64,000 bases of DNA from Gallionella sp. (GTDB taxonomy: Bacteria > Pseudomonadota > Gammaproteobacteria > Burkholderiales > Gallionellaceae): contig JAUXOL010000004.1 in NCBI GenBank assembly GCA_030682375.1, positions 124,001-188,000 on the forward strand. The letters run 5' to 3'. The notes under the pieces were generated by a model that was given only the letters and a program-made list of their open reading frames with translations, did no database searches and was not told the DNA's origin. Position 1 is the stretch's first letter, and the number at the start of each line of letters is the position of its first letter. A program made the position numbers and the translations under genes. Positions 1 to 64,000 of the stretch are shown here, piece by piece.

Positions 1-1925
1 GCCGTAATAGGCGTGGCGGTCGCAGTCGAGGCGGTCACGGTTCCCGATGCATAGGAGTGGTAGACAGACCCCAAGTTGGCACCGACCAGCGCACCGACAT
101 AGCGGGTGCCGCTGACATTGGCGTTGGTCAGGCCGATGTTCTGCACGGTGGCTGGCACGCCAGTCATTCCGAACATGCCCTGGTAATCGGTGGTGCCGGA
201 GACGTTGAGGTTGCTGACGACATGGCCCAGCCCATCGAATACGCCGAAGAAGGGATTCGCGCCATCAGGGCCGATCGGCGTCCATGTTCCGCTGGCTGTG
301 ACATTGCTGCCCAGCACGTATCTGACCGCAGGATCATTGACAGTCATGGCCATCAGGCCGGCCTGAGTGGTTAGCACAGTGTAGGTGTCGATCAGCCCAG
401 TACCGAATATTGCCCCCACCGGTCCCCACTGAGTGGTAAATGTTGAGGTTGCCGCCAGATTGACCGGTGCGTTGACGAAATATTGCCCAACACCTCCATC
501 CACTTGGTCGAACTTGAGGTTTAGCCCGCCAGTACCCGTCACGTTAAGCGCAGAGTTGATCACGATGTGTCGATCAGCCGAGAGCGTCAGCGCGTTGGCC
601 GCCCAACTCACAGTGTCGTTCACGAAGATGTCACCGTTGGCACCGGTGCCGGCACTGCATCCTGCCACCCCGGTACAAAGCGGCGCGGTTGTGCTGATGG
701 TGACATTACCCAGACCAAGCGCTGTTGTCAGGGCCGCGCCGGCCAGGTCGCCGCCGCTGGCCGCGATGGTGAAGTCCACTGGGTCGAGCAGCCACTGCCC
801 TGCCTTACCGTTCGCCGCCGAGGTGTCGATGCTTGCACCGTCGGCGATAGTCAGATGCGTACCGCTGGTCTCGATGAAACCGCCATCACCCGCCGTGCTG
901 CCGCCCTTCGCACTGATGCTGCCGCTAACCGTAGTCTGGCTGGCCGAGTTGGCAAGCTCGCCCATCAGGATGACGCTGCCGCCCTTGCCGTTTTGTCCGG
1001 CATCGGCGTTGATGCTGCCGCTGTGGTCGATGTTGGAACTGGCCAGCAATTGGATGCTGCCACCATCGGTGCTAATACCTTGCGCTTCGATCGCACCGCT
1101 GTTCACCACCTGACCCAGCAGGGTGTGGGCGGATTGTGCCGACAGCACGACATTGCCACCGTCTGCTTTGACCAGGTGTTTGTTCTCGACCAAGGTGTCG
1201 ATCTGGGCTTGTTCGACTTGCACGTCGATCAGGCTGTTGCCGGTGAGGCCGAGGGTGACGGCTTCGCCCGCAGCCAGGGCTGCGGTGCCCATGCTGGCAG
1301 CGATCACGCCTTCATTGCGGACTTCGGGTGCGAGCAGAGCCACATACTTGCCGATCAGCTCGCCCTGGTTGGTCACACCTGCGGTGCTGCCGTCGCGGGT
1401 GAAGCGGTTGATACCCGCAAGGAAGTCTTCGTTGCGGATGTTGAGGGTGGAGGCAACCAGTCCGCCGACGTCAACTCTTGCCCCTGCTCCGAACAGCACA
1501 CCGTTGGGGTTGACCAGGAACACCTGGCCGTTGGCCGTGAGTGAACCGTAGATGGCGGAAGGGTCGGCGCCTGTGACGCGGTTGAGTGCGACGGCGCTGG
1601 CGTTGGGTTGCTGGAAGTTGACGCTGGCGCCACTGCCGATGCTGAAGCTGTTCCAGTTGAGGATGGCCTTATCGCTACCCTGCTGGATGGTCATGGCGCT
1701 ACCGGCCTGACTGATGGCAGCTTGTCCGGCGACGACTTGGCCGCCGGTGGGCAAGGCGTTCGGTGCGGGAGCGGCATACGCGGCTTGCGCGATCAGGGCA
1801 GTGACCAAAGCTGCGGCCAGACGCTTGGGGCTGGAGGCCGGTTTGCCGCGGCTGTTGGCATTCTCAGGGGCGACGATCCAGGCATTACGGACAACACTCC
1901 AGATCAGGCGGTGAATTTTGTTCAT
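1..1925 (-). CDS. Two-partner secretion exoprotein TpsA (filamentous haemagglutinin type), partial
   Basis: The reading frame is open from the ATG at 1925 to the window edge, so only the first 641 residues are seen. The N-terminus (MNKIHRLIWSVVRNAWIVA) is a typical extended signal peptide region of type V secretion, followed by a signal segment ending AQAAYAAP. Next comes a haemagglutination-activity (TPS) domain with the usual landmarks: GSDKAILNWNSFSIG, then VFLVNPNGVLFGAGARVDVG. Towards the edge the protein shows GLUG-like repeats (VGALVGANLGSVYHSYASG). TPS domains are recognised by the POTRA domains of the partner transporter, encoded 13 nt upstream. A GGAG ribosome site precedes the ATG. 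Role is inferred as adhesin or contact-dependent exoprotein; the C-terminus that would decide lies outside. Confidence 0.9.
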   Translation of the reverse strand, partial: MNKIHRLIWSVVRNAWIVAPENANSRGKPASSPKRLAAALVTALIAQAAYAAPAPNALPTGGQVVAGQAAISQAGSAMTIQQGSDKAILNWNSFSIGSGASVNFQQPNASAVALNRVTGADPSAIYGSLTANGQVFLVNPNGVLFGAGARVDVGGLVASTLNIRNEDFLAGINRFTRDGSTAGVTNQGELIGKYVALLAPEVRNEGVIAASMGTAALAAGEAVTLGLTGNSLIDVQVEQAQIDTLVENKHLVKADGGNVVLSAQSAHTLLGQVVNSGAIEAQGISTDGGSIQLLASSNIDHSGSINADAGQNGKGGSVILMGELANSASQTTVSGSISAKGGSTAGDGGFIETSGTHLTIADGASIDTSAANGKAGQWLLDPVDFTIAASGGDLAGAALTTALGLGNVTISTTAPLCTGVAGCSAGTGANGDIFVNDTVSWAANALTLSADRHIVINSALNVTGTGGLNLKFDQVDGGVGQYFVNAPVNLAATSTFTTQWGPVGAIFGTGLIDTYTVLTTQAGLMAMTVNDPAVRYVLGSNVTASGTWTPIGPDGANPFFGVFDGLGHVVSNLNVSGTTDYQGMFGMTGVPATVQNIGLTNANVSGTRYVGALVGANLGSVYHSYASGTVTASTATATPIT

Positions 1926-1938
1926 GGAAAACTCCAGG

Positions 1939-3654
1939 TCAGAATTGGGCGGTCAGGCTGATCCAGCCACGGGTGCGACTGGGGACGCTGCCATCGGAAT
2001 TGAGGCCGTTGATGTCCTGCCCAGGGTTGCTGCCGAGGGGGGCGGCGAGGGTGGCACTGAACAGCAGCACCGGGCTGATGCGCCAATCGATGCTCATCCC
2101 CAAGCCGGCCAGTTCATAGCGGTTGCGCAGGTTGGGATTGCCGGCATTCCAGGTGGCCCACAGTGTGCGGTTGATCGTGACGCCACCGGCATCGAGAAAC
2201 AGGTTGCCGGTCAGATTGTCGTTCACTTGGCGTGACAGGGTCAGGTTCAGCAGCCAGGCTTCGTCGCCGCTGGCCTCGCCGGTCGGATACGCGCGGATGG
2301 CCGACGGCCCGCCCAAACTCATGCGTTCGGTGGAGTCCAGGTTCTTGTCGGCGAACTGACCGCGCAGGGAGGTGTTCAAGCGCCAGTCGGCATCGAGCGG
2401 GAGCAAGTGGCCTAGCGTGTAGCCCAGCTTGGCGAAATTGCCTTCCACCTGGCGCGAGGCGAGATCCGCCGCCAAAGCACCGGCGTTGCGCTGCTTGCTG
2501 TCGCCGGCGACCAGACTCATGCCGAAGCTGGTCACGCCCAGATCGCCGAGGGTATAGCCGTTGAGGCCCAACGTGGCGACGGTGACCTTGCGGTTGCCGG
2601 TTTCTCCGGCAACGGTGTGATCGACCAGATGCTTGCCGTCCACGCTAGCGGTGAGGCTGAGGTTGAAATCGGTGTCGCGGGCCAGCGGGTAGCTGGCCGC
2701 GATCCCCAGTGTGTCGGCCGAGCCGCGCCCCTGCAGCGCGGCAAACGCGTTCTGTGTGAGGTGGTAGCGCATGGCCGAACCGTTGACGCCCAGGCGCAAA
2801 CCGCGGTCGCCAACCGCGAGGCTGTAATCGACACGGCCGAATTCGGTACCTTCGGAGAGGTTGGCCGTCAGGCTCAATGCATCGAAGTTGCCGGTGAGGT
2901 TGTTGAGGGTGACGCCGCCGCTGGCCTGCAGTTCGCCGGTGCCGCGCGAGCCGTGGTTGTTGGCGCCGAGGTTGGCCTCCATCAGCGGCTTGGCACTGGC
3001 GTTGATCAGCAGGTCGATCTCGCCATCCTGCTGGCCGGGCTTGATCGATGAGCTGACTTTGACACCGGGCTGTTCGTTGAGAACGCTCAGCGCGGTGTTG
3101 AGTTGTCGGAAGTCGAAGGCGTCCCCATTCTGCATGCGCTGGTCGATGAAGCGTTGCACGCGGGCGCTATCCAGCCCGGCATCGTTGCTCTGCATGTTGA
3201 GCGCGCCGCGTTTGCCTTCGATCACCTGCAGGGTGACGATGCCGTCTTTGATGTCTTGCGGCGGGACGATGACACGGGCGAGGTAGCCTTTGCTCATGTA
3301 GTAGGCGGTGAGTTGCGATGCGGCGACTTGCAGTTGGCGCAGGGTGAGCTCGCGTCCGACTAGGGGTTGCAGCAGTTCGGTGAGTTCACTGGCGGGAACC
3401 AGTACCGCACCCTGGATGCGGAAGCCTTTGACCATGATCTTGGGGCCGGCATCGGGTGTGGCATCCTCCGGTGCTGCGGGGGCGATGGGGGCGGGCTTGG
3501 CCGGAGCCACTGCCGGGGGCTTGGGCTGCTGACGCAAGATGTCGCCGGCGTCCGGTGCGGCCAAGGCCGGCATAGCTGAGGAGATCAACCCCATCCCGAT
3601 GGCAGCAAGGGTTAATGGGCGAACGAAAACCGGAACGACGGAACGGGTATGCAT
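1939..3654 (-). CDS. TpsB outer-membrane transporter (ShlB/FhaC/HecB family)
   Basis: Outer-membrane beta-barrel that secretes the TpsA protein encoded just downstream. The start at 3654 (MHTRSVVPVF) is chosen because it opens a clean signal peptide ending SSAMPALA; the longer open frame upstream has no secretion character. Mature part: a proline-rich linker, a POTRA_2-type domain (IMVKGFRIQGAVLVP), a second POTRA region, then a barrel with the loop-6 motif in the form IRAYP and a terminal phenylalanine (SLTAQF), as expected for BAM-dependent barrels. Length (571 aa) is normal for the family. It forms a two-gene operon with tpsA. Confidence 0.9.
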   Translation of the reverse strand: MHTRSVVPVFVRPLTLAAIGMGLISSAMPALAAPDAGDILRQQPKPPAVAPAKPAPIAPAAPEDATPDAGPKIMVKGFRIQGAVLVPASELTELLQPLVGRELTLRQLQVAASQLTAYYMSKGYLARVIVPPQDIKDGIVTLQVIEGKRGALNMQSNDAGLDSARVQRFIDQRMQNGDAFDFRQLNTALSVLNEQPGVKVSSSIKPGQQDGEIDLLINASAKPLMEANLGANNHGSRGTGELQASGGVTLNNLTGNFDALSLTANLSEGTEFGRVDYSLAVGDRGLRLGVNGSAMRYHLTQNAFAALQGRGSADTLGIAASYPLARDTDFNLSLTASVDGKHLVDHTVAGETGNRKVTVATLGLNGYTLGDLGVTSFGMSLVAGDSKQRNAGALAADLASRQVEGNFAKLGYTLGHLLPLDADWRLNTSLRGQFADKNLDSTERMSLGGPSAIRAYPTGEASGDEAWLLNLTLSRQVNDNLTGNLFLDAGGVTINRTLWATWNAGNPNLRNRYELAGLGMSIDWRISPVLLFSATLAAPLGSNPGQDINGLNSDGSVPSRTRGWISLTAQF

Positions 3655-4057
3655 GCTGGTGGCGGGCCAAATTGGGGGCGTTTGTAAAAAAGTGCCGGCG
3701 ACGTTACCAGATAATAGCCTTAAAGAACATAGGCCAAAATATATAGATTGGAGTGCATAGGAGTCCCCTAGGCGAAGATCGGCGCTTTCCGGGCAGACCA
3801 AAGTCGAGCGAAAATACATTACGTTTAGTAGCCAAGGAAGGCAGCCATGATGTTGACGCAACCTCTGCCAATCCTGCGGGCGGGGCATATAGAAACCCGG
3901 ATTCCGGAGGCGGTGGTGTAGGCTGATTTCCGAGTGTTGAATAAAGCTCAAAGCACATGGCTATGACAGGTGACCACTCCGTAGCAGCCATTGGCTTATC
4001 TCGGTGCCACCGGCAGCAATGGCCGAATAACAGCCAAGCATGGCACGCCGAATGAGA
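3655..4057. other. Intergenic region upstream of tpsB
   Basis: About 400 bases without a convincing gene. Short open frames here lack ribosome sites and family features. It must hold the tpsBA promoter on the minus strand, but I cannot point to clear -35/-10 boxes. A segment near 3732-3745 (aggccaaaatatatag) resembles one arm of the AT-rich hairpins at 32029 and 33753. Confidence 0.4.
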
Positions 4058-4816
4058 TCACGTTTTACCCGAGTTGGAAGTAAGCCGGTACACCTTGTAC
4101 TCGGCGCGTCTTGGGGGAAGTCCCGGCGATTCCGGGTCGGGTTCGAACACGCTCTCGACATAAGTCAGGTCGATCTCGAATCCGGCCAGGTACAGGGCCT
4201 TGATCTCTTCATCCACGCCGTTGGCTTGCGTCATCGTCGCATTCTCCGCAGCGTCCTCGACGGTCAGCAGGAACACCATGGCGGTGTCCGATACGAGCCG
4301 CTGTAACTGCGCGACATAATGGCTGCGTATGTTCTCCGGCAAGGCTGTCAGTGCGGCGCGATCATAAACCGTATCGAAATGCCCGATATCCGACCGGCTC
4401 AAGGCGAAGTAATCCCCGCACAGGATACTGAGCCTGCCATCGTTCCACAGAGTGAACTCTCCCAATTGCGTCTTTGCGGGATGCAGCCCGTTCTCCCGGA
4501 AGAAATCCTCCACGGCCACCGGGCTCAGCTCGATGCCGAGGACTTCGTGGCCTTGTTGGGCAAGCCAGATCATGTCCAGGCTCTTGCCGCAAAGCGGGAC
4601 GAACACACGGCTGCCGTGGGCCAGTTTCAGGCTGGGCCAGAACCGGCTCAGCAAGGGATTGACCTCGCTCTGGTGAAAATCGGTGTGTTGATCGCGCCAG
4701 CATTGCAGCCAGAGCTGGTTGTCGCCATCGCAACGGCCCGACTCCTCCACAACGAAGTGTTCGGCTTCTACAACAGGATGCGGCTCGGAGGTTTCTCTCA
4801 TTATTGAGGTTTCCAT
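4058..4816 (-). CDS. Thiopurine S-methyltransferase family protein
   Basis: SAM-dependent methyltransferase of the TPMT family. The family signature is clear: WLQCWRDQHTDFHQSEVNPLL near residue 35, then the SAM-binding stretch VFVPLCGKSLDMIWLAQQG and VLGIELS, then YDRAALTALP. Bacterial members methylate thiopurines or inorganic tellurium and selenium species, but the substrate here is not shown by sequence. The protein is somewhat longer at the N-terminus than the roughly 218-aa bacterial enzymes; the second methionine at 4801 is an equally possible start and neither has a strong ribosome site. Confidence 0.85.
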   Translation of the reverse strand: METSIMRETSEPHPVVEAEHFVVEESGRCDGDNQLWLQCWRDQHTDFHQSEVNPLLSRFWPSLKLAHGSRVFVPLCGKSLDMIWLAQQGHEVLGIELSPVAVEDFFRENGLHPAKTQLGEFTLWNDGRLSILCGDYFALSRSDIGHFDTVYDRAALTALPENIRSHYVAQLQRLVSDTAMVFLLTVEDAAENATMTQANGVDEEIKALYLAGFEIDLTYVESVFEPDPESPGLPPRRAEYKVYRLTSNSGKT

Positions 4817-4851
4817 AATTGGCGACAGGAAGCATAACCTGCCACCCCGTC

Positions 4852-4871
4852 ATTCCGGCAAAGGCCGGAAT
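4852..4871. repeat. Short palindromic intergenic repeat
   Basis: A perfect inverted repeat, attccggcaaaggccggaat, in the gap between the methyltransferase and the YkgJ gene. It matches the style of widespread proteobacterial extragenic palindromes. The 4872-5006 remainder of the gap shows nothing else I can support. Confidence 0.6.
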
Positions 4872-5006
4872 CCGGTTCATCATATAAGGCCGCGTAGCGG
4901 ACAAAGCCGTGTTTCAGATGCCGCTTACCTCTTGCGCAGCGGATTCCAGTCAGAGCGACTGCATCGGCTCGACGTCTATGATTGCGCACAAGCGTTTCCC
5001 CGCCAC

Positions 5007-5507
5007 TCATTTTCCGTTATCCCAACGCTCGAACCAGTCGGTCAACGCGCGGATTTCGCCGAGGCCGGCGAGTCGACGATCGATGGCATCGTGATTGCCC
5101 CACACCACGTCAGCCAAGGTGCCATCGGCCACAAGGGATTCGATGTCGTGGCAATAAAGCCCCAGCTCGCGTTGCACGTAGAAGCCGTAGGTGCGGCAAG
5201 CCACTGGGCGCTGGGCATAGACAGGGCAGGCGCCGGTAGCAAGGTCCAGCAGCGGACAAACGACGGGGCGCGAACGCTGGCCGGTCAAGGCCGCCATGTT
5301 CTTGCGGACCTCCTGGAGTCGTTCCGGCGGCAAGTCCGCCAAACCCTCCCGCAGCAATTCCCATTCCGCTAGCGTGAGTTGAGGCACATCGGCGAGCTGC
5401 CGACAACAACTGTCGCACCCCTTTCCGCACAGCCAGTCGGCACGATCTCCGCGGATGATTTGTACGCGCGCGTCGATATCGACATGTAGTTGGGCTAGCG
5501 GGGTCAT
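5007..5507 (-). CDS. YkgJ family cysteine-cluster protein
   Basis: Small cytoplasmic protein with the YkgJ/UPF0153 pattern of clustered cysteines thought to bind zinc or an Fe-S centre: CGKGCDSCC at about residues 27-35, CPLLDLATGACPVYAQRPVAC in the middle, then YCHD. Function of the family is not established. An AAGGT ribosome site lies shortly before the ATG. Monocistronic or first in a run with the RIO kinase, which it follows on the same strand. Confidence 0.85.
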   Translation of the reverse strand: MTPLAQLHVDIDARVQIIRGDRADWLCGKGCDSCCRQLADVPQLTLAEWELLREGLADLPPERLQEVRKNMAALTGQRSRPVVCPLLDLATGACPVYAQRPVACRTYGFYVQRELGLYCHDIESLVADGTLADVVWGNHDAIDRRLAGLGEIRALTDWFERWDNGK

Positions 5508-5600
5508 CGATTTACCTTGGTATGAGGGAGTTCAGAGTTTTGTGAGTTTGCGAAATGAGGATAGCCGCATGGCAGCTATCGCGTTCTATTCGTGTAACCG

Positions 5601-6467
5601 CTAAACCGCGCGCTCCCGGCTCAGCCGTATCGCAATCGCCATTTGCCTTGCCTCTTCTTCCTTCAGCGTGTCGTTGATCTCGCGCATGACGCTGTTCAGG
5701 TCGACCGGTTTTTCGTCGCGCTCGAAGCGTCCGGTCAGCACGATATCCGGGTGTAGCTGGCTGCTCTGGTAAAGCGCCCAGATTTCGTTGCCGTAGTCGG
5801 TGGCGAGCAGTTCGGGGGCGAATTGTCCGAAGTAGCTGGCGAGGTTCTGCACGTCGCGCAGCAGCATCTGGCAGGCATGGTTGTTGGCTGCGGCGTCGAT
5901 GGCCTGGGGCAGGTCGATGATGACGGGGCCGTTGCCGTCGACCAGTATGTTGTATTCGGACAGGTCGCCGTGGATCACGCCGGCGCACAGCATGCGCACC
6001 ACTTGGGCGATGAGGATGCGGTGGTATTCCAGCGCCAGTTCTGCGGTAAACGCCAGATCGTTGAGGCGCGGGGCGGCATTGCCTTCGCCGTCGGTCAGCA
6101 GTTCCATCAGCAGCACGCCTTCGTGGAAGTTGTAAGGCTTGGGCACACGCACACCGGCGGCGGCGAGGCGGTACAGGGCATCCACCTCGGCGCTTTGCCA
6201 GGCTTCTTCCTGCGCCTTGCGGCCGTAGTTCGTGCCTTTTTCCATCGCGCGGGCGCGGCGGCTGTTCTTCACCTTGCGGCCTTCGGTGTAGTCCACGCTC
6301 TGGCGGAAGCTGCGCTTGTCGGCCTCCTTGTAAACCTTGGCGCAGCGGATCTCGTCGCCGCAGCGCACCACATACACCGTGGCTTCCTTGCCGCTCATCA
6401 GCTGGCGGATGACTTCGTCGACGAGGCCGTCTTCGACCAGCGGGGCGATGCGTTTGGGGGTTTTCAT
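5601..6467 (-). CDS. RIO1-family atypical serine protein kinase
   Basis: RIO kinases are minimal protein kinases without a classical activation loop. Here the ATP-binding part reads SGKEATVYVVRCG followed by the lysine in RCAKVYKE, the catalytic loop is HGDLSEYN and the metal-binding motif is IDLPQ in place of DFG. All are typical of RIO1. Archaeal and eukaryotic RIO proteins act in small ribosomal subunit maturation; the bacterial substrate is unknown. The start codon overlaps the stop of the upstream DUF3820 gene by one base (TGATG), so the two are translationally coupled. Confidence 0.9.
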   Translation of the reverse strand: MKTPKRIAPLVEDGLVDEVIRQLMSGKEATVYVVRCGDEIRCAKVYKEADKRSFRQSVDYTEGRKVKNSRRARAMEKGTNYGRKAQEEAWQSAEVDALYRLAAAGVRVPKPYNFHEGVLLMELLTDGEGNAAPRLNDLAFTAELALEYHRILIAQVVRMLCAGVIHGDLSEYNILVDGNGPVIIDLPQAIDAAANNHACQMLLRDVQNLASYFGQFAPELLATDYGNEIWALYQSSQLHPDIVLTGRFERDEKPVDLNSVMREINDTLKEEEARQMAIAIRLSRERAV

Positions 6468-6679
6468 CAGCGCTTTCTAAGTGGATCCAGCAGCGACGAC
6501 AGGCCGTTGTGGTCGATCTCCTGCATAAGCGCCAGCAGCTTGCCGATCTCGCCGGGCGGGAAGCCTTTGCGGGCGAACCAGTTGAGGTAGTCGCCGGGCA
6601 GGTCGGCGATCAATCGGCCCTGATATTTGCCGTAGGGCATGGTGCGGGTGACCAGCAGTTGCAGGTGTTCGGGGTTCAT
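6467..6679 (-). CDS. DUF3820 family protein
   Basis: A 70-residue protein with the DUF3820 pattern TMPYGKYQGRLIADLPGDYL-NWFARKGFPPGEIG. The family is small and cytoplasmic with no established biochemical role. It is coupled by a one-base overlap to the RIO1 kinase gene downstream, which suggests a shared job, perhaps linked to RNA or ribosome metabolism given the pseudouridine synthase just upstream. That link is inference. Confidence 0.8.
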   Translation of the reverse strand: MNPEHLQLLVTRTMPYGKYQGRLIADLPGDYLNWFARKGFPPGEIGKLLALMQEIDHNGLSSLLDPLRKR

Positions 6680-6694
6680 GGTTCCAGCCTGAAA

Positions 6695-7411
6695 TCAGAA
6701 TCGCTCATGCGACATCAGGTAACGCCATTCTCCGATCGGCATTCTGGACATGGACACGCGCCCGATGCGCAACCGTCTCATGCTGACGATTTGCAGCCCG
6801 ACGCTGTCGCACATGTGGGCGATCTGGCCGGGGCGCACGCCCTTGAGGGCGAAGCGCAGCCGGGTTTCGTTCTGCCAGCTGACCTTGGCCGGGGGCAACG
6901 GTTTGCCGTTGAAACTGAGCCCGTGGTTGAGCAGCTTGAGTCCGTTGTCGGCCAGCTCGCCGGCGACCTCGACGACGTATTCCTGCTCGATGGTGGCGGC
7001 ATCGTCCGTCAGCTTGCGCGATACGCGGTAGTCCTGAGTGAACACCGCCAGGCCACTCGCATTCGCCTCCAGCGGCAGGCATTGCGTCAGCCGCACGAAG
7101 TGCTGCTTGAGGATGCGGATCTCGGAGGGATCTTCCGCCGTTTGCGTCTCGGCGCGGATCAGTCGCGGTATGGAGTCGGCATTCATGTCCGTGGCCGGCG
7201 GCTGGTGGAACAATATGGTGATAGGCTCGATGGGGACAAGCGTGGCATCGGGAAGGAGCGCGACTTGTTGTTCCGACACCATGAACTGCGGCTCTTCCAC
7301 CACCTGCCCGTCCACCGTCACCCAGCCGCCCGCGATATAAAGCTCGGCCTCGCGGCGCGAGCAGGGAACGAGTGCGGCTAGGCGCTTGGCGAGACGGATG
7401 GGCTCAGACAT
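6695..7411 (-). CDS. RluF-like RNA pseudouridine synthase with an altered catalytic motif
   Basis: An N-terminal S4 RNA-binding domain (RLAALVPCSRREAELYIAGG, residues about 8-55) is followed by a pseudouridine synthase fold of the RsuA/RluBEF type. In active family members the motif reads GRLD-x2-TSGL with the aspartate as nucleophile; here the equivalent stretch is PLEANASGLAVFTQD, placing glutamate where the aspartate is expected. The rest (QEYVVEV, SFNGKPLPPAKVSW, GQIAHMCDSVGLQIVSMRRLRIG) is well conserved. It may modify 23S rRNA or tRNA, or be catalytically weak and act as an RNA-binding factor. The start opens at MSEPIRLAKRL. Confidence 0.8.
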   Translation of the reverse strand: MSEPIRLAKRLAALVPCSRREAELYIAGGWVTVDGQVVEEPQFMVSEQQVALLPDATLVPIEPITILFHQPPATDMNADSIPRLIRAETQTAEDPSEIRILKQHFVRLTQCLPLEANASGLAVFTQDYRVSRKLTDDAATIEQEYVVEVAGELADNGLKLLNHGLSFNGKPLPPAKVSWQNETRLRFALKGVRPGQIAHMCDSVGLQIVSMRRLRIGRVSMSRMPIGEWRYLMSHERF

Positions 7412-7503
7412 GGGATATGCGTACTGAAAACGAGGATGCGCATTGTAAACGCTCAGGGCGCGTTATCCCCTTAAAACCGGCATGTGGGCGCACGCGTGGG
7501 TGG

Positions 7504-7728
7504 TTATACGGTCTCGCGCCGATATTTAACCTTCTTCTCCACCTTATCAGCCACATAGGCGGCGAATTCGCCGACGTTGTCGTAACCCTGCGCGAGGGCG
7601 AATTCCGCCAGCGCATCTATCAGGCTCCTGGTCTGTTCGATTTCGGCAAAGCTGCGCCCGCAGGTCAGGCAGATAGCGCCGTCGTCGCGGCAGGCGGTCT
7701 TGCCCTTGCAAGGAGTGAAGGTGCTCAT
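7504..7728 (-). CDS. DUF1289-like small cysteine-motif protein
   Basis: A 74-residue protein with the pattern TPCKGKTACRDDGAICLTCG followed by RSFAEIEQT, resembling the metal-binding cysteine motif of DUF1289 proteins. The C-terminal half is helical. Its start overlaps the stop of the upstream gene by four bases (ATGA), indicating a common transcript. Function unknown. Confidence 0.65.
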   Translation of the reverse strand: MSTFTPCKGKTACRDDGAICLTCGRSFAEIEQTRSLIDALAEFALAQGYDNVGEFAAYVADKVEKKVKYRRETV

Positions 7729-8033
7729 GCCGGGTTGCCGTCCTGGTCGAACAGCACCATGGTCAGTTCGCCGTCGATGTCGGTGATCTCCGCCGTGCTC
7801 AGCTTGCCATTGTCGTGATAGCTGTAGCGGTGCATCAGCTCGATTTCGCCGTAGGCCATTTTGTCGAATCCGCTGAGTCTGCCCTGTGCGTCGAAGTAGC
7901 CGCAGAAGTAGGTGTTGCGGTTCTTGACTTCATGTTCCTGTAATTCGCTGACCAGATTGAACGGCAGCTTCACGCCGGAGTAGGTGACGAAAAACCGGGG
8001 CTCCCCCCGGTTTTCCCTGCTCGTGTCGCTCAT
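7725..8033 (-). CDS. Conserved hypothetical protein (DUF6156-like)
   Basis: A 102-residue protein with short beta-rich repeats (FFVTYSGVKLPFNLV, YFCGYFDAQGRLSGFDKMAYG, HRYSYHDNGKLSTAEIT). I believe it matches the DUF6156 family but cannot confirm this without a search. It sits between the Nif11 gene and the cysteine-motif gene, five bases after the former and overlapping the latter, so all three appear co-transcribed. No function known. Confidence 0.6.
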   Translation of the reverse strand: MSDTSRENRGEPRFFVTYSGVKLPFNLVSELQEHEVKNRNTYFCGYFDAQGRLSGFDKMAYGEIELMHRYSYHDNGKLSTAEITDIDGELTMVLFDQDGNPA

Positions 8034-8038
8034 CGCGA

Positions 8039-8257
8039 TCAGGCGCGCAGCAGCGCCTTGGCCATTCTTTCCGAAAGCTGGTCGGCAGTGAATTGCGGTT
8101 CGTTGGGCGGATACAACTCGTCTTCGATGAAACCGAAGCCGCTCTCGCTAGCCAGTGTGAGCAGCTCGCGCACCTTTTGGCAGGCGATGAGTTTTTCTTT
8201 CAGTTCCGGCGTGGTGCGGGCTTTGTCGGAAAATGCCTTGATGTCTTTGATGGCCAT
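8039..8257 (-). CDS. Nif11-domain protein
   Basis: A 72-residue peptide whose first 50 residues (IKAFSDKARTTPELKEKLIA then LLTLASESGFGFIEDEL) fit the Nif11 domain, found both in nitrogen-fixing bacteria and as the leader region of ribosomally made peptides. There is no Gly-Gly cleavage site or cysteine-rich core after the domain, so it looks like the nif-associated form rather than a peptide precursor. It heads the small operon that continues with the DUF6156-like gene and lies just downstream of the nifLA operon. Confidence 0.75.
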   Translation of the reverse strand: MAIKDIKAFSDKARTTPELKEKLIACQKVRELLTLASESGFGFIEDELYPPNEPQFTADQLSERMAKALLRA

Positions 8258-8290
8258 GTGGGTCCCGTATTTTTTGGAATGAATGAAACA

Positions 8291-8310
8291 TCGGGACGAG
8301 CTTGTCCCGA
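8291..8310. repeat. Hairpin between the Nif11 gene and the globin-GGDEF-EAL gene
   Basis: Inverted repeat tcgggacgagcttgtcccga. It lies 50 bases after the stop of the nifLA operon (read on the minus strand) and could end that transcript, but there is no clear T-run behind it, so it may simply be an extragenic palindrome. Confidence 0.45.
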
Positions 8311-8360
8311 CATTGTCGGTTGAAATGTCATGATTTCAGCCTTAAGAGACAGTGAGCAAG

Positions 8361-10574
8361 TTACATGCCTAGCGGAAGGACGGAGACGTTCGAGCGGCAA
8401 AGTCGCTCGAATTCCTGCACCGGAACGGGTTTGCCGAAAAAATATCCCTGGAAGCGGTTGCAGCCATATTGGAGCAGGAAGGCGAACTGGTCGTCGGTCT
8501 CCACGCCTTCCGCGATGATTTCCAGCCCGAAGTTGTTCGCGATGCTGATGATAGTGCGCACCATCACCGCATTGCCCTTGTCGGTGGCGATGTCGCGCAC
8601 GAAAGACTGGTCGATCTTGAGCTGCTCCAGCGGCAGCCGCTTGAGATACGAAAGCGAGGAATAGCCGGTGCCGAAATCGTCCATCGCGAAACGAACGCCG
8701 ATGTCGCGCAGTTCCTGCATCTTTTCGATAGCCTCGCCGACGTCGTCGAGCACGAAGCTTTCGGTGAGCTCGAGTTTCAGGCGCGAAGCGCGGATGCCGG
8801 TCTTCTCTATCGACTCCTTCACTTGTTCGACGAACCATGGCTGGCTCAGTTGGCGGGGGCTGACGTTGACCGACAGCGTGATCTTGCGCATCGCCGAGTC
8901 CATCTCCCAACGCCTGAGTTGCTCGCAGGCCTGTTCGATCACCCAGTCGCCGATGGGAACGATCATGCCGATCTCTTCCGCCAGCGGAATGAACTGGGCC
9001 GGCGAGACCATGCCGCGGTGCGGATGATTCCAGCGGATCAATGCCTCGGCCCCGACGATGCGGCCGGACTCGTCCACCTGCATCTGGTAATACAGCATCA
9101 GCTGGTTCAGGCGTATCGAGACGCGCAGGTCCTTTTCCAACTCGGCACGCAATTCCATTTCCACCTGCATCGCCGGATCGAAGAAGCACGCCATGTTGCG
9201 TCCCGAAGACTTGGCCTGGTACATCGCGAGGTCAGCCTGTTTCAGCACCTCGTCCAGACTGTTCTGGTGGCCGCGAAACAGGGTGACGCCGATGCTGGGC
9301 GAGCTCTGGTGCTCGATGCCGTTGAGGCGGTAAGGCTGGACGAGCTCGGCGCGGATCTTTTCGGCTACCAGTTCGGCCTGGTTCGCGGCCTCCTGCTCGC
9401 TGCCGCTCAGGGATTCCAGCGCGACGACAAATTCGTCCCCGCCCAGCCGCGCCACGGTGTCGCCCTCGCGCACGTTGCGCGACAATCGGCGCGCGACCTC
9501 CTTCAGCAGCAGGTCGCCGACATCGTGCCCCTGCGTGTCGTTCAGCGTTTTGAAGTTGTCCAGGTCGATGAACATCAGCGCGCCGTGCTTGCCGCTGCGC
9601 GCGCTGAGCGACATGCTTTGCAGCAGGCGTTCCTGCAACAAACGACGGTTGGGCAACTGCGTCAGCGCATCATAGAACGCGAGGCGGTGAATCTCTTCCT
9701 CGGACTGCTTGCGTATCGTGATGTCCTGCACCATGAAAAGCACGACATGCTCCTCGCCCATCTGCGCCAGCGAGATGTCCGCCAGGAAGGAACGGCTCTT
9801 GTCGCCGATGCGCCTGTCGAAGCCGTGTTCGTTGCAATGCTTCCCGCTCGCGACGACATGGGCGATCTTCTCGTCCAGCGCAGGAACATCGAGGAACGCG
9901 CCCAGCGTCTTGTTGCGCCAGAACTCGTTGCCGGGCAGTTCGAACATCTGCAGCACGGCGTTGTTCACCAGCCGGATGCGGCCCCGAGCATCCAGCACGA
10001 TGAAGCCGATGGGCATGTTGCTGACGATCTGCTCGGTATAGCTGCGCGCCAGCGTCAGCGCCTTGTGCTCGGTATGGAAATAGGTGTCCAGCGCCAGCCC
10101 CATGTCGAAGAACACCACCTTCATCAGCGCACGGCAGGCTTCGATGGCGAGCTCCGGATCGGCGGCGTGATGCTCCAGCACCAGCGGCATGACCTCGCCG
10201 AGATATTTGCAATAGGCGCTCATGTACCACTTGGGCGTCAGCCCGACGCGCTGGTGAATCACGCCGATATGCAGGCGATTCTCCACATAGGCGCGGTCGT
10301 AGCGACCTTCGGTCAACTGGCTGAAGTAGTTCATCTGCGCCTGCTTCATCCGCGCCAGCTTGGCCTCGTCGCCCAGCAGCGGGCGTATCTCCGGGAACTT
10401 CTGGAGATGGTCGTAAAACACCTCGATCAAGTGCTCGCGCCGGCCCGCCAGAACGCCGTGCAGCTCTGCAAGCAAAGCCGCATCCCGCTCGTCCATGGAC
10501 AGGAAGGATTGCCGTTGCGCGATCTCGGTATCGTCTATGCCGATCTCGGTTAGCAGGGAATGGTGGGGCTGCAT
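8361..10574 (-). CDS. Globin-coupled sensor with PAS, GGDEF and EAL domains
   Basis: A 737-residue cytoplasmic protein. Residues about 25-165 form a sensor globin; H107 in IGVIHQRVGLTPKWYMSAY fits the proximal haem ligand of globin-coupled sensors. A PAS domain follows (about 180-300), then GGDEF with an intact active motif (RLGGDEFVV) and EAL with the usual catalytic features (GAEALIRW, LELTES, DDFGTGYSSL, IAEGVET, QGYFFGKP). It should make and/or degrade cyclic di-GMP in response to oxygen or another haem ligand. The gene starts 2 nt after nifA stops, so it is almost certainly co-expressed with nifLA. The longer open frame running back into nifA is a frame artefact; the ATG at 10574 begins the recognised protein. 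Confidence 0.9.
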   Translation of the reverse strand: MQPHHSLLTEIGIDDTEIAQRQSFLSMDERDAALLAELHGVLAGRREHLIEVFYDHLQKFPEIRPLLGDEAKLARMKQAQMNYFSQLTEGRYDRAYVENRLHIGVIHQRVGLTPKWYMSAYCKYLGEVMPLVLEHHAADPELAIEACRALMKVVFFDMGLALDTYFHTEHKALTLARSYTEQIVSNMPIGFIVLDARGRIRLVNNAVLQMFELPGNEFWRNKTLGAFLDVPALDEKIAHVVASGKHCNEHGFDRRIGDKSRSFLADISLAQMGEEHVVLFMVQDITIRKQSEEEIHRLAFYDALTQLPNRRLLQERLLQSMSLSARSGKHGALMFIDLDNFKTLNDTQGHDVGDLLLKEVARRLSRNVREGDTVARLGGDEFVVALESLSGSEQEAANQAELVAEKIRAELVQPYRLNGIEHQSSPSIGVTLFRGHQNSLDEVLKQADLAMYQAKSSGRNMACFFDPAMQVEMELRAELEKDLRVSIRLNQLMLYYQMQVDESGRIVGAEALIRWNHPHRGMVSPAQFIPLAEEIGMIVPIGDWVIEQACEQLRRWEMDSAMRKITLSVNVSPRQLSQPWFVEQVKESIEKTGIRASRLKLELTESFVLDDVGEAIEKMQELRDIGVRFAMDDFGTGYSSLSYLKRLPLEQLKIDQSFVRDIATDKGNAVMVRTIISIANNFGLEIIAEGVETDDQFAFLLQYGCNRFQGYFFGKPVPVQEFERLCRSNVSVLPLGM

Positions 10575-10576
10575 GT

Positions 10577-12124
10577 TCAAATCTGTTTCACCTTGATGTT
10601 CAATGTCTGTATGCGGTAGGCGATCTGGCGCGGCGTCATGTCCAGCAGGCGCGCGGCCTTGGCCTGCACCCAGCCGGCCTGCTCCAGCGCGGCGATCACC
10701 TTCTCGCGTTCGTCCAGGTTGGGGTCGTCCAGATCCAGCGTCTGGATCGCGCCCCGGCTCGCCGATATTTTCTCGTCTATGCCGGTGAGCAGGATGGCGT
10801 CGCGATCTATGGTCTCGCCCTCGGTCATCACCGCGGCGCGTTCCAGGCAGTTCTCCAGTTCGCGCACGTTGCCCGGCCAGTCGTGGTGCATCAGCACGCG
10901 CAACGCGGCATCGGTCAGGCCGAGTTGCCTGCCCTGCTGCGTGCCGACCTTCTCGACCAGGAAGCGCGCGATGTCCGGGATGTCCTCCATGCGCTCGCGC
11001 AGCGGCGGCAGCGTCAGCGGCATGACGTTGAGGCGATAGTACAAGTCCTCGCGGAAACGCCCCTTCTCCACTTCGACCTCCAGGTCGCGGTGGGTCGCGG
11101 CAATCACGCGCACATCGACCTTCAACGTGCGCGTGCCGCCGACACGTTCCAGCTCGCCCTCCTGCAGCACGCGCAGCAGCTTGGCCTGGAACGACGCGGA
11201 GATCTCGCCGATCTCGTCGAGGAACACCGTGCCGCCCTCGGCCTGCTCGAACCTGCCCTTGCGCTGCGCCACCGCACCGGTGAACGCGCCCTTCTCGTGG
11301 CCGAACAGTTCCGATTCCAGCAGGGTCTCGGGCAGCGCGGCACAATTGAGCTTGACGTAGTTGCCGCGCGCGCGCGGCGAGTTGTAGTGGATCGCGTTGG
11401 CGATCAGCTCCTTGCCGGTGCCGGTCTCGCCGCGGATCAGCACGGTGGTGTTCCATTTCGCCACCAGGCGCACCTGCTCGAAGATGCGGCGCATCGCCTG
11501 CGAGTGGCCGATGATGTTGTCGAAGCCGTATTGCCCACGCACGGTGCGGCGCAGCACGTCGCGTTCCTCGACCAGCTCGCGCTTCTCCTGCGCCACGTCG
11601 TGCGATAGGCGCACGCTCTGGCCGATCAGGTTGGCGACCATGTCGAGGAAACGACGATACTCTTCGAGCAGGCTGGCCGCTCCCGATGCGGGTTGGGCGG
11701 CGAGTACGCCCACGGTCTTCTTGCCTACGCGGATGGGCACGCCGACGAAGGCGCCCATCGGGTTGTAGATGCCCATGCGCGACAGGAAACGCGGCTCGTC
11801 CATGATGCGTTCGACCACGATGCCGTTGCCGCTCTTCAGGATCGCGCCGACCACGCCCTCGCCGGGACGGTAGCTGACTTCCTCGGTGATGTCGTCGGAC
11901 ACGCCGTAAACCAGCGACACCTGCAGCGCGCCGGTCGCGACATCGGTCAGGCTGACCATGCCGCGCTCCAGCGCCATGCCCTCGTGCAGCGCCTGCAGCA
12001 CGCCGTCCAGCGTCTGCTTGAAATCGAGCGAATGCGACAGCACGCGGCTCACCTGATACAGCGTTTCCAGTTCCGCGCGCAGCAGTTCCGGTTCCACTTT
12101 GCTCTCCATACGCGAATCAGACAT
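10577..12124 (-). CDS. nifA: NifA, nif-specific sigma-54 transcriptional activator
   Basis: Enhancer-binding protein that activates nif promoters with RNA polymerase-sigma-54. A GAF domain (about residues 20-170) is followed by the AAA+ domain with Walker [15 protein letters not shown], the sigma-54 contact loop GAFTGA and Walker [14 protein letters not shown], then a Fis-type helix-turn-helix ([19 protein letters not shown]). The linker after the AAA+ domain lacks the Cys-x4-Cys motif of oxygen-sensitive rhizobial NifA, which fits regulation by the NifL encoded directly upstream. The start overlaps nifL by 8 bases. 515 aa is normal. Confidence 0.97.
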
Positions 12125-13640
12125 GATCGCCTCCTGCGTTCTTCGGCAATTGCACGCGCACGCGGCAACCGGGGTAATACGCCGGGTCGATGTCTATGGT
12201 GCCGCCGTGGCGCGTCACCGCCTCCTGCGCCATCGCGAGACCGAGACCGAGATGGCGCTTCGCCGCGCCCTTGGTGGTGTAGAACGGCTGGAATACCTTG
12301 TAGCGCAGTTCTTCGGCGATGCCGGGGCCGCTGTCCTCGACATCCACCGCTACATGATCCGGATGCACCGTGCAGGTCAGGTGCAGTTCGCGTTTGCCGC
12401 CGCGCCGCTCGTTCACCGCCTCGATGGCATTGGCGACGAGCTGCTTGAACAGGTTGGCCAGTTGCGCCGCATGGCCGGACACCACGGAAGACTCCCTGGC
12501 CAGATCCAGCTCGACCACGATGCCCGCGCCCAGCAGTTCCGGCGTCGCGAGCTTGACCACGTCCGCCAGCGTCTCGTTGAGATCGACCGGCCGCATCGCT
12601 TCGTCTACATGCTCGGGGATGCAGGCGCGCAGCGTCTCCAGCGCCTCGCGGCTCTTCTGCAACGCATCGCCCAGCGCTCCCACGGCAGGCATGCCCTGGT
12701 CGCGTCGGCGTTCCAGCATGTTGGCGACCGCGCTCAGCACGTTGAACGGCTCTTCCAGCTGATACACCGCCCCGGCCAGCGTCTCGCGCAAACCCTGCAC
12801 GCGCTCCTGCTCGGACAGCAGCGCACGCAAGCCGTTGATGCGTATCGCCTCCTGCTGGCGCTTGAGCTCGCCGATGTCCTGTATCGTCAGCAGCAGATAG
12901 TGGCGGCGCGTCGGTTCGTAGAACGCATCCGCGCCGACATCCTGTTCCTCGAACCAGGATACCGAACAAGAGAACCAGAGCGTGTTGCCGCCGGGCAGCG
13001 AGATGGCCACTTCGCGCGCCGGGATGTTGCGGTGCTGCTCCTGCGCCTGCAGGAAACGCGCGCCCGGCTGGTCGCGCAACGCCGTCAGCAGGCGCACCGC
13101 GGGCTCCTTGCCGAGCATGCCGATCAGCTTCTTGTATTCCTGGTTATCCAGCACCACACGCTCGTTCTCGTCGAGCAGCGCGATGGCGACTTGCGCCGCA
13201 TCCACCACCGATTCGATCAGCGTCTTCTGGTTCTGCACCTGGCGCTCCAACCGGTGCACCTCGGTCACGTCGCGCTGCATGCCGAGGTAATGCGTGGTCA
13301 TGCCCTCTTCGCTCACCACCGGCGTGATGGTCACGTCGGCGAGGTAGCGGTTGCCGTCCTTGCGCTTGTTGACCAGCAGGCCGTTCCACGGGCGCTGGCG
13401 CTGGATCTGCGCCCACAGCGTCTCGTACACCAGCTTGGGCGTGACGCGGTAAGACAAGATGGACTCGTTATGGCCGACGATCTCGTCCTGCCCGTATCCG
13501 GTGATGCGCGAGAACGCGGCATTGGCATACAGGATGTTGGCGCGAGCATCGGTGATCGAGATCGCCTGCGCGGCCTGCTCGACTGCCTGCTTGAAAAGAT
13601 GCGGCGGCAGGCTATCGATGTTCTGTGCGTTTTTGGACAT
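12117..13640 (-). CDS. nifL: NifL, redox and nitrogen-status anti-activator of NifA
   Basis: NifL binds NifA and blocks it under oxygen or excess nitrogen. The N-terminal PAS domain (residues about 12-135) has the FAD-type features seen in NifL, including RPWNGLLVNKRKDG and YLGMQRDVTEVHRLE. A second PAS (about 150-275), a coiled region and a histidine-kinase-like GHKL domain (VEDSGPGIAEELRYKVFQPF, GLGLAM) follow. The H-box region (AGAVYQLEEPFNVLSAVANM) has no phospho-accepting histidine, so it is not a working kinase. Translationally coupled to nifA. Confidence 0.95.
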   Translation of the reverse strand: MSKNAQNIDSLPPHLFKQAVEQAAQAISITDARANILYANAAFSRITGYGQDEIVGHNESILSYRVTPKLVYETLWAQIQRQRPWNGLLVNKRKDGNRYLADVTITPVVSEEGMTTHYLGMQRDVTEVHRLERQVQNQKTLIESVVDAAQVAIALLDENERVVLDNQEYKKLIGMLGKEPAVRLLTALRDQPGARFLQAQEQHRNIPAREVAISLPGGNTLWFSCSVSWFEEQDVGADAFYEPTRRHYLLLTIQDIGELKRQQEAIRINGLRALLSEQERVQGLRETLAGAVYQLEEPFNVLSAVANMLERRRDQGMPAVGALGDALQKSREALETLRACIPEHVDEAMRPVDLNETLADVVKLATPELLGAGIVVELDLARESSVVSGHAAQLANLFKQLVANAIEAVNERRGGKRELHLTCTVHPDHVAVDVEDSGPGIAEELRYKVFQPFYTTKGAAKRHLGLGLAMAQEAVTRHGGTIDIDPAYYPGCRVRVQLPKNAGGDHV

Positions 13641-13672
13641 GACTGCTCCGTAATGGATGACAGCTATGGTTC

Positions 13673-13688
13673 AGCAATAACCATGCCC
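13673..13688 (-). promoter_or_regulatory. Predicted sigma-54 promoter of nifLA
   Basis: Minus-strand reading GGGCATGGTTATTGCT: -24 GG at 13686-13687 and -12 GC at 13674-13675 with the required 10-base spacing; only the first base and one base of the -24 element depart from consensus. It ends 33 bases before the nifL ATG. The same core, GGCATGGTTATTGC, occurs in the promoter of the Cache-CheW gene at 35781. Confidence 0.65.
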
Positions 13689-13732
13689 ATGAAATTCGGG
13701 TTTGCCTTCAATGCCGCGAAACACTCGCGGAT

Positions 13733-13748
13733 TGTCGCATTCGCTACA
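13733..13748. promoter_or_regulatory. Predicted NifA upstream activator sequence between nifL and rnfA
   Basis: TGT-cgcattcgct-ACA fits the NifA site TGT-N10-ACA. It lies about 110 bases upstream of the rnfA -24 element, the usual distance. It could also serve the nifL promoter on the other side, although that distance is short. Confidence 0.6.
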
Positions 13749-13856
13749 TCGGTGCATGACATGACCCGACAACGACAAGAGTCCATATGCACCCAAGTGG
13801 TGCGTCGATACGGCAAGCGCCTGATTCTGTGCACATCCGATTCCGTTCAGCATGGC

Positions 13857-13872
13857 TGGCACGACGTTTGCA
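13857..13872 (+). promoter_or_regulatory. Predicted sigma-54 promoter of the rnf operon
   Basis: TGGCACGACGTTTGCA is a full match to the -24/-12 consensus TGGCACG-N4-TTGC; GG at 13858-13859, GC at 13870-13871. It ends 24 bases before the rnfA ATG. Its presence rules out the upstream ATG at 13852 as the rnfA start, since that would lie inside the promoter. Confidence 0.85.
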
Positions 13873-13896
13873 CAAGGCAGTGCAGGAGAAAAAGAT

Positions 13897-14472
13897 ATGA
13901 GCGAATACCTGCTACTGCTGCTGGGCACCGCGCTGGTCAATAACGTGGTGCTGGTGAAATTCCTTGGACTATGCCCGTTCATGGGTGTGTCCAAGAAGAT
14001 GGACGGCGCGCTGGGCATGGGCATGGCCACGACCTTCGTGCTGACGATGACGACCGCCGCGACCTGGATGCTGGAGCACTGGCTGCTGATGCCGCTGGGC
14101 ATAGGCTATCTGCGCATCCTCGCCTTCATCCTCACCATCGCCGCGGTCGTGCAGTTCACCGAGATGCTGATACGCAAAGTCAGTCCCGGCTTGTATCAGG
14201 TGCTGGGCATCTACCTGCCGCTGATCACCACCAACTGCGCGGTGCTGGGCGTGGCGCTGCTCAACGTGCAGGAACAGAACGGCTTCATGCACAGCCTGCT
14301 GTACGGCTTCGGTTCGGCGGTCGGCTTCACGCTGGTGATGCTGCTGTTCACCGGCCTGCGCGTGCGGCTTGCGCTGGCGCAGGTGCCGAACGCTTTCAGC
14401 GGCGCACCCATCGGATTCGTCGTGGCTGGATTGTTGTCGCTGGCGTTCATGGGGTTCGCCGGATTGGCGTGA
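13897..14472 (+). CDS. rnfA: RnfA, Rnf electron transport complex subunit A
   Basis: Inner-membrane subunit of the ion-pumping ferredoxin:NAD oxidoreductase, which in diazotrophs feeds low-potential electrons to nitrogenase. 191 residues with six predicted membrane helices and the RnfA/E family stretch [19 protein letters not shown] and [13 protein letters not shown]. The start at 13897 has an AGGAGA ribosome site and follows the sigma-54 promoter. First gene of rnfABCDGEH. Confidence 0.95.
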
Positions 14473-14476
14473 TGTA

Positions 14477-14531
14477 GGAGCGGGCCATTCCCGCGAAATA
14501 ACGATGAGTCGCGGGCATGGCCCGCTCCAAC
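14477..14531. repeat. Palindromic repeat between rnfA and rnfB
   Basis: Long imperfect inverted repeat with arms ggagcgggccattcccgcga and tcgcgggcatggcccgctcc around a short AT-rich loop. It sits inside the operon and would form a strong RNA hairpin that could adjust rnfB expression. Confidence 0.75.
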
Positions 14532-14565
14532 GGTTGAAACCCGTAAGGTTGAAGGAGAGTTTGAA

Positions 14566-15108
14566 ATGCTGCTAGCAGCCGTCATTAGCCTGACCGTATT
14601 GGGAGCCGTCTTCGGATTGTTGCTCGGCGTCGCCGCACGCTACCTGAAAGTCGAGGGCAACCCGCTGGTCGCGGAGATCGAGCAACTGCTGCCCGGTTCG
14701 CAGTGCGGCCAGTGCGGCTATCCCGGCTGCACCGGCGCCGCACAGGCGCTGGCGGAAGGCAGCGCGCCGGTCACCTTGTGTCCGCCCGGCGGTCGTCCGC
14801 TAGTGCAGGCGCTCGCCGCGAAGCTGGGCGTCGATGCCGACCTGTCCGGCGTGGAAGACAAGGGACCGATGATCGCCGAGGTGAAAGAGGAGATCTGCAT
14901 AGGCTGCACGCGCTGCTTCAAGGTCTGCCCCACCGACGCGATCATGGGCGCGGCGCAGCAGATCCATGTCGTGTTCCGCGAAGCCTGCACCGCCTGCGGC
15001 AAATGCGTGGACGCCTGCCCGACCGAATCGGTCACGCTGCAACCCGTGCCGGTGACGCTGCAATCGTGGCACTGGCATAAACCTGATGTGAAAGGAGCGG
15101 CAGCATGA
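14566..15108 (+). CDS. rnfB: RnfB, Rnf complex Fe-S subunit
   Basis: Membrane-anchored iron-sulphur subunit that accepts electrons from ferredoxin or flavodoxin. An N-terminal membrane helix (residues 1-25) is followed by the Fe-S domain motif GSQCGQCGYPGCTGAAQAL and two 4Fe-4S motifs, CIGCTRCFKVCPTDAI and CTACGKCVDACPTESV. Length (180 aa) is normal for nif-linked RnfB. A GAAGGAGAG ribosome site precedes the ATG. Confidence 0.95.
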   Translation: MLLAAVISLTVLGAVFGLLLGVAARYLKVEGNPLVAEIEQLLPGSQCGQCGYPGCTGAAQALAEGSAPVTLCPPGGRPLVQALAAKLGVDADLSGVEDKGPMIAEVKEEICIGCTRCFKVCPTDAIMGAAQQIHVVFREACTACGKCVDACPTESVTLQPVPVTLQSWHWHKPDVKGAAA

Positions 15109-15142
15109 GTTCGCACTTCAATAGCATGCAGGCAGCGAAATG

Positions 15143-15240
15143 CTCCCCCCTTTGCAAAAGGGGGGCTGGGGGGGATTTGCGGACAGTAGATTTTCTTCAG
15201 GCTTATAAATCCCCCTCGCTCCCCCTTTTACAAAGGGGGA
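15143..15240. repeat. MITE-like inverted repeat between rnfB and rnfC
   Basis: About 98 bases bounded by arms rich in CCCCCTTTGCAAAAGGGGG and the mirrored CCCCCTTTTACAAAGGGGG, with an inner pair ggggggatttg / aaatccccc. This nested palindrome is a known style of mobile intergenic repeat. It separates two genes that are normally tightly packed, and a short open frame (15105-15293) overlapping the rnfB stop runs through it but looks meaningless. Confidence 0.75.
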
Positions 15241-15289
15241 TGACGCCACCCCACGAGCGGCTACAAATATTTGGAGAGGGGCGCGTAGC

Positions 15290-16783
15290 ATGAAGCTCTT
15301 CGACCTGAGAGGCGGCGTACATCCAGAAGGCCGCAAGGACCTGTCGGCGGAATGCCCTATCCGCAGCGTTCCCCTGCCGAAGACACTGTATGTTCCGCTG
15401 CAGCAGCACATCGGTGCGCCTGCCGCACCGGTGGTGCAGGTCGGCGACCATGTGCTGAAAGGCCAGCTTCTCGCCCACGCGCAGGGCGCGGTGTCCGCGC
15501 CGGTGCATGCACCGACCTCCGGCGTGATCACCGCACTCGGCGACTATGCCGCGCCGCATCCTTCCGGCCTGCCGGTTCCCACATTCACGCTGGAGAGCGA
15601 CGGCGAAGATAAATGGATATCCACCGAGACACTGGACGATCCGTTCGCGCTGTCGCCGGAAGATATCGCCGCGCGCGTTTCGGCAGCCGGCATCGTCGGT
15701 CTGGGCGGCGCGACCTTCCCCTCGGCGCTGAAGCTCAACCTCAGCCGCGGTGTGCGGACGCTGATCATGAACGGCGGCGAATGCGAACCCTATCTCACCT
15801 GCGATGACCGCATCATGCGCGAGCGCGCGGTCCAGATCGTCGAAGGCATCAGGCTGATCGCCTATACCGTCGGCACGCAAGAAGTGCTGGTCGGCATCGA
15901 AGACAACAAGCCAGCCGCCATCGCCGCGATGCAGGCCGCTGCGCGCGGCAGCTCGGTGCAGGTAATCGCAATGCCCAGCATGTACCCGATGGGATCGGAA
16001 AAGCAGATCGTGCAAGTGCTGACCGGCAAGGAGATTCCGGCAGGCGGACGCCCCGCCGATATCGGTGTGCTGGTGCACAACGTCGCCACCGCCTACGCGG
16101 TGCAGCAGGCGATACGCTACGGCCGTCCGCTGGTGTCGCGCATCGTCACGCTGAGCGGCGGCGCGCTGAAGACGCCGTGCAACGTCGAGGCCCTGATCGG
16201 CACACCGGTGGAAGAACTGATCGCCGTCGCGGGCGGCTATGCGCAGCCTGCCGCGCGCATGGTGCTGGGTGGCCCGATGATGGGACAGCAGTTCGCCAAC
16301 ACCGGCGTGCCGGTAGTAAAGGGAACCAGCGGCGTGCTCGCGCTGACCGCGAGCGAGATCGGGCAAGCCGAACCGTCGCCCTGCATCCGCTGCTCGACCT
16401 GCGTGCGCGCCTGCCCGGTCGGCCTGCTGCCGCTGGAGATGGCGGCGCATATCCGTGCGTCCGACCTGACCGGCGCGGTCAATCTCGGGCTGAAGGACTG
16501 CATCGCCTGCGGCTCCTGCTCCTATGTCTGCCCGGCGCATATACCGCTGGTGCATTTCTTCAACTACGCCAAGGGCGACCTCGCCGCGCAGGAACGCGCC
16601 AAGCTGAAACTGGAAGCGACGAAAAAACTGGCCGAAGCGCGCACCGAACGCATCGCCCGCATCGAACGCGAACGCGCCGAAGCGATGGCAAAACGCAAGG
16701 CTGCGCGCGAAGCGAAAGAACGCGCCGCAAAAGAAGCGGCTGCCCAGAAAGCTCAAGATCAAGCTGCATCGGAGGCCGCATGA
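15290..16783 (+). CDS. rnfC: RnfC, Rnf complex NADH-binding subunit
   Basis: Peripheral subunit with NADH- and FMN-binding domains and two 4Fe-4S clusters. The N-terminus (MKLFDLRGGVHPEGRKDLS) and the glycine-rich VGLGGATFPSALKL segment are typical. The clusters are PCIRCSTCVRACPVGLLP and DCIACGSCSYVCPAHIPL at about residues 365-415, followed by a charged alanine/lysine-rich helical tail. The stop overlaps the rnfD start (ATGA). Confidence 0.96.
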   Translation: MKLFDLRGGVHPEGRKDLSAECPIRSVPLPKTLYVPLQQHIGAPAAPVVQVGDHVLKGQLLAHAQGAVSAPVHAPTSGVITALGDYAAPHPSGLPVPTFTLESDGEDKWISTETLDDPFALSPEDIAARVSAAGIVGLGGATFPSALKLNLSRGVRTLIMNGGECEPYLTCDDRIMRERAVQIVEGIRLIAYTVGTQEVLVGIEDNKPAAIAAMQAAARGSSVQVIAMPSMYPMGSEKQIVQVLTGKEIPAGGRPADIGVLVHNVATAYAVQQAIRYGRPLVSRIVTLSGGALKTPCNVEALIGTPVEELIAVAGGYAQPAARMVLGGPMMGQQFANTGVPVVKGTSGVLALTASEIGQAEPSPCIRCSTCVRACPVGLLPLEMAAHIRASDLTGAVNLGLKDCIACGSCSYVCPAHIPLVHFFNYAKGDLAAQERAKLKLEATKKLAEARTERIARIERERAEAMAKRKAAREAKERAAKEAAAQKAQDQAASEAA

Positions 16784-17832
16784 ACCCCATCGCCCACTCC
16801 CCCCACGCCCACGCGCCGATCTCCATCGGCAAAGTGATGGGCACCGTGCTGCTCGCACTCGTGCCTGCCACGCTGTTCGGCTTCTGGCTCTACGGCTGGC
16901 CCGCGGTCAACTTGTGGGCGGTATCGCTGATCGCCGCCATCGTCGGCGAGGCTTTCGTATTGCGCCTGCAAAGCCGCGCGGTGAAACCGGCGTTGATGGA
17001 CGGTTCCGGCATCCTCACCGCATGGCTGCTGGCCTTGTCGCTGCCGCCGTATGCGCCCTGGTGGATCGCGGTGCTGGGCAGTTTGTTCGCGGTGATTATC
17101 GGCAAGCAGATTTTCGGCGGGCTGGGGCAGAACGTGTTCAATCCGGCGATGGCCGCGCGCGTGATGCTGCTGATCTCGTTCCCGCTGGAAATGACCACCT
17201 GGGTCGCACCACTGCAATCGCCCGGCTTGCTGGACAGCCTGCGCATCACCTTCATGTCGCAACCCATAGACGGCATGGCCAGCGCCTCGCTGCTCGGCCA
17301 TGTTAAGACAGAGTTCACGCGCGGCATCGGTCTCGATCAGGCGCTGGTCGGCCACTACGTCCCGTTGGACATGCTGTGGGGCAGCCGCGTCGGCAGCCTG
17401 GGCGAGACGACTGCGGTGCTGTTGTTGCTGGGCGGTTTATTCCTGATCGCAAAGCGCATCTTCACTTGGCATGCGCCGGTGGCGATGCTGATCGGCGTGG
17501 CCGTGCCCGCGCTGGTATTCAACATGATAGACGGCAACCACTACGCCGGCCCCATGGTGCATCTGCTGTCGGGCGGATTGATGCTGGCGGCGTTCTTCAT
17601 CGTGACCGATCCGGTGACTTCGCCGAACACCGCGCTCGGCCAGTTCATTTTCGGCCTCGGCTGCGGATTGCTGACCTGGATCATCCGCACCTGGGGCGGC
17701 TACCCGGAAGGCGTGGCGTTCGCGGTGCTGCTGATGAACGCGGCTACGCCCATCATCGACCAGTACGTGAAACCGCGCATCTACGGGCGCGACAGGAAAG
17801 GCGCGGCGCTGCCCGCGAACAAGGAGGCCTGA
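16780..17832 (+). CDS. rnfD: RnfD, Rnf complex membrane subunit with covalent FMN site
   Basis: 350-residue inner-membrane subunit with about nine helices. Family landmarks: PALMDGSGILTAWLLALSLPP, GGLGQNVFNPAMAARVML and FIVTDPVTSP. Start at 16780 overlaps the rnfC stop by four bases; the longer upstream frame belongs to rnfC territory. I could not settle which threonine would carry FMN. Confidence 0.95.
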   Translation: MNPIAHSPHAHAPISIGKVMGTVLLALVPATLFGFWLYGWPAVNLWAVSLIAAIVGEAFVLRLQSRAVKPALMDGSGILTAWLLALSLPPYAPWWIAVLGSLFAVIIGKQIFGGLGQNVFNPAMAARVMLLISFPLEMTTWVAPLQSPGLLDSLRITFMSQPIDGMASASLLGHVKTEFTRGIGLDQALVGHYVPLDMLWGSRVGSLGETTAVLLLLGGLFLIAKRIFTWHAPVAMLIGVAVPALVFNMIDGNHYAGPMVHLLSGGLMLAAFFIVTDPVTSPNTALGQFIFGLGCGLLTWIIRTWGGYPEGVAFAVLLMNAATPIIDQYVKPRIYGRDRKGAALPANKEA

Positions 17833-17833
17833 G

Positions 17834-18454
17834 ATGAAACTCGAAGAACTGCGCGGCAAGCTGAGTTATCAGGGCATCCTGCTCGGCGGTGCTGCCTTGC
17901 TCACCAGCGCCCTGCTGTCCTTCTTCTCGCAGGCCACCGAGGCGGATATCAAGGCGGCGGAAGCGGCCGACCTGAAGCAATCGCTTTCGCAAGTGTTGCC
18001 GGGCGAATATGACAACGATTTGCTGAAGGACACCGTCACATTGCCCGGCAGTCAAGACGAGGTGCTGGTGTATAGAGCGCGCCGCGCAGGCAAGGTCGAG
18101 GCCGTCGTGTATCGCGTGACCGGCTACGGCTATTCCGGTGCGATTTTGTGCGTGATGGGCGTTTCGCGCGAAGGAAAAATACTGGGCGTGCGCGTCATCA
18201 GCCACAAGGAAACGCCGGGACTGGGCGACAAGATCGAACCGGCCAGAGGCGACTGGATACATGCTTTCGAGGGCAAGTATCTGGGCGATCCGCCTGCGGA
18301 CAAGTGGGCGGTGAAGAAGGACGGCGGCGTATTCGACCAGTTTGCTGGCGCAACCATCACGCCGCGCGCCGTGGTGAAAGCGGTGAAAGGCGGATTGGAG
18401 TTTTTCGACAGCAACAAGGCAAAGTTGCTGGATGAAGCCGGAGGTGTGAAATGA
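17834..18454 (+). CDS. rnfG: RnfG, Rnf complex FMN-binding subunit
   Basis: 206 residues: one N-terminal membrane helix (about residues 15-35) and a periplasmic FMN-binding domain with [36 protein letters not shown] and the flavinylation motif in [12 protein letters not shown], where the threonine of the SGATxT-type motif would carry FMN. It follows rnfD by one base and overlaps rnfE by four. Confidence 0.95.
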
Positions 18455-19119
18455 ACGAAAAATACGCACGCATCACCCGCGACGGACTGTGGGACAACAA
18501 CGTGGTGTTCGCGCAGATGCTGGCACTCTGCCCGCTGCTGGCGGTGACCAGCTCCGCCACCAACGGCCTCGGCATGGGGCTGGCGACGACCACGGTGTTG
18601 CTGCTCTCCAACATCATCATTTCCAGCGTGCGCCAGTTCGTCAGCCCGGAAGTGCGCATCCCGGTGTACATCGTATTGATCGCGACATTGGTGACCCTGG
18701 TCGATATGAGCCTAAATGCCTGGGCGCACGAGCTGTACAAAGTGCTGGGCCTGTTCATCGCGCTGATCGTGGTGAACTGCGCGATCCTCGGCCGTGCCGA
18801 ATCGTTCGCCTCGAAGAACTCCGTGGCCGATGCGGCGCTGGACGGTTTGATGATGGGGCTGGGCTTCACCGCATCGCTGGTACTGATCGGCGGCGTGCGC
18901 GAAATATTCGGCAGCGGCACATTGTTCGCGAATGCGCACCTGCTGCTCGGCCCGGCCTTCGCTTTCCTCGAAACTACCATCGTGCCTGAATACAAAGGAT
19001 TCCTGCTGATGATATTGCCGCCCGGCGGTTTCATGGTGGTGGGACTGCTGCTCGCCGCGAAGCGCGTGCTGGACCAGCGCCGCGCGGCACGCATCGCGTT
19101 AATCGCGCAGGAGGCTTGA
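18451..19119 (+). CDS. rnfE: RnfE, Rnf complex subunit E
   Basis: Six-helix membrane subunit homologous to RnfA. Shows [20 protein letters not shown] and the conserved [20 protein letters not shown], typical of RnfE. 222 aa is normal. Overlaps rnfG and runs into rnfH. Confidence 0.95.
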
Positions 19120-19120
19120 T

Positions 19121-19399
19121 ATGCAGATCGCCGTCGCCTATTCAGAACCCGCACAGCAGCTTTGGCTGCGCATCGAAGTACCGGACGAGTCTACGGTGCA
19201 GGCTGCCATCGAGCAGTCAGGCATCCTTAAAAAATTCCCGCATATCGACCTGGCGGAATACAAAGTCGGCATCTTCGGAAAAATGGCCGAACTGAATGCC
19301 GCGCTGAAGCCCGGCGACCGCATCGAGATCTATCGCCCCATCACCGCCGATCCGGCCACCGTGCCGCGCCGCGTCATGGCGAGCGACGACGAAGATTAA
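19121..19399 (+). CDS. rnfH: RnfH family ubiquitin-like protein
   Basis: 92-residue soluble protein with a beta-grasp fold pattern (IAVAYSEPAQQLWLRIEVPD, VGIFGKMAELNAALKPGDRI then EIYRPITADP). RnfH is the customary last gene of nif-linked rnf operons. Its role is not defined; it may help assemble the complex. Begins one base after rnfE. Confidence 0.9.
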   Translation: MQIAVAYSEPAQQLWLRIEVPDESTVQAAIEQSGILKKFPHIDLAEYKVGIFGKMAELNAALKPGDRIEIYRPITADPATVPRRVMASDDED

Positions 19400-19433
19400 G
19401 TTTTTTCAACCCACCCTCAAAGAGAGTAAAACC

Positions 19434-19991
19434 ATGCTATTCGACACCTACGAACCAAAAGGCCTGCTGTTCAACATGAACTTCAAGGAATCCGAGGGCA
19501 ACTATGCGAGCTATCGCGGCGATCTGGTGCTGGAGCTCGGCGAAGTCGGCGACGCCCACGGCCATCTCAAGCCCCCGGTGCACACCATCAAGAACACCAT
19601 CGTGCTGGCCGAGAACGACAAGATCAAGCTCTACGTCGGCAGCCTGGATGACTTGGCGCTCTTGCCCAAGGTGCTGGCCTACTACCAGGCCGATTTCGCG
19701 CCGGACGTGAAGGTCATCATGTTCGTCGTGAACATCAACAAGCCGCTGGTGATCGACCTGGGCGGTCTTTCCATCGCCGCCATCGGCATGCAGGAAGGCC
19801 TGATCTGGAACGAACTGATCGACATCGCCGCGCTGGACAAGGGCGATTTCAAAGGACAGTCGCCAACACAGAAGATCGTCACCGTGTACAAGGCATTGTC
19901 CGACTACAAACCCAAGGGCGACAAGGTCGGCTTCGACGAGGCGCTGACGCGCACCGTGGAACTGAAGCGCGCGGGTCGCGGGCCGGTTTAA
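19434..19991 (+). CDS. Conserved protein of unknown function in the rnf-nifF operon
   Basis: 185 residues, no signal peptide, membrane helix or cysteine motif. The pattern is alternating beta strands and helices (GDLVLELGEVGDAHGHLKPP, KIKLYVGSLDDLALLPKVLA, VKVIMFVVNINKPLVIDLGG). Position between rnfH and nifF, same strand, suggests it works with the electron supply to nitrogenase. I do not recognise the family. Confidence 0.7.
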   Translation: MLFDTYEPKGLLFNMNFKESEGNYASYRGDLVLELGEVGDAHGHLKPPVHTIKNTIVLAENDKIKLYVGSLDDLALLPKVLAYYQADFAPDVKVIMFVVNINKPLVIDLGGLSIAAIGMQEGLIWNELIDIAALDKGDFKGQSPTQKIVTVYKALSDYKPKGDKVGFDEALTRTVELKRAGRGPV

Positions 19992-20010
19992 GCGAAGCAT
20001 CATCAAAATG

Positions 20011-20646
<636 letters not shown>

Positions 20647-20648
20647 CC

Positions 20649-20978
20649 ATGAGAAAACCGACACTCTCGCAACGCCTGAAAGCAAAGAAGCGCAGCCAGG
20701 CACTCATCATCGGCCTCACTTGGTACACCGAGGAAACCTGGGCGCAGGTGAAAGCCTCGGCAACAGACCCGGAATGCTTCGAAGACAACTTCGAAAAATG
20801 GAAAACCGTGGCGAGCAAAGCCCGCAGCGAGTTCCAGCGCTCCGGCGTGCGTGCGATCGAATGCCTGATCGTCCCCGAGGAGCTCTCCGCCTGGTGCGCG
20901 CTGCACGGACAGGAGAACAACTCCACCTCAAGGGCGGAGTTCGTCTCGGAAAGTCTGAGCGCGGCCTTCGGCCAGTGA
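20649..20978 (+). CDS. Hypothetical protein following nifF
   Basis: 109 residues, helical and basic at the N-terminus, with two tryptophan-containing motifs (LTWYTEETWAQVK, NFEKWKTVASKARSEF). The ATG lies two bases after the nifF stop, so the two are surely co-translated. No recognised domain. Confidence 0.7.
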   Translation: MRKPTLSQRLKAKKRSQALIIGLTWYTEETWAQVKASATDPECFEDNFEKWKTVASKARSEFQRSGVRAIECLIVPEELSAWCALHGQENNSTSRAEFVSESLSAAFGQ

Positions 20979-21106
20979 CACGCGGCTGGAAGCCTGATGA
21001 AGTTGGTTACGAGGAGACTTACTTGTCTATGTGAACTGGCGAGTTTCTGTAGCAAGCGAATTTGAAGCCAACCCAAATGGCACGCTAATCAACCAACCCA
21101 AGCCCA

Positions 21107-21484
21107 TCACGCAAACCGCTGCTGCAAATACTTGATGATGTCGTCGGACTCGTACATCCATTGCACCTGACCTTGTGCATCGGTGATGCGCAAGCACGGC
21201 GTCTGTATCTTGCCGCCGCCTTGCAACAGGGCATCGCGATGTTCGGATACGTGCTGCGCATCGTGCAGTGTGACCGGCAGAGATAATCTGCCCATCTCGT
21301 GGCGCACCTTGATGCAGAACGGGCAGGTTTTGAAGTGGTACAGCGCCAATTGGCTGCACTCCAGATCGATCTGCCGTTGCGCCTCCGCGCTGCGCACCAT
21401 GCCTTTTGGCATCGCCAGTTTCGCCCATAGCAGCATGAACGGCATCAACGCCAAGCGCAGCATCCTGAAAAACATTCTTATCAT
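21107..21484 (-). CDS. Glutaredoxin-like protein with N-terminal membrane anchor
   Basis: 125 residues: a hydrophobic N-terminus (MIRMFFRMLRLALMPFMLLW) and a thioredoxin-fold domain with the redox motif CPFC in LYHFKTCPFCIKVRHEM and the cis-proline region IQTPCLRI. The start at 21484 is preferred because it opens the hydrophobic segment with an AAGAGA site; a longer frame to 21529 exists. Probably a membrane-tethered thiol reductase at the end of the nifE operon. Confidence 0.8.
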   Translation of the reverse strand: MIRMFFRMLRLALMPFMLLWAKLAMPKGMVRSAEAQRQIDLECSQLALYHFKTCPFCIKVRHEMGRLSLPVTLHDAQHVSEHRDALLQGGGKIQTPCLRITDAQGQVQWMYESDDIIKYLQQRFA

Positions 21485-21549
21485 TTTCTCTTTCGGGTTT
21501 TGTTCGGATGCAGGATCGCTGCATCTCAAGGGTGCGCGATTCTACTTAA

Positions 21550-21867
21550 TCAAATGGCAGTTGCCAGATTTTCTGCCAATTTTCCGATGATCGCCCAATC
21601 CAGATCGAGCTCCCCCTGGGGCGTGGAGATGCGCATGCCCGCATCGTGTACCTTGCCGACGAATGCGCCATCACTGGCGATGGGGCTCATGTAGATCTCG
21701 CGCTCCGGGCTGATGCCGTCGCGCACGGCGACCAGTGCGAAGGACAGGCTGGAGGCTTCCGCAGGCGTGAATCGCAACACCAGATCGTCGGCCAGTTTCA
21801 AACGTATCTGTTTGCCCAGCACGCGATGCTGCGTGCTGCCGACTTCAAAAGAAAATGGCTCAGACAT
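21550..21867 (-). CDS. Hypothetical protein downstream of the ankyrin gene
   Basis: 105 residues starting MSEPFSFEVGSTQHRVLGKQ. Beta-rich, no membrane segment or cysteine motif. Its ATG lies inside the 3' end of the ankyrin gene (8-base overlap), so it is translationally coupled. No recognised family. Confidence 0.65.
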   Translation of the reverse strand: MSEPFSFEVGSTQHRVLGKQIRLKLADDLVLRFTPAEASSLSFALVAVRDGISPEREIYMSPIASDGAFVGKVHDAGMRISTPQGELDLDWAIIGKLAENLATAI

Positions 21868-22324
21868 GCGCTGCCCCGCGCGCTTCTTTGAGCATGCGCA
21901 TGCAATGGATGTTCGCCGCCAACTCCAGCGCGGTGAAATCATCCAGCGTCATCAATCCGGCATCCGCTCCCGCATCCAACAGCAGACGCACCAGCGGCGT
22001 CTTGCCGGCCGAGGCGCAGTAGATCAGCGCGGTGGCGCCGTTCACATTCTGCGTATCCAGCGGCGCACCGGCCTGGATGAGCGCGGAGACACACGCCGTG
22101 CTGTCGGCAAAACAGGCGAACCACAACGGGCCGTTGCTGTCGGCATTCATCCTGCCCGGATCGGCACTTCGCGCCAACAATGCCGCAAGCACGTCGAGAT
22201 CACCCAAGCGTGCTGCATGCATCAGTGGCGTGGTGGCATTGGCGATTGTGCTTTCGATCTGTAGCGGTTCGGCCACGTCAAATCCGGCTTGCGCCAGCCA
22301 GTCTTTCAGTGCTTGGTCGTTCAT
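21860..22324 (-). CDS. Ankyrin-repeat protein
   Basis: 154 residues with about four ankyrin repeats: TPLMHAARLGDLDVLAALLA, GPLWFACFADSTACVSALIQ, TALIYCASAGKTPLVRLLLD and a degenerate TALELAANIHCMRML. A protein-binding role is likely, and ankyrin proteins do occur in nif operons of related bacteria. The start at 22324 (MNDQALKDWL) gives the natural N-terminus; a longer frame is not supported. Confidence 0.8.
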   Translation of the reverse strand: MNDQALKDWLAQAGFDVAEPLQIESTIANATTPLMHAARLGDLDVLAALLARSADPGRMNADSNGPLWFACFADSTACVSALIQAGAPLDTQNVNGATALIYCASAGKTPLVRLLLDAGADAGLMTLDDFTALELAANIHCMRMLKEARGAAHV

Positions 22325-22340
22325 TGAATTTCCTTGGGTT

Positions 22341-23879
22341 TCACTCGTAAGCGGGCAAAGTCGAGATGCGCGGATCGTCCAGTGCCATGCCCACCGCGTA
22401 GTGGTAGACCACTTGGAACGTATCGTCTTTGAGGCCGAGCACTTCATGCACCGCATCGTCGAAGAAACAGCCGATGCCGGTGCCGCGCCAACCGGAGGCC
22501 TCGGCTTCCAGCGTGATGATGTGTCCCAGCATGCCCGCCTCCCAATGCAAATGGCGGTAGGCGGCCGGATCGGCGGCGATGGGGGCGGCGAATTCCGCCA
22601 CCATCATGAAGGTGACGGCACTTTGCATGGCGATGTCCTGATGGCAGGAGAGCGTGCGAGCGGTCTTGCCTGCGCGTGCCGCGATCAGTTGATACAAGGG
22701 AAGTTCGGCATCCATACGCTCCCACGCGAACGTCTCGCGGAATGCGGTGCGTAACAAGGTATGCGCCGACTCGCTGCGCGGCAGCGCATACACACCGGGT
22801 GCGACACCTTCGACGCGATGCACTAGCAGCACGGGATGCACGCGTGGCGCGCATGTCCACATGTTCCAAACCGGCGAACCTCCGGGCAATAGACCGGCGA
22901 GGATACGTTTGAACACGGCCTGCGGCATCACCGATTGCCCGTCGAAAGCTTGGGCGCTGCGCCGTTTCAAGATGACATGCGCGGCATGGATGTCATCACT
23001 GCAAACCTCTGCGGCAATGGGATGAGTTGATAGCGGGCTGGAGGCGGGAGGAGTGCCGCGTGTCGCTGCCGCCACCTCCTCGATCACCGGCCATTGGTAT
23101 AGCGGCTTTGTATCCAACAGGCCGGGCTTGCCTGCCCAGTTTTTCCAATCCGCTGGAAAAGCGTTGTCTGCCCCGTGCAGCGCCACGATGACCTCGGCCT
23201 CTTCACTTTCCACGCCCGCAAAATCATCCGCTCGGTCTGTCCCCAGGCTATGCGCAAGCAGTGCCGAATCCGTCGCCAGCAAGCGCGGCTGCCAGCCATG
23301 CAACGCTGCCGCATAGCTCACTGCAGCCAGCACATGCCCCATATCGAGCTGGCAATAACGGAATGCACGTTCGCCGTATTTCCACGCTTCGCGCCAATGA
23401 ATGGAACTGAAGCCCAGCCACACGCCTGCAGTGCGCGTGTCGCTTTGCCATGCGCGGCGCTCCAATGCGTGATCGAGGTTTTGATAGTGGTACAGGCCAT
23501 CCTCGATGTCCGTCCTCCCGGCGATGATGAGCCAGGTCTCGGTGGGATGCAGATTGCCGGAGGAAGGATGCGCGCGCAGCGACCAGCGCGATCCGGCATA
23601 TTCTTTCCATGCCGTCAGGCCGACGCACAAGCACAACAATGAGCCTATGTTTTGCGTGTTGAAAGGTAAAGGTTCGTGCGGAGCCGCAAGCCCGCTCCAT
23701 GCGATCTCCCCTGCCGTTATCCCACGCGGCAATGCGAGCTGCGCGGCACCGCTCCAATCGCGGAACGCTTTGGGTTGAGCGTCCCAATCCAGCGTGCCGG
23801 GGCCTGCGGCATAACGATCCAGCGCGTGTTTGCTGCGTGCGTGATAGGCCAGCACGGTAGCGACACGGGCATCGCTCAT
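22341..23879 (-). CDS. SagB-type (nitroreductase-fold) dehydrogenase, tandem domain
   Basis: 512 residues carrying two nitroreductase-like domains. The first has RAHPSSGNLHPTETWLIIAG and a following GLYHYQ, the hallmark of SagB/ThcOx FMN enzymes; the second has HVILKRRSAQAFDGQSVM, GVYALPRS and WEAGMLGHIITLEAEASG. SagB proteins oxidise azolines in peptide natural products, but no YcaO or peptide precursor lies nearby. Here the gene begins two bases after nifZ, so a nitrogenase-related flavin redox role is more likely. Substrate unknown. Confidence 0.85.
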   Translation of the reverse strand: MSDARVATVLAYHARSKHALDRYAAGPGTLDWDAQPKAFRDWSGAAQLALPRGITAGEIAWSGLAAPHEPLPFNTQNIGSLLCLCVGLTAWKEYAGSRWSLRAHPSSGNLHPTETWLIIAGRTDIEDGLYHYQNLDHALERRAWQSDTRTAGVWLGFSSIHWREAWKYGERAFRYCQLDMGHVLAAVSYAAALHGWQPRLLATDSALLAHSLGTDRADDFAGVESEEAEVIVALHGADNAFPADWKNWAGKPGLLDTKPLYQWPVIEEVAAATRGTPPASSPLSTHPIAAEVCSDDIHAAHVILKRRSAQAFDGQSVMPQAVFKRILAGLLPGGSPVWNMWTCAPRVHPVLLVHRVEGVAPGVYALPRSESAHTLLRTAFRETFAWERMDAELPLYQLIAARAGKTARTLSCHQDIAMQSAVTFMMVAEFAAPIAADPAAYRHLHWEAGMLGHIITLEAEASGWRGTGIGCFFDDAVHEVLGLKDDTFQVVYHYAVGMALDDPRISTLPAYE

Positions 23880-23881
23880 CT

Positions 23882-24151
23882 TTAACTCAGCCCGGTCAGC
23901 TCGTCGCTCAGGCAGCCGATAGGCTCGGCCAATGTGCCTTCCGCGTCGATTTCGAAGCGTACCAGATAGATATCTTCATCCGGCATCTCCTTGGCATGGC
24001 CCACGTTGACTATCACGCCGCGCGTCCCCGCCGCAGCCAGCAAAGCATCTGGCTCCACACCGGGGATGCTGCTCTCTCCGGTTTCTTCCAGCGATTCGTT
24101 ATAGAGGTCTTGTGCGGCGAACACCATGTCGCCCATCTGGAATCTGCTCAT
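23882..24151 (-). CDS. nifZ: NifZ, nitrogenase P-cluster maturation protein
   Basis: 89 residues with the NifZ pattern FQMGDMVFAAQDLYNESLEE, PDALLAAAGTRGVIVNVGHA and IYLVRFE. NifZ assists conversion of the second P-cluster in NifDK. Start at 24151 chosen for its AGGAGA ribosome site; the longer frame upstream reads through the repeat. Confidence 0.92.
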   Translation of the reverse strand: MSRFQMGDMVFAAQDLYNESLEETGESSIPGVEPDALLAAAGTRGVIVNVGHAKEMPDEDIYLVRFEIDAEGTLAEPIGCLSDELTGLS

Positions 24152-24164
24152 GTCGTTCTCCTGT

Positions 24165-24233
24165 GTAGCCCGGATAGAATGAAATGGAATCCGGGGTGCT
24201 TCCCGGATTGCACTGCGCTTCATCCGGGCTACG
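24165..24233. repeat. Palindromic repeat (tagcccggat family), copy 2
   Basis: Begins gtagcccggat and ends atccgggctac with an inner aatccgg/ccggatt palindrome. It lies between the 119-aa gene and nifZ. Confidence 0.85.
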
Positions 24234-24237
24234 AGTC

Positions 24238-24597
24238 TTAAAGTGCGGGAATCAGTTTCGCCTCGCTGCGTATCATCTCTGCATTGCCCCACGCCGTGAC
24301 CATCTCCACGAACCAGCGCGCGTCGCGCGGGTGCGGACAAAACAGATCGTACTCGGCGTAGAAGCTGCCGTCACCGTTGAAGGTCAACGTGCCGCAGCGA
24401 TCGTTGCGCGCGTTGCGCCACACTCCTTCGTATCCGGATTGCTGGCTGGCCGGATCGATGACGCGGGTGAACTTCAATCCGTCCAGCGCTATCCGTGGTG
24501 CCGCATCCGCTGCAGTATAGCGTTCGGCTTCCAGCTGCAGCGCCTGCACGATGCTTTCAGCCGACTCCGTCAATTCCACCGGGAGTGGATCGCTCAC
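24238..24597 (-). CDS. Conserved hypothetical protein in the nif operon
   Basis: 119 residues with helical N-terminus and a beta region TLTFNGDGSFYAEYDLFCPH. Begins seven bases after the 2Fe-2S ferredoxin gene, and is probably part of the nifE transcript. No recognised domain; the position suggests a nitrogenase-related role. Confidence 0.7.
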   Translation of the reverse strand: MSDPLPVELTESAESIVQALQLEAERYTAADAAPRIALDGLKFTRVIDPASQQSGYEGVWRNARNDRCGTLTFNGDGSFYAEYDLFCPHPRDARWFVEMVTAWGNAEMIRSEAKLIPAL

Positions 24598-24604
24598 CGT
24601 CGAG

Positions 24605-24928
24605 CTACCAGATGTCCGCCGGCGTCTTCAGCCGCTCTACGACTTTGCCGCCCAGCAGATGCTCGTCGAATATCTCGGTTACATCGTCCTTGGTGACGTT
24701 GCTGTACATCACGCCCTCGGGGTAGACCAATACGTTCGGCCCCATGCTGCAGGGACCGATGCAACCGCTGGGCGTCACCAGCACCTCGGCGAACGCCTGG
24801 CGCTGCTGCCATTGCTTCATGAATTCGTCCACGACTTCGGCGCAGCCCTTCTGGCCGCAGGAGCCGCGCGGATGCCCGGCGGGGCGATTCTGGGAACAAA
24901 CAAAAACATGACGTATCGGCTTCGGCAT
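24605..24928 (-). CDS. Thioredoxin-like [2Fe-2S] ferredoxin
   Basis: 107 residues with the four-cysteine pattern of thioredoxin-fold 2Fe-2S ferredoxins: HVFVCSQNRPAGHPRGSCG then TPSGCIGPCSMGPNVLVYPE. Related Shethna-type proteins are encoded in nif clusters and may donate electrons or protect nitrogenase. Starts one base after the fdxB stop. Confidence 0.9.
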   Translation of the reverse strand: MPKPIRHVFVCSQNRPAGHPRGSCGQKGCAEVVDEFMKQWQQRQAFAEVLVTPSGCIGPCSMGPNVLVYPEGVMYSNVTKDDVTEIFDEHLLGGKVVERLKTPADIW

Positions 24929-24929
24929 A

Positions 24930-25220
24930 TCAGGCTCCTGCAGGCATCGGTTGATGGGTGTGGCACTGCTTGGGGCAGACCCGCCCGCAGGAGCCGCAGC
25001 CTATGCAGTCCAGCGCGTTGGCGAGCGTCATCACCATACTGTTGTCTTCGTCCTCGTCGTAGTTCTCGTCGTCCTCGCTGCGTTCGACCAGTTCGAACAC
25101 GGTGCGCGGGCAGACCTTGTAACAGCGGCCGCAGCCGATGCAGTTCGCCGCGTTCAGTTCGGTGACGAAAGTGGGTTCGTAAGGCGTGCCGCCTCTGGTG
25201 GTTCCGGTGATGTTGGCCAT
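24930..25220 (-). CDS. fdxB: Ferredoxin III, nif-specific 2[4Fe-4S] (FdxB)
   Basis: 96 residues. Two cluster motifs, CIGCGRCYKVCPRTVFEL and CIGCGSCGRVCPKQC, separated by a long acidic insert (ERSEDDENYDEDEDNS) typical of nif ferredoxin III. Start at 25220 (MANITGTTRGGTPYEP) has a GAGGAA site; an upstream extension has no homology. Likely electron carrier for nitrogenase or FeMo-co synthesis. Confidence 0.92.
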   Translation of the reverse strand: MANITGTTRGGTPYEPTFVTELNAANCIGCGRCYKVCPRTVFELVERSEDDENYDEDEDNSMVMTLANALDCIGCGSCGRVCPKQCHTHQPMPAGA

Positions 25221-25257
25221 TTCTATTTCCTCTTCAAGTTTCTCGGTTTCAACTTCC

Positions 25258-25370
25258 GTTCTCCTTCGATACGCGCATAAAACCGCGCTACTCAGGACGA
25301 ACGGAAGTGCCTCGAAAGGCAGCCGTTCGTCCCGAGTAGGTGCGAAGCACCGTATCGAGGGAAGTAAAAC
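25258..25370. repeat. Paired copies of the ctcaggacgaacgg / gtatcgagg repeat
   Basis: One unit reads ccttcgatacgcgc...ctcaggacgaacgg and a mirrored unit reads ccgttcgtcccgagtagg...cgtatcgaggg. The two together form a large palindrome between fdxB and the CCE_0567 gene. Related units lie near 26672-26830 and 40266-40306. Confidence 0.75.
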
Positions 25371-25395
25371 GTGACGAAGCACGAACGGATTTCTT

Positions 25396-25614
25396 TCATG
25401 CCTGCGCTTCTTTCTGCGCCGCGACCAGTCTCGCGTTCGCCTCGGCCCAGGCCTGGCACGCGTCGTAGGTGGATTGCGCGAGGCCGGGTATCTCCTTGTA
25501 TCCGGCGGGCAGGCGCTCCTCGACCAGGTCGTGCATCTGCGACGCCCATTCGCTGGAGATGCGCTTGAGCTTCTTCACTTCGCGATCGAGGTCTTTCAGT
25601 TCTTCTTCGGTCAT
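25396..25614 (-). CDS. CCE_0567 family metalloprotein
   Basis: 72-residue, mostly helical protein (LDREVKKLKRISSEWASQMH, GYKEIPGLAQSTYDACQAWA). It matches the small nif-associated CCE_0567/DUF683 family, which forms a two-helix metal-binding dimer. Lies directly downstream of the DUF269 gene as in many nif clusters. Exact role unknown. Confidence 0.85.
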   Translation of the reverse strand: MTEEELKDLDREVKKLKRISSEWASQMHDLVEERLPAGYKEIPGLAQSTYDACQAWAEANARLVAAQKEAQA

Positions 25615-25634
25615 GCAATAACCCTCCGAGTCCC

Positions 25635-25706
25635 GTAGGGGCGCGATTCATCGCGCCCTGATCCGTTCAAATATTAAAAACCGGGCGCGATGAATCGCGC
25701 CCCTAC
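25635..25706. repeat. Palindromic repeat (gtaggggcgcgattcatcgc family), copy 1
   Basis: Near-perfect inverted repeat: gtaggggcgcgattcatcgc at the left, gcgatgaatcgcgcccctac at the right, AT-rich loop between. Second copy at 28777-28846. It separates the DUF269 gene from the CCE_0567 gene and ends two bases before the DUF269 stop. Confidence 0.9.
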
Positions 25707-25707
25707 A

Positions 25708-26169
25708 TTACATTCCCGCGACTTCGGGATATTTGCTTACGCTGGACAGCGCGACCGACAGCACCTTGTCCGCCTCGTCCTTCATTTTCGACAGGCTCTC
25801 GTAGCCGTAGCGGTGTACGTCGCGCAGGGTCTTGTCCATCACCACCAGTTTGCCGACGGTGATGACCGCGCGACCGAAACCCTCGTGGGTGATGTTGATC
25901 ATCGGCACGGCCATCTGCCCGCATTCCTTCTCGATCAGGGAGGCGATGGCGTTGTAGAACGCCTTGATGCGTGCAAGCAGGATCTCGTCCGGATCGCCGA
26001 TCACCGGCATCTCGCGGCGCTGCTCCTTGGTCACCACATAGGGCGCGAGGATGCGTTCCACCGGCCAGCCGTCGTAAGTGCCGTAACTGTCGATGGCGCG
26101 CATCTGCTTGACCATCTCCTGGATGAAATCGGTGGACAACAACGGATCTGCTGCGACTGCCTGGTTCAT
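25708..26169 (-). CDS. NifX-associated nitrogen fixation protein (DUF269)
   Basis: 153 residues with the family features QMRAIDSYGTYDGWPVERIL and THEGFGRAVITVGKLVVMDK. Proteins of this family are always found with nifX and are thought to help FeMo-co trafficking. Start at 26169 has an AAGGAGA site. Confidence 0.9.
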   Translation of the reverse strand: MNQAVAADPLLSTDFIQEMVKQMRAIDSYGTYDGWPVERILAPYVVTKEQRREMPVIGDPDEILLARIKAFYNAIASLIEKECGQMAVPMINITHEGFGRAVITVGKLVVMDKTLRDVHRYGYESLSKMKDEADKVLSVALSSVSKYPEVAGM

Positions 26170-26191
26170 GGTGTTTCTCCTTGTAAATTGA

Positions 26192-26233
26192 CCAACCCTC
26201 TCCCCTACCCCTCTCCCGCAAGCGGGAGAGGGG
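26192..26233. repeat. ccctctccc palindromic repeat between DUF269 and rseC-like genes
   Basis: Reads ccaaccctctcccctacccc then tctcccgcaagcgggagagg. The tight hairpin ctctcccgcaagcgggagag would fold strongly. The same repeat type, interrupted by another element, lies inside nifN near 28198-28290. Confidence 0.8.
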
Positions 26234-26240
26234 ATAGAGC

Positions 26241-26657
26241 TCAGAAACCTTCTTTCTTTTCTGCAACGATCTGCGGCGCCCATCCCGACCAGCGCCCCAG
26301 CAAAAATCCCGCCGCCATACCGTTCGCCGCCCCCAGCACCGCACCGATGTCGCCCAATCCCAAGGCGGCGGCGATGCCTGCCCCGACCAGCGCCAGCACA
26401 GTCGGCAGCAAGTAAGCCAGCAGCCCGGCCTTGAGCAGGTCGCCCTCGCTCATGTGCAACTGCAATTCGTCGCCCGCTTGCACATTCGCGTCGCATGGCA
26501 CTTCGATAGCCTTGCGGTTGTGCGAAAAATACTTGCCCAGTCCGGACACGCCGCAACTGCTTTTCGACGCGCAACCGCCGCAGCCGGACTGGGCGGTCGG
26601 TTCGACCTGCGCCCTGCCGTTGTCGGCGGAGACTACGCGGACGGGCGCGGAGATCAT
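26241..26657 (-). CDS. RseC/MucC-like membrane protein, nif-linked paralogue
   Basis: 138 residues. N-terminal cytoplasmic part with the cysteine motif CGGCASKSSCGVSGLG, then two adjacent membrane helices (GLLAYLLPTVLALVGAGIAA and a second ending AAGFLLGRW). This is the RseC architecture. RseC and Rnf act together to reduce SoxR in enteric bacteria, so a copy inside a nif/rnf region suggests a partner for Rnf assembly or function. A second copy sits in the rpoE operon at 55794. Confidence 0.85.
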   Translation of the reverse strand: MISAPVRVVSADNGRAQVEPTAQSGCGGCASKSSCGVSGLGKYFSHNRKAIEVPCDANVQAGDELQLHMSEGDLLKAGLLAYLLPTVLALVGAGIAAALGLGDIGAVLGAANGMAAGFLLGRWSGWAPQIVAEKKEGF

Positions 26658-26671
26658 TTCAAATCTCCCTC

Positions 26672-26834
26672 GATACGGCGCTTTGCGCCTACTCGGGACG
26701 AACGGTTCGAAGTACCCGGCATGTCGATCAAATCTGACCGTTCGCCCTGATAACCAGCGACTTGCCAGCTTGCTGGCTTAGTCGAATGGCTAGTAGCTTC
26801 ATCAGTAGCCCGCAGAGCGGGCGTATCGAAGGGA
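26672..26834. repeat. Composite repeat region between rseC-like gene and nifX
   Basis: Contains a ctcgatacgg...gggacgaacgg unit, then a gttcgccctga...gtatcgaagg unit that has been split by the 54-base element at 26751-26804. Rejoining the flanks gives the same intact unit seen in mirror image at 40266-40306. Confidence 0.75.
26751..26804. repeat. 54-base mobile palindromic element, copy A
   Basis: Begins taaccagcgacttgccagct and ends with gtagcttcatca after an inner tgctggcttagtcgaatggc. It interrupts another repeat exactly, leaving its two halves. Copies or relatives: 28217-28270 (inside nifN), about 41071-41130 and about 54160-54205, the last two in inverse orientation. Confidence 0.8.
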
Positions 26835-26859
26835 TGTGCACTTCCGGAACACTGGCTGA

Positions 26860-27273
26860 TCATTCCTGCCACTCCTCGTCCTCGGCGAAGCTCTTTTCAC
26901 CCGACTGCTTCTTCAGGTGCTTCGCCAGCCACAGCGGCGGCTCGTTCGTCAGGCTCTGCTGCAGGCCGGACAGCAGTTCGTCGATGAGCGTGCCTTCGTC
27001 CACGCGCATCGGCTGGATGCCCCCGGCCAATAGCTGCTGGATCGCGGACGCGCCCGCGGCATTGCAATACACCGCCGCGCAGTCGCCCAGCAGCTCTACC
27101 TTGGCGGCGAGCTTGCCCTCGTGTCCGTCCATCGCGGTTTCGATGAACTCGGCCACTTCGATCAGGCGTGTGTCGCGCTCGCCCAGTTCGTAGATAGCGA
27201 ACGCCCCGGCCGCACCGAAGTGCTGATCGACCGCGCGGCGGTCGCTGGTCGCAAAAGCGATCTTCACTTTCAT
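26860..27273 (-). CDS. nifX: NifX, FeMo-co carrier protein
   Basis: 137 residues starting MKVKIAFATSDRRAVDQHFG, the typical NifX opening with the conserved HFG motif; the middle shows LGDCAAVYCNAAGASAIQQL. NifX binds NifB-co and FeMo-co precursors and passes them to NifEN. Start at 27273 has an AAGGAGA site; a longer frame into nifN is spurious. Confidence 0.93.
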   Translation of the reverse strand: MKVKIAFATSDRRAVDQHFGAAGAFAIYELGERDTRLIEVAEFIETAMDGHEGKLAAKVELLGDCAAVYCNAAGASAIQQLLAGGIQPMRVDEGTLIDELLSGLQQSLTNEPPLWLAKHLKKQSGEKSFAEDEEWQE

Positions 27274-27283
27274 CGCATTCTCC

Positions 27284-28759
27284 TTAATGGGTTTGACCAG
27301 CCGCAGGTGTCGCATTTTTCGAATCGCGTTGGTAGATGGAGACATATGGAGCGGTCTCGTGATGTCCGTGCTCCACCAGCAGGTTGGCGAGGTCGAACAA
27401 GGCCTGGCGCGTGCCGCGATACCCGACCCACAGGCGCTGGTAGCCACCGAGCAGGTCGTACTGCGGGAACCCCGCGCGAAGCAGCGGCACGCCGAGACGG
27501 CGCGCGGTCTCCACCGCATGCGAGTTGCTGATGACGAGCTGCGCACCGTTCTTCGCGGCGGCGATTTCCAGGTCCTCCAGATCGCCGATGGCTACCTGGG
27601 CTGCGGCCACGCTTTGCAGGATGTTGGCGCGCGCCGGGGCGACCGCGGCGACCACTTCGCCGCCCATCTCGGTGACCAGACGCGCGTAACCGTAGAGCAG
27701 GTCCGGATCGGCGGCGATGGCCACGCGCATGAAGCCGAGCATGAAGTGCGCGTCCACCATCGCATCCTGCAACTGCGCGCGCTGGCGCTCGATCTTCTCC
27801 GGCACCGGCTTGCCGCTGATGTCGGCCAATGCCTTGACGAAAGCATCCACCGCATCCAGCCCCATCAGGCAATCGAAGCGGTGATCCGGAACGCCGGTCT
27901 GCTCCTTCAGGAAATCCGCCGCATCGAACAGCGAGTTGCCCAGCACCAGCGTGGCGATGGATTCGCCCATGCTGGCGATGTCGGTGACAGGCGTGCCGCC
28001 CAACGTCAGCGGGCTGCTTTCCATCTCGGTGAGATGGCCATCGAGCGAATCGCCGATGTCCGGCAGAACCAGCGGGCGCAGGCCGAACGTCTCGACCAGT
28101 TCCTTGATGTGTTCGATATCTCCGGGCGTGAGGAAGGAACCGGCCAGCACGTTGACCTGCTTCTTGCGTCTACCCACATTGCTTTTCGCGTTTGCCCCCT
28201 CTCCCGCTTGCGGGAGATAACCAGCGACTTGCCCGCTTGCGGGCTTAGTCGAATGGCTAGTAGTTCCATCAGGGTTGGGGAGAGGGAGCATCGTTTCCAG
28301 CGTCGCCTTCACCGCCAGCGCATAACCGCTCTCGAGGCAGCCCGTGAAATCGGGCGTATTCACCGGCACCACGGGGATATGTGCGAACTCGGGATGGGCA
28401 GCGTAAAACTCCTTCACCAGCCGCTTGATGTCCGTGCCCTGCGTCTCCGACAGCCCGGTGGTCGGCAGGCCGATCAGCGCGGGCTTGCTCTTCTCGCACA
28501 CCGCGCGCAGCCCCTCGATCACATTCTCATCCGCGCTCATCACCGTGGACACCTGATCCATCGCCGTGGTCTGCAACGGGATGGGCTCGCGGAAGTGGCG
28601 CACGAAGAACACCTTGCCGAACGCGGTGCAGCCCTGCGAGCCGTGCATCATCGGGATGGCTTTGTTGATGCCGAGGAAAGCCAGCGACGCGCCGACCGGC
28701 TGGCTGGCCTTGAGCGGATTCACCGCGAGCGCTTTGTTGCGTTTCAGGATCTCAGCCAT
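27284..28759 (-). CDS. nifN: NifN, FeMo-co scaffold beta subunit, carrying an in-frame repeat insertion
   Basis: 491 residues, homologous to NifK; partners with NifE as the scaffold on which FeMo-co is completed. Key stretches: [50 protein letters not shown] and [16 protein letters not shown]. Between the last of these and ETMLPLPN lies a foreign-looking stretch, [18 protein letters not shown], which is exactly the translation of the 54-base element at 28217-28270, followed by [11 protein letters not shown] from a ccctctccc repeat. The frame stays open, so the protein should still be made with a surface loop. About 30 residues longer here than I would expect. Confidence 0.93.
28217..28270. 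repeat. 54-base mobile palindromic element, copy B, inside nifN
   Basis: Same element as at 26751-26804 (ataaccagcgacttgcccgc ... gtagttccatc), same length. It is inserted into a ccctctcccgcttgcgggag repeat that itself lies within the nifN frame. Its length is a multiple of three and it has no stop in the nifN frame. Confidence 0.85.
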
Positions 28760-28776
28760 GTCATCTCGATTCGTCT

Positions 28777-28846
28777 GTAGGGGCGCGATTCATCGTGCCC
28801 TGATTTTCAATCGTCAGAATCCGGGCGCGATGAATCGCGCCCCTAC
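28777..28846. repeat. Palindromic repeat (gtaggggcgcgattcatcgc family), copy 2
   Basis: Inverted repeat with arms gtaggggcgcgattcatcg and cgatgaatcgcgcccctac and an AT-rich loop, filling most of the gap between nifE and nifN. Confidence 0.9.
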
Positions 28847-28873
28847 CAACACCGTGTCGAATAACATTCATCA

Positions 28874-30280
28874 TCACGCCCCCAACTCCACACCCGGCAC
28901 ACCCGTCTTCGCCCACGGCGCAGGCTTGCGCACCGCGCCCCACACCGGGCTCTGCATCGTCAGCGCGAGCTGGCGCGCGAGTTCGGTCATACCGCTATAA
29001 CCCTCGTAACCGAATTCGCGTTCCTGGTTGATGTCGAGGAAAGGGATGCGCGCCTTCAGCGCGGTGTACATGTTGCGGCCGCCCGCGATGAGGATGTCGG
29101 CCTCGTATTCCTTCACCGCACCCAACAGCGCCTTGGGGCTGCCGTCGGTGATCATGCGGGTCTTGTCGCCCATGATCTCGCGGATGCGCGCCTTGTCTTC
29201 CTCGGTGGATTTGTTGGTGCCGGTGGCGACGACTTCCAGCCCGAGGTCCTGCAGCGCGGAGACTATGGACCACGACTTCACGCCGCCGGTGTAGAGCAAT
29301 ACGCGCTTGCCGCGCAGTTTTTCTCTCCACGGATCGAGCGCGGCATTGATCTTCGCCTCTTCGCGCGCTATCAGCGCTTCGGTGCGTTCGGTCAAAGACG
29401 GATCGTTGAGCAGCTTCGCGAATTCGCGGAATGCCATCGAGGTGTCGGTCACGCCGTAGAAGCTGCCCTCGAAATACGGCGTCTTGTAGTCGGTCTGCAG
29501 CTTGCGCGCGACGTTGAGCAGCGCCTTGGCGCACACCACCATATTGGCTTCGGCGCGATGCATGGTCTGCACCTCGCGGAAGCGCGCATCGCCGGACAGC
29601 GTGCACAGGATGCGCAAACCGAGTTCGTCGAACAGCGGCAACACGTTCCAGAACTCGCCCGCGATGTTGTATTCGCCGATCAGGTTCACGTCGTGCACGG
29701 TGATGCCGGGGCGTTGCGATTCCGGCGGAACAGGCAACGGTTCCGCCGTGCCCACCACATACTTGAACATGGCCTCGCCCGCGATGCGGTTGCCCAGATT
29801 CTTGGTGCCGTAGAAACCGGCGCAGTCCACCGGCACCACCGGCACGCCGCACTTCTCGGCGGCGGCCTTGCTCACCGCGCCGATGTCGTCGCCGGTGAGC
29901 GCGGGTACGCAGGTGTTGTAGACGAACACGGCGTTGGGGGAATAACTGTCCACCGCCTGCTTGATCGCATGGAACAGCCGCTTCTCGCCGCGCCCCATGA
30001 TGACGTCCTGTTCGGTGAGATCAGTGGTCATGCCGATGCGATACAGCGTCGGCCCGGAAGAGCGCGTGCCGCGGTTGTCCCACGAACTGCCCGCACAGGC
30101 GATAGGGCCGTGCACGATGTGCGCCACGTCGGCGATGGGCAACAAGGCGATCTGCGCCCCGTCGAACGAGCAGCCGCCCGCCGTCGCCCCGGGCTTGGGT
30201 CGCGCACAACCGGATTTCTCCTTCTTGTTGTGCTCACAGGCCGGTTCGTTCAGCAGTTCGGCGATGTCCTTGGCTTGCAT
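28874..30280 (-). CDS. nifE: NifE, FeMo-co scaffold alpha subunit
   Basis: 468 residues, homologous to NifD. Shows [53 protein letters not shown] and the NifD-like [20 protein letters not shown]. Start at 30280 ([20 protein letters not shown]) is the standard NifE N-terminus; the longer open frame upstream covers the promoter. First gene of the nifENX operon behind a sigma-54 promoter. Confidence 0.96.
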
Positions 30281-30315
30281 GGCAGTAGGCTCACGAGTAT
30301 TGACGCCTCCGTACT

Positions 30316-30331
30316 CGCAGGAACTATGCCA
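30316..30331 (-). promoter_or_regulatory. Predicted sigma-54 promoter of nifE
   Basis: Minus-strand reading TGGCATAGTTCCTGCG, with -24 GG at 30329-30330 and -12 GC at 30317-30318. It ends 35 bases before the nifE ATG and has a NifA-type site 45 bases further upstream. Confidence 0.8.
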
Positions 30332-30375
30332 ACCGACATCGGGTTGATTTATTGGGAATTTATTGTGAGGGAATT

Positions 30376-30391
30376 TGTAGCAAAGCAGACA
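30376..30391. promoter_or_regulatory. Predicted NifA site upstream of nifE
   Basis: TGT-agcaaagcag-ACA fits TGT-N10-ACA and lies about 55 bases upstream of the nifE -24 element. No gene starts on the other side, so it is specific to nifE. Confidence 0.7.
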
Positions 30392-30472
30392 ATGCGTGGG
30401 GAGCGACAAAACTGATGGGGGCGACTTCGACGGCAGGAGGAAGCTATTGCGAAGCTACCCCACTTAGTTTCG

Positions 30473-31435
30473 CTACATAAGCAATGTGCGTTGTTCGATA
30501 GGGGTAATACGTTCGATAAAGAGCAAACGTGGCTTGCCTTCTCGGTCAGTCAAATACTTTCCTTCTGCACGAACAAGGTTGCCAAGCAACGCCCTTGCAT
30601 GATCAGCGGTAAGGTTAGGCATGACGCAACGTAGCGTGCCAATTCCTTCCACTCCACGTAAGTGGAGACGAGTCTTATCAAGATCAGCCTCACGTACATG
30701 TCCAATAAATGAACCCTCAATAGAACTTTTTGTATCTGGTCGAGCAATTACCTCTCTCAGCACGACTCGCTCTCGCTGTGAAAGCGAGGCCGAGCCAAAT
30801 TCTTGCGACGAAATTTCCAAGGTATGAATCCCACGCCTTCCTGTTGGAGAAAACCGATAAAGAGTCGCTAGTTGTACATCGCGCATTGCCGGATCAGGTG
30901 AAGCCTCTTCGATTCCCGGACGCATGCCTTCGTCATCAATAAATCTAGTAATTTCAGGAAGTACACCTATTTGTTGAACCATTGTGCGAATCAGATTGCT
31001 ATCCTCTGGCAATAAATCAGCTTGCGGCGGCATCATTTTGACGCCAATCCATAGGCTTCCAGGTGCCATGCCTGTTAGTCGCAGATCAACAGATTTAGAT
31101 AGCAATTTCCCGTCTGCGCCATGCAAGTCGAATGTTGCGGATGAAAGGTGTCGCAAATTACTCTCTGCAGTTTGAGTAATCCAATTTAGTGCAGATAACC
31201 AAGGAAGATCATGTGATGCCCCAGGGCCTTCGGCATGAAAAACAAGATCCGACTCATCCATAACTTGTGCCAATGGCAGACTCTCTTGGGCAATCTTCAT
31301 AATCTGGGACAGACTGGCATCGACGATCTTTGATGGAGTCGTGTCCATGCCAATTTCCTTGGCGAGCAGACCAGTTCCAAGCATATTTTCAAGGAAAGCT
31401 CTCATGGCACTATCAGCAGATTCTTTATAGCTCAT
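30473..31435 (-). CDS. Unknown 320-aa protein, partner of a nucleotidyltransferase-like gene
   Basis: 320 residues without signal peptide or membrane helix. The N-terminal third is helical (MRAFLENMLGTGLLAKEIGM, LSQIMKIAQESLPLAQVMD), the rest mixed alpha/beta with ATFDLHGADGKLLSKSVDLR and GSFIGHVREADLDKTRLHLR. I recognise no family. The start overlaps the stop of the upstream nucleotidyltransferase-like gene by four bases. Base composition is visibly more AT-rich than the nif genes on either side, suggesting acquisition. Confidence 0.75.
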   Translation of the reverse strand: MSYKESADSAMRAFLENMLGTGLLAKEIGMDTTPSKIVDASLSQIMKIAQESLPLAQVMDESDLVFHAEGPGASHDLPWLSALNWITQTAESNLRHLSSATFDLHGADGKLLSKSVDLRLTGMAPGSLWIGVKMMPPQADLLPEDSNLIRTMVQQIGVLPEITRFIDDEGMRPGIEEASPDPAMRDVQLATLYRFSPTGRRGIHTLEISSQEFGSASLSQRERVVLREVIARPDTKSSIEGSFIGHVREADLDKTRLHLRGVEGIGTLRCVMPNLTADHARALLGNLVRAEGKYLTDREGKPRLLFIERITPIEQRTLLM

Positions 31436-31884
31436 GGCTGTATCCTCAAAATTCCTTTTGGATGTTTAGGCGTTAAGTGCAACTCTGCGGCAGCTTTGTC
31501 ACCGACGTACTGAAAAAATGAAATCAAATCATTCCCTATTTGAGGATGCCTAATCCATACGTCAACATTGTACAGATGCTTCAACTGATCATGCCTGAGC
31601 CACAAAGCAATCGCTGTAGCAACAGACTGATTGGGGTGGCCAGTCATATCAAATACTACATCTATGTCGCTTGGATTCTGTTTTCCGCGAACAAAACTAC
31701 CATCAATTAAGATAGGCGCTGAGATAGCATGTGGATACCACTCTATATCTAGGAAATGAATCAAGCCAGAAAATAAATTTTGGCGATGTACATTCTGACA
31801 AAAGACACCCTGTATCTCGCTAAAAGTGCAGTCGAAAATACCTTGTGGCAACAAACCATGACGATCAAGAAGAGGTATTGGCAT
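31432..31884 (-). CDS. Nucleotidyltransferase-like protein (DUF6932-type)
   Basis: 150 residues. The central motif ILIDGSFVRGKQNPSDIDVV matches the GS-x-...-DxD active-site pattern of Pol-beta-type nucleotidyltransferases in the variant form I associate with DUF6932; a third acidic strand could be NVDVWIRHP. Such small enzymes occur in toxin-antitoxin and defence modules, where they transfer nucleotides to tRNA or protein. It is coupled to the 320-aa gene. Family assignment needs a profile search. Confidence 0.65.
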   Translation of the reverse strand: MPIPLLDRHGLLPQGIFDCTFSEIQGVFCQNVHRQNLFSGLIHFLDIEWYPHAISAPILIDGSFVRGKQNPSDIDVVFDMTGHPNQSVATAIALWLRHDQLKHLYNVDVWIRHPQIGNDLISFFQYVGDKAAAELHLTPKHPKGILRIQP

Positions 31885-32028
31885 TTTAGTAATTATCTAG
31901 GTATCGGAGTCAATTTATCTCCCCATTCGCGAGAGATTGAAGTGGGTGCATCGAATTATTCTTCCGCGCCCACTCATTTTCGTCCCGCATCCTAGCCTTA
32001 CATCCGCCCCCGCACCAAGCAGAAAAAA

Positions 32029-32059
32029 GGCCTATATATTTTCCGCAAATATATAGGCC
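32029..32059. terminator. AT-rich hairpin between toxin gene and nucleotidyltransferase gene
   Basis: Perfect inverted repeat ggcctatatattt / aaatatataggcc around a five-base loop. On the minus strand it follows the toxin gene stop by about 30 bases and is followed by a short T-run (ccttttttct), so it works as a terminator for the toxin-antitoxin operon. A similar hairpin lies at 33753. Confidence 0.7.
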
Positions 32060-32090
32060 GTCAGGCACTCCGGTTCCGCGTCCGCAATAG

Positions 32091-32417
32091 CTATACACCC
32101 AGCATCCTGCGCGACAACAGTGCCTGCATGTCGCGCCGTCCGTCCGCGATGATGTAGATGAATACCTGTTTTCCGCTCACCCGATAAATGAGGCGATAGG
32201 GTTTGAAGTGCACCTGGCGATATTCGCGGATGCCCAGCGCGATGAGTTCTTTGGGGTGGGTGCCGCGCTCTGGGAAATCGGACAGTGTCGCCGCGACTAC
32301 CATTAATTTATCCAGCACGTAGTCTGCATTCTCCTGACTATCGTGCTCGGCGATGTAGTCGTAGATGCCCTCCAAATCGCGCTCGGCACTGCGCGTAAGC
32401 AAGACTTTGAAGCTCAT
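32091..32417 (-). CDS. RelE/ParE-family toxin
   Basis: 108 residues of the RelE/ParE fold: VLLTRSAERDLEGIYDYIAE at the start, then EYRQVHFKPYRLIYRVSGKQ and IYIIADGRRDMQALLSRRM. Members either cut mRNA on the ribosome or poison gyrase; the sequence does not settle which. Encoded immediately after its antitoxin with a four-base overlap. Confidence 0.88.
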   Translation of the reverse strand: MSFKVLLTRSAERDLEGIYDYIAEHDSQENADYVLDKLMVVAATLSDFPERGTHPKELIALGIREYRQVHFKPYRLIYRVSGKQVFIYIIADGRRDMQALLSRRMLGV

Positions 32418-32689
32418 GCCGCTGCGGTCTTTTTGGCTCTAAGGCGACGTGCCACTTCGGCCACCGGGGTGACTTGGCCTTGTTCGATCTCTTGATTTCC
32501 CAGTGCCAATATCTTGAGCAGGGCCAGCGTTTCCTGAGTGTTTTCGTAAGAGGCAATGTCTTGCATGACGGCTTTGGCTTCGCCATTCTGGGTTATGAGG
32601 TAAGGCTCGCGGTTCTCTGTCAGGTCTTTCAGTACTTCGGCGGCGTTGGCTTTGAAGTAGCTGATGGGTTTGATGTTGGTTGAGCGCAT
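32414..32689 (-). CDS. Phd/YefM-family antitoxin
   Basis: 91 residues: a DNA-binding N-terminus (ISYFKANAAEVLKDLTENRE, YLITQNGEAKAVMQDIASYE) typical of Phd/YefM antitoxins and a helical C-terminal toxin-neutralising tail. First gene of the pair, so it can repress its own promoter. Confidence 0.88.
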   Translation of the reverse strand: MRSTNIKPISYFKANAAEVLKDLTENREPYLITQNGEAKAVMQDIASYENTQETLALLKILALGNQEIEQGQVTPVAEVARRLRAKKTAAA

Positions 32690-32776
32690 GGTTTCATTCC
32701 TGGATTATTCAGACCAAATATAGTCTTTTAATGGTCTTAAGGCAACATTCCTTCAGCCAAAAGCAATCCCTCCCAA

Positions 32777-32797
32777 CCTCCCTTTGCTAAAGGGAGG
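32777..32797. repeat. Hairpin repeat cctccctttgctaaagggagg
   Basis: Tight inverted repeat in the gap between the antitoxin gene and the dehydrogenase gene. It resembles the ccccctttgcaaaaggggg repeats at 15143 and may end the SDR transcript or be a mobile palindrome. Nothing else is visible in 32690-32861. Confidence 0.55.
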
Positions 32798-32861
32798 AGC
32801 CGGGGCAGCGATGACCTGTTGAGTTTTCCGCTCAGCCAACCACGAGATGAGCAGCACGCCA

Positions 32862-33560
32862 TCACCACGGAATCTCCCTCCCGTCACGGTCGATGAACTT
32901 GCCCGTGTCCGCGAGAGTGAGGCCGGCGATGACCTTGCACATGTCAGCCACGCTTTGCTCGACCGGAATCATCGCATTGGGGCCACCCATGTCGGTCTTG
33001 ACCCAGCCGGGGTTGAAGGCCACGGAGGTGATGCCCAGCCCTTTCAGGTCCACGGCCAGGCTCTTGGCCACCATGTTGGCGGCGGCCTTGCTGCTGCGAT
33101 ACAGGTAGCTGCCGCCGCTGGTGTTGTCTTCCATGCTGCCCATCTTGCTGGTGAGGGTGACGATGAGTTTGAGTTGGCTGCGCGCGATCTGTTGGACGAA
33201 CGCTTCGACCATCTTCAGCGGGGCCATGGTGTTGATGTTGAATGCGGCCATCCATTCCGCATAGTCGGTATGACCGAAGCCGCGCTTATCCGCCGCCGGA
33301 TAAACGCCCGCATTGTTGATGAGCAGGTCTATCGCCTCGTCGGCCAGCGTCCGCGCAAGTTGCTCTATCTGCGCATGATCGGTGACGTCGAGGGCATGGA
33401 GTTCAATCAGGTCGGGATAGCGGGCCGCCAGTTTGTTGAGCGCATCCGCCTTGCCGGGATCGCGGCAACAAGCCAGCACGCGATCACCAGCCTCCGCGTA
33501 TTGATTGCAGAATTCCAGCCCGATGCCGCGATTGGCGCCGGTTATCAACAGTGTCTTCAT
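32862..33560 (-). CDS. Short-chain dehydrogenase/reductase
   Basis: 232 residues of the classical SDR fold. Cofactor motif TGANRGIGLEF, structural motif NNAGVYP, catalytic serine in IVTLTSKMGS and the Y-x3-K pair in YRSSKAAANM. Followed by NPGWVKTDMGG. Similar to carbonyl reductase-like oxidoreductases, substrate unknown. Start at 33560 gives the native N-terminus MKTLLITGA. Confidence 0.88.
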   Translation of the reverse strand: MKTLLITGANRGIGLEFCNQYAEAGDRVLACCRDPGKADALNKLAARYPDLIELHALDVTDHAQIEQLARTLADEAIDLLINNAGVYPAADKRGFGHTDYAEWMAAFNINTMAPLKMVEAFVQQIARSQLKLIVTLTSKMGSMEDNTSGGSYLYRSSKAAANMVAKSLAVDLKGLGITSVAFNPGWVKTDMGGPNAMIPVEQSVADMCKVIAGLTLADTGKFIDRDGREIPW

Positions 33561-33667
33561 GGTCGCTCCTTTGTGTTCCGGATACATCGGCCCGCATCCT
33601 AGCTCGCCCCCTTCCCAGCCAGCAAGCACAAGAAAGACCTATGGAAACGCTGAACAAGTATGATTTT

Positions 33668-33737
33668 GTCGTTCCCGCGAAAGCGGGAACCCAGTTAAAT
33701 CAACAAGCTGGATTCCCGCGTTCGCGGGAATGACGAC
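33668..33737. repeat. Palindromic repeat of the gttcccgcgaaagcgggaac type
   Basis: Two hairpins, gttcccgcgaaagcgggaac and attcccgcgttcgcgggaat, in mirrored order around taaatcaacaagctgg. A common proteobacterial extragenic repeat; separates the SDR gene from the LRV operon end. Confidence 0.8.
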
Positions 33738-33752
33738 TTAATCAGTCGTTCC

Positions 33753-33778
33753 CCTATATGTTTTTCAAAATATATAGG
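33753..33778. terminator. AT-rich hairpin downstream of the LRV operon
   Basis: Inverted repeat cctatat / atatagg with an AT-rich loop, 22 bases after the stop of the 321-aa gene (minus strand). Likely ends that transcript. Same style as the hairpin at 32029. Confidence 0.5.
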
Positions 33779-33800
33779 CCAGACACTGGGAGTGAAAAGA

Positions 33801-34766
33801 CTAGACCGAATACGGCTCCACGGCCCAACTCCTGACCAGCCCTGCCTCGGCATCGGGCAGGTAGCGGAAGCCGTTGTCCAAGTCGCGCACGACGGCGTAG
33901 GCCACCTTGGGCGGGGTGATGGTTCCCGCGACGAGATGAAAATACCATGCCCCCGGATAGCCGGCGGCGCGGTCGAAGGCCTGCAATTGCGCGGACATGT
34001 CCACGCCGCTCGCTTCGATATTCCACTGGAACGGTTTGAGTTCGCGCGCATGGCATGAAACCGGCGAAACGGAGACCACGGGATTGCGGTAGCGATCCTG
34101 ATGTTCGCGCAAGCCAAACATCCAGTGGTCGCTGAAATGCCCTCGGCTCGCGGCGCTGCTGTGCGCCCACTCGTACAACATCCTCGGCAGGCCCTTGGCG
34201 TAGCCATCGGAGGACGATGGCCTGACGATGACCTGGCGCAGATCGACGAGCCTGCGGAAACGGTAGCGAGGCGCGCCGACCGGCTGCGCATCGAGCAATA
34301 TCGGCGCGACCGGCTCGGTGAGTTCCTGCAGGTCTTCCGGCAAGGCGTCCTTGTCTATCAGTTCGCGATCCAGTATCTCTTGCAGTTCTTCGACTTCCAG
34401 CTGCAATACGTCGGCCGGCGCGGGGCCGTATGCCCCGACGAAATAATGCGTGCGCCCGCTGTGGCGCGTGACCAGCAGGCCGCTGTCGGCATGGCGTTCC
34501 ACCAGTTCATGGATATCGCCGCCGCAGGATTCGAGCTCTGCCCTCGCCCAATCGTCCAGGCTCTCCGCGAGCCGCTCGCCGTCCGCGGCGAGCACGCCGC
34601 CGGGACGATACCAGCCGCCCCGACTCAGCGCATAACGGAAGCTGCAGTCGGGACGGACGCGGTTGGCGATCTCCAGCAGCGCGGCATGGTGAGGGCGCGG
34701 CGGCAACGATTCGATCTGGGCGGCAAGCTCGCGCAGTGCGGCTTCATCGGGCGTATACAAGCTCAT
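33801..34766 (-). CDS. Unknown 321-aa protein in the LRV operon
   Basis: 321 residues, soluble, acidic. Visible parts: CSFRYALSRGGWYRPGGVLA, TRHSGRTHYFVGAYGPAPAD and near the C-terminus YPGAWYFHLVAGTITPPKVA followed by DLDNGFRYLPDAEAGLV. No family recognised. It overlaps the LRV gene by four bases and shares its perfect sigma-54 promoter, so it is a nif-regulated gene of unknown role. Confidence 0.75.
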   Translation of the reverse strand: MSLYTPDEAALRELAAQIESLPPRPHHAALLEIANRVRPDCSFRYALSRGGWYRPGGVLAADGERLAESLDDWARAELESCGGDIHELVERHADSGLLVTRHSGRTHYFVGAYGPAPADVLQLEVEELQEILDRELIDKDALPEDLQELTEPVAPILLDAQPVGAPRYRFRRLVDLRQVIVRPSSSDGYAKGLPRMLYEWAHSSAASRGHFSDHWMFGLREHQDRYRNPVVSVSPVSCHARELKPFQWNIEASGVDMSAQLQAFDRAAGYPGAWYFHLVAGTITPPKVAYAVVRDLDNGFRYLPDAEAGLVRSWAVEPYSV

Positions 34767-35530
34767 TCGTGCTCCTCGTTCAGAAAGTCGTTCAATCGTT
34801 GCCGCACTGCGGCACGCACGTCGGGCTCGGCATCGTCCACCAGTTCGGCGATGGCCTCCATCGGTGCATGCTGTGCGGCTTCCAGACGCACCAGCCAGTC
34901 CTCGTCGTGCAACATCTTCGCCGCATCGTCCGGCAACACGCGCTCGGCGACGATGCGCCGCACATCGGCATCCTCGTCCCGCACCATGCGCCCCAAGGCG
35001 AACGGCGGCAGGCGGCGCGCCACTTCCTTGCGCACCTCGCGATCCTCGTCCTGCGCCATGCGCGGCAACTGTCCGTGCGGCAATCGTCTCGCCACCTGCG
35101 TGCGCACCAGGTAGTCTGCGTCGTTGATCAGTTCGCCCAGCCGTTCCGGCGCGATGCGGTTGGCTACCGTCATGCGCACCTCGCGGTCGCTATCCTGCAG
35201 GTAATCGTCCAGTTCGTCCACCGGCAATCGGCTCGCCACCACGCGGCGCACCACTTCGTCGGCATCGCGCGGCTGCTGCCGCAACACTTCCAGCGGCGCA
35301 TAACGCGCGGCGATGGCGCGGCGTTCCCAGAAAACGTCGGCCAGATTCTCTTCGGCGAACTGCGGGTTGCGCCGCAGGAAGCGATCTATCTGCCGCCCGC
35401 TGTTCGCCATCAGGCAGACATCTCCCGGCACGCACTTGCCCGCCGCCAACAACGCGCGATGAGGGCAAGCCGTGCAATCGGCCAGTACGACCTCGCTCAA
35501 CGGCGACGCCCCGATATGACGTTCCGGCAT
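34763..35530 (-). CDS. LRV protein (leucine-rich repeat variant) with 4Fe-4S N-terminus
   Basis: 255 residues. The N-terminal domain has the cysteine set LADCTACPHRALLAAG, KCVPGDVCLMAN that binds a 4Fe-4S cluster in the Azotobacter LRV protein. Then about eight degenerate 24-residue helical repeats (such as DADEVVRRVVASRLPVDELD, DSDREVRMTVANRIAPERLG, DADYLVRTQVARRLPHGQLP). LRV genes are found in nif clusters but their job is unknown. Start at 35530 (MPERHIGASPLSEV) fits the family better than the longer frame. Confidence 0.88.
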   Translation of the reverse strand: MPERHIGASPLSEVVLADCTACPHRALLAAGKCVPGDVCLMANSGRQIDRFLRRNPQFAEENLADVFWERRAIAARYAPLEVLRQQPRDADEVVRRVVASRLPVDELDDYLQDSDREVRMTVANRIAPERLGELINDADYLVRTQVARRLPHGQLPRMAQDEDREVRKEVARRLPPFALGRMVRDEDADVRRIVAERVLPDDAAKMLHDEDWLVRLEAAQHAPMEAIAELVDDAEPDVRAAVRQRLNDFLNEEHE

Positions 35531-35570
35531 CTTCGATCCATGCTCCACAAAAATCTTCCGACAAATGATG

Positions 35571-35586
35571 AGCAACCCCCGTGCCA
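35571..35586 (-). promoter_or_regulatory. Sigma-54 promoter of the LRV operon
   Basis: Minus-strand TGGCACGGGGGTTGCT, a perfect match to TGGCACG-N4-TTGCT; -24 GG at 35584-35585, -12 GC at 35572-35573. It ends 40 bases before the LRV ATG. Confidence 0.88.
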
Positions 35587-35682
35587 TCTCCGGAGATGGA
35601 ATGCATACGCTTGATTCGTCGCACTAAATTCCCGTCTTGCCGCTGCCGCATAGCGCAAAACCAACAAGGCTCACGAGGTTTA

Positions 35683-35698
35683 TGTAACAAAACATACA
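35683..35698. promoter_or_regulatory. Shared NifA site between the LRV operon and the Cache-CheW gene
   Basis: TGT-aacaaaacat-ACA. It lies about 105 bases from the LRV -24 element and about 92 bases from the Cache-CheW -24 element, so one site can serve both directions. The site is palindromic, so orientation is no obstacle. Confidence 0.75.
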
Positions 35699-35780
35699 AG
35701 CGACGCCAATCTCCTCTGACGCACTTACGCCTGTACACCTAAGCTGCTGTTATAGATAGATTTTTTAAAACATGCTCCAG

Positions 35781-35796
35781 CGGCATGGTTATTGCA
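35781..35796 (+). promoter_or_regulatory. Predicted sigma-54 promoter of the Cache-CheW gene
   Basis: CGGCATGGTTATTGCA: -24 GG at 35782-35783, -12 GC at 35794-35795 with 10-base spacing. The core matches the nifL promoter at 13673-13688. It ends 63 bases before the ATG at 35860, and lies within the overlong frame that begins at 35785, which therefore is not the start. Confidence 0.75.
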
Positions 35797-35859
35797 TCCA
35801 TCCAATTGAATTTGCGGGGCTTTCCCGCAAGACCTGACACGAAAAACGGGGAGGAAGCT

Positions 35860-38478
35860 ATGTCCATCTATAAGGGTGCGGAAATCGACGACGAATTGCA
35901 CGGCCTGATCGGGCGCATGGGCAAGGTCGAGGAATACCGCGAAAGCCTGCAGAACCTGCAGACGGTGTGGGACAACCTGACGCTGTTGGGCTATCTCTCC
36001 GGCACCGGGGCGGACATGTCGGAGACGCGCGGCGCTTTCCAGCAGCTGACCGGCAGCCTGCTCAATCACCTAGGCCGCGAGACACTGAAGAAGACCGTGC
36101 TGGCGATGAAATCCAAGGCTCAGGTGGCCGTGGACATCATGATCCGCAACCTGTTCGAGCGCACGGCAGATATCGGATTCCTCGCGATGGACGGCATGGT
36201 GCGCGATTACCTGAAGGAATGCGCATCGCAACAATACGGGCACGGCGTCCGGAATCCGGCTGTCGGCACCGACTTCGCGAAACAGAATGCCCTGCTGCTG
36301 GCGCACTTCCGCGAATACACGCGCAAGTATTCGGTCTATTCCAACATCCTGCTGCTGGACACCGCAGGCAACGTGCTGCTGCAGCTCGACGAGCATAACC
36401 ATGTGACGCACAGCGCCGACCCGCTGATAGCAGAATCGCTCGCGACCCATGCCGCCTATGTCGAAACTTTCCGCAAGACCGATCTCGCGCCGCGTCAGGA
36501 TGCCGCGCTGATCTACTCCTACCGCGTGGTCGATGAGCAGGGCGAGAATCTCGGCGTACTGTGCCTGAATTTCCGCTTCGCCAACGAGACCGAACGCATC
36601 TTCGCCAACCTTTCAGGCAAGCACGACTGGAGCGCGATCACCCTGCTAGACCGCGAAGGCCGCGTCATCGCCAGCAGCGACCACTGGCACATCCCGGTGG
36701 GCGCGAAACTCGATATGGCACGGGACTGCGACTGGAAGGTCGTGCGCGCCGCCGGGCGCGAATATCTCGCCGTCACAAGGGCCACGCAGGGCTATCAGGG
36801 CTACATGGGGCCGGGCTGGTACGGCCAGGTGATGCTGCCGCTGGATCATGCGTTCGAGCATGATGCCAGCCTGAACATGAGCGACATTCCCACCAGCGCG
36901 CTGCACGCTGTGATGAGCAACCCCAACCTGTTCGGCAGCGCCCTGCGCGAGATTCCGACACAGGCCGCCTGCATCCAGCGCGGGCTCAACCGCTCGGTGT
37001 GGAACGGCAATGTCAGCCAGCGCAGCGGCGACCGCCAGGCGATGAACCCGGCCTTCTCCAAAGTGCTGTTGTGGGAGATCAGCAACACCGGGCAGAAAAC
37101 GCAGAACGTGTTCGAATGCTCCATCGGCAATCTGCACCAGATGGTGGTCTCGTCCATCCTGCAGGACAGCCAGTTCCAGGCGGCGCTGGCCATCGACATC
37201 ATGGACCGCAACCTGTACGAGCGCGCCAACGACTGCCGCTGGTGGGCGCTGGCCCCGGTGTTCCGCAACATCCTCTCCTCACCGCAGATCGACGAGGCCG
37301 CGCGCAAACAGGCGAGCGAAACGCTGGCGCACATCAACAGTCTCTACACCGTTTACGACAACCTCGTGCTGTTCGACCGCACGGGCGTGGTCGTCGCCGT
37401 ATCCAACCCGGGCTACCGCGAGTGCTGCGGCCAGCGCCTGGGCGAGGACTGGGTGCGCCAGACCCTGCAACTGACCGACAGCCAGGATTACACGGTGTCG
37501 CCCTTCGCCGCCACGCCGCTGTATCGGGAGCTGCACACTTACATCTATGCCGCAGCGGTGTTCGATCCTGCCGACAGCGCCAAGGTCGTCGGCGGCATCG
37601 GCATCGTGTTCGATTCCGCGCCGCAATTCGATGCGATGCTGAACGACGCCCTGCCGCGCGACGAAAAAGGCGATGTGCCGCCCGGCTGCTTCGGCGTATT
37701 CGCCGAACGCAATCGCCGCGTGCTCGCCGCCACGCTGGACAGCCTGCATCCGGGCGACACGCTGGAGATCGACGAACAGTATTTCCGCCTGAACAACGGC
37801 CACAGCCATTCCGGCATCGCCGTCTACAACGGCCACTACTACGCGGTAGGCGCGAGCATCTCCAAGGGCTACCGCGAATACAAGAGCGAAGAGGACGCCT
37901 ACCGCAACGACGTGGTCGCGCTGGTGCTCACGCCGCTGGGCGAGAAGCCCCGCGAGGAACGGCACAGCACCGCGAGTGCGACGCGCAACCGTTTGCAGCG
38001 CATCAACGGCAAGGCGGAAAACAACGGCGAGAAGGTGGAGATCGCCACCTTCTACGTGGACAACCACTGGCTGGGCATCGAGTCGCGCCATGTGGTGGAG
38101 GCTGTGGACACCAAGGGCGTCACCAGCGTGCCCGGCTCGGGCGAGAACATGCTGGGTTACATGATGTTCAGGGAAACCCTGATTCCCATCGTCGCGCTAT
38201 GGGGCATGCTGGGCAAAACCGACCAGCGGCGCGCCAACGGCGGCGACCCGCAGATCGTCGTGATCGAACTCAAGCCCGGCGTATTGCTGGGCGTGATGGT
38301 GGACGAGCTCGGCGAGATCCCGGAGATCCCGGCCGAACGCATCGAGAAGATCTCCGGCATGCTCGCCGGCAGCACCCTATCGGAAAGCCTGGTCAAACCC
38401 GACCCGCACGATCCCCAGAGCGGCATGATCGTCGTGATCTCGCCGGAGAGATTGCAGCGCAGTTTTCTGGAGTCATGA
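35860..38478 (+). CDS. Cache-type tandem sensor fused to a C-terminal CheW domain
   Basis: 872 residues with no signal peptide and no membrane helix. Two homologous sensor halves: each opens with a helix bearing an RNL-ER motif (IMIRNLFERTADIGFLAMDG in the first, DIMDRNLYERANDCRWWAL in the second), then a Cache-like set (YSVYSNILLLDTAGNVLLQL against YTVYDNLVLFDRTGVVVAVS; AITLLDREGRVIASS against FGVFAERNRRVLAAT). The last 150 residues are a CheW-like domain (ATFYVDNHWLGIESRHVVEA, MFRETLIPIVALWGML, VMVDELGEIPEIP). It should couple a cytoplasmic signal to a chemotaxis kinase encoded elsewhere. A GAGGAAG site marks the start. Controlled by its own sigma-54/NifA promoter. Confidence 0.85.
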   Translation: MSIYKGAEIDDELHGLIGRMGKVEEYRESLQNLQTVWDNLTLLGYLSGTGADMSETRGAFQQLTGSLLNHLGRETLKKTVLAMKSKAQVAVDIMIRNLFERTADIGFLAMDGMVRDYLKECASQQYGHGVRNPAVGTDFAKQNALLLAHFREYTRKYSVYSNILLLDTAGNVLLQLDEHNHVTHSADPLIAESLATHAAYVETFRKTDLAPRQDAALIYSYRVVDEQGENLGVLCLNFRFANETERIFANLSGKHDWSAITLLDREGRVIASSDHWHIPVGAKLDMARDCDWKVVRAAGREYLAVTRATQGYQGYMGPGWYGQVMLPLDHAFEHDASLNMSDIPTSALHAVMSNPNLFGSALREIPTQAACIQRGLNRSVWNGNVSQRSGDRQAMNPAFSKVLLWEISNTGQKTQNVFECSIGNLHQMVVSSILQDSQFQAALAIDIMDRNLYERANDCRWWALAPVFRNILSSPQIDEAARKQASETLAHINSLYTVYDNLVLFDRTGVVVAVSNPGYRECCGQRLGEDWVRQTLQLTDSQDYTVSPFAATPLYRELHTYIYAAAVFDPADSAKVVGGIGIVFDSAPQFDAMLNDALPRDEKGDVPPGCFGVFAERNRRVLAATLDSLHPGDTLEIDEQYFRLNNGHSHSGIAVYNGHYYAVGASISKGYREYKSEEDAYRNDVVALVLTPLGEKPREERHSTASATRNRLQRINGKAENNGEKVEIATFYVDNHWLGIESRHVVEAVDTKGVTSVPGSGENMLGYMMFRETLIPIVALWGMLGKTDQRRANGGDPQIVVIELKPGVLLGVMVDELGEIPEIPAERIEKISGMLAGSTLSESLVKPDPHDPQSGMIVVISPERLQRSFLES

Positions 38479-38502
38479 GGACGGCAAGTGCTTGCGCAGC
38501 AA

Positions 38503-38575
38503 GTAGCCCGGATGAAGGCCGCAGGCCGGAATCCGGGGAAGCTCCCGGATTGCGCTTCGCTCCATCCGGGCTACG
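38503..38575. repeat. Palindromic repeat (tagcccggat family), copy 3
   Basis: Begins gtagcccggatg and ends catccgggctac. It lies between the Cache-CheW stop and the acetyltransferase, and its last bases supply the stop codon of the acetyltransferase gene. Confidence 0.85.
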
Positions 38576-39020
38576 TTTTTTTTCGCAACACCGTCATGTG
38601 CGAAGGCTCAAAACCCAGCCTGCGGTAGAAATCCAGCGCGGCATGATTGTCGCGGTCGGCCAGCAGCGTGACACGCGTCATGCCCTGCTCCTGCGCCCAG
38701 GCCTGAACATGCTCGACCAGCTGCCGCCCGTATCCGCCGCCGCGATGTTCGCGGGCGACAATCACATCCTCCAGCAACAGCACGCGCCCGCCTTCCGCGG
38801 TGCTGATGGTAATCAGCGCATTGGCCATGCCAGCCACTTTCCCCGCGATACGCAGCACGAACAGCCTACCCAGCGCCGGGTTGTCCAGGATGAGCCGCAA
38901 GCCGCGCAGCTGTCTGTCGCGCTCCGGCTTGAAGTCGCTTTCCAGCGTGAACAGCTCCGCGAGCAGGTCGGCCAGTTGCGGCAGATCGTCGCCGGTGGCG
39001 AAATCGATGCGGCTTTTCAT
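38571..39020 (-). CDS. GNAT family N-acetyltransferase
   Basis: 149 residues with the GNAT acetyl-CoA signature VIVAREHRGGGYGRQLVEHV and the C-terminal ALDFYRRLGFEPSHMTVL. Substrate unknown. Start at 39020 (MKSRIDFATGDD) is the family-like N-terminus, although a longer frame with a hydrophobic segment exists. The stop codon lies in the repeat at 38503-38575. Confidence 0.85.
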   Translation of the reverse strand: MKSRIDFATGDDLPQLADLLAELFTLESDFKPERDRQLRGLRLILDNPALGRLFVLRIAGKVAGMANALITISTAEGGRVLLLEDVIVAREHRGGGYGRQLVEHVQAWAQEQGMTRVTLLADRDNHAALDFYRRLGFEPSHMTVLRKKT

Positions 39021-39236
39021 ATTCAAACTCGCACTCCTTTTCTTGAGCAACATGACAACAAGCAAGATGAAGGCCAATGTAACCCATATAGGCCATTCGG
39101 TATATTGACCGTGCTGCGATAGGCAGGTACGGTGCCGACTGGCAAAAATCGGGGGCAATATCTCGTGGAGTTAAACGCGCAGCTGCCCCCATCACTCCGA
39201 TTCAGGAATCACATCAGGCATACGCCGAGGTAGTAA

Positions 39237-39845
39237 ATGGAACTGGAAGACCCGATTTTTCATGCACTGATCACCTACACCAAGGCCCTGACGGTCGCGC
39301 TGGGTTATCGCGATCCATCGACTCGCCTCCATTCCGAGCGCGTGCAGGGACTATCCGAGGAGATCGGGATACGTTGCGGGCTGACCAAGAACGAAATTAA
39401 TGGGCTGAACGTGGCCGCCTCCTTCCATGACATAGGCAAGATCGGCATCCCGGACCGCATCCTGTTGAAACCGTCCCGATTCGACGATGCCGAGTGGGAA
39501 ATAATCAAACAGCATGCCGAGATAGGCGAGCAGATCATGGCTGCGATGGAACTCGATGGCGCGAAACAGGCTGCCAAGTTGATACGCCACCATCACGAGC
39601 ATTACGACGGATCGGGTTATCCGGACCGGCTGTCCGGCGATGACATTCCGATATGCTCGCGCATCATCGCCATTGCCGACAGCTACGATGCCATGGCCGT
39701 AAGCAGGACATACCATCCGGCAAGAACGCATACGGAGATCATGTCCATCCTGGACAACGAGACCGGCATTAAACACGACCCAGAACTCATGCGCGTCTTT
39801 TGCGTGCTCATCGAGACCAGCAGATTCAAGGCAAAGAAGATATAG
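39237..39845 (+). CDS. HD-GYP domain phosphohydrolase
   Basis: 202 residues comprising an HD-GYP domain alone: HSERVQGLSEEIG, metal site FHDIGKIGIPDRIL, then IRHHHEHYDGSGYPDRLSGD with the GYP signature, and IIAIADSYDAMA. HD-GYP proteins hydrolyse cyclic di-GMP. With no receiver domain, partners are unknown. It converges on the nif operon across a bidirectional terminator. Confidence 0.88.
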   Translation: MELEDPIFHALITYTKALTVALGYRDPSTRLHSERVQGLSEEIGIRCGLTKNEINGLNVAASFHDIGKIGIPDRILLKPSRFDDAEWEIIKQHAEIGEQIMAAMELDGAKQAAKLIRHHHEHYDGSGYPDRLSGDDIPICSRIIAIADSYDAMAVSRTYHPARTHTEIMSILDNETGIKHDPELMRVFCVLIETSRFKAKKI

Positions 39846-39855
39846 CCGTAGTGCC

Positions 39856-39883
39856 GTAGGTCGGGTTAGCGTAACCCGACTTC
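39856..39883. repeat. Short cgggtt palindromic repeat
   Basis: gtaggtcgggttagcgtaac followed by ccgac: inverted repeat gtcgggtta/taacccgac. Smaller relative of the repeat between nifD and nifK at 43403-43485. Confidence 0.6.
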
Positions 39884-39913
39884 GCCGCGTTCGTCTACAA
39901 AAGCCGAATGAAA

Positions 39914-39933
39914 ATGGGCGCCGCAGCGCCCAT
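39914..39933. terminator. Bidirectional terminator between the HD-GYP gene and the nifH operon
   Basis: Perfect GC-rich hairpin atgggcgccgcagcgcccat followed by a T-run on the plus strand and, read on the minus strand, by attttc. It lies between two converging genes, so it can end both transcripts. Confidence 0.85.
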
Positions 39934-39959
39934 TTTTATATTGATTTTCCCAATCGGAA

Positions 39960-40232
39960 TTACGCTTCGTCCACTTCCGCCAGCACTACGCCGATGGCTT
40001 GCAGCGGATCGTCGGTCAGGCTCAGGCAGTGTTCGCTGCTGCTCACCAGATAAAGATTGAATCTTTCGCGCCGTAACGCGGGCGACATACGTGCCGGCAT
40101 GTCGTCGTCGCTGCAGACGGTGAAGCGCAGGTCGGGCCAGGTCTGCTTCAGGCTAGCCAGTGCAGTGTCGTTCAGCTCGCCCAGGGCGGTGGCCGCGGCG
40201 GCGATCTGCTCTAAGGTTTCGGGGACGATCAT
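39960..40232 (-). CDS. DUF6129-like nif-associated protein
   Basis: 90 residues starting MIVPETLEQIAAAATALGEL. The middle shows LRFTVCSDDDMPARMSP and the end FNLYLVSSSEHCLSLTDDPL, AIGVVLAEVDEA. Proteins of this kind are found after nafY in nif operons of betaproteobacteria; I assign it to DUF6129 from memory. Start at 40232 selected for its AGGAGG-like site. Confidence 0.7.
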   Translation of the reverse strand: MIVPETLEQIAAAATALGELNDTALASLKQTWPDLRFTVCSDDDMPARMSPALRRERFNLYLVSSSEHCLSLTDDPLQAIGVVLAEVDEA

Positions 40233-40265
40233 TAGTTTCCTCCTGTCGGCATACGCTCCATTCCC

Positions 40266-40306
40266 CCTTCGATACACCGCGCTACGCGCGGCACTCAGGG
40301 CGAACG
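40266..40306. repeat. Repeat of the ccttcgatac / cagggcgaacgg family
   Basis: ccttcgatacaccgcgctac then gcgcggcactcagggcgaac, an intact form of the unit that is split at 26751. Separates nafY from the DUF6129-like gene. Confidence 0.75.
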
Positions 40307-40310
40307 GAGA

Positions 40311-41021
40311 TCATTCTTCCTCGACTTCCGCAAACCTGCCCAGCGACTTCGCTTCGACGCCGAGAATCTTGGCCAACCAGGGCGGCGGCGCGTCAAGCAC
40401 GGCTTGCAGGCGTTGCAGAGCGATGTTCGCCTTGCCGCCTTCCGGGGCTTTCACCGGGTGGATGTTGGCGCGCACGGCCTTGGCCGCGGCGGGGCCGCCT
40501 ATGGATTGCACGTAGACGATCTGGCAGTCTTTGATCAGGTTGGCGCGCGCGACATTCTTGTCTTCGGCATCGTCGGCGAAGCTGGTGGAACGGATGTCGA
40601 TCAGGCGGATCTCGTCGGGCCCGACCTGATACACGAGGAAGCGCGGGCAGGAGCCGAAGTGACCGTCGAGGTTCTCTTCGGTGTTGGAGGCGACCGCGAC
40701 GCGCAGGCTTCCGGGCATGTCACCGTCTTTGTACGCAGCGGCCAGCAACAGGTTCTCGGCTTCGTCCGCCGCACCCCACAGGTGGCGCACCGCCAGCTTG
40801 ATCGAGGCGCCATCCACATCCGGCTCGACGGTCTCTTCGCCGGAGAGGATCAGCTTGATGTCAGCCACGGTCACCTTGGCGAGCTTCTCTTCGGTGATCG
40901 GCAAACCAATCTGGTCGCCCAACTTGGCCGCGAACGCACCCGCGTTCACGTTGTCCAGAGCGCGCGCGGCTTGCGCGATGCGCAGAGCGGCTGTTTTGGT
41001 GATGACAATGGTAGTGGGCAT
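40311..41021 (-). CDS. nafY: NafY/NifY-type FeMo-co binding protein
   Basis: 236 residues. An N-terminal helical domain (RIAQAARALDNVNAGAFAAK, ADIKLILSGEE) precedes a NifX-like cofactor domain beginning LRVAVASNTEENLDGHFGSC, with the HFG-type histidine implicated in FeMo-co binding. The two-domain build and length match Azotobacter NafY, which binds apo-dinitrogenase and delivers FeMo-co. A NifY label is an alternative. Placed behind nifHDKT as usual. Confidence 0.85.
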   Translation of the reverse strand: MPTTIVITKTAALRIAQAARALDNVNAGAFAAKLGDQIGLPITEEKLAKVTVADIKLILSGEETVEPDVDGASIKLAVRHLWGAADEAENLLLAAAYKDGDMPGSLRVAVASNTEENLDGHFGSCPRFLVYQVGPDEIRLIDIRSTSFADDAEDKNVARANLIKDCQIVYVQSIGGPAAAKAVRANIHPVKAPEGGKANIALQRLQAVLDAPPPWLAKILGVEAKSLGRFAEVEEE

Positions 41022-41070
41022 GCGATACCTCTTATTTGTTCGGCACGCTCAGACTGTTCGGCCTGAGCCT

Positions 41071-41130
41071 GATATAACAACTAGCCATCCGACTAGGCTG
41101 TCAAAAAACGACAGCCAAGTCGTTGGTTAT
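41071..41130. repeat. 54-base element family, copy C (inverted), with adjacent palindrome
   Basis: ctagccatccgactaggctg ... agccaagtcgttggttat corresponds to the reverse of the element at 26751, with a different central loop. It is followed at about 41148-41180 by ccgttcatggttcgacaagc / ccacgaacgg, a second palindrome. Both fill the gap between nafY and the ferredoxin gene. Confidence 0.7.
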
Positions 41131-41202
41131 GTCGAAGGCTATTTGTCCGTTCATGGTTCGACAAGCTCACCACGAACGGAATTTTGTTACGCTGCTAATT
41201 TG

Positions 41203-41403
41203 TTACGCCGCGATTTGTGTGATGCAACCCTTGATCGGGCAGACCTTCACACATTGCGGTTTGCTGAAATCGCCTTCGCACTCTGTACACTCGCTTGCGT
41301 TGATGACGTAAATTCCCTTCTTCACGCTGATAGAAGCCGTGGGGCAATCCGCCAGGCAATCGTCGCAACCGGTGCACAGGTCAGCATTGATCTTGTATGC
41401 CAT
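41203..41403 (-). CDS. Small 2[4Fe-4S] ferredoxin
   Basis: 66 residues with [18 protein letters not shown] and the second cluster [19 protein letters not shown], whose spacing of eight residues between cysteines is the nif-type (FdxN-like) pattern. Likely donor of electrons to nitrogenase reductase or cofactor synthesis. Follows nifT closely. Confidence 0.88.
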
Positions 41404-41421
41404 GATAGTTCTCCTAGTCGT

Positions 41422-41646
41422 TTATTCCGCCGCATCGAGGCGCTTGGCGCGCACCGAATAAGGCAACCGTGCGGGAGCAGCTTGCGGCTCGATGTAATAC
41501 GCGCCGCCGTTGTTCAACTTGATCTCTCCGCCCCACTTCTCCGGGGTGTCGAACTCCATCGAAACGATGGTGTCCTCGAGATCGCGCTTGGGCAGGTAGA
41601 ACTGATAGCTGCCCTTGCTGTCGCGACGGATCATGATGTTTGCCAT
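41422..41646 (-). CDS. nifT: NifT/FixU
   Basis: 74 residues, family pattern MIRRDSKGSYQFYLPKRDLE, KWGGEIKLNNGGAYYIEP. Commonly encoded after nifK; function undefined and usually not essential. Start at 41646 with an AAGGAG-like site (caaggagttgcaaATGG region). Confidence 0.92.
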   Translation of the reverse strand: MANIMIRRDSKGSYQFYLPKRDLEDTIVSMEFDTPEKWGGEIKLNNGGAYYIEPQAAPARLPYSVRAKRLDAAE

Positions 41647-41734
41647 TTGCAACTCCTTGAGTTGCAAGGTTCAAGATGCAAGACTAAAGAGAAACCTCTT
41701 GTGCCTTGCACCTTGTCTCTTGCACCTGTCCGCG

Positions 41735-43303
41735 TTAGCGCACCAGATCGTGGTTGTAGTCCGTGGTCCCCATGCCGCGGGTCTCTTCGTCCAGACGCTC
41801 CAGCACCGCATTGGTGATGGTGGTCAGCATCTGCATCGCGCCTTCGTAACCCTGCGTCGTTGCACGGTGCAGGTGATGACGATCGAAGATCGGGAAGCCG
41901 ATGCGGATCAACGGAACCTCGAACTCCTTGCCCTTGTGCAGCGTGTCGCGCTGGATGAACTTGGCGTAGGAGTTGCCGATCATGAAGTCCGGCTTCTCGG
42001 TCAGCACCAGCGAACGGAAGTGCCACAGGTCGGCGCCCGCGAACAGCTGGGTGTTCTTGCCGTAGGGAGTCTCGGCCAGCATCTTCTCCATCGCCTTCGT
42101 CCACTTCTTGCTGCCGTTGTTGCACAGCACATGCAGCGGCTCGATGCCCAGTTCGGTGAGGAACTTGGTCATGCCCAGCGTGAAGTCCGGATCGCCGTAC
42201 AGGCTGATCTTCTTGCCGTGCAGCCAGGTGTGGCTGTCCATCATCATGTCGACCAGACGTCCGCGCTCCAGTGCCAGCGATGCGGGGATCTCCTTGCCGG
42301 TGACCTGGGCGACCTTCATCAGCCACTCGTCGGTCCACTCCAGACCCATCGGGATGTTCATCTTCGGCACTTCGTGCTTCCAGGTGGTCTCGACGAACTT
42401 CTTGGTCTTCTCCAGTTGCATGGGCTGCAGCAGGAAGGTGGTGGCGGCGTTAGGCGCATCCTTCACTTCGTCCTGGGTCGTTCCGCCTGCGTACATGCGG
42501 AACTGGCCGTCAGCCGGGGTATCCAGCACTTCGGTCGGGTCTGACAGCGTGGTGTGTGCGACGCCCATCTCGTCCAGCATGCGATGGATGACGCGGTAGT
42601 TGCCGAGGTAGGTCTCGAAGCCGGGAACGATGTTGATCTTGCCGTTCTTGCCCGGAGTCTTGTCGTCCATCGTGTTCAGCGTGAAGTAACGGATGACGCC
42701 TTCGAACATGTTGTCCCAGCCGGTGACGTGCGAACCCACGAAAGAAGGGGTGTGCGCGAACGGTGTCGGGAAGTCCTCGGGGATGTTGCCGGCCTTCTTG
42801 GTGTTGCGGATGAAGGCGTTCAGGTCATCGCCGATCACTTCGGCCATACAGGTCGTGCTCACCGCGATCATCTCGGGCTTGTACATCGCCTTGGCATTTT
42901 CCAGGCCGTCGATCATGTTCTTCTGACCGCCGAACACGGCTGCGTCTTCGGTCATGGAATCGGACACGCAAGAGATAGGCTCGCGGAAGTGACGATTGAA
43001 GTAAGAACGGAAGTAAGCCACGCAGCCCTGCGAACCGTGCACGTACGGCATGGTCTTCTCGAAGCCCAGTGCGCACAGCACCGCACCCAGAGGCTGGCAG
43101 GCCTTGGCCGGATTCACGGTCAGCGCCTCACGCTTGAAGTTCAGCTCGCGATATTCCATCGTGGTGGTCCAGGTGAAGGTCTCCTGGACCTTGTCTGCTG
43201 CATGACCTTCCTCGAACGATTCCTTCTTGTTCTTCAGCGAGTCCTTGTATTCGTCCTGACGGAACAGAGGATAGCAAGGTTTGATGTCATCGACTTTTTG
43301 CAT
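41735..43303 (-). CDS. nifK: NifK, Mo-nitrogenase MoFe protein beta subunit
   Basis: 522 residues. P-cluster cysteines are seen in KACQPLGAVLCALG, HGSQGCVAYFRSYF and STTCMAEVIGDDLN. The N-terminal extension (KPCYPLFRQDEYKDSLKNKK) is typical of group I Mo-nitrogenase. Pairs with NifD as an alpha2beta2 tetramer. A 185-base gap with a strong palindrome separates it from nifD. Confidence 0.98.
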   Translation of the reverse strand: MQKVDDIKPCYPLFRQDEYKDSLKNKKESFEEGHAADKVQETFTWTTTMEYRELNFKREALTVNPAKACQPLGAVLCALGFEKTMPYVHGSQGCVAYFRSYFNRHFREPISCVSDSMTEDAAVFGGQKNMIDGLENAKAMYKPEMIAVSTTCMAEVIGDDLNAFIRNTKKAGNIPEDFPTPFAHTPSFVGSHVTGWDNMFEGVIRYFTLNTMDDKTPGKNGKINIVPGFETYLGNYRVIHRMLDEMGVAHTTLSDPTEVLDTPADGQFRMYAGGTTQDEVKDAPNAATTFLLQPMQLEKTKKFVETTWKHEVPKMNIPMGLEWTDEWLMKVAQVTGKEIPASLALERGRLVDMMMDSHTWLHGKKISLYGDPDFTLGMTKFLTELGIEPLHVLCNNGSKKWTKAMEKMLAETPYGKNTQLFAGADLWHFRSLVLTEKPDFMIGNSYAKFIQRDTLHKGKEFEVPLIRIGFPIFDRHHLHRATTQGYEGAMQMLTTITNAVLERLDEETRGMGTTDYNHDLVR

Positions 43304-43402
43304 TTCTATCTCCTTAGCCGCACTGCCAATTTGCAGATGCCGGCACAGATTGATGTTTGGACGGCGATGTTTTGCGCGTCACCTGACTCCATTAATTCAC
43401 CC

Positions 43403-43485
43403 GTAGGTTGGGTTAGGCCAAAGGCCGTAACCCAACATTTTTCAGGTGCTTGTCGGGTTACGGCCTGCGGCCTAACCCGACCTAC
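43403..43485. repeat. Palindromic repeat between nifD and nifK
   Basis: Two nested inverted repeats: gtaggttgggttaggcc with its partner ggcctaacccgacctac, and inner ggccgtaaccc / gggttacggcc. It would form a large RNA hairpin between the two structural genes that must be made in equal amounts. Confidence 0.85.
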
Positions 43486-43488
43486 TTC

Positions 43489-44961
43489 TTACGCAGCAGC
43501 CTTCTCGGCGACCGGCTCTACCTTCAACCATGGTGCGGTCAGGTTGCCCCAGCACGGATTGTTGAGGGTCATGTCCATATCGCGGGCGAAGATGGCGAAG
43601 CCGTCGTAGCTGTGATACGGGCCGGAGTAGTCCCACGAGTGCATCTGGCGGAAAGGGATACCCATCTTCTGGAAGATGAACTTTTCCTTGATGCCGGAAC
43701 CGACCAGGTCGGGCTTGACGCGCTTCACGAACTCTTCGAACTCGAGGCCGGTCACGTCGTCGTACAGCAAAGTGGCATTGCCCATTTCCTTGATGGTGCG
43801 GTCGTAGTCGTCGCCGTGCGCGAACTCGTAACCGGTACCGACCACTTCCATGCCCAGGTCTTCATACGCGCCGATCACGTGACGCGGACGCAGGCCGCCG
43901 ACGTACAGCATGACGCGCTTTCCTTCCAGACGCGGCTTGTACTTGTCGATGACGGCTTGCATCATCGGCTTGTACTTGGCGATCACCGCCTCGGCCTTGG
44001 CCTTGATGGTATCGTCGAAGAAACCGGCGATCTCGCGGATGGAGGCTTCGATCTTGGTCGGGCCGAAGAAGTTGTATTCCATGTAAGGAATGCCGTACTT
44101 CTCTTCCATGTGGCGGCTGATGTAGTTCATCGAACGGTAGCAGTGCAGCAGGTTCAACTTGGCCTTCGGGGTGTTCTCCATTTCAGCCAGCGTGCCGTCG
44201 CCGGACCATTGGGCGATCACGCGCAAGCCCATGTCTTCAAGGATGGTGCGGGTTGCCCATGCGTCGCCGCCGATGTTGTAGTCGCCGATGATGGTCACGT
44301 CGTAAGGCGTGGACTCGAAGGTGCTTTCATCGCGGTTGCCCAGCACCCAGTCACGGATCGCGTCGTTGGCGATGTGGTGACCCAGCGATTGCGACACGCC
44401 GCGGAAACCTTCGCAGCGCACGGGGATAACCGGCTTGTTGATCTCTTTGGCCGACTTCTTGGACACCGCTTCGATGTCGTCGCCGATCAGACCGATCGGG
44501 CACTCGGACTGCACCGAGATACCTTTGTGCAGCGGGAACAATTGTTCGACTTCGCCGATCAGCTTGGCGAGTTTCTTGTCGCCGCCGAACACGATGTCCT
44601 TTTCCTGGAAATCGGAAGTGAAGTTCATCGTGCCGAAGGCGTTCACGCCGGTGGTGCCGACGTAGTAGTTACGGCGACCGGCGCGGGAATACTGACCGCA
44701 GCCGACCGGGCCGTGAGAAATGTGGATCATGTCCTTGATCGGGCCCCACACCACGCCCTTGGAACCGGCGTAGGCGCAGCCACGGATGGTCATCACGCCC
44801 GGCAAGGATTTGCGGTTCGAGGTGATGCACTTCTTGGACTGTTCGATGGATTGATCGTTGACGGCGAGGTGCTTCTCGCGGTCCTTTCTGGCCTTCTCGG
44901 GATAAACCTCAAGCACCTCTTGAATCAGGGCCTGGGTCTCTTCGCGTGTTAATGCAGACAT
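43489..44961 (-). CDS. nifD: NifD, Mo-nitrogenase MoFe protein alpha subunit
   Basis: 490 residues. P-cluster ligands C62 (RGCAYAG), C88 (GPVGCGQYS) and the cysteine in [12 protein letters not shown]; FeMo-co ligands in [10 protein letters not shown] and [11 protein letters not shown]. Active-site residues near the cofactor, valine in KGVVWGP, arginine in SRAGRRNYY and histidine in [11 protein letters not shown], are all present, so this is a functional Mo-type enzyme, not a vanadium or iron-only form. Confidence 0.98.
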
Positions 44962-45079
44962 TTCGTTCTCCTTTGACGACCCACCAATATGTGGAGACGT
45001 CTATCAGATTTAACTTGCTCGGTAAGGATGGCGGACCGTACCCAACAACCAACGGTCCGCCGCCCTTGACACCTTGCTA

Positions 45080-46009
<930 letters not shown>

Positions 46010-46015
46010 CTACAT

Positions 46016-46031
46016 CGCAAGCACCGTGCCA
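46016..46031 (-). promoter_or_regulatory. Sigma-54 promoter of nifHDK
   Basis: Minus-strand TGGCACGGTGCTTGCG; -24 GG at 46029-46030, -12 GC at 46017-46018. Ends 63 bases before the nifH ATG, which fits a long leader. Confidence 0.87.
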
Positions 46032-46060
46032 CCCGCCACGAAAATACCCAACCGCATGAA

Positions 46061-46963
46061 ATGCAAGAGAAAATAAATTCCGCGCCAGATGCCACGGCGG
46101 ATGTGGAACACAACAAAACGGAAAATTTTGTAGCACTGGCTACAACACCGACAATTTCCCTGCCCCGCTGGGCAAGACTACCGATCAACCGCTGCAACCT
46201 GCCTGCCGACATCCTCGGCAGCCTCACCTTCCAGCGCAGCCCCGCCGCACTCGAACTCGACGGCGTCGCGCAATTCCATCGCGGCCTGTTCGAACTGCTG
46301 GACAAGATCGACGATGCCTCCGAGCGCGCCCGCGCCTTTGCGATGCACATGAATGCCGCGTTCTACCTCGACGAACCGGAACAGGCGGGCTACACCCCGC
46401 TGGCAACACACAAAAGACAAAAAGCCGACTACCTGCGCATGGTGCGCGGCTGGAGCTTCGATTCGGACGGCCGCGAAGGCGCGGCATTGAAAGGCTGGGT
46501 GGAATCGCGCTTCGGCCTGCTGCCCAGACACCACGGCGGCCCGATACGCGACTTCTCCGGCGAAGCTTATCGCCGCTATCTGGAAATGCGTGCGACCACA
46601 CTATATGGAACCAACGCACTGGAAGCGCAACTCGACCTGCTCTACACCTACTGCCAATACGAACTCGCGCGCCTGCATCCCGACGAAACCCACCTCACCC
46701 TGTATCGCGGCGTCAACCGCGTGGACGATCACGAAACGCAAACAACGCTGGACGACAAACACCGCGTCGTCCTGTTCAATAACCTGAGCTCCTTCACCGC
46801 CAACCGAGAACGCGCCGACGAATTCGGCGACTACCTGCTCACCGCGCGCGTGCCGCTAGCCAAAGTTTTCTGCTATTCGAGATTGCTGCCGGGAATGTTG
46901 CAGGGAGAGGACGAATACACGGTGATCGGCGGGTTGTATGAGGTGAGTATTGCGGCGTATTAA
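46061..46963 (+). CDS. draT: DraT, dinitrogenase reductase ADP-ribosyltransferase
   Basis: 300 residues from the ATG at 46061. DraT transfers ADP-ribose from NAD to an arginine of NifH, turning nitrogenase off on ammonia or energy limitation. Recognised by LPINRCNLPADILGSLTFQR near the N-terminus, TLYGTNALEAQLDLLYTYCQ, LTLYRGVNRVDDHE and LLPGMLQGEDEYTVIGGLYE at the end. No ribosome site precedes 46061 and the NifA site for nifH lies inside the first 30 codons, so the true start may be slightly downstream. Divergent from nifH. No draG is in the window. Confidence 0.88.
   Translation: MQEKINSAPDATADVEHNKTENFVALATTPTISLPRWARLPINRCNLPADILGSLTFQRSPAALELDGVAQFHRGLFELLDKIDDASERARAFAMHMNAAFYLDEPEQAGYTPLATHKRQKADYLRMVRGWSFDSDGREGAALKGWVESRFGLLPRHHGGPIRDFSGEAYRRYLEMRATTLYGTNALEAQLDLLYTYCQYELARLHPDETHLTLYRGVNRVDDHETQTTLDDKHRVVLFNNLSSFTANRERADEFGDYLLTARVPLAKVFCYSRLLPGMLQGEDEYTVIGGLYEVSIAAY
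46129..46144. promoter_or_regulatory. Predicted NifA site for nifH, inside the 5' end of draT
   Basis: TGT-agcactggct-ACA, about 105 bases from the nifH -24 element. It lies within the first codons of the draT open frame. Confidence 0.75.
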
Positions 46964-47274
46964 GGCGTAGTTCTATCCCAAATAATGCGTTGAAACAGAA
47001 ACTCTCCATGTGAGTGAAAAACAATAGAGGATGTACCACGGCATCCTGAACCTGTCTCCCTTCTACATCCTCATAGCCCCACGCAGGCCTTTTCCTTGGC
47101 CGGTTTCTTGCTCAAACTCTCCCCGTAGCGCTCTGCAACTTCGACTGACCACAGTCTGATCCCTGCAACCCCAACATCTGCGGCGTTCACAGACGGCGTA
47201 TGACGGTTGTAGTCAATCCGACATCGCCAGCACTCGTTGTCGAGTCGCGTTCGCAACCATTTCAGGAAAAGACG
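46964..47274. other. Gap between draT and the GST gene
   Basis: 311 bases without a supported gene. Short open frames here have no family features. It must carry the gst promoter but no clear -35/-10 or -24/-12 pair was found. Confidence 0.4.
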
Positions 47275-47892
47275 ATGAAGTTCTACATGACGCCCGGCTC
47301 GTGCTCGACCGGTATCCACATCCTGCTCGAAGAACTGGAGCTGGTGTTCGAGGTGTATCTGGTGAATCTGATGGCGGGCGATCATCTGCGGCCGGAGAAT
47401 CTGGCGGTGAATCCCAAGGGCACCATCCCGACGCTGGTGCGCGACGATGGTTCGGCCATCACCGAGTTCCAGTCCATCGCCTGGTGGCTGGCACGCGCTT
47501 ACCCCAAGGCGAAATTGCTGCCGGAAGACATCGAGGGCGAGGTGCGCGTGATCGAGACGCTGGACTACGTGGTGGGCACGATCCACGGACAGGGTTACAC
47601 GCGCATCTTCACCACCAACAACTACTCAAGCGATGCAGCGGAGCATGCGGCGATCCAGGCGCGTGGGCGCGAGATCGTAAGCAAGGGGCTTGCGCTGATG
47701 GACGGCATGTTGGCTGGCAAGGAATACGTGGTGGGCAGTTTCAGCATCGCCGATGCGGCGTTGTTCTATGTGGAATTCTGGGCGGACAAGATCAAGCTGG
47801 AATTACCGCCCAACTGCTTGGCGCATTACCAGCGCATGTTGCAACGCCCTGCGGTGCGCCGGGTGTTGATGGAAGAAGGTTACCGGGTATGA
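47275..47892 (+). CDS. Glutathione S-transferase family protein
   Basis: 205 residues with a thioredoxin-fold N-terminus (MKFYMTPGSCSTGIHILLEE, VNPKGTIPTLVRDDG, ITEFQSIAWWLARAYP) and a helical C-terminal domain with the N-capping motif SIADAALFYVEFW. Start at 47275 gives the true GST N-terminus. Couples by a four-base overlap with the Fe-S protein gene. Substrate unknown; may help defend nitrogenase from oxidants (inference). Confidence 0.88.
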   Translation: MKFYMTPGSCSTGIHILLEELELVFEVYLVNLMAGDHLRPENLAVNPKGTIPTLVRDDGSAITEFQSIAWWLARAYPKAKLLPEDIEGEVRVIETLDYVVGTIHGQGYTRIFTTNNYSSDAAEHAAIQARGREIVSKGLALMDGMLAGKEYVVGSFSIADAALFYVEFWADKIKLELPPNCLAHYQRMLQRPAVRRVLMEEGYRV

Positions 47893-49265
47893 ACGAGAAA
47901 CCTGTACGGACCCGACTCGACTGGTCGGCCTACGAGAGCTACGGCAGTTTCGGCAGTTTTGATTTCGGCGGTTTCGGCGAAAGCGATGCGGCCGCGCCTG
48001 CCACGGGCGGCGGTTATGCCAAGGCAGCAGCGGTGTGCATGGGCAAGCGCCATTGCCAGAAAAAAGACAAGGGTGTGATGTGCCCCAGCTTCCGCGTCAC
48101 CGACGACGAGAAGCACTCCACCCATCATCGCGCTGTCACGCTCAAGGCGGCTCTCGATGGCGAATTCGGTGCGCATCCTTTCCTGAGTGAAGAACTGTCC
48201 GAGGCGATGGAGTTGTGCGTGAGTTGCAAGGGCTGCAAAAGCGAATGTCCGCACGGCGTGGATATGGCGCTGCTGCGCGTGGAAGCGCTGGCACAGCGTT
48301 GGGCGCAACTCGGCCGCGTGCCGTTGCGCGAACGCTTGTTCGCCTTCACACCCCGCTATGCCAAACACCTGAAACACTTCAACTGGGTGGGCGCGTTGCG
48401 CACACGCATGCCGCTGATCGCCAAGGCGATGGAGCACTGGCTGGGTATCGCCGCCCGGCGTTCATTGCCGAAGGCGGCGGCCCGCGATTTCATCTCGACG
48501 CAAGCGCAGTCGGTCGCGGTCGCCGAGGGTGCGCGCGAGGTCGTGCTGCTGGTGGATACCTTCTCCAACCATCTCGACCCGCAGATCGCCCAAGCTGCAC
48601 TGGAAGTGTTGCAAGCCGCCGGTTACAAGGTGCATGTCGCGCAGCCAGCGGCAGGCGAACGCGCGCTGTGCTGCGGCCGCACTTTCCTTTCCAGCGGCCT
48701 GATAGACGAGGCGCGCGCCGAAGCGACGCGCTTGCTGGATGCGCTGGTGCCGTTCGCCGAACGCGGGCTGCCGGTGATCGGGTTGGAGCCTTCCTGCCTG
48801 CTGATGTTGCGCGACGAGTATCACGCGCTGGGCTTGGGCGAGCGCGTGGCGCCCCTCGCCAAGTCGGCTGTGCTGCTGGAAGAGTTCCTCGCGCGCGAAC
48901 ACGATGCCAAGCGGCTTCAAATTGCATTCAAGACACTGGACGAGCAAGTGCTGGTGCACGGCCATTGCCACCAGAAGGCGTTCGGCGCGATGTCGGCGAT
49001 GGCGAAGGTATTGGGGCTGGTGCCGGGCTTGCAGGTGGAATTCATCGAATCGAGCTGCTGCGGCATGGCAGGATCGTTCGGCATGGAGGCGGAGCATTAC
49101 GAAGTATCGATGCAAATGGGCGAACTCTCATTGCTGCCCAAGGTACGCGCTGCCGATGCCGACACGCTGCTGGTCGCCAACGGCACCAGCTGCCGCCACC
49201 AGATCCGCGACGGCGCGGCGCGCGAGGCGACGCATCTGGCGCAGGTGCTGCAACGGGCGATATAG
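47889..49265 (+). CDS. Fe-S protein with two 4Fe-4S motifs and CCG domains
   Basis: 458 residues resembling the C-terminal half of YdiJ-like FAD/Fe-S dehydrogenases but lacking the FAD half. Cluster 1 CMGKRHCQKKDKGVMCPS; cluster 2 CVSCKGCKSECPHGVDMALL; two CCG motifs, CCGRTFLSSGL and CCGMAGSFGM, as in heterodisulfide reductase-type subunits. It starts with the GST stop (ATGA). Likely an electron-transfer or dehydrogenase subunit missing its flavin partner; the longer upstream frame is shadow coding. Confidence 0.85.
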   Translation: MNEKPVRTRLDWSAYESYGSFGSFDFGGFGESDAAAPATGGGYAKAAAVCMGKRHCQKKDKGVMCPSFRVTDDEKHSTHHRAVTLKAALDGEFGAHPFLSEELSEAMELCVSCKGCKSECPHGVDMALLRVEALAQRWAQLGRVPLRERLFAFTPRYAKHLKHFNWVGALRTRMPLIAKAMEHWLGIAARRSLPKAAARDFISTQAQSVAVAEGAREVVLLVDTFSNHLDPQIAQAALEVLQAAGYKVHVAQPAAGERALCCGRTFLSSGLIDEARAEATRLLDALVPFAERGLPVIGLEPSCLLMLRDEYHALGLGERVAPLAKSAVLLEEFLAREHDAKRLQIAFKTLDEQVLVHGHCHQKAFGAMSAMAKVLGLVPGLQVEFIESSCCGMAGSFGMEAEHYEVSMQMGELSLLPKVRAADADTLLVANGTSCRHQIRDGAAREATHLAQVLQRAI

Positions 49266-49277
49266 TTTTTTCCCCGG

Positions 49278-49433
49278 CTCTGCTACACAGGATTGCTCCC
49301 CCACCTGCTGCGGGGCGAGGATGAGCACACGGTAATCGGCGGGATGTATCGGGTGAGCATCACGACCTACCGAGATGCCCCATGGGAGATGAGGATGGGG
49401 CAGCGCCCATCCTCGCACGAGCGTTATTCGTAG
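49278..49433 (+). pseudogene. Broken second copy of the draT C-terminus
   Basis: The frame reads LCYTGLLPHLLRGEDEHTVI then GGMYRVSITTY, against FCYSRLLPGMLQGEDEYTVI and GGLYEVSIAAY of intact draT. About 33 residues of similarity with no upstream continuation: the frame hits a stop just before. The extra C-terminal tail runs into the end of era. It is a degenerate remnant, and implies a duplication or recombination event. Confidence 0.65.
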
Positions 49434-50326
49434 CCCAGCGTGCGCAGCACGCGCGCGTCGTCGGCCCAGCCGCTGCGCACCTTGATGAAGACTTCGAGGT
49501 ATACCTTGCCGTCGAACAGTTTTTCCATATCCAGGCGCGCCTGGGTGGCGATCTCCTTGAGCTTCTCGCCCTTCTTTCCGATCAGCATCGCCTTGTGCGC
49601 CTCCTTGTCCACCAGGATGGCGGCATGGATACGGCGCAGCTTGCCTTCCATCTTGAATTGCTCGATCACGACGCTGGTCGAGTACGGCAGTTCTTCGCCG
49701 GTGAAACGGAACACCTTCTCGCGCAGCATCTCGGCCGCGAGGAAACGTTCGCTACGGTCGGTGACGTCGTCCTCGCTGTAGATCAACTCGCCTTCCGGCA
49801 GATGGCGATACAAGGCATCGCGCAACTGGTCGAGTTGCGTGCCCTGCTTGGCGCTGACCGGCACGATCTCTGTGAACTTGAAGTCCTGCGCGACGCGCTC
49901 GGCGAACGAGAACAGCTTGCCCTTGTCCTCGACCTCGTCGATCTTGTTGATCACCAGCAGCACCGGGCGGTTATCCGGCAACAGCTTCAGCACCTCCTGA
50001 TCGCGCTCGTCGTAGCGCAACGCCTCCAGCACGTATACCACCACCTGCACGTCGCGCAGGCTGCTGGTGACCACGCGGTTCATGCCGCGGTTCAGCGCAT
50101 TCAGGTGCTTGGTCTGGAAGCCCGGCGTATCGACGAACACATATTGCGCGCGCTCGTCGGTGAGGATGCCGTGGATGCGGTGACGCGTAGTCTGCGCCTT
50201 GCGCGAGGTGATGCTGATCTTCTGTCCGATCAGGTGATTGAGCAGCGTCGACTTGCCAACGTTGGGGCGGCCGACGATGGCGATGAAGCCGCTGCGGAAT
50301 TCTTCTGGGGTCTGTTGTTCGGTCAT
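49424..50326 (-). CDS. era: GTPase Era
   Basis: Essential GTPase of 30S ribosome assembly. G1 [15 protein letters not shown]3 DTPGFQ, G4 NKID and C-terminal KH domain ([20 protein letters not shown]). 300 aa is normal. Part of lepA-lepB-DUF4845-rnc-era. Confidence 0.97.
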
Positions 50327-50344
50327 GTGTTGTCCTGTGGCGCG

Positions 50345-51019
50345 TTAGCGCACCTTGAGTTGTTGGTAGGCAGCCTGCGCGGCCTGTTGTTCGGCGTTGC
50401 GGCGGCTACTGCCCTCGCCGCGGGTGGTGATCTTCAATCCCGGTATCGCACATTCGACGCAGAAGGATTGCGCATGCGCCTCGCCCTGTATCTCGACGAC
50501 GCTATAAGCGGGCAGCGGGATGCGCCGGGCCTGCAGATGCTCCTGCAGCAAAGTCTTGGGGTCCTTGCCCAGGGTCAGCACATCGACCTTGGCCAGATAG
50601 GGCACGAACAGTCCGAGCACGACTTTTTCGGCAGCCTCGAAACCGCCGTCCAGCAACACCGCACCGAACAGCGCTTCCATCGCATCGGCCAATATCGACG
50701 GACGGCGGAAACCGCCGCTCTTGCGCTCGCCCTCGCCCAGCTTCAGGCAAGCCCCCAGATCGAGTTGCTGCGCCAGACCGGCCAGCGTCTCTTCCTTGAT
50801 CAGGTTGGAGCGCAGCCGGGACAAATCGCCTTCGTTCAGCTGCGGATAGCCGGTATACAGATGCTTGGCGATCACGCAGCCCAGCACGCTGTCGCCGAGG
50901 AACTCCAGTCGTTCGTTATGCTCCGGAGCGTAGCTGCGATGGGTCAGCGCTCGCTCCAGCAACTGGGGCTGCGCAAAGACATGCCCCAGTTTTCTGCAGA
51001 GTGCGTCCCTACTGGCCAC
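50345..51019 (-). CDS. rnc: Ribonuclease III
   Basis: Double-stranded RNA endonuclease. Catalytic signature NERLEFLGDSVLGCVIAKHL with acid residues, second acidic site DAMEALFGAVLLDGG, and a C-terminal dsRNA-binding domain (DPKTLLQEHLQARRIPLPAY). I use the GTG at 51019 (VASRDALCRKLG), giving 224 aa and an 11-base overlap with the preceding gene; the longer frame has an unlikely N-terminus. Confidence 0.95.
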   Translation of the reverse strand: MASRDALCRKLGHVFAQPQLLERALTHRSYAPEHNERLEFLGDSVLGCVIAKHLYTGYPQLNEGDLSRLRSNLIKEETLAGLAQQLDLGACLKLGEGERKSGGFRRPSILADAMEALFGAVLLDGGFEAAEKVVLGLFVPYLAKVDVLTLGKDPKTLLQEHLQARRIPLPAYSVVEIQGEAHAQSFCVECAIPGLKITTRGEGSSRRNAEQQAAQAAYQQLKVR

Positions 51020-51380
51020 TGGACGGATTGAATTCGAGGTACAGGCTGATATTGGCCACCAGCGGCACCTTGACGGCATAGCTGGCGCTCAATTCCAGGC
51101 GACCATCCGCCTTGGATATCGCGATATCGTCGGCACCGATCGCGCGGACGTTTTCGATCGAAGCGCGCTTGGTGAAAGACATCTTGACGGCCCCGACGGC
51201 GGCACCCTGCATCTCGGGGTCGTTGGCGATGGTCACGAGCAGGTTCTTGATCGTCGCATCTTCCATATAGGCCGGGATCAGTTTCAGTCCGATGATGCTG
51301 AGCAGGATCAGCACGAAAGCCCCGAATATGAAACCGGAGAAACTCAACCCTCGTTGTTTTGCTGGCATTGACCTGTTCAT
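51009..51380 (-). CDS. DUF4845 single-pass membrane protein
   Basis: 123 residues with one N-terminal membrane helix (FSGFIFGAFVLILLSIIGLK) and a small extracytoplasmic domain. A conserved gene between lepB and rnc in many beta- and gammaproteobacteria; function unknown. Start at 51380 has a GGGAGGA site. Confidence 0.9.
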   Translation of the reverse strand: MNRSMPAKQRGLSFSGFIFGAFVLILLSIIGLKLIPAYMEDATIKNLLVTIANDPEMQGAAVGAVKMSFTKRASIENVRAIGADDIAISKADGRLELSASYAVKVPLVANISLYLEFNPSSGQ

Positions 51381-51394
51381 CTTGCGTCCTCCCC

Positions 51395-52198
51395 TCAGTT
51401 GATAGACAAACCGATCCGCTTCAGATCGGAAAAATTCATCCAGATGAAGAATGCCTTGCCGACGATCTGTCGGTCGGGCACGAAACCCCAATAGCGGCTA
51501 TCGCGGCTGTTGTCGCGATTGTCGCCGAGCATGAAGTAATGCCCTTCCGGAACCTTGCAGCGCACCATGTCGTCGTCGTAGCTGCAGTTCTCCTGCCCCT
51601 CGAACACGGCCACTGCGTTCAGGTGCAGCGTCGGCACTTCCGGATTGACCAGCACTTCATGCTTGTGTTCGCCCAGCGTCTCGATGCGCTTCTCGGTATG
51701 CACGAAATTCAAGCCGGTCTCGACGTAATTGTAATCGCCATCCGGCTGCTGGTGCTGCTCCACGCCGTTGATCCACAGGCGCTTGTTGCGATACTCGACG
51801 GTGTCGCCGGGCAATCCGACCACTCGCTTGATGTAGTCCAGCGAAGGATTCTCCGGATAGTGGAACACCATCACGTCGCCGCGCTGAGGGTCGTTGAGCT
51901 GCACGATCTTCTTGTTGACGATGGGCAGGCGAATACCGTAGGTGAACTTGTTCACCAGAATGAAGTCGCCAACCTGCAGCGTCGGGATCATAGAACCGGA
52001 CGGGATCTTGAACGGCTCGACCAGAAAGGAGCGGATGAAGAACACGATCAGGATCACCGGGAAGAAGCTCTTGGCGTATTCGACCCACCATGGCTCCTCG
52101 ACTCCGGCCTCGCGCTTGCCCGCCAGGACGAAACGATCCAGCAGCCAGATTCCGCCCGTGGCAACCAGAAGTAAAAACAGTATCAGCGCGAAATCCAT
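51395..52198 (-). CDS. lepB: Signal peptidase I
   Basis: 267 residues. N-terminal membrane helices, catalytic serine in IPSGSMIPTLQVGDF and catalytic lysine in LDYIKRVVGLPGD, then the conserved GHYFMLGDNRDNSRDSR. Removes signal peptides from exported proteins. Confidence 0.97.
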   Translation of the reverse strand: MDFALILFLLLVATGGIWLLDRFVLAGKREAGVEEPWWVEYAKSFFPVILIVFFIRSFLVEPFKIPSGSMIPTLQVGDFILVNKFTYGIRLPIVNKKIVQLNDPQRGDVMVFHYPENPSLDYIKRVVGLPGDTVEYRNKRLWINGVEQHQQPDGDYNYVETGLNFVHTEKRIETLGEHKHEVLVNPEVPTLHLNAVAVFEGQENCSYDDDMVRCKVPEGHYFMLGDNRDNSRDSRYWGFVPDRQIVGKAFFIWMNFSDLKRIGLSIN

Positions 52199-52200
52199 CG

Positions 52201-53994
52201 TTATTTATCCTCGACTCGCAGGATCGCCAAAAAGGCCTCCTGCGGAATTTCCACGTTGCCCACCTGCTTCATGCGCTTCTTGCCGGCCTTCTGCTTCTCC
52301 AGCAGCTTCTTCTTGCGCGAAATGTCGCCGCCGTAGCACTTGGCCAGCACGTTCTTGCGCATCGCCTTGACGTTCTCGCGCGCGATGATATTGGAGCCTA
52401 TGGTCGCCTGGATCGCCACATCGTACATCTGGCGCGGGATCAGCTCGCGCATCTTGGCCGCAACCTCGCGCCCGCGATACTGGCTGTTGGCGCGGTGCAC
52501 GATCACCGCCAGCGCATCGACCTTGTCGCCGTTGATCAGCATATCCACCTTGACCACGTCGGCCGGGCGATACTCCTTGAACTCGTAGTCCATCGAGGCA
52601 TAGCCGCGCGAAACCGACTTCAGCCTATCGAAGAAATCCAGCACGATCTCGCCCATCGGCATCTCGTACACCAGCTTCACCTGCTTGCCGTGATAGTTCA
52701 TGTCGATCTGTACGCCGCGCTTTTGCGTACACAGCGTGATCACCGAGCCGACGTATTCCTGCGGCATGTACAGATTCACCGTGACGATGGGCTCGCGTAT
52801 CTCCTCGATCTTCGACGGATCGGGCAGCTTGGACGGGTTATCCACCATCAGCACCGTGCCGTCGCGCAGCACTACCTCGTAGACCACGGTAGGCGCAGTG
52901 GTGATGAGATCCATGTCGAACTCGCGCTCCAGCCGTTCCTGCACGATCTCCATGTGCAGCAGACCGAGGAAGCCGCAGCGGAAACCGAAACCCAGCGCCT
53001 GCGACACTTCTGGCTCGTACATCAGCGCCGCGTCGTTGAGCTTCAGCTTCTCCAGCGAGTCGCGCAGCGCCTCGTACTGGTTGGACTCGACCGGGAACAG
53101 GCCGGCGAACACTTGCGGCTGCACTTCCTTGAAACCGGGCAGCGCCGCGGCGGCAGGCTTGACCTGATGGGTGATGGTGTCGCCGACCTTGGCATCCTTC
53201 AGCTCCTTGATACCGGCGATCACGAATCCTACCTGCCCGGCAGACAGCGAGTCGCGATCCTGAGCCTTGGGCGTGAACACGCCGATATGCTCGGTCAGAT
53301 GCTGCGCGCCGGTGGCCATGAACAGGATCTTTTCCTTGGGCTTGAGCGTGCCGTTGACGATGCGCACCAGCATCACCACGCCGACGTAATTGTCAAACCA
53401 CGAATCGATGATCAGCGCCTGCAACGGCGCTGTGGTATCGCCCTTGGGCGGCGGCACCTTGACGATCAGCGATTCCAGCACATCTTCCACGCCGAGTCCG
53501 GTCTTGGCGGAGCAATGCACTGCATCCTGCGCGTCGATGCCGATCACATCCTCGATCTCGGAGATGGCGTTGTCGGGATCGGCAGACGGCAAATCGATCT
53601 TGTTCAGCACCGGCACAACTTCCACACCGAGATCTAGCGCGGTGTAACAGTTGGCCACGGTCTGCGCCTCGACGCCCTGAGAAGCATCCACGACCAGCAG
53701 CGCACCCTCGCAGGCGGACAGCGAACGCGACACCTCGTAGGAAAAGTCGACGTGGCCGGGAGTGTCGATCAGGTTCAGGTTATAGACCTGACCGTCGCGC
53801 GCCTTGTAGCTCAGCGCCGCAGTCTGCGCCTTGATGGTGATGCCGCGCTCGCGCTCGATGTCCATCGAGTCGAGCACCTGCGCTTCCATTTCGCGGTCGG
53901 ACAAGCCGCCGCACAGGTGAATGATACGATCGGCCAGCGTGGACTTGCCGTGGTCGATGTGGGCGATGATGGAAAAATTGCGGATATGTTGCAT
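52201..53994 (-). CDS. lepA: Elongation factor 4 (LepA)
   Basis: 597-residue ribosomal GTPase. G1 [16 protein letters not shown]3 DTPGHVDF, G4 NKIDLP; LepA-specific C-terminus present. Two bases before lepB; classical operon. Confidence 0.98.
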
Positions 53995-54000
53995 GAGGAC

Positions 54001-54359
54001 CTAAATAAAACGCCTGAACCGGCTAGTTCGCAAAGCGCGAATTCTAGCCGATTTGGGCGTGGTTCGCTGAACCGTGAACGGAACCTCGAAGAACCGTAGC
54101 GAGCGGCTTGAGTGCAAGCCTGTCCTGAGCCAAGTCGAAGGAGCGCACGGAGCTTTGCATGGCCATTCGACTAAGCTGGCAGACAACACCAGCCAAGTCG
54201 CTGGTCAGCGCAGCGACCAAGACATACCTTGTGGGTAGGCGCGGAAGCGAGCACCGCGCAACGCCGCGAGCGAATGGGTGGCGGCAAAGCCGCCGGGCAC
54301 CCACCGGCCCACCCCTTGCGGGTGAATCGAGCCGCGCAGTAGGTTATTCAAGGTTTCCT
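54001..54359. repeat. Repeat-rich gap between mucD and lepA
   Basis: About 360 bases with no gene. It holds several inverted repeat pieces (gaacggaacctcgaagaacc, gcctgtcctgagccaagtcg aagg) and a relative of the 54-base element. The lepA promoter must lie here; none is clear. Confidence 0.6.
54160..54205. repeat. 54-base element family, copy D (inverted, divergent)
   Basis: gccattcgactaagctggca then caccagccaagtcgctggtc matches the two halves of the reversed element at 26751, with a different loop. Confidence 0.65.
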
Positions 54360-55754
54360 TTACTTCTCGTCGAGGCGGATCGCCACATACGTGGCGGCAT
54401 CTTCGCGCCGCACCAGCAGCGCGACATTGCGCCCCTTGGGTACCTGCTTGAGGATATCGTTGAACTGCGCCAGCGAACGGATCGGCATGTTGCCTATCGC
54501 CAGCAGCACATCACCATGCTGCAATCCGGCAGCGCGTGCCGCCGAGCTCTTGACTTCCTCGACCAGCAAGCCGCCGCCGACCTGCAACTCCTGCGCCTGC
54601 TCGCGGGTCAGCTCGCTGACCGCGATGCCCAGTCGGGCGATCATCTCGGCCACATCGTCTTCCAGCTTCTTCACCGCCTTCGCCAGCTTGCCCTCCTCGG
54701 GCATCTCGGCGATCACCACAGCCACCTGCTTCACCTCGCCCTTGCGCCACAGTTCCACGGCGGCTTTGCTGCCCGGCTTGGTTGCGGCGACGATGCGCGG
54801 CAGGTCGGCGGAACTGATAACCGCCTTGCCGCCGAACTTGAGGATCACGTCGCTGGCCTCGATCCCTGCCTTGTCGGCCGGCCCGTTCTTCTCGACCGAG
54901 CTGATCAGCGCACCCTCGGGCTTGCTCAGACCAAACGACTCGGCCAGCTCGCGGGTCAGCTCCTGTATCGTCACACCGATTCGGCCGCGCGTGACCTTGC
55001 CGGTGCTGCGCAGCTGGTCGGACACCTGGATCGCCACGTCGATGGGGATCGCGAACGACAGGCCCATCGAGCCGCCGGAGCGGGTATATATCTGCGAGTT
55101 GATGCCGACCACTTCGCCGTTCATGTTGAACAGCGGCCCGCCCGAATTCCCGGGGTTGATCGCCACATCGGTCTGAATGAAGGGCACGAAGTTGTCCTGC
55201 GGCAGCGAGCGCCCCTTGGCGCTGACGATGCCGGCCGTCACGCTGCTGTCGAAGCCGAACGGCGAACCGATCGCGATCACCCATTCGCCGACCTTGAGTT
55301 TGTCGGGCTCGCCCAGTCTGACCTTGGGCAGGCCGGTCGCCTCGATCTTCAGCAGCGCGACATCGGTGCGCTTGTCCGAACCGATGACCCTGGCCTTGAA
55401 CTCGCGCTTGTCGGTCAGGCGCACGGTGATCTTGTCGGCGCGATCGACTACATGCGCATTGGTCAGCAGATAACCGTCCTCGCTGATCAGGAAGCCGGAA
55501 CCCAGCGACTGGGACTCCTGCTCGCGCGGCATTTGCGGTGCGAAGCGGCGGAAGAACTCGAAGAACGGATCGCCCTCCGGGATACCGGGTATCCCCTGTG
55601 CCTGGCGGACGATCTGGGTGGTGCTGATATTGACCACCGCCGCTCCCTGCTTCTCGACCAGCTCGGTGAAATCGGGCAGTTCTCGGGCCTGCGAAGACAC
55701 CGGCAAGACCAGGCTCAGCGACAATAAAACGAGACCAGAAAATTTTCTCAGCAT
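54360..55754 (-). CDS. mucD: Periplasmic serine protease MucD/DegP family
   Basis: 464 residues: signal peptide ending LPVSSQARE, trypsin-like domain with histidine in LTNAHVVDRAD, aspartate in RTDVALLKI and serine in NPGNSGGPLFNM, then two PDZ domains (LISSVEKNGPADKAGIEASD and VEEVKSSAARAAGLQHGDVL). Start at 55754 has a GAGGAGG site. Last gene of the rpoE operon; degrades misfolded envelope proteins and limits sigma-E. Confidence 0.93.
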   Translation of the reverse strand: MLRKFSGLVLLSLSLVLPVSSQARELPDFTELVEKQGAAVVNISTTQIVRQAQGIPGIPEGDPFFEFFRRFAPQMPREQESQSLGSGFLISEDGYLLTNAHVVDRADKITVRLTDKREFKARVIGSDKRTDVALLKIEATGLPKVRLGEPDKLKVGEWVIAIGSPFGFDSSVTAGIVSAKGRSLPQDNFVPFIQTDVAINPGNSGGPLFNMNGEVVGINSQIYTRSGGSMGLSFAIPIDVAIQVSDQLRSTGKVTRGRIGVTIQELTRELAESFGLSKPEGALISSVEKNGPADKAGIEASDVILKFGGKAVISSADLPRIVAATKPGSKAAVELWRKGEVKQVAVVIAEMPEEGKLAKAVKKLEDDVAEMIARLGIAVSELTREQAQELQVGGGLLVEEVKSSAARAAGLQHGDVLLAIGNMPIRSLAQFNDILKQVPKGRNVALLVRREDAATYVAIRLDEK

Positions 55755-55793
55755 GCCATCCTCCTCATAGTGAAAAAACAATACGAATCTTCC

Positions 55794-56234
55794 TCAATCT
55801 TCTCGCCATTGCCGCACGATGTGCGGCAGCTGGCGGGATTGCATCGAATCCAGCCAGCGCGACAGGAGAAAGCCGAAAATCAGCCCCGCAGCGGCGCCCA
55901 CCGCCGCATAACCGTCGCGCTGAACGGCATCCTGCGCCATCGCGTTACCGAGCGCGGCGCCGGCCACCAGCAATGCCAGCGGCAACAGATAGACCAGACC
56001 GATACCGCGCAGCACAGCGCCATCAGCGACCGACACCACGACCTGGTCGCCGACCGCCGCACCGATAGGATTGTCCACCTGGAATTGACGCGATTCGCTG
56101 CAGAACGCCTTGGACAGCTTTACCGTACCGCAGCCTTTTCCGTTGCATTGACCGCAACTACTTGTCTGCGCAGACTCGACGAAGGCGACCTGGCCCTCGA
56201 TCCGCACCACCGTCGCCCTGGTTTCCAGCGTCAT
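55794..56234 (-). CDS. rseC: RseC/MucC
   Basis: 146 residues with CGQCNGKGCGTVKLS near the N-terminus and two membrane helices (IGLVYLLPLALLVAGAALGN and a second ending LIFGFLLSRWL). Standard third regulator of the sigma-E operon. Paralogue at 26241-26657. Confidence 0.92.
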   Translation of the reverse strand: MTLETRATVVRIEGQVAFVESAQTSSCGQCNGKGCGTVKLSKAFCSESRQFQVDNPIGAAVGDQVVVSVADGAVLRGIGLVYLLPLALLVAGAALGNAMAQDAVQRDGYAAVGAAAGLIFGFLLSRWLDSMQSRQLPHIVRQWRED

Positions 56235-57196
56235 TGCGCGCCGTTATGACGCAAAGAATCAGCCACTTGCATCACAGTACGGGCCGGAACTTCGCCGACC
56301 ACGGTGACCAGATTTCCATTCGCGATCTTGTGGTAGAGGTTCATCGCTCCGCGACTGGACAAGCCGTTGGCATCGTCCTCGTCGCTGTCGTCCGGCTCGA
56401 TGAACACGGAGATCGCGCTCAGCCCGTCGGAAAAGACCAGCTGCGTCACCGGAGCATGCCTGCCGCGCATCGGACGCTGGATCTCCATGGTCTTCCTGAA
56501 TCCGGCCGGCAACGCATCCACGACCCAACCGCTGTTCACCGGCACGCCAGCCGCCGCAGGCGACGGCTCGTCATGCAGACGAGATATCTTCGAAGGTGCC
56601 GACTTCAGCCAGGAGCGGTCGACGCCTGCGCCGATCTGCAACTGGGTGAAAGTATGCTGTTCGACCGTCTTTTTCTTGTCGTCCAGCACCGACGCTTTCA
56701 GCAGCAAGCCTGAAGCATTATGCGCCCATAGCTTGTGGGTATAACGCAGATTGTCTCTGGGCTGGAACAGGATGACCTGGGCATCGTAGCCCGAAACCCG
56801 CTCCACGCCGACCTGGCTGGCCTGATAGTTCGCGCCCAGTGCCGACAACTGCTCCGGCAGCAGCGAGGGGAACTTGCCGCGCCCCTGGCTGCTGGCGCGC
56901 ACCATCTTGTGGTTGTGATATTCCCAGACATGCCCGTTGTGGCGAATGATCTCGCGCTTGGGCCCATCCAGAGACTCCAGCTTCTCATACTCGCCATCCG
57001 ACTCGACCACATGGATGATGCGCGAAGTCTCCACGCGGCCATCGTACTGGTAGACGAACACACCGCTGTAATCGGTCTGGTGACCGGCAAAGGCCACGGT
57101 CTTGAGCCAGTCCAGGCTGACCTGGCGACCTTCCGCATAGGCATTGCCGACGACCAGCAGCAACCCGATAACCGCGACGCGCATCTTCATCGTCAC
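56231..57196 (-). CDS. rseB: RseB/MucB, periplasmic regulator of sigma-E
   Basis: 321 residues with a signal peptide (MRVAVIGLLLVVGNAYA), a lipoprotein-localisation-like domain (HQTDYSGVFVYQYDGRVETS) and a smaller C-terminal domain. Binds the anti-sigma factor in the periplasm. Overlaps rseA and rseC by four bases each. Confidence 0.93.
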   Translation of the reverse strand: MTMKMRVAVIGLLLVVGNAYAEGRQVSLDWLKTVAFAGHQTDYSGVFVYQYDGRVETSRIIHVVESDGEYEKLESLDGPKREIIRHNGHVWEYHNHKMVRASSQGRGKFPSLLPEQLSALGANYQASQVGVERVSGYDAQVILFQPRDNLRYTHKLWAHNASGLLLKASVLDDKKKTVEQHTFTQLQIGAGVDRSWLKSAPSKISRLHDEPSPAAAGVPVNSGWVVDALPAGFRKTMEIQRPMRGRHAPVTQLVFSDGLSAISVFIEPDDSDEDDANGLSSRGAMNLYHKIANGNLVTVVGEVPARTVMQVADSLRHNGAQ

Positions 57197-57687
57197 TTGG
57201 CCTCGGGGCTGTAGGATACGGTGCGGATGAAGGAGGCGCCGCCGCTCATGTCAGCACTGGGCGAGAACTCCTGGTGTGCCATCAGGTAGTCGCTGGCCTT
57301 GGGCTGGATCTGCGCGCTGGCCGGACGCAATCCGCCTTGTTGCATCGCCAGCTGCGGAGCGGCTTCCGGACTGATCTGCAGCGACATCCAAGCGACTACG
57401 CCTACCGCCACCAGAGATGCCGCTGCGGACAGGGCGAACGCGCGCACCTTCTGCTTAGTCGCACGGATACGAGGCGCCAGCACGACCGGCTCGTCGCGCA
57501 TGCGTTCCCTCACCTTCGCGCTCAAGTCGCTATGAATATGTTCGGGCTGACGCAATGCATCCCCGATCAGGTGGTAGAGCTCCCAGTCCTTGTGAGTATC
57601 GGAGCCGCGCCTGATATCGTCGAACAGGCTTCCCGCCTCGTCCTCGAACAATTCGCCGTCCATCAATGCCGATATTTCCTGTTTCAT
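57193..57687 (-). CDS. rseA: RseA/MucA anti-sigma-E factor
   Basis: 164 residues: N-terminal sigma-binding domain (KQEISALMDGELFEDEAGSL), a membrane helix (AFALSAAASLVAVGVVAWMS) and a periplasmic tail. Start at 57687 uses an AGGTGG site; a start three codons earlier is also possible. Confidence 0.92.
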   Translation of the reverse strand: MKQEISALMDGELFEDEAGSLFDDIRRGSDTHKDWELYHLIGDALRQPEHIHSDLSAKVRERMRDEPVVLAPRIRATKQKVRAFALSAAASLVAVGVVAWMSLQISPEAAPQLAMQQGGLRPASAQIQPKASDYLMAHQEFSPSADMSGGASFIRTVSYSPEAK

Positions 57688-57689
57688 GT

Positions 57690-58289
57690 CTACCACCTGT
57701 TGCCTTTACTGGTTTCTAACAACGGGCGCAGGTTCTCAGCCACTGCCTCCCGCGCCCGGAAAATCCTCGATCGCACCGTGCCGATCGGGCAATTCATCAC
57801 ACTGGCGATCTCTTCGTAACTCAACCCTTCGATCTCGCGCAACGTCAGCGCGCTGCGTAAATCCTCCGGCAACTGCTGCAGCGATGCCTGCACCACATTG
57901 ACCACCTGTTTGCTCATCAGTTCGTTTTCCGGCGTACTGACCTCATGCAACAGGCTGGCATCCTCGAACGACTCCGCGTCGTCCGTATCGTAAAGCGTGG
58001 TCGTCGGCGGACGCCGCTTGCTCGCAAGCAAGTGATTCTTCGCGGTATTGATGCCGATACGGTACAGCCAGGTATAGAACGCACTTTCGCCGCGAAAGCC
58101 CGGCAAGGCGCGATACGCCTTGACGAAGGCGTCCTGCGTCACGTCTTCCGCCTCGGCCGGATCGCGCACGAACCGGGAGATCAGCCGCCCCAACCTGCGC
58201 TGGTATTTCGATACCAGCAAATCGAAGGCATGCTTATCGCCGCGCTGAACCCGCTCCACCAAAAGTTGATCGACTTCCCGATCTGCCAT
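57690..58289 (-). CDS. rpoE: RNA polymerase sigma-E factor
   Basis: 199-residue ECF sigma factor. Region 2 (LVSKYQRRLGRLISRFVRDP, DAFVKAYRALPGFRGESAFY) and region 4 (LREIEGLSYEEIASVMNCPI, GTVRSRIFRARE). First gene of rpoE-rseA-rseB-rseC-mucD. Upstream, a possible -35 ctgacg and -10 tatact lie 18 bases apart (minus strand, near 58345-58375). Confidence 0.96.
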   Translation of the reverse strand: MADREVDQLLVERVQRGDKHAFDLLVSKYQRRLGRLISRFVRDPAEAEDVTQDAFVKAYRALPGFRGESAFYTWLYRIGINTAKNHLLASKRRPPTTTLYDTDDAESFEDASLLHEVSTPENELMSKQVVNVVQASLQQLPEDLRSALTLREIEGLSYEEIASVMNCPIGTVRSRIFRAREAVAENLRPLLETSKGNRW

Positions 58290-58489
58290 CCCTGAATATT
58301 CCGATTATCGTTTTGACTGCCGCTTGATTCGCGGGCCGCCAGTATAACCGCTCAGCTTCGTCTGCGTCAGCATGGCCGGTAACGCGCTGAATGCGACCCG
58401 ACAATGCCGAATTAGTTCCATCCCTCGCAAACGCCTCCTTTAGGAGGCGGCTCTTTTGCTATAGTTCCAGCTTGGAACACTCCTTGGAC

Positions 58490-60076
58490 ATGCATGTGCT
58501 CAAATTCAATACGCTGATCATCGGCAGCGGCCTCGCCGGCCTGACGCTGGCCCTCAAACTGGCCGACACCCAACGGGTGGGACTGATCACCAAGAAAGGC
58601 TTGCTGGACGGCGCCAGTAGCCGGGCACAGGGCGGCATCGCCGCCGTGCTGTCCGGAGAGGACACGCTGGATGCGCATATCCGGGACACGCTCACCGCCG
58701 GTGCCGGCCTGTGCGACGAGGCGGTCACGCGTCATGTCGTCGAACACGGCAAGGCCGCAATCGACTGGCTGATCGATCAGGGCGTGGCCTTCACCCGCGA
58801 CGAGGCCAGCGACATGGGCTACCACCTCACCCGCGAAGGCGGACACAGCCAGCGCCGCATCATCCACGCGGCGGATGCGACCGGGCAAGCCGTGCAGGAA
58901 ACACTGGCCGCAAAAGTGCTGCGGCACCCGAACATCACCGTGCTGGAGAAGTACATCTCGGTGGATCTGATCACCGGGAGGAAGCTGGGGCTGCCCGATA
59001 ATCGCTGCTACGGCGCCTATGCGCTGGACTGCCTCAGCGACGAAGTCGTCACCATCGCCGCGCAGGACACCATTCTGGCGACCGGCGGCAGCGGCAAGGT
59101 CTACCTGTACACCACCAATCCGGACACGGCGACCGGCGACGGCATCGCGATGGCCTGGCGCGCAGGCTGCCGCGTCGCCAACATGGAGTTCATCCAGTTC
59201 CATCCGACCTGCCTGTACCACCCGCATGCCAAGTCGTTTCTGATCAGCGAAGCGGTGCGCGGCGAAGGCGGCATCCTGAAGCTGCCCGACGGAACCCGCT
59301 TCATGCCCGCCCACGACGAACGCGCTGAACTCGCACCGCGCGACGTGGTGGCGCGGGCAATCGACTTCGAGATGAAAAAGCACGGCCTGGATTGCGTGTA
59401 TCTGGACATCTCGCACCAGTCGGTCGAGTTCCTGCAGGAGCACTTCCCGACCATCTACGCGTATTGCCTCAAACTCGGCATCAACATCAGCAAGGAGCCC
59501 ATCCCCGTCGTTCCCGCGGTGCATTTCACCTGCGGCGGCGTCATGGCCGATTTGCGCGCGCGCACCGACGTCGAGAACCTGTATGCAGTCGGCGAGACCG
59601 CCTACACAGGGCTGCACGGCGCGAACCGGCTGGCGAGCAACTCGCTGCTGGAATGCCTGGTGTTCGCCGATGCCGCGGCGCGCGACATCCTCGACAAGCC
59701 GACCCGCCCGCTGCCTCCCCTGCCCGCCTGGGACGAGAGCCGCGTCACCGACGCGGACGAAGAGATCGTCATCTCGCACAACTGGGCGGAGCTGCGTCAC
59801 TTCATGTGGGATTACGTCGGCATCGTGCGCACCAACAAGCGACTGCAACGCGCGCAGCACCGAATCCGGCTGCTACAGGGCGAGATCGACGAATACTACG
59901 CCAACTTCCACATCAGTCCGGATCTGCTGGAGCTGCGCAACCTGGTGATGAACGCGGAACTGATCGTGCAAAGCGCGCTGCTGCGCCACGAGAGCCGGGG
60001 CCTGCACTTCAGCAAGGACTATCCAGAGATGCTGGCCGACCCGCAACCCACGATACTCACCCCGAAATCCCGCTAG
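58490..60076 (+). CDS. nadB: L-aspartate oxidase
   Basis: 528 residues. FAD-binding [17 protein letters not shown], then [12 protein letters not shown] and the [10 protein letters not shown] / [16 protein letters not shown] motifs. Converts L-aspartate to iminoaspartate for NAD synthesis. Start at 58490 ([12 protein letters not shown]). A hairpin cgcctcctttaggaggcg at about 58431-58448 lies in its leader. Confidence 0.96.
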
Positions 60077-60477
60077 GCGTATCTCAGACGAACGCACAAC
60101 TCGCGAAATGCATCGCGCTCCAGCGCATCCGGAAAAAGAACCCGTGCGACTGACCGGCGTTTGCCCTCCGGCCTGATGCGCAGCACCACGAACCAGGGAG
60201 TGACGACGCTACCGCCCGCCACCTGCCCGGTCAGCACGGAACCGTCGCGGGCGATGATTGTCGCTGCACCGCCCTCCCCGACGGACAGACTGCACCATGA
60301 AGCGGGAAGCATCAGGAACGCATCTCGTGCCAGATGAAAAGCCAGGCTGACCAGCACCGGCAAGAGCAGAACCAGCCTGACCAAAGGCGGCATGGCACTG
60401 ACGCATACCGCCAGAGCGGCGATCAAGTGGGACGACAACAACAGGACGAGGAGACGCGGCGAAGGATGAATCGCCAT
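60073..60477 (-). CDS. YgfX-like membrane protein
   Basis: 134 residues with two adjacent N-terminal membrane helices ([20 protein letters not shown] and [20 protein letters not shown]) and a small cytoplasmic domain ([20 protein letters not shown]). This fits the YgfX/CptA family. It converges with nadB, overlapping its end by four bases. Start at 60477. Confidence 0.75.
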
Positions 60478-60496
60478 TCCGGATACCGTTTCGGGA

Positions 60497-61759
60497 TCAG
60501 AACACGAAGATCGCGGCCAAGCCCAGCAGCACCAGCGCCACGAGTGAAAACAACAGCAAGCTGCCAACACGATGAGGCAAGGCAGGCTGGGACAACGGAG
60601 TAGCGGGACGAACCGGCGACACCGGCTCAATCGGTCGCGAAGGCGCGGCCTTGGGAACCTTGACGGTCTGGGCGCTGCGATTGATCTCCTCCATGCTGGG
60701 ACGAGCCAGCTTCAGCGTCTTGGACAGCTGATCCACCTCATCCGGCGTGGCGGTCATCGCGGCCAGACGCATCGTCGCCGCCCCCGAGTCGAACGCCTGC
60801 GACAGCTTCGCCGCCGAACTCGCGCCCACATCCTCTTCGACATCGACGTTGCGGCTTCCGGTCACCGCGATCGCATCCGGTAACTTCTTCTCGCCCCCGG
60901 CCGGAGCCTTGGACACATCCAGCGGCTGGCCCGAGCGCGGCAAGGTATCGCGGCAGGCGCGCAGATCGGCGGCGAAGTCCTTGGCGTTCTGGTAGCGATC
61001 ATCCACCGGCTTGGCCAGAGCCTTGGCAACGATGTAATTGAGCATCTCGGGCACGCCCGGATTGAGCACGTTGGGCGGAGGCGGCGCCGCATTCAGCGTC
61101 TGGTACATGATGGCGTTGACGTTCTCGCCGTTGAAAGGCGCCTGTCCGGTCAGCATCTCGTAGAGCATCACGCCCAGCGAGAAGATATCCGAGCGCTGGT
61201 CGATGTTCTTACCCATCACCTGCTCGGGCGACATGTATTTGGGCGATCCCAGTACCATGCCGGTCTGGGTGCGCACCGCCGACGAGGCCATGCGCGCGAT
61301 GCCGAAGTCGGTGATCTTCACATGCCCGTCGCGCACCACCATGATATTGGACGGTTTCACGTCGCGATGCACGATCTCATGTTCGTGCGCATAGGCGAGA
61401 CCCAGCGCCACCTGCGCGACGATATCCAGCACCTGATCGACCGGCAGCTTCCCACCGTCGTTCATGATGTCGCGCAGCTCCCGGCCTTCCAGGAATTCCA
61501 TCGCGATATAGGCGACGTCGGCGCTCTTGCCCACGTCGTAGATGGTCACGATGTTCGGATGATTGAGTCGGCCTGCCGCCTTGGCTTCCTGATAGAAGCG
61601 GCCCTCGTATTCTTCCTTTTCATCCAGCGCCAGACCGAGGTTGATGGTCTTGATCGCGACTACGCGGTCGATCAGCGGGTCCTTGGCCTTGTAGACCACG
61701 CCCATCGCGCCCTGTCCGAGCTCGCCGAGCACCTCGTAGCGCCCCAGCTGGCTAATCAT
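60497..61759 (-). CDS. Serine/threonine protein kinase with C-terminal membrane helix
   Basis: 420 residues. Full Hanks-type kinase: GELGQGAMGVVYKAKDP, catalytic lysine in VVAIKTINLG, HRDVKPSNIMV, DFGIARM, SPKYMSPEQV. A proline-rich linker leads to a C-terminal helix (SLLLFSLVALVLLGLAAIFV), so the kinase faces the cytoplasm tethered at its tail. Next to a nucleotide cyclase on the same strand, likely the same signalling unit. Confidence 0.93.
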   Translation of the reverse strand: MISQLGRYEVLGELGQGAMGVVYKAKDPLIDRVVAIKTINLGLALDEKEEYEGRFYQEAKAAGRLNHPNIVTIYDVGKSADVAYIAMEFLEGRELRDIMNDGGKLPVDQVLDIVAQVALGLAYAHEHEIVHRDVKPSNIMVVRDGHVKITDFGIARMASSAVRTQTGMVLGSPKYMSPEQVMGKNIDQRSDIFSLGVMLYEMLTGQAPFNGENVNAIMYQTLNAAPPPPNVLNPGVPEMLNYIVAKALAKPVDDRYQNAKDFAADLRACRDTLPRSGQPLDVSKAPAGGEKKLPDAIAVTGSRNVDVEEDVGASSAAKLSQAFDSGAATMRLAAMTATPDEVDQLSKTLKLARPSMEEINRSAQTVKVPKAAPSRPIEPVSPVRPATPLSQPALPHRVGSLLLFSLVALVLLGLAAIFVF

Positions 61760-61795
61760 GATTTCCGTCCGTATGAGTCTTCATCGCCGCGATGC

Positions 61796-63070
61796 CTACT
61801 GGCCGCAAAAACCCGGCATGATGCGCACCGTCTTGCCCGACTGGATATCGACGGTCTGAGTAGAGATGCCGCCGCTGGGGTGGCTGACGATCACGGTATG
61901 CTTACCGGGCACGACCGCCAGTGTCAGCTGCGCCGTTGCCCCAGTCTTGCCCTTTTGCGAACCGTCCACGAAAACCTGCGCGCCATCCTTGCAGCTGACA
62001 GACAGGAACCCGTCCGGCCCTCTATCGACGGTATCGAACAGCCCCCCCATGCTCGTCGCTGCGGGTGCCGCGGTTTTCTTGTTCTCCGTCTTGCTGTTCG
62101 ACAACTTTTTCTCGGCGGCCTTTTTCTCGGCTGTTTTTTTGTCGGCCAGACTCTGTGAGGCATCCTTCTTCTGGAGCGGCGCTGGTTCCGCGCGCGCTGA
62201 CACGTCTTTTTTCGCCTGCTCCTCAGAAACAGCAGCCATGACAGCCGACACCGGCTGAACTGCAGCTTCCCGAGCATCGCCCGCCTCGTCCGACCCCGAC
62301 AGCGTCACCGCCAGCCCGACGACCAGCAACAATCCGACACCGATACCGGCATAGATGATGCGCAGCTTGGGCTCAAGCTGAACAACGCGAGCGATCAGCG
62401 GAGCGGCGACCGCATCCAGCCGCGATGCCGCAGCATCCCACGCGGCCCCGATCCGCACCAATGGGGAAACGGATTCGACAGCCGGTCCTGCGCCAACCGC
62501 AGTCGCACCCTTGGGCGCCAGCTCGCCCGGATAGCCGATCGCATAGACCTCGTGCTCACGCACATGCTTGTCGGTACGCGAACCCTGATAGTGGAACATC
62601 TCGGCATATTGGCTGGAAAGGCGCGAAACGGCGTCGAAGTAAGAGCGGGACACCAGCACCTGGCCTGCATCCGCAAAACCCATCACGCGTTGCGCGACAT
62701 TAATGCCGTCTCCGACGATATTCGGCTGTCCGTTGATATCGCGGACCAGACGCACCGGACCGAGATTGACCCCCATACGCACCAGCAGCGGATTGTCGGA
62801 ACCCGGATCTTCTTTTTCCAGCAGACTCTCGCGCAGGCTCAGTGCCGCCTTGAGTGCGTCTTCCACGTCGCCGAGAAAATTGATGGCAGCCCCGTCCCCT
62901 GTATCGAGGATGATGCGATCGGCGACCGGCACGTCGCGTATCGCCTCGGAAAGATAGCTATTGAAGCGATCTTTCAGCGAAATCTGCCCAGCAACCGACT
63001 TCTTGGAATATTCGACGATATCCAGGAAGAAAACACTGCACATGATGGTTTTGTTGCCTCGGTCTTCCAT
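61796..63070 (-). CDS. Class III nucleotide cyclase-domain protein with PEGA domain
   Basis: 424 residues. N-terminal cyclase domain with metal aspartates in FFLDIVEYSK and DTGDGAAINF, and NIVGDGINVAQRVMGFADAG near the transition-state site. One membrane helix (RIIYAGIGVGLLLVVGLAVT) at about residue 250, a lysine-rich linker, and a C-terminal PEGA domain (GAQVFVDGSQKGKTGATAQL). Makes cAMP or cGMP, or only binds nucleotide; the sequence does not decide. Confidence 0.88.
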   Translation of the reverse strand: MEDRGNKTIMCSVFFLDIVEYSKKSVAGQISLKDRFNSYLSEAIRDVPVADRIILDTGDGAAINFLGDVEDALKAALSLRESLLEKEDPGSDNPLLVRMGVNLGPVRLVRDINGQPNIVGDGINVAQRVMGFADAGQVLVSRSYFDAVSRLSSQYAEMFHYQGSRTDKHVREHEVYAIGYPGELAPKGATAVGAGPAVESVSPLVRIGAAWDAAASRLDAVAAPLIARVVQLEPKLRIIYAGIGVGLLLVVGLAVTLSGSDEAGDAREAAVQPVSAVMAAVSEEQAKKDVSARAEPAPLQKKDASQSLADKKTAEKKAAEKKLSNSKTENKKTAAPAATSMGGLFDTVDRGPDGFLSVSCKDGAQVFVDGSQKGKTGATAQLTLAVVPGKHTVIVSHPSGGISTQTVDIQSGKTVRIMPGFCGQ

Positions 63071-63138
63071 TCAGGCTTCCATTACTATGCTATCGGTTAT
63101 TTTTGGGCATGAATCAACGGCGCAGATTCTAGTGACTG

Positions 63139-64000
63139 TCAGCGTTTTGCACCAGCTTTAGTTTGCCCCGGCCTTCCGCGCGACGGCGTCCTTGGACGCC
63201 CCGTTGCGACGCGGGGGGTGCGCACATTATTCACCGGCGGCTTGCGGACGACACGGGGTGCTTCATCGGCATCCTCGGCGGTCATCCCGACCCAGTCGAG
63301 CACCTGTGCCACCTCGCCCTCGCCCAACTCGGCGGTCATGCCGCGCTTCAAACGCGGCGGCAGGTTGATCAATCCGAAACGCACCCGGATCAGACGGCTG
63401 ACCGGCAAGCCCAACGCATCGAAGCTGCGCCGGACCACCCGGTTGCGCCCTTCCTTGAGCATCACGCGATACCAGTGATTGAATCCCTCGCCGCCCTCGT
63501 CCTCGACCTTTTCGAACTTGACGGCTCCATCGTCGAGTTCGACCCCTGTCTTGAGCAGAAGCGCCATCTGCTCTTCGGTCATCGTGCCCTGTACGCGCAC
63601 CGCATACTCGCGCTCGACTTCGAAACGCGGATGCATCAGGCGGTTGGCCAGATCGCCTGAGGTCGTGAAGATCAACAGGCCGCTGGTGTTGAAATCCAGC
63701 CGTCCGATGGCGATCCACTTCTGCCCGCGCAGCTTGGGCAGCTTGTCGAACACGCTGGCGCGCCCTTCCGGATCGTCGCGACTGACGATCTCGCCTTCCG
63801 GCTTGTGGTACAGCAATATCCGCGCCGCATGCTCGCGTTCGCCGACGCGTATCGTGCGGCGCTCGGTCTTCACCAGATCACCCGCCACGACACGCATGCC
63901 CAGCGTCGCCGGCTCTCCGTTCACGCTGACGCGCCCGGCGGAGATCCACTCTTCCATTTCGCGACGCGAGCCGAAGCCGGCCTGGGCGAGCACCTTCTGC
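63139..64000 (-). CDS. rluB: RluB-type 23S rRNA pseudouridine synthase, partial
   Basis: Continues past the window edge, so the N-terminus is missing. S4 domain (VLAQAGFGSRREMEEWISAG), catalytic motif GRLDFNTSGLLIFTTSGDLA with the nucleophilic aspartate, and a basic C-terminal tail rich in arginine and proline. RluB modifies U2605 of 23S rRNA. Confidence 0.92.
   Translation of the reverse strand, partial: QKVLAQAGFGSRREMEEWISAGRVSVNGEPATLGMRVVAGDLVKTERRTIRVGEREHAARILLYHKPEGEIVSRDDPEGRASVFDKLPKLRGQKWIAIGRLDFNTSGLLIFTTSGDLANRLMHPRFEVEREYAVRVQGTMTEEQMALLLKTGVELDDGAVKFEKVEDEGGEGFNHWYRVMLKEGRNRVVRRSFDALGLPVSRLIRVRFGLINLPPRLKRGMTAELGEGEVAQVLDWVGMTAEDADEAPRVVRKPPVNNVRTPRVATGRPRTPSRGRPGQTKAGAKR

Follow-up and report, generated by a model that had tools for sequence, protein, structure and literature searches.

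The window, that is, the whole stretch of 64,000 nucleotides of Gallionella sp. DNA analyzed here, contains a nifN gene whose reading frame runs through two nested repeats (Table 1). The inner one is a 54-nucleotide element that lies in frame and adds 18 codons exactly where the original prediction had placed it. It splits a second in-frame repeat, of the CCCTCTCCC type, and once it is removed from nifN the flanks read CCCTCTCCCCAACCCTCTCCCGC..GCGGGAGAGGG. The further claim that the nested insertions leave the frame open holds over the full length of the gene. The element is matched within the window with an E-value of 4.2e-24, well outside what chance would give, by model R1, which we built from the copies of the window's genome, the nifN copy included.

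Table 1. Features of the window (positions are those of the window; R1 is the model of the element)
Feature	Position	Strand	Remarks
nifN	27284..28759	minus	491 amino acids, no stop; frame open across both repeats
54-nt hairpin element in nifN	28217..28270	+	18 codons, translated from the minus strand
CCCTCTCCC-type repeat, first part, split by the 54-nt element	28197..28216	.	
CCCTCTCCC-type repeat, second part	28271..28286	.	uninterrupted in nifN of G028 and G064
Second element copy, intergenic	26750..26803	+	splits a TTCGCCCTGAG..TCGAAGGG-type repeat (about 26737-26749 and 26804-26833)
60-nt element copy	41071..41130	minus	splits a CCTTCGAC^AGGCTCAGG-type repeat; model R1
Partial element match	54162..54204	minus	model R1; tail GGCCATGCA, second subfamily

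A second, identical copy had been reported at 26751-26804. This copy exists one base away from that place, and it is 93% alike to the nifN copy over 57 nucleotides rather than identical. Two of the differences pair with each other within the stem (GCCCGC/GCGGGC versus GCCAGC/GCTGGC). The block of 199 nucleotides containing the intergenic copy and its host repeat (26659-26857) is missing at the corresponding place of a related genome (G058), where the flanks abut. Repeats of the GTAGGGGCGCGATTCATCGCGCCC type occur at positions 25635-25706 and 28777-28846 of the window, and the same type flanks a Y1 transposase gene of the window's genome (L026).

To follow nifN in relatives, we relied on the 20 of 121 genomes with a NifN match at an E-value of 1e-40 or lower. 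The linker that hosts the insertions is readable in 12 genomes of the genus, including that of the window, and a thirteenth (G008) has a short linker in a diverged NifN. An in-frame CCCTCTCCC-type repeat is present in the window's genome, G064, G028 and G038; the linker repeat is shorter or decayed in G022, G063 and G027; and the linker is short and free of this repeat in G058, G023, G039, G024 and G053. Among the 12 genomes, only that of the window carries the 54-nucleotide element. In G028, the repeat is unbroken at the site where that of the window is split, while the NifN of G058 shares 94% identity with that of the window and yet has neither repeat nor element. Relatives therefore preserve nifN with the repeat alone or with neither insertion, which, together with the empty place of the intergenic copy in G058, bears out the claims that the element is mobile and that it is nested in another repeat. 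The expectation that residues would be missing from NifN where the repeats are missing is also borne out, both in the five short linkers and in Azotobacter.

The best solved relative of the window's NifN is the Azotobacter protein (3pdi_B, E-value 1.7e-179). The alignment pairs residue 159 with residue 159 and residue 192 with residue 162, so that the window's NifN has 32 residues where Azotobacter NifN has 2. In a structure prediction of middling quality (mean pLDDT 63.3, 14 sequences), residues 165-197 have pLDDT values below 50 and lie between the end of a helix at 157 and the start of a strand at 201; in this model they behave as a disordered loop would. With its frame open and the rest of the protein conserved, NifN is probably still functional. 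We propose that a CCCTCTCCC-type repeat would first have entered a variable, probably disordered linker, and that the element would then have landed in the repeat.

The search of the genome for further copies, suggested in the original prediction, returned 28 R1 matches at E-values of 0.001 or lower; the divergent copy L024 of this genome was excluded from the model. Aligned by their ends, which are fixed, the copies of the window's genome are 54 or 60 nucleotides long. One end reads ATAACC and the other mostly CATC or CACC, followed nearly always by AG or AA. What had been described as a palindrome is indeed a hairpin, but an imperfect one with a single-stranded tail of about 11 nucleotides, a nearly fixed foot and a covarying middle stem. 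In 13 copies of the window's genome, we counted 10 two-sided changes in the stem, compared with a mean of 3.9 after shuffling; one of the five covariation measures applied to these copies, the number of further pair types, was no higher than in the shuffled sets. The covarying stem is also seen on 106 and 116 distinct sequences.

The element is concentrated in one genus. Of 73 genomes of the genus, 71 have R1 matches, compared with 1 of 48 other genomes; some of the 71 are represented by one weak match (G028 and G067, E-values near 1e-4), and per-genome counts near 46 stand for at least that many. In wider draws, the figures were 28 of 399 genomes (13 of 158 genera) at the level of the order and 2 of 274 at that of the class, the window's genome being one of the two. 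In an exact-pattern scan that covered named genomes, the labels, taken as given, of the 80 stretches listed out of 118 are mostly Gallionella, Sideroxydans, Ferrigenium, Gallionellaceae and Nitrosomonadales, with a few Sulfuricella, Sulfuricaulis and Gammaproteobacteria. The element had no match in the plasmid and phage search. Two IMG/VR contigs labelled as viral bear one copy each (L265, L266).

Two variants of the element were also encountered. In genus g67 (L283, L284), both sides of the foot are altered (TAAGC with GCTTA), and the ends are unchanged; this paired change hints at a co-evolving enzyme. A second subfamily has the hairpin core in common and a different tail (TTTGCAT side). It comprises L464-L471 (G268 and G233), G039 loci such as L253 and L256-L263, and the partial match of the window; in L466 and L470 it forms tandem units of 49 nucleotides. 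Copies at contig ends of G268, considered as the possible end of an IS, belong to this subfamily and were rejected as such.

We gathered 346 distinct copies from 2.0 Mb of collected DNA to define where the element inserts. Allowing for a shift of up to 2 nucleotides, 344 of them start after YT, a dinucleotide that occupies about 0.106 of single positions, and 324 of the 344 precede C or G (CT^C 192, CT^G 81, TT^C 33, TT^G 18, CT^A 13, CT^T 7). The length of the copy is divisible by three in 318 of 344 cases. The insertion sites are themselves repetitive. At the first 199 sites, the joined flanks recurred at least three times in the collected DNA in 117 cases, compared with 45 of 995 YT^S control positions nearby and 22 of 995 far away, the loci being mutually non-independent and the controls being drawn from those same loci. 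The split motif was of the CCCTCTCCC type at 79 of the 199 sites (30 and 44 of 995 in the two sets of controls), of the TTCGCCCTGAG type at 33 (72 and 74), of the CGTCATTCC type at 9 (19 and 10), of the RAYT-REP type at 7 (6 and 8) and of the element's own family at 4 (3 and 1), with 67 others. Insertion of the element into itself takes place at ACT^AGCC (L036, L051, L124 and L133), and in L133 the nesting is apparently three deep.

We then asked what moves the element. The window's genome has three Y1 transposase genes, and the REPs beside them are others than the 54-nucleotide element. A Y1 match is present in 63 of 76 genomes of the genus, and R1 applied to the best-scoring Y1 loci (33 and then 30 loci from genus and order, each with flanks of up to 1.5 kb) returned no full copy and one weak partial match. 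No Y1 match was found in G039, which is a single contig, or in G041; G039 has 34 element matches at E-values up to 0.1, 30 of which are below 2e-5. In 1.28 Mb of collected DNA, we detected neither a pair of ends around a gene nor a longer form with both ends, and the isolated halves are nested, diverged, interrupted or second-subfamily copies, plus some chance matches within genes. Among the gene clusters listed, no mobility gene stands out as a recurrent neighbor.

A lagging-strand bias is typical of single-strand transposition. By local GC skew, 109 of 214 loci have the lagging-template orientation, so that the bias does not appear to be general. In G039, the sequence starts at dnaA and the GC skew changes sign within the interval from 1.30 to 1.43 Mb, which contains one of the copies. 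Here the orientation is found in 19 of 25 hand-sorted main-type copies (P-value = 0.015) and in 22 of all 34 matches (P-value = 0.12). A further clue comes from the stray pairs of the stem. With one fixed foot pair left out, the CT strand shows 88 A.C and 12 G.T pairs, 32 of the 88 A.C deriving from one pair of doubtful pairing. Since these stray pairs are wobble pairs on the other strand, the plus strand (ATAACC..) is likely the folded one. This is at odds with the conserved target, which lies 5' on the CT strand; IS200-type elements have their conserved target on the 5' side.

We consider it probable that the element is a REP-like, non-autonomous hairpin that is moved in trans as a single strand and lands in repeats. 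One strand would form the stem-loop and the free tail of about 11 nucleotides, and a trans-acting enzyme would cut and join precisely after YT on the other strand, with a preference for the interiors of short repeats; the target shows no duplication apart from what may be a single T. The anatomy of the element and the cleavage of hairpin DNA at CT by known TnpA_REP enzymes (PMC8266576) lead us to infer a candidate HUH-type (IS200/RAYT-like) enzyme. The missing link between the element and any of the Y1 genes tested may instead suggest a miniature of a double-strand transposon (DDE MITE) or of a REP-targeting element of the IS110 type. REPs are indeed known targets of ISs, with insertions described for five families, IS110 and IS3 among them (PMC1525189). 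We regard this origin as unlikely, as neither terminal inverted repeats nor a target duplication (one ambiguous T at most) can be read from the aligned copies and joined flanks, as the 1.28 Mb yielded no longer form delimited by both ends, and as a covarying hairpin better fits a folded single strand.

Compared with known systems, the element resembles REPs and IS200-type mini-elements in its mode of action, and yet it lacks the GTAG tag, the RAYT linkage and the hallmarks of MITEs. GTAG- and CGTC-tagged REPs are, like the element, short high-copy hairpins, some of which lie inside other palindromes or in frame within genes, often repair genes, and for the CGTC type, too, no transposase is known (PMC3733652). 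The element differs from both in its 54 to 60 nucleotides with fixed ends, in its YT target and in the common occurrence of uninterrupted copies of the repeats that it splits. There is no GTAG 5' of the hairpin, which starts one base from the plus-strand 5' end and has GTNG on its 3' side, nor a CGTC tag at either end, these being ATAACC and CAYC. With the REP/RAYT (TnpA_REP) system, the element shares a conserved mismatch near the foot of the hairpin, an adjoining four-base motif and CT at the cut (PMC8266576); relative to that description, the motif is on the opposite side of the hairpin, and in the 63 Y1 loci tested no RAYT gene has a full copy beside it. Hairpin, one-sided fixed target and absence of duplication are IS200/IS605-type features, and a related Y1 transposase with the same ends was not found at the best-scoring Y1 loci. 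IS1397, IS621 and ISPpu9 also insert precisely within REPs, but they are whole ISs with a transposase (PMC1525189), whereas the element is gene-less and inserts into several repeat families. Rickettsia palindromic elements are likewise in-frame palindromic inserts in functional protein genes (PMC3733652); they belong to other bacteria and, by their description there, are set apart from the element, which is nested in second repeats. In the literature searched, a body of text outside which most subscription journals lie, we found neither this element family nor REPs of Gallionellaceae, and none of the papers listed in a wider search named Gallionella or Sideroxydans.

Many copies reside within genes. 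For 86 of the 346 copies, the surrounding reading frame runs for 200 codons or more without a stop and leaves 50 or more codons to either side of the element; only copies in open frames are counted here, and the number therefore says nothing of how often genes are destroyed. We compared 70 ORF references, picked from 74 plus 100 covering ORFs, with Pfam. After hand sorting, 47 were inside a gene (46 copies), 16 were upstream or unclear and 7 had no Pfam match; L209 and L371 are the same copy by sequence, as are L124 and L415, and L042 was counted as in-gene with only about 32 codons following the element. Together with NifN, this gives 47 copies in recognizable genes. Repair and recombination genes account for 13 of them: MutS (3, one of which in the window's genome), MutL (2), the RecB/AddA type (5), PolA, UvrD and PriA. 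The others include MetRS (2), IleRS, CysRS, MoeA (2), GlnE, PurL, ACR_tran (2), AMP-binding (2), the 3-hydroxyacyl-CoA dehydrogenase type (2) and histidine kinases (2). One frame, which encodes a hydrophilic linker, is used by 40 of the 46 in-gene copies. Damaging insertions would presumably be lost, and copies may persist in genes because nearly all of them have a length divisible by three and because a hydrophilic linker peptide results in one of the frames. As the insertion is shared by many genes, the case of nifN bears less on FeMo-co assembly than on the repeat family: nifN is not special as a target.

To evaluate the share of repair genes, we used as a control 30 element-free ORFs of at least 560 amino acids, 24 of which had a Pfam match. 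Two of these (MutL and PolA), or three if an SMC_N match of uncertain meaning is added, are repair genes. In ORFs of this length, repair genes represent 13 of 29 with the element and 2 of 24 (P-value = 0.005) or 3 of 24 (P-value = 0.016) without it, with Pfam E-value thresholds of 1e-5 and 1e-10, respectively. Counted by gene family, the proportions are 6 of 20 and 2 of 23 (P-value = 0.12) or 3 of 23 (P-value = 0.26). The excess of repair genes among in-gene copies is thus no more than suggestive.

MutS was found in 35 of the 41 genus genomes searched, and we aligned 30 sequences, that of the window's genome included. Many of them (L013, L485-L513) have in-frame inserts at two hot spots, where at least three repeat families can be recognized by reading. 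Repeat-derived inserts at one or both sites occur in 15 of 30 sequences and in none of the 30 control segments (maximum 16 hits) at a cut-off of 20 repeat hits, which was set after the counts were known; a cut-off of 3 was dropped because 20 of the 30 control segments passed it too. The element itself is carried by four of these MutS sequences, namely that of the window's genome, L494, L497 and L508. Between them it occupies two sites and is read in three frames, an argument in favor of independent insertions.

Both the proportion of in-gene copies that lie in repair genes and the MutS inserts would also be expected if insertions in mutS, mutL, polA, uvrD, priA and recB-like genes were adaptive, that is, kept because they change repair and produce mutator or tunable states. 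In-frame REPs that are frequent in repair genes were reported for other REPs by Di Nocera et al. in 2013, who proposed the mutator idea (PMC3733652). We find an adaptive origin improbable: the excess fades when gene families are counted, copies of related genomes are not independent, and tolerant linkers are abundant in large multidomain proteins.

It is very hard to credit that the element is immobile and that its copies go back to an ancient regulatory hairpin or structured RNA dispersed as repeats recombined, since, even if covariation of the stem suggests a selected structure and REPs may serve as RNA elements (PMC3733652), insertion is required by the precision with which numerous unrelated types of repeat are split at a single dinucleotide, by self-nesting and by lineage-specific presence, and Rfam 15 returned four matches at E-values up to 1 in positions 26000-29000 of the window, none of which overlaps either copy.

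Beyond a REP-like hairpin moved in trans, a bolder possibility, which we hold to be doubtful, is that this gene-less hairpin of 54 to 60 nucleotides is moved by an enzyme of a new kind that targets hairpin or cruciform DNA regardless of the repeat family. Short repeats would then act as a landing network that gives the hairpin in-frame access to genes, and the hairpin would repeatedly reshape proteins of mismatch repair and recombination.

The order from gene to repeat to element makes the nifN locus a readable history of in-frame insertion, with empty and half-filled sites preserved in relatives. The target rule and the covarying hairpin provide a defined substrate with which to find the enzyme. 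The inserts in mutS and recB-like genes take up the question, raised in 2013 (PMC3733652), of tolerance versus adaptation. Overall, the family represents a large natural set in which to follow how essential proteins acquire peptide linkers from short mobile DNA.
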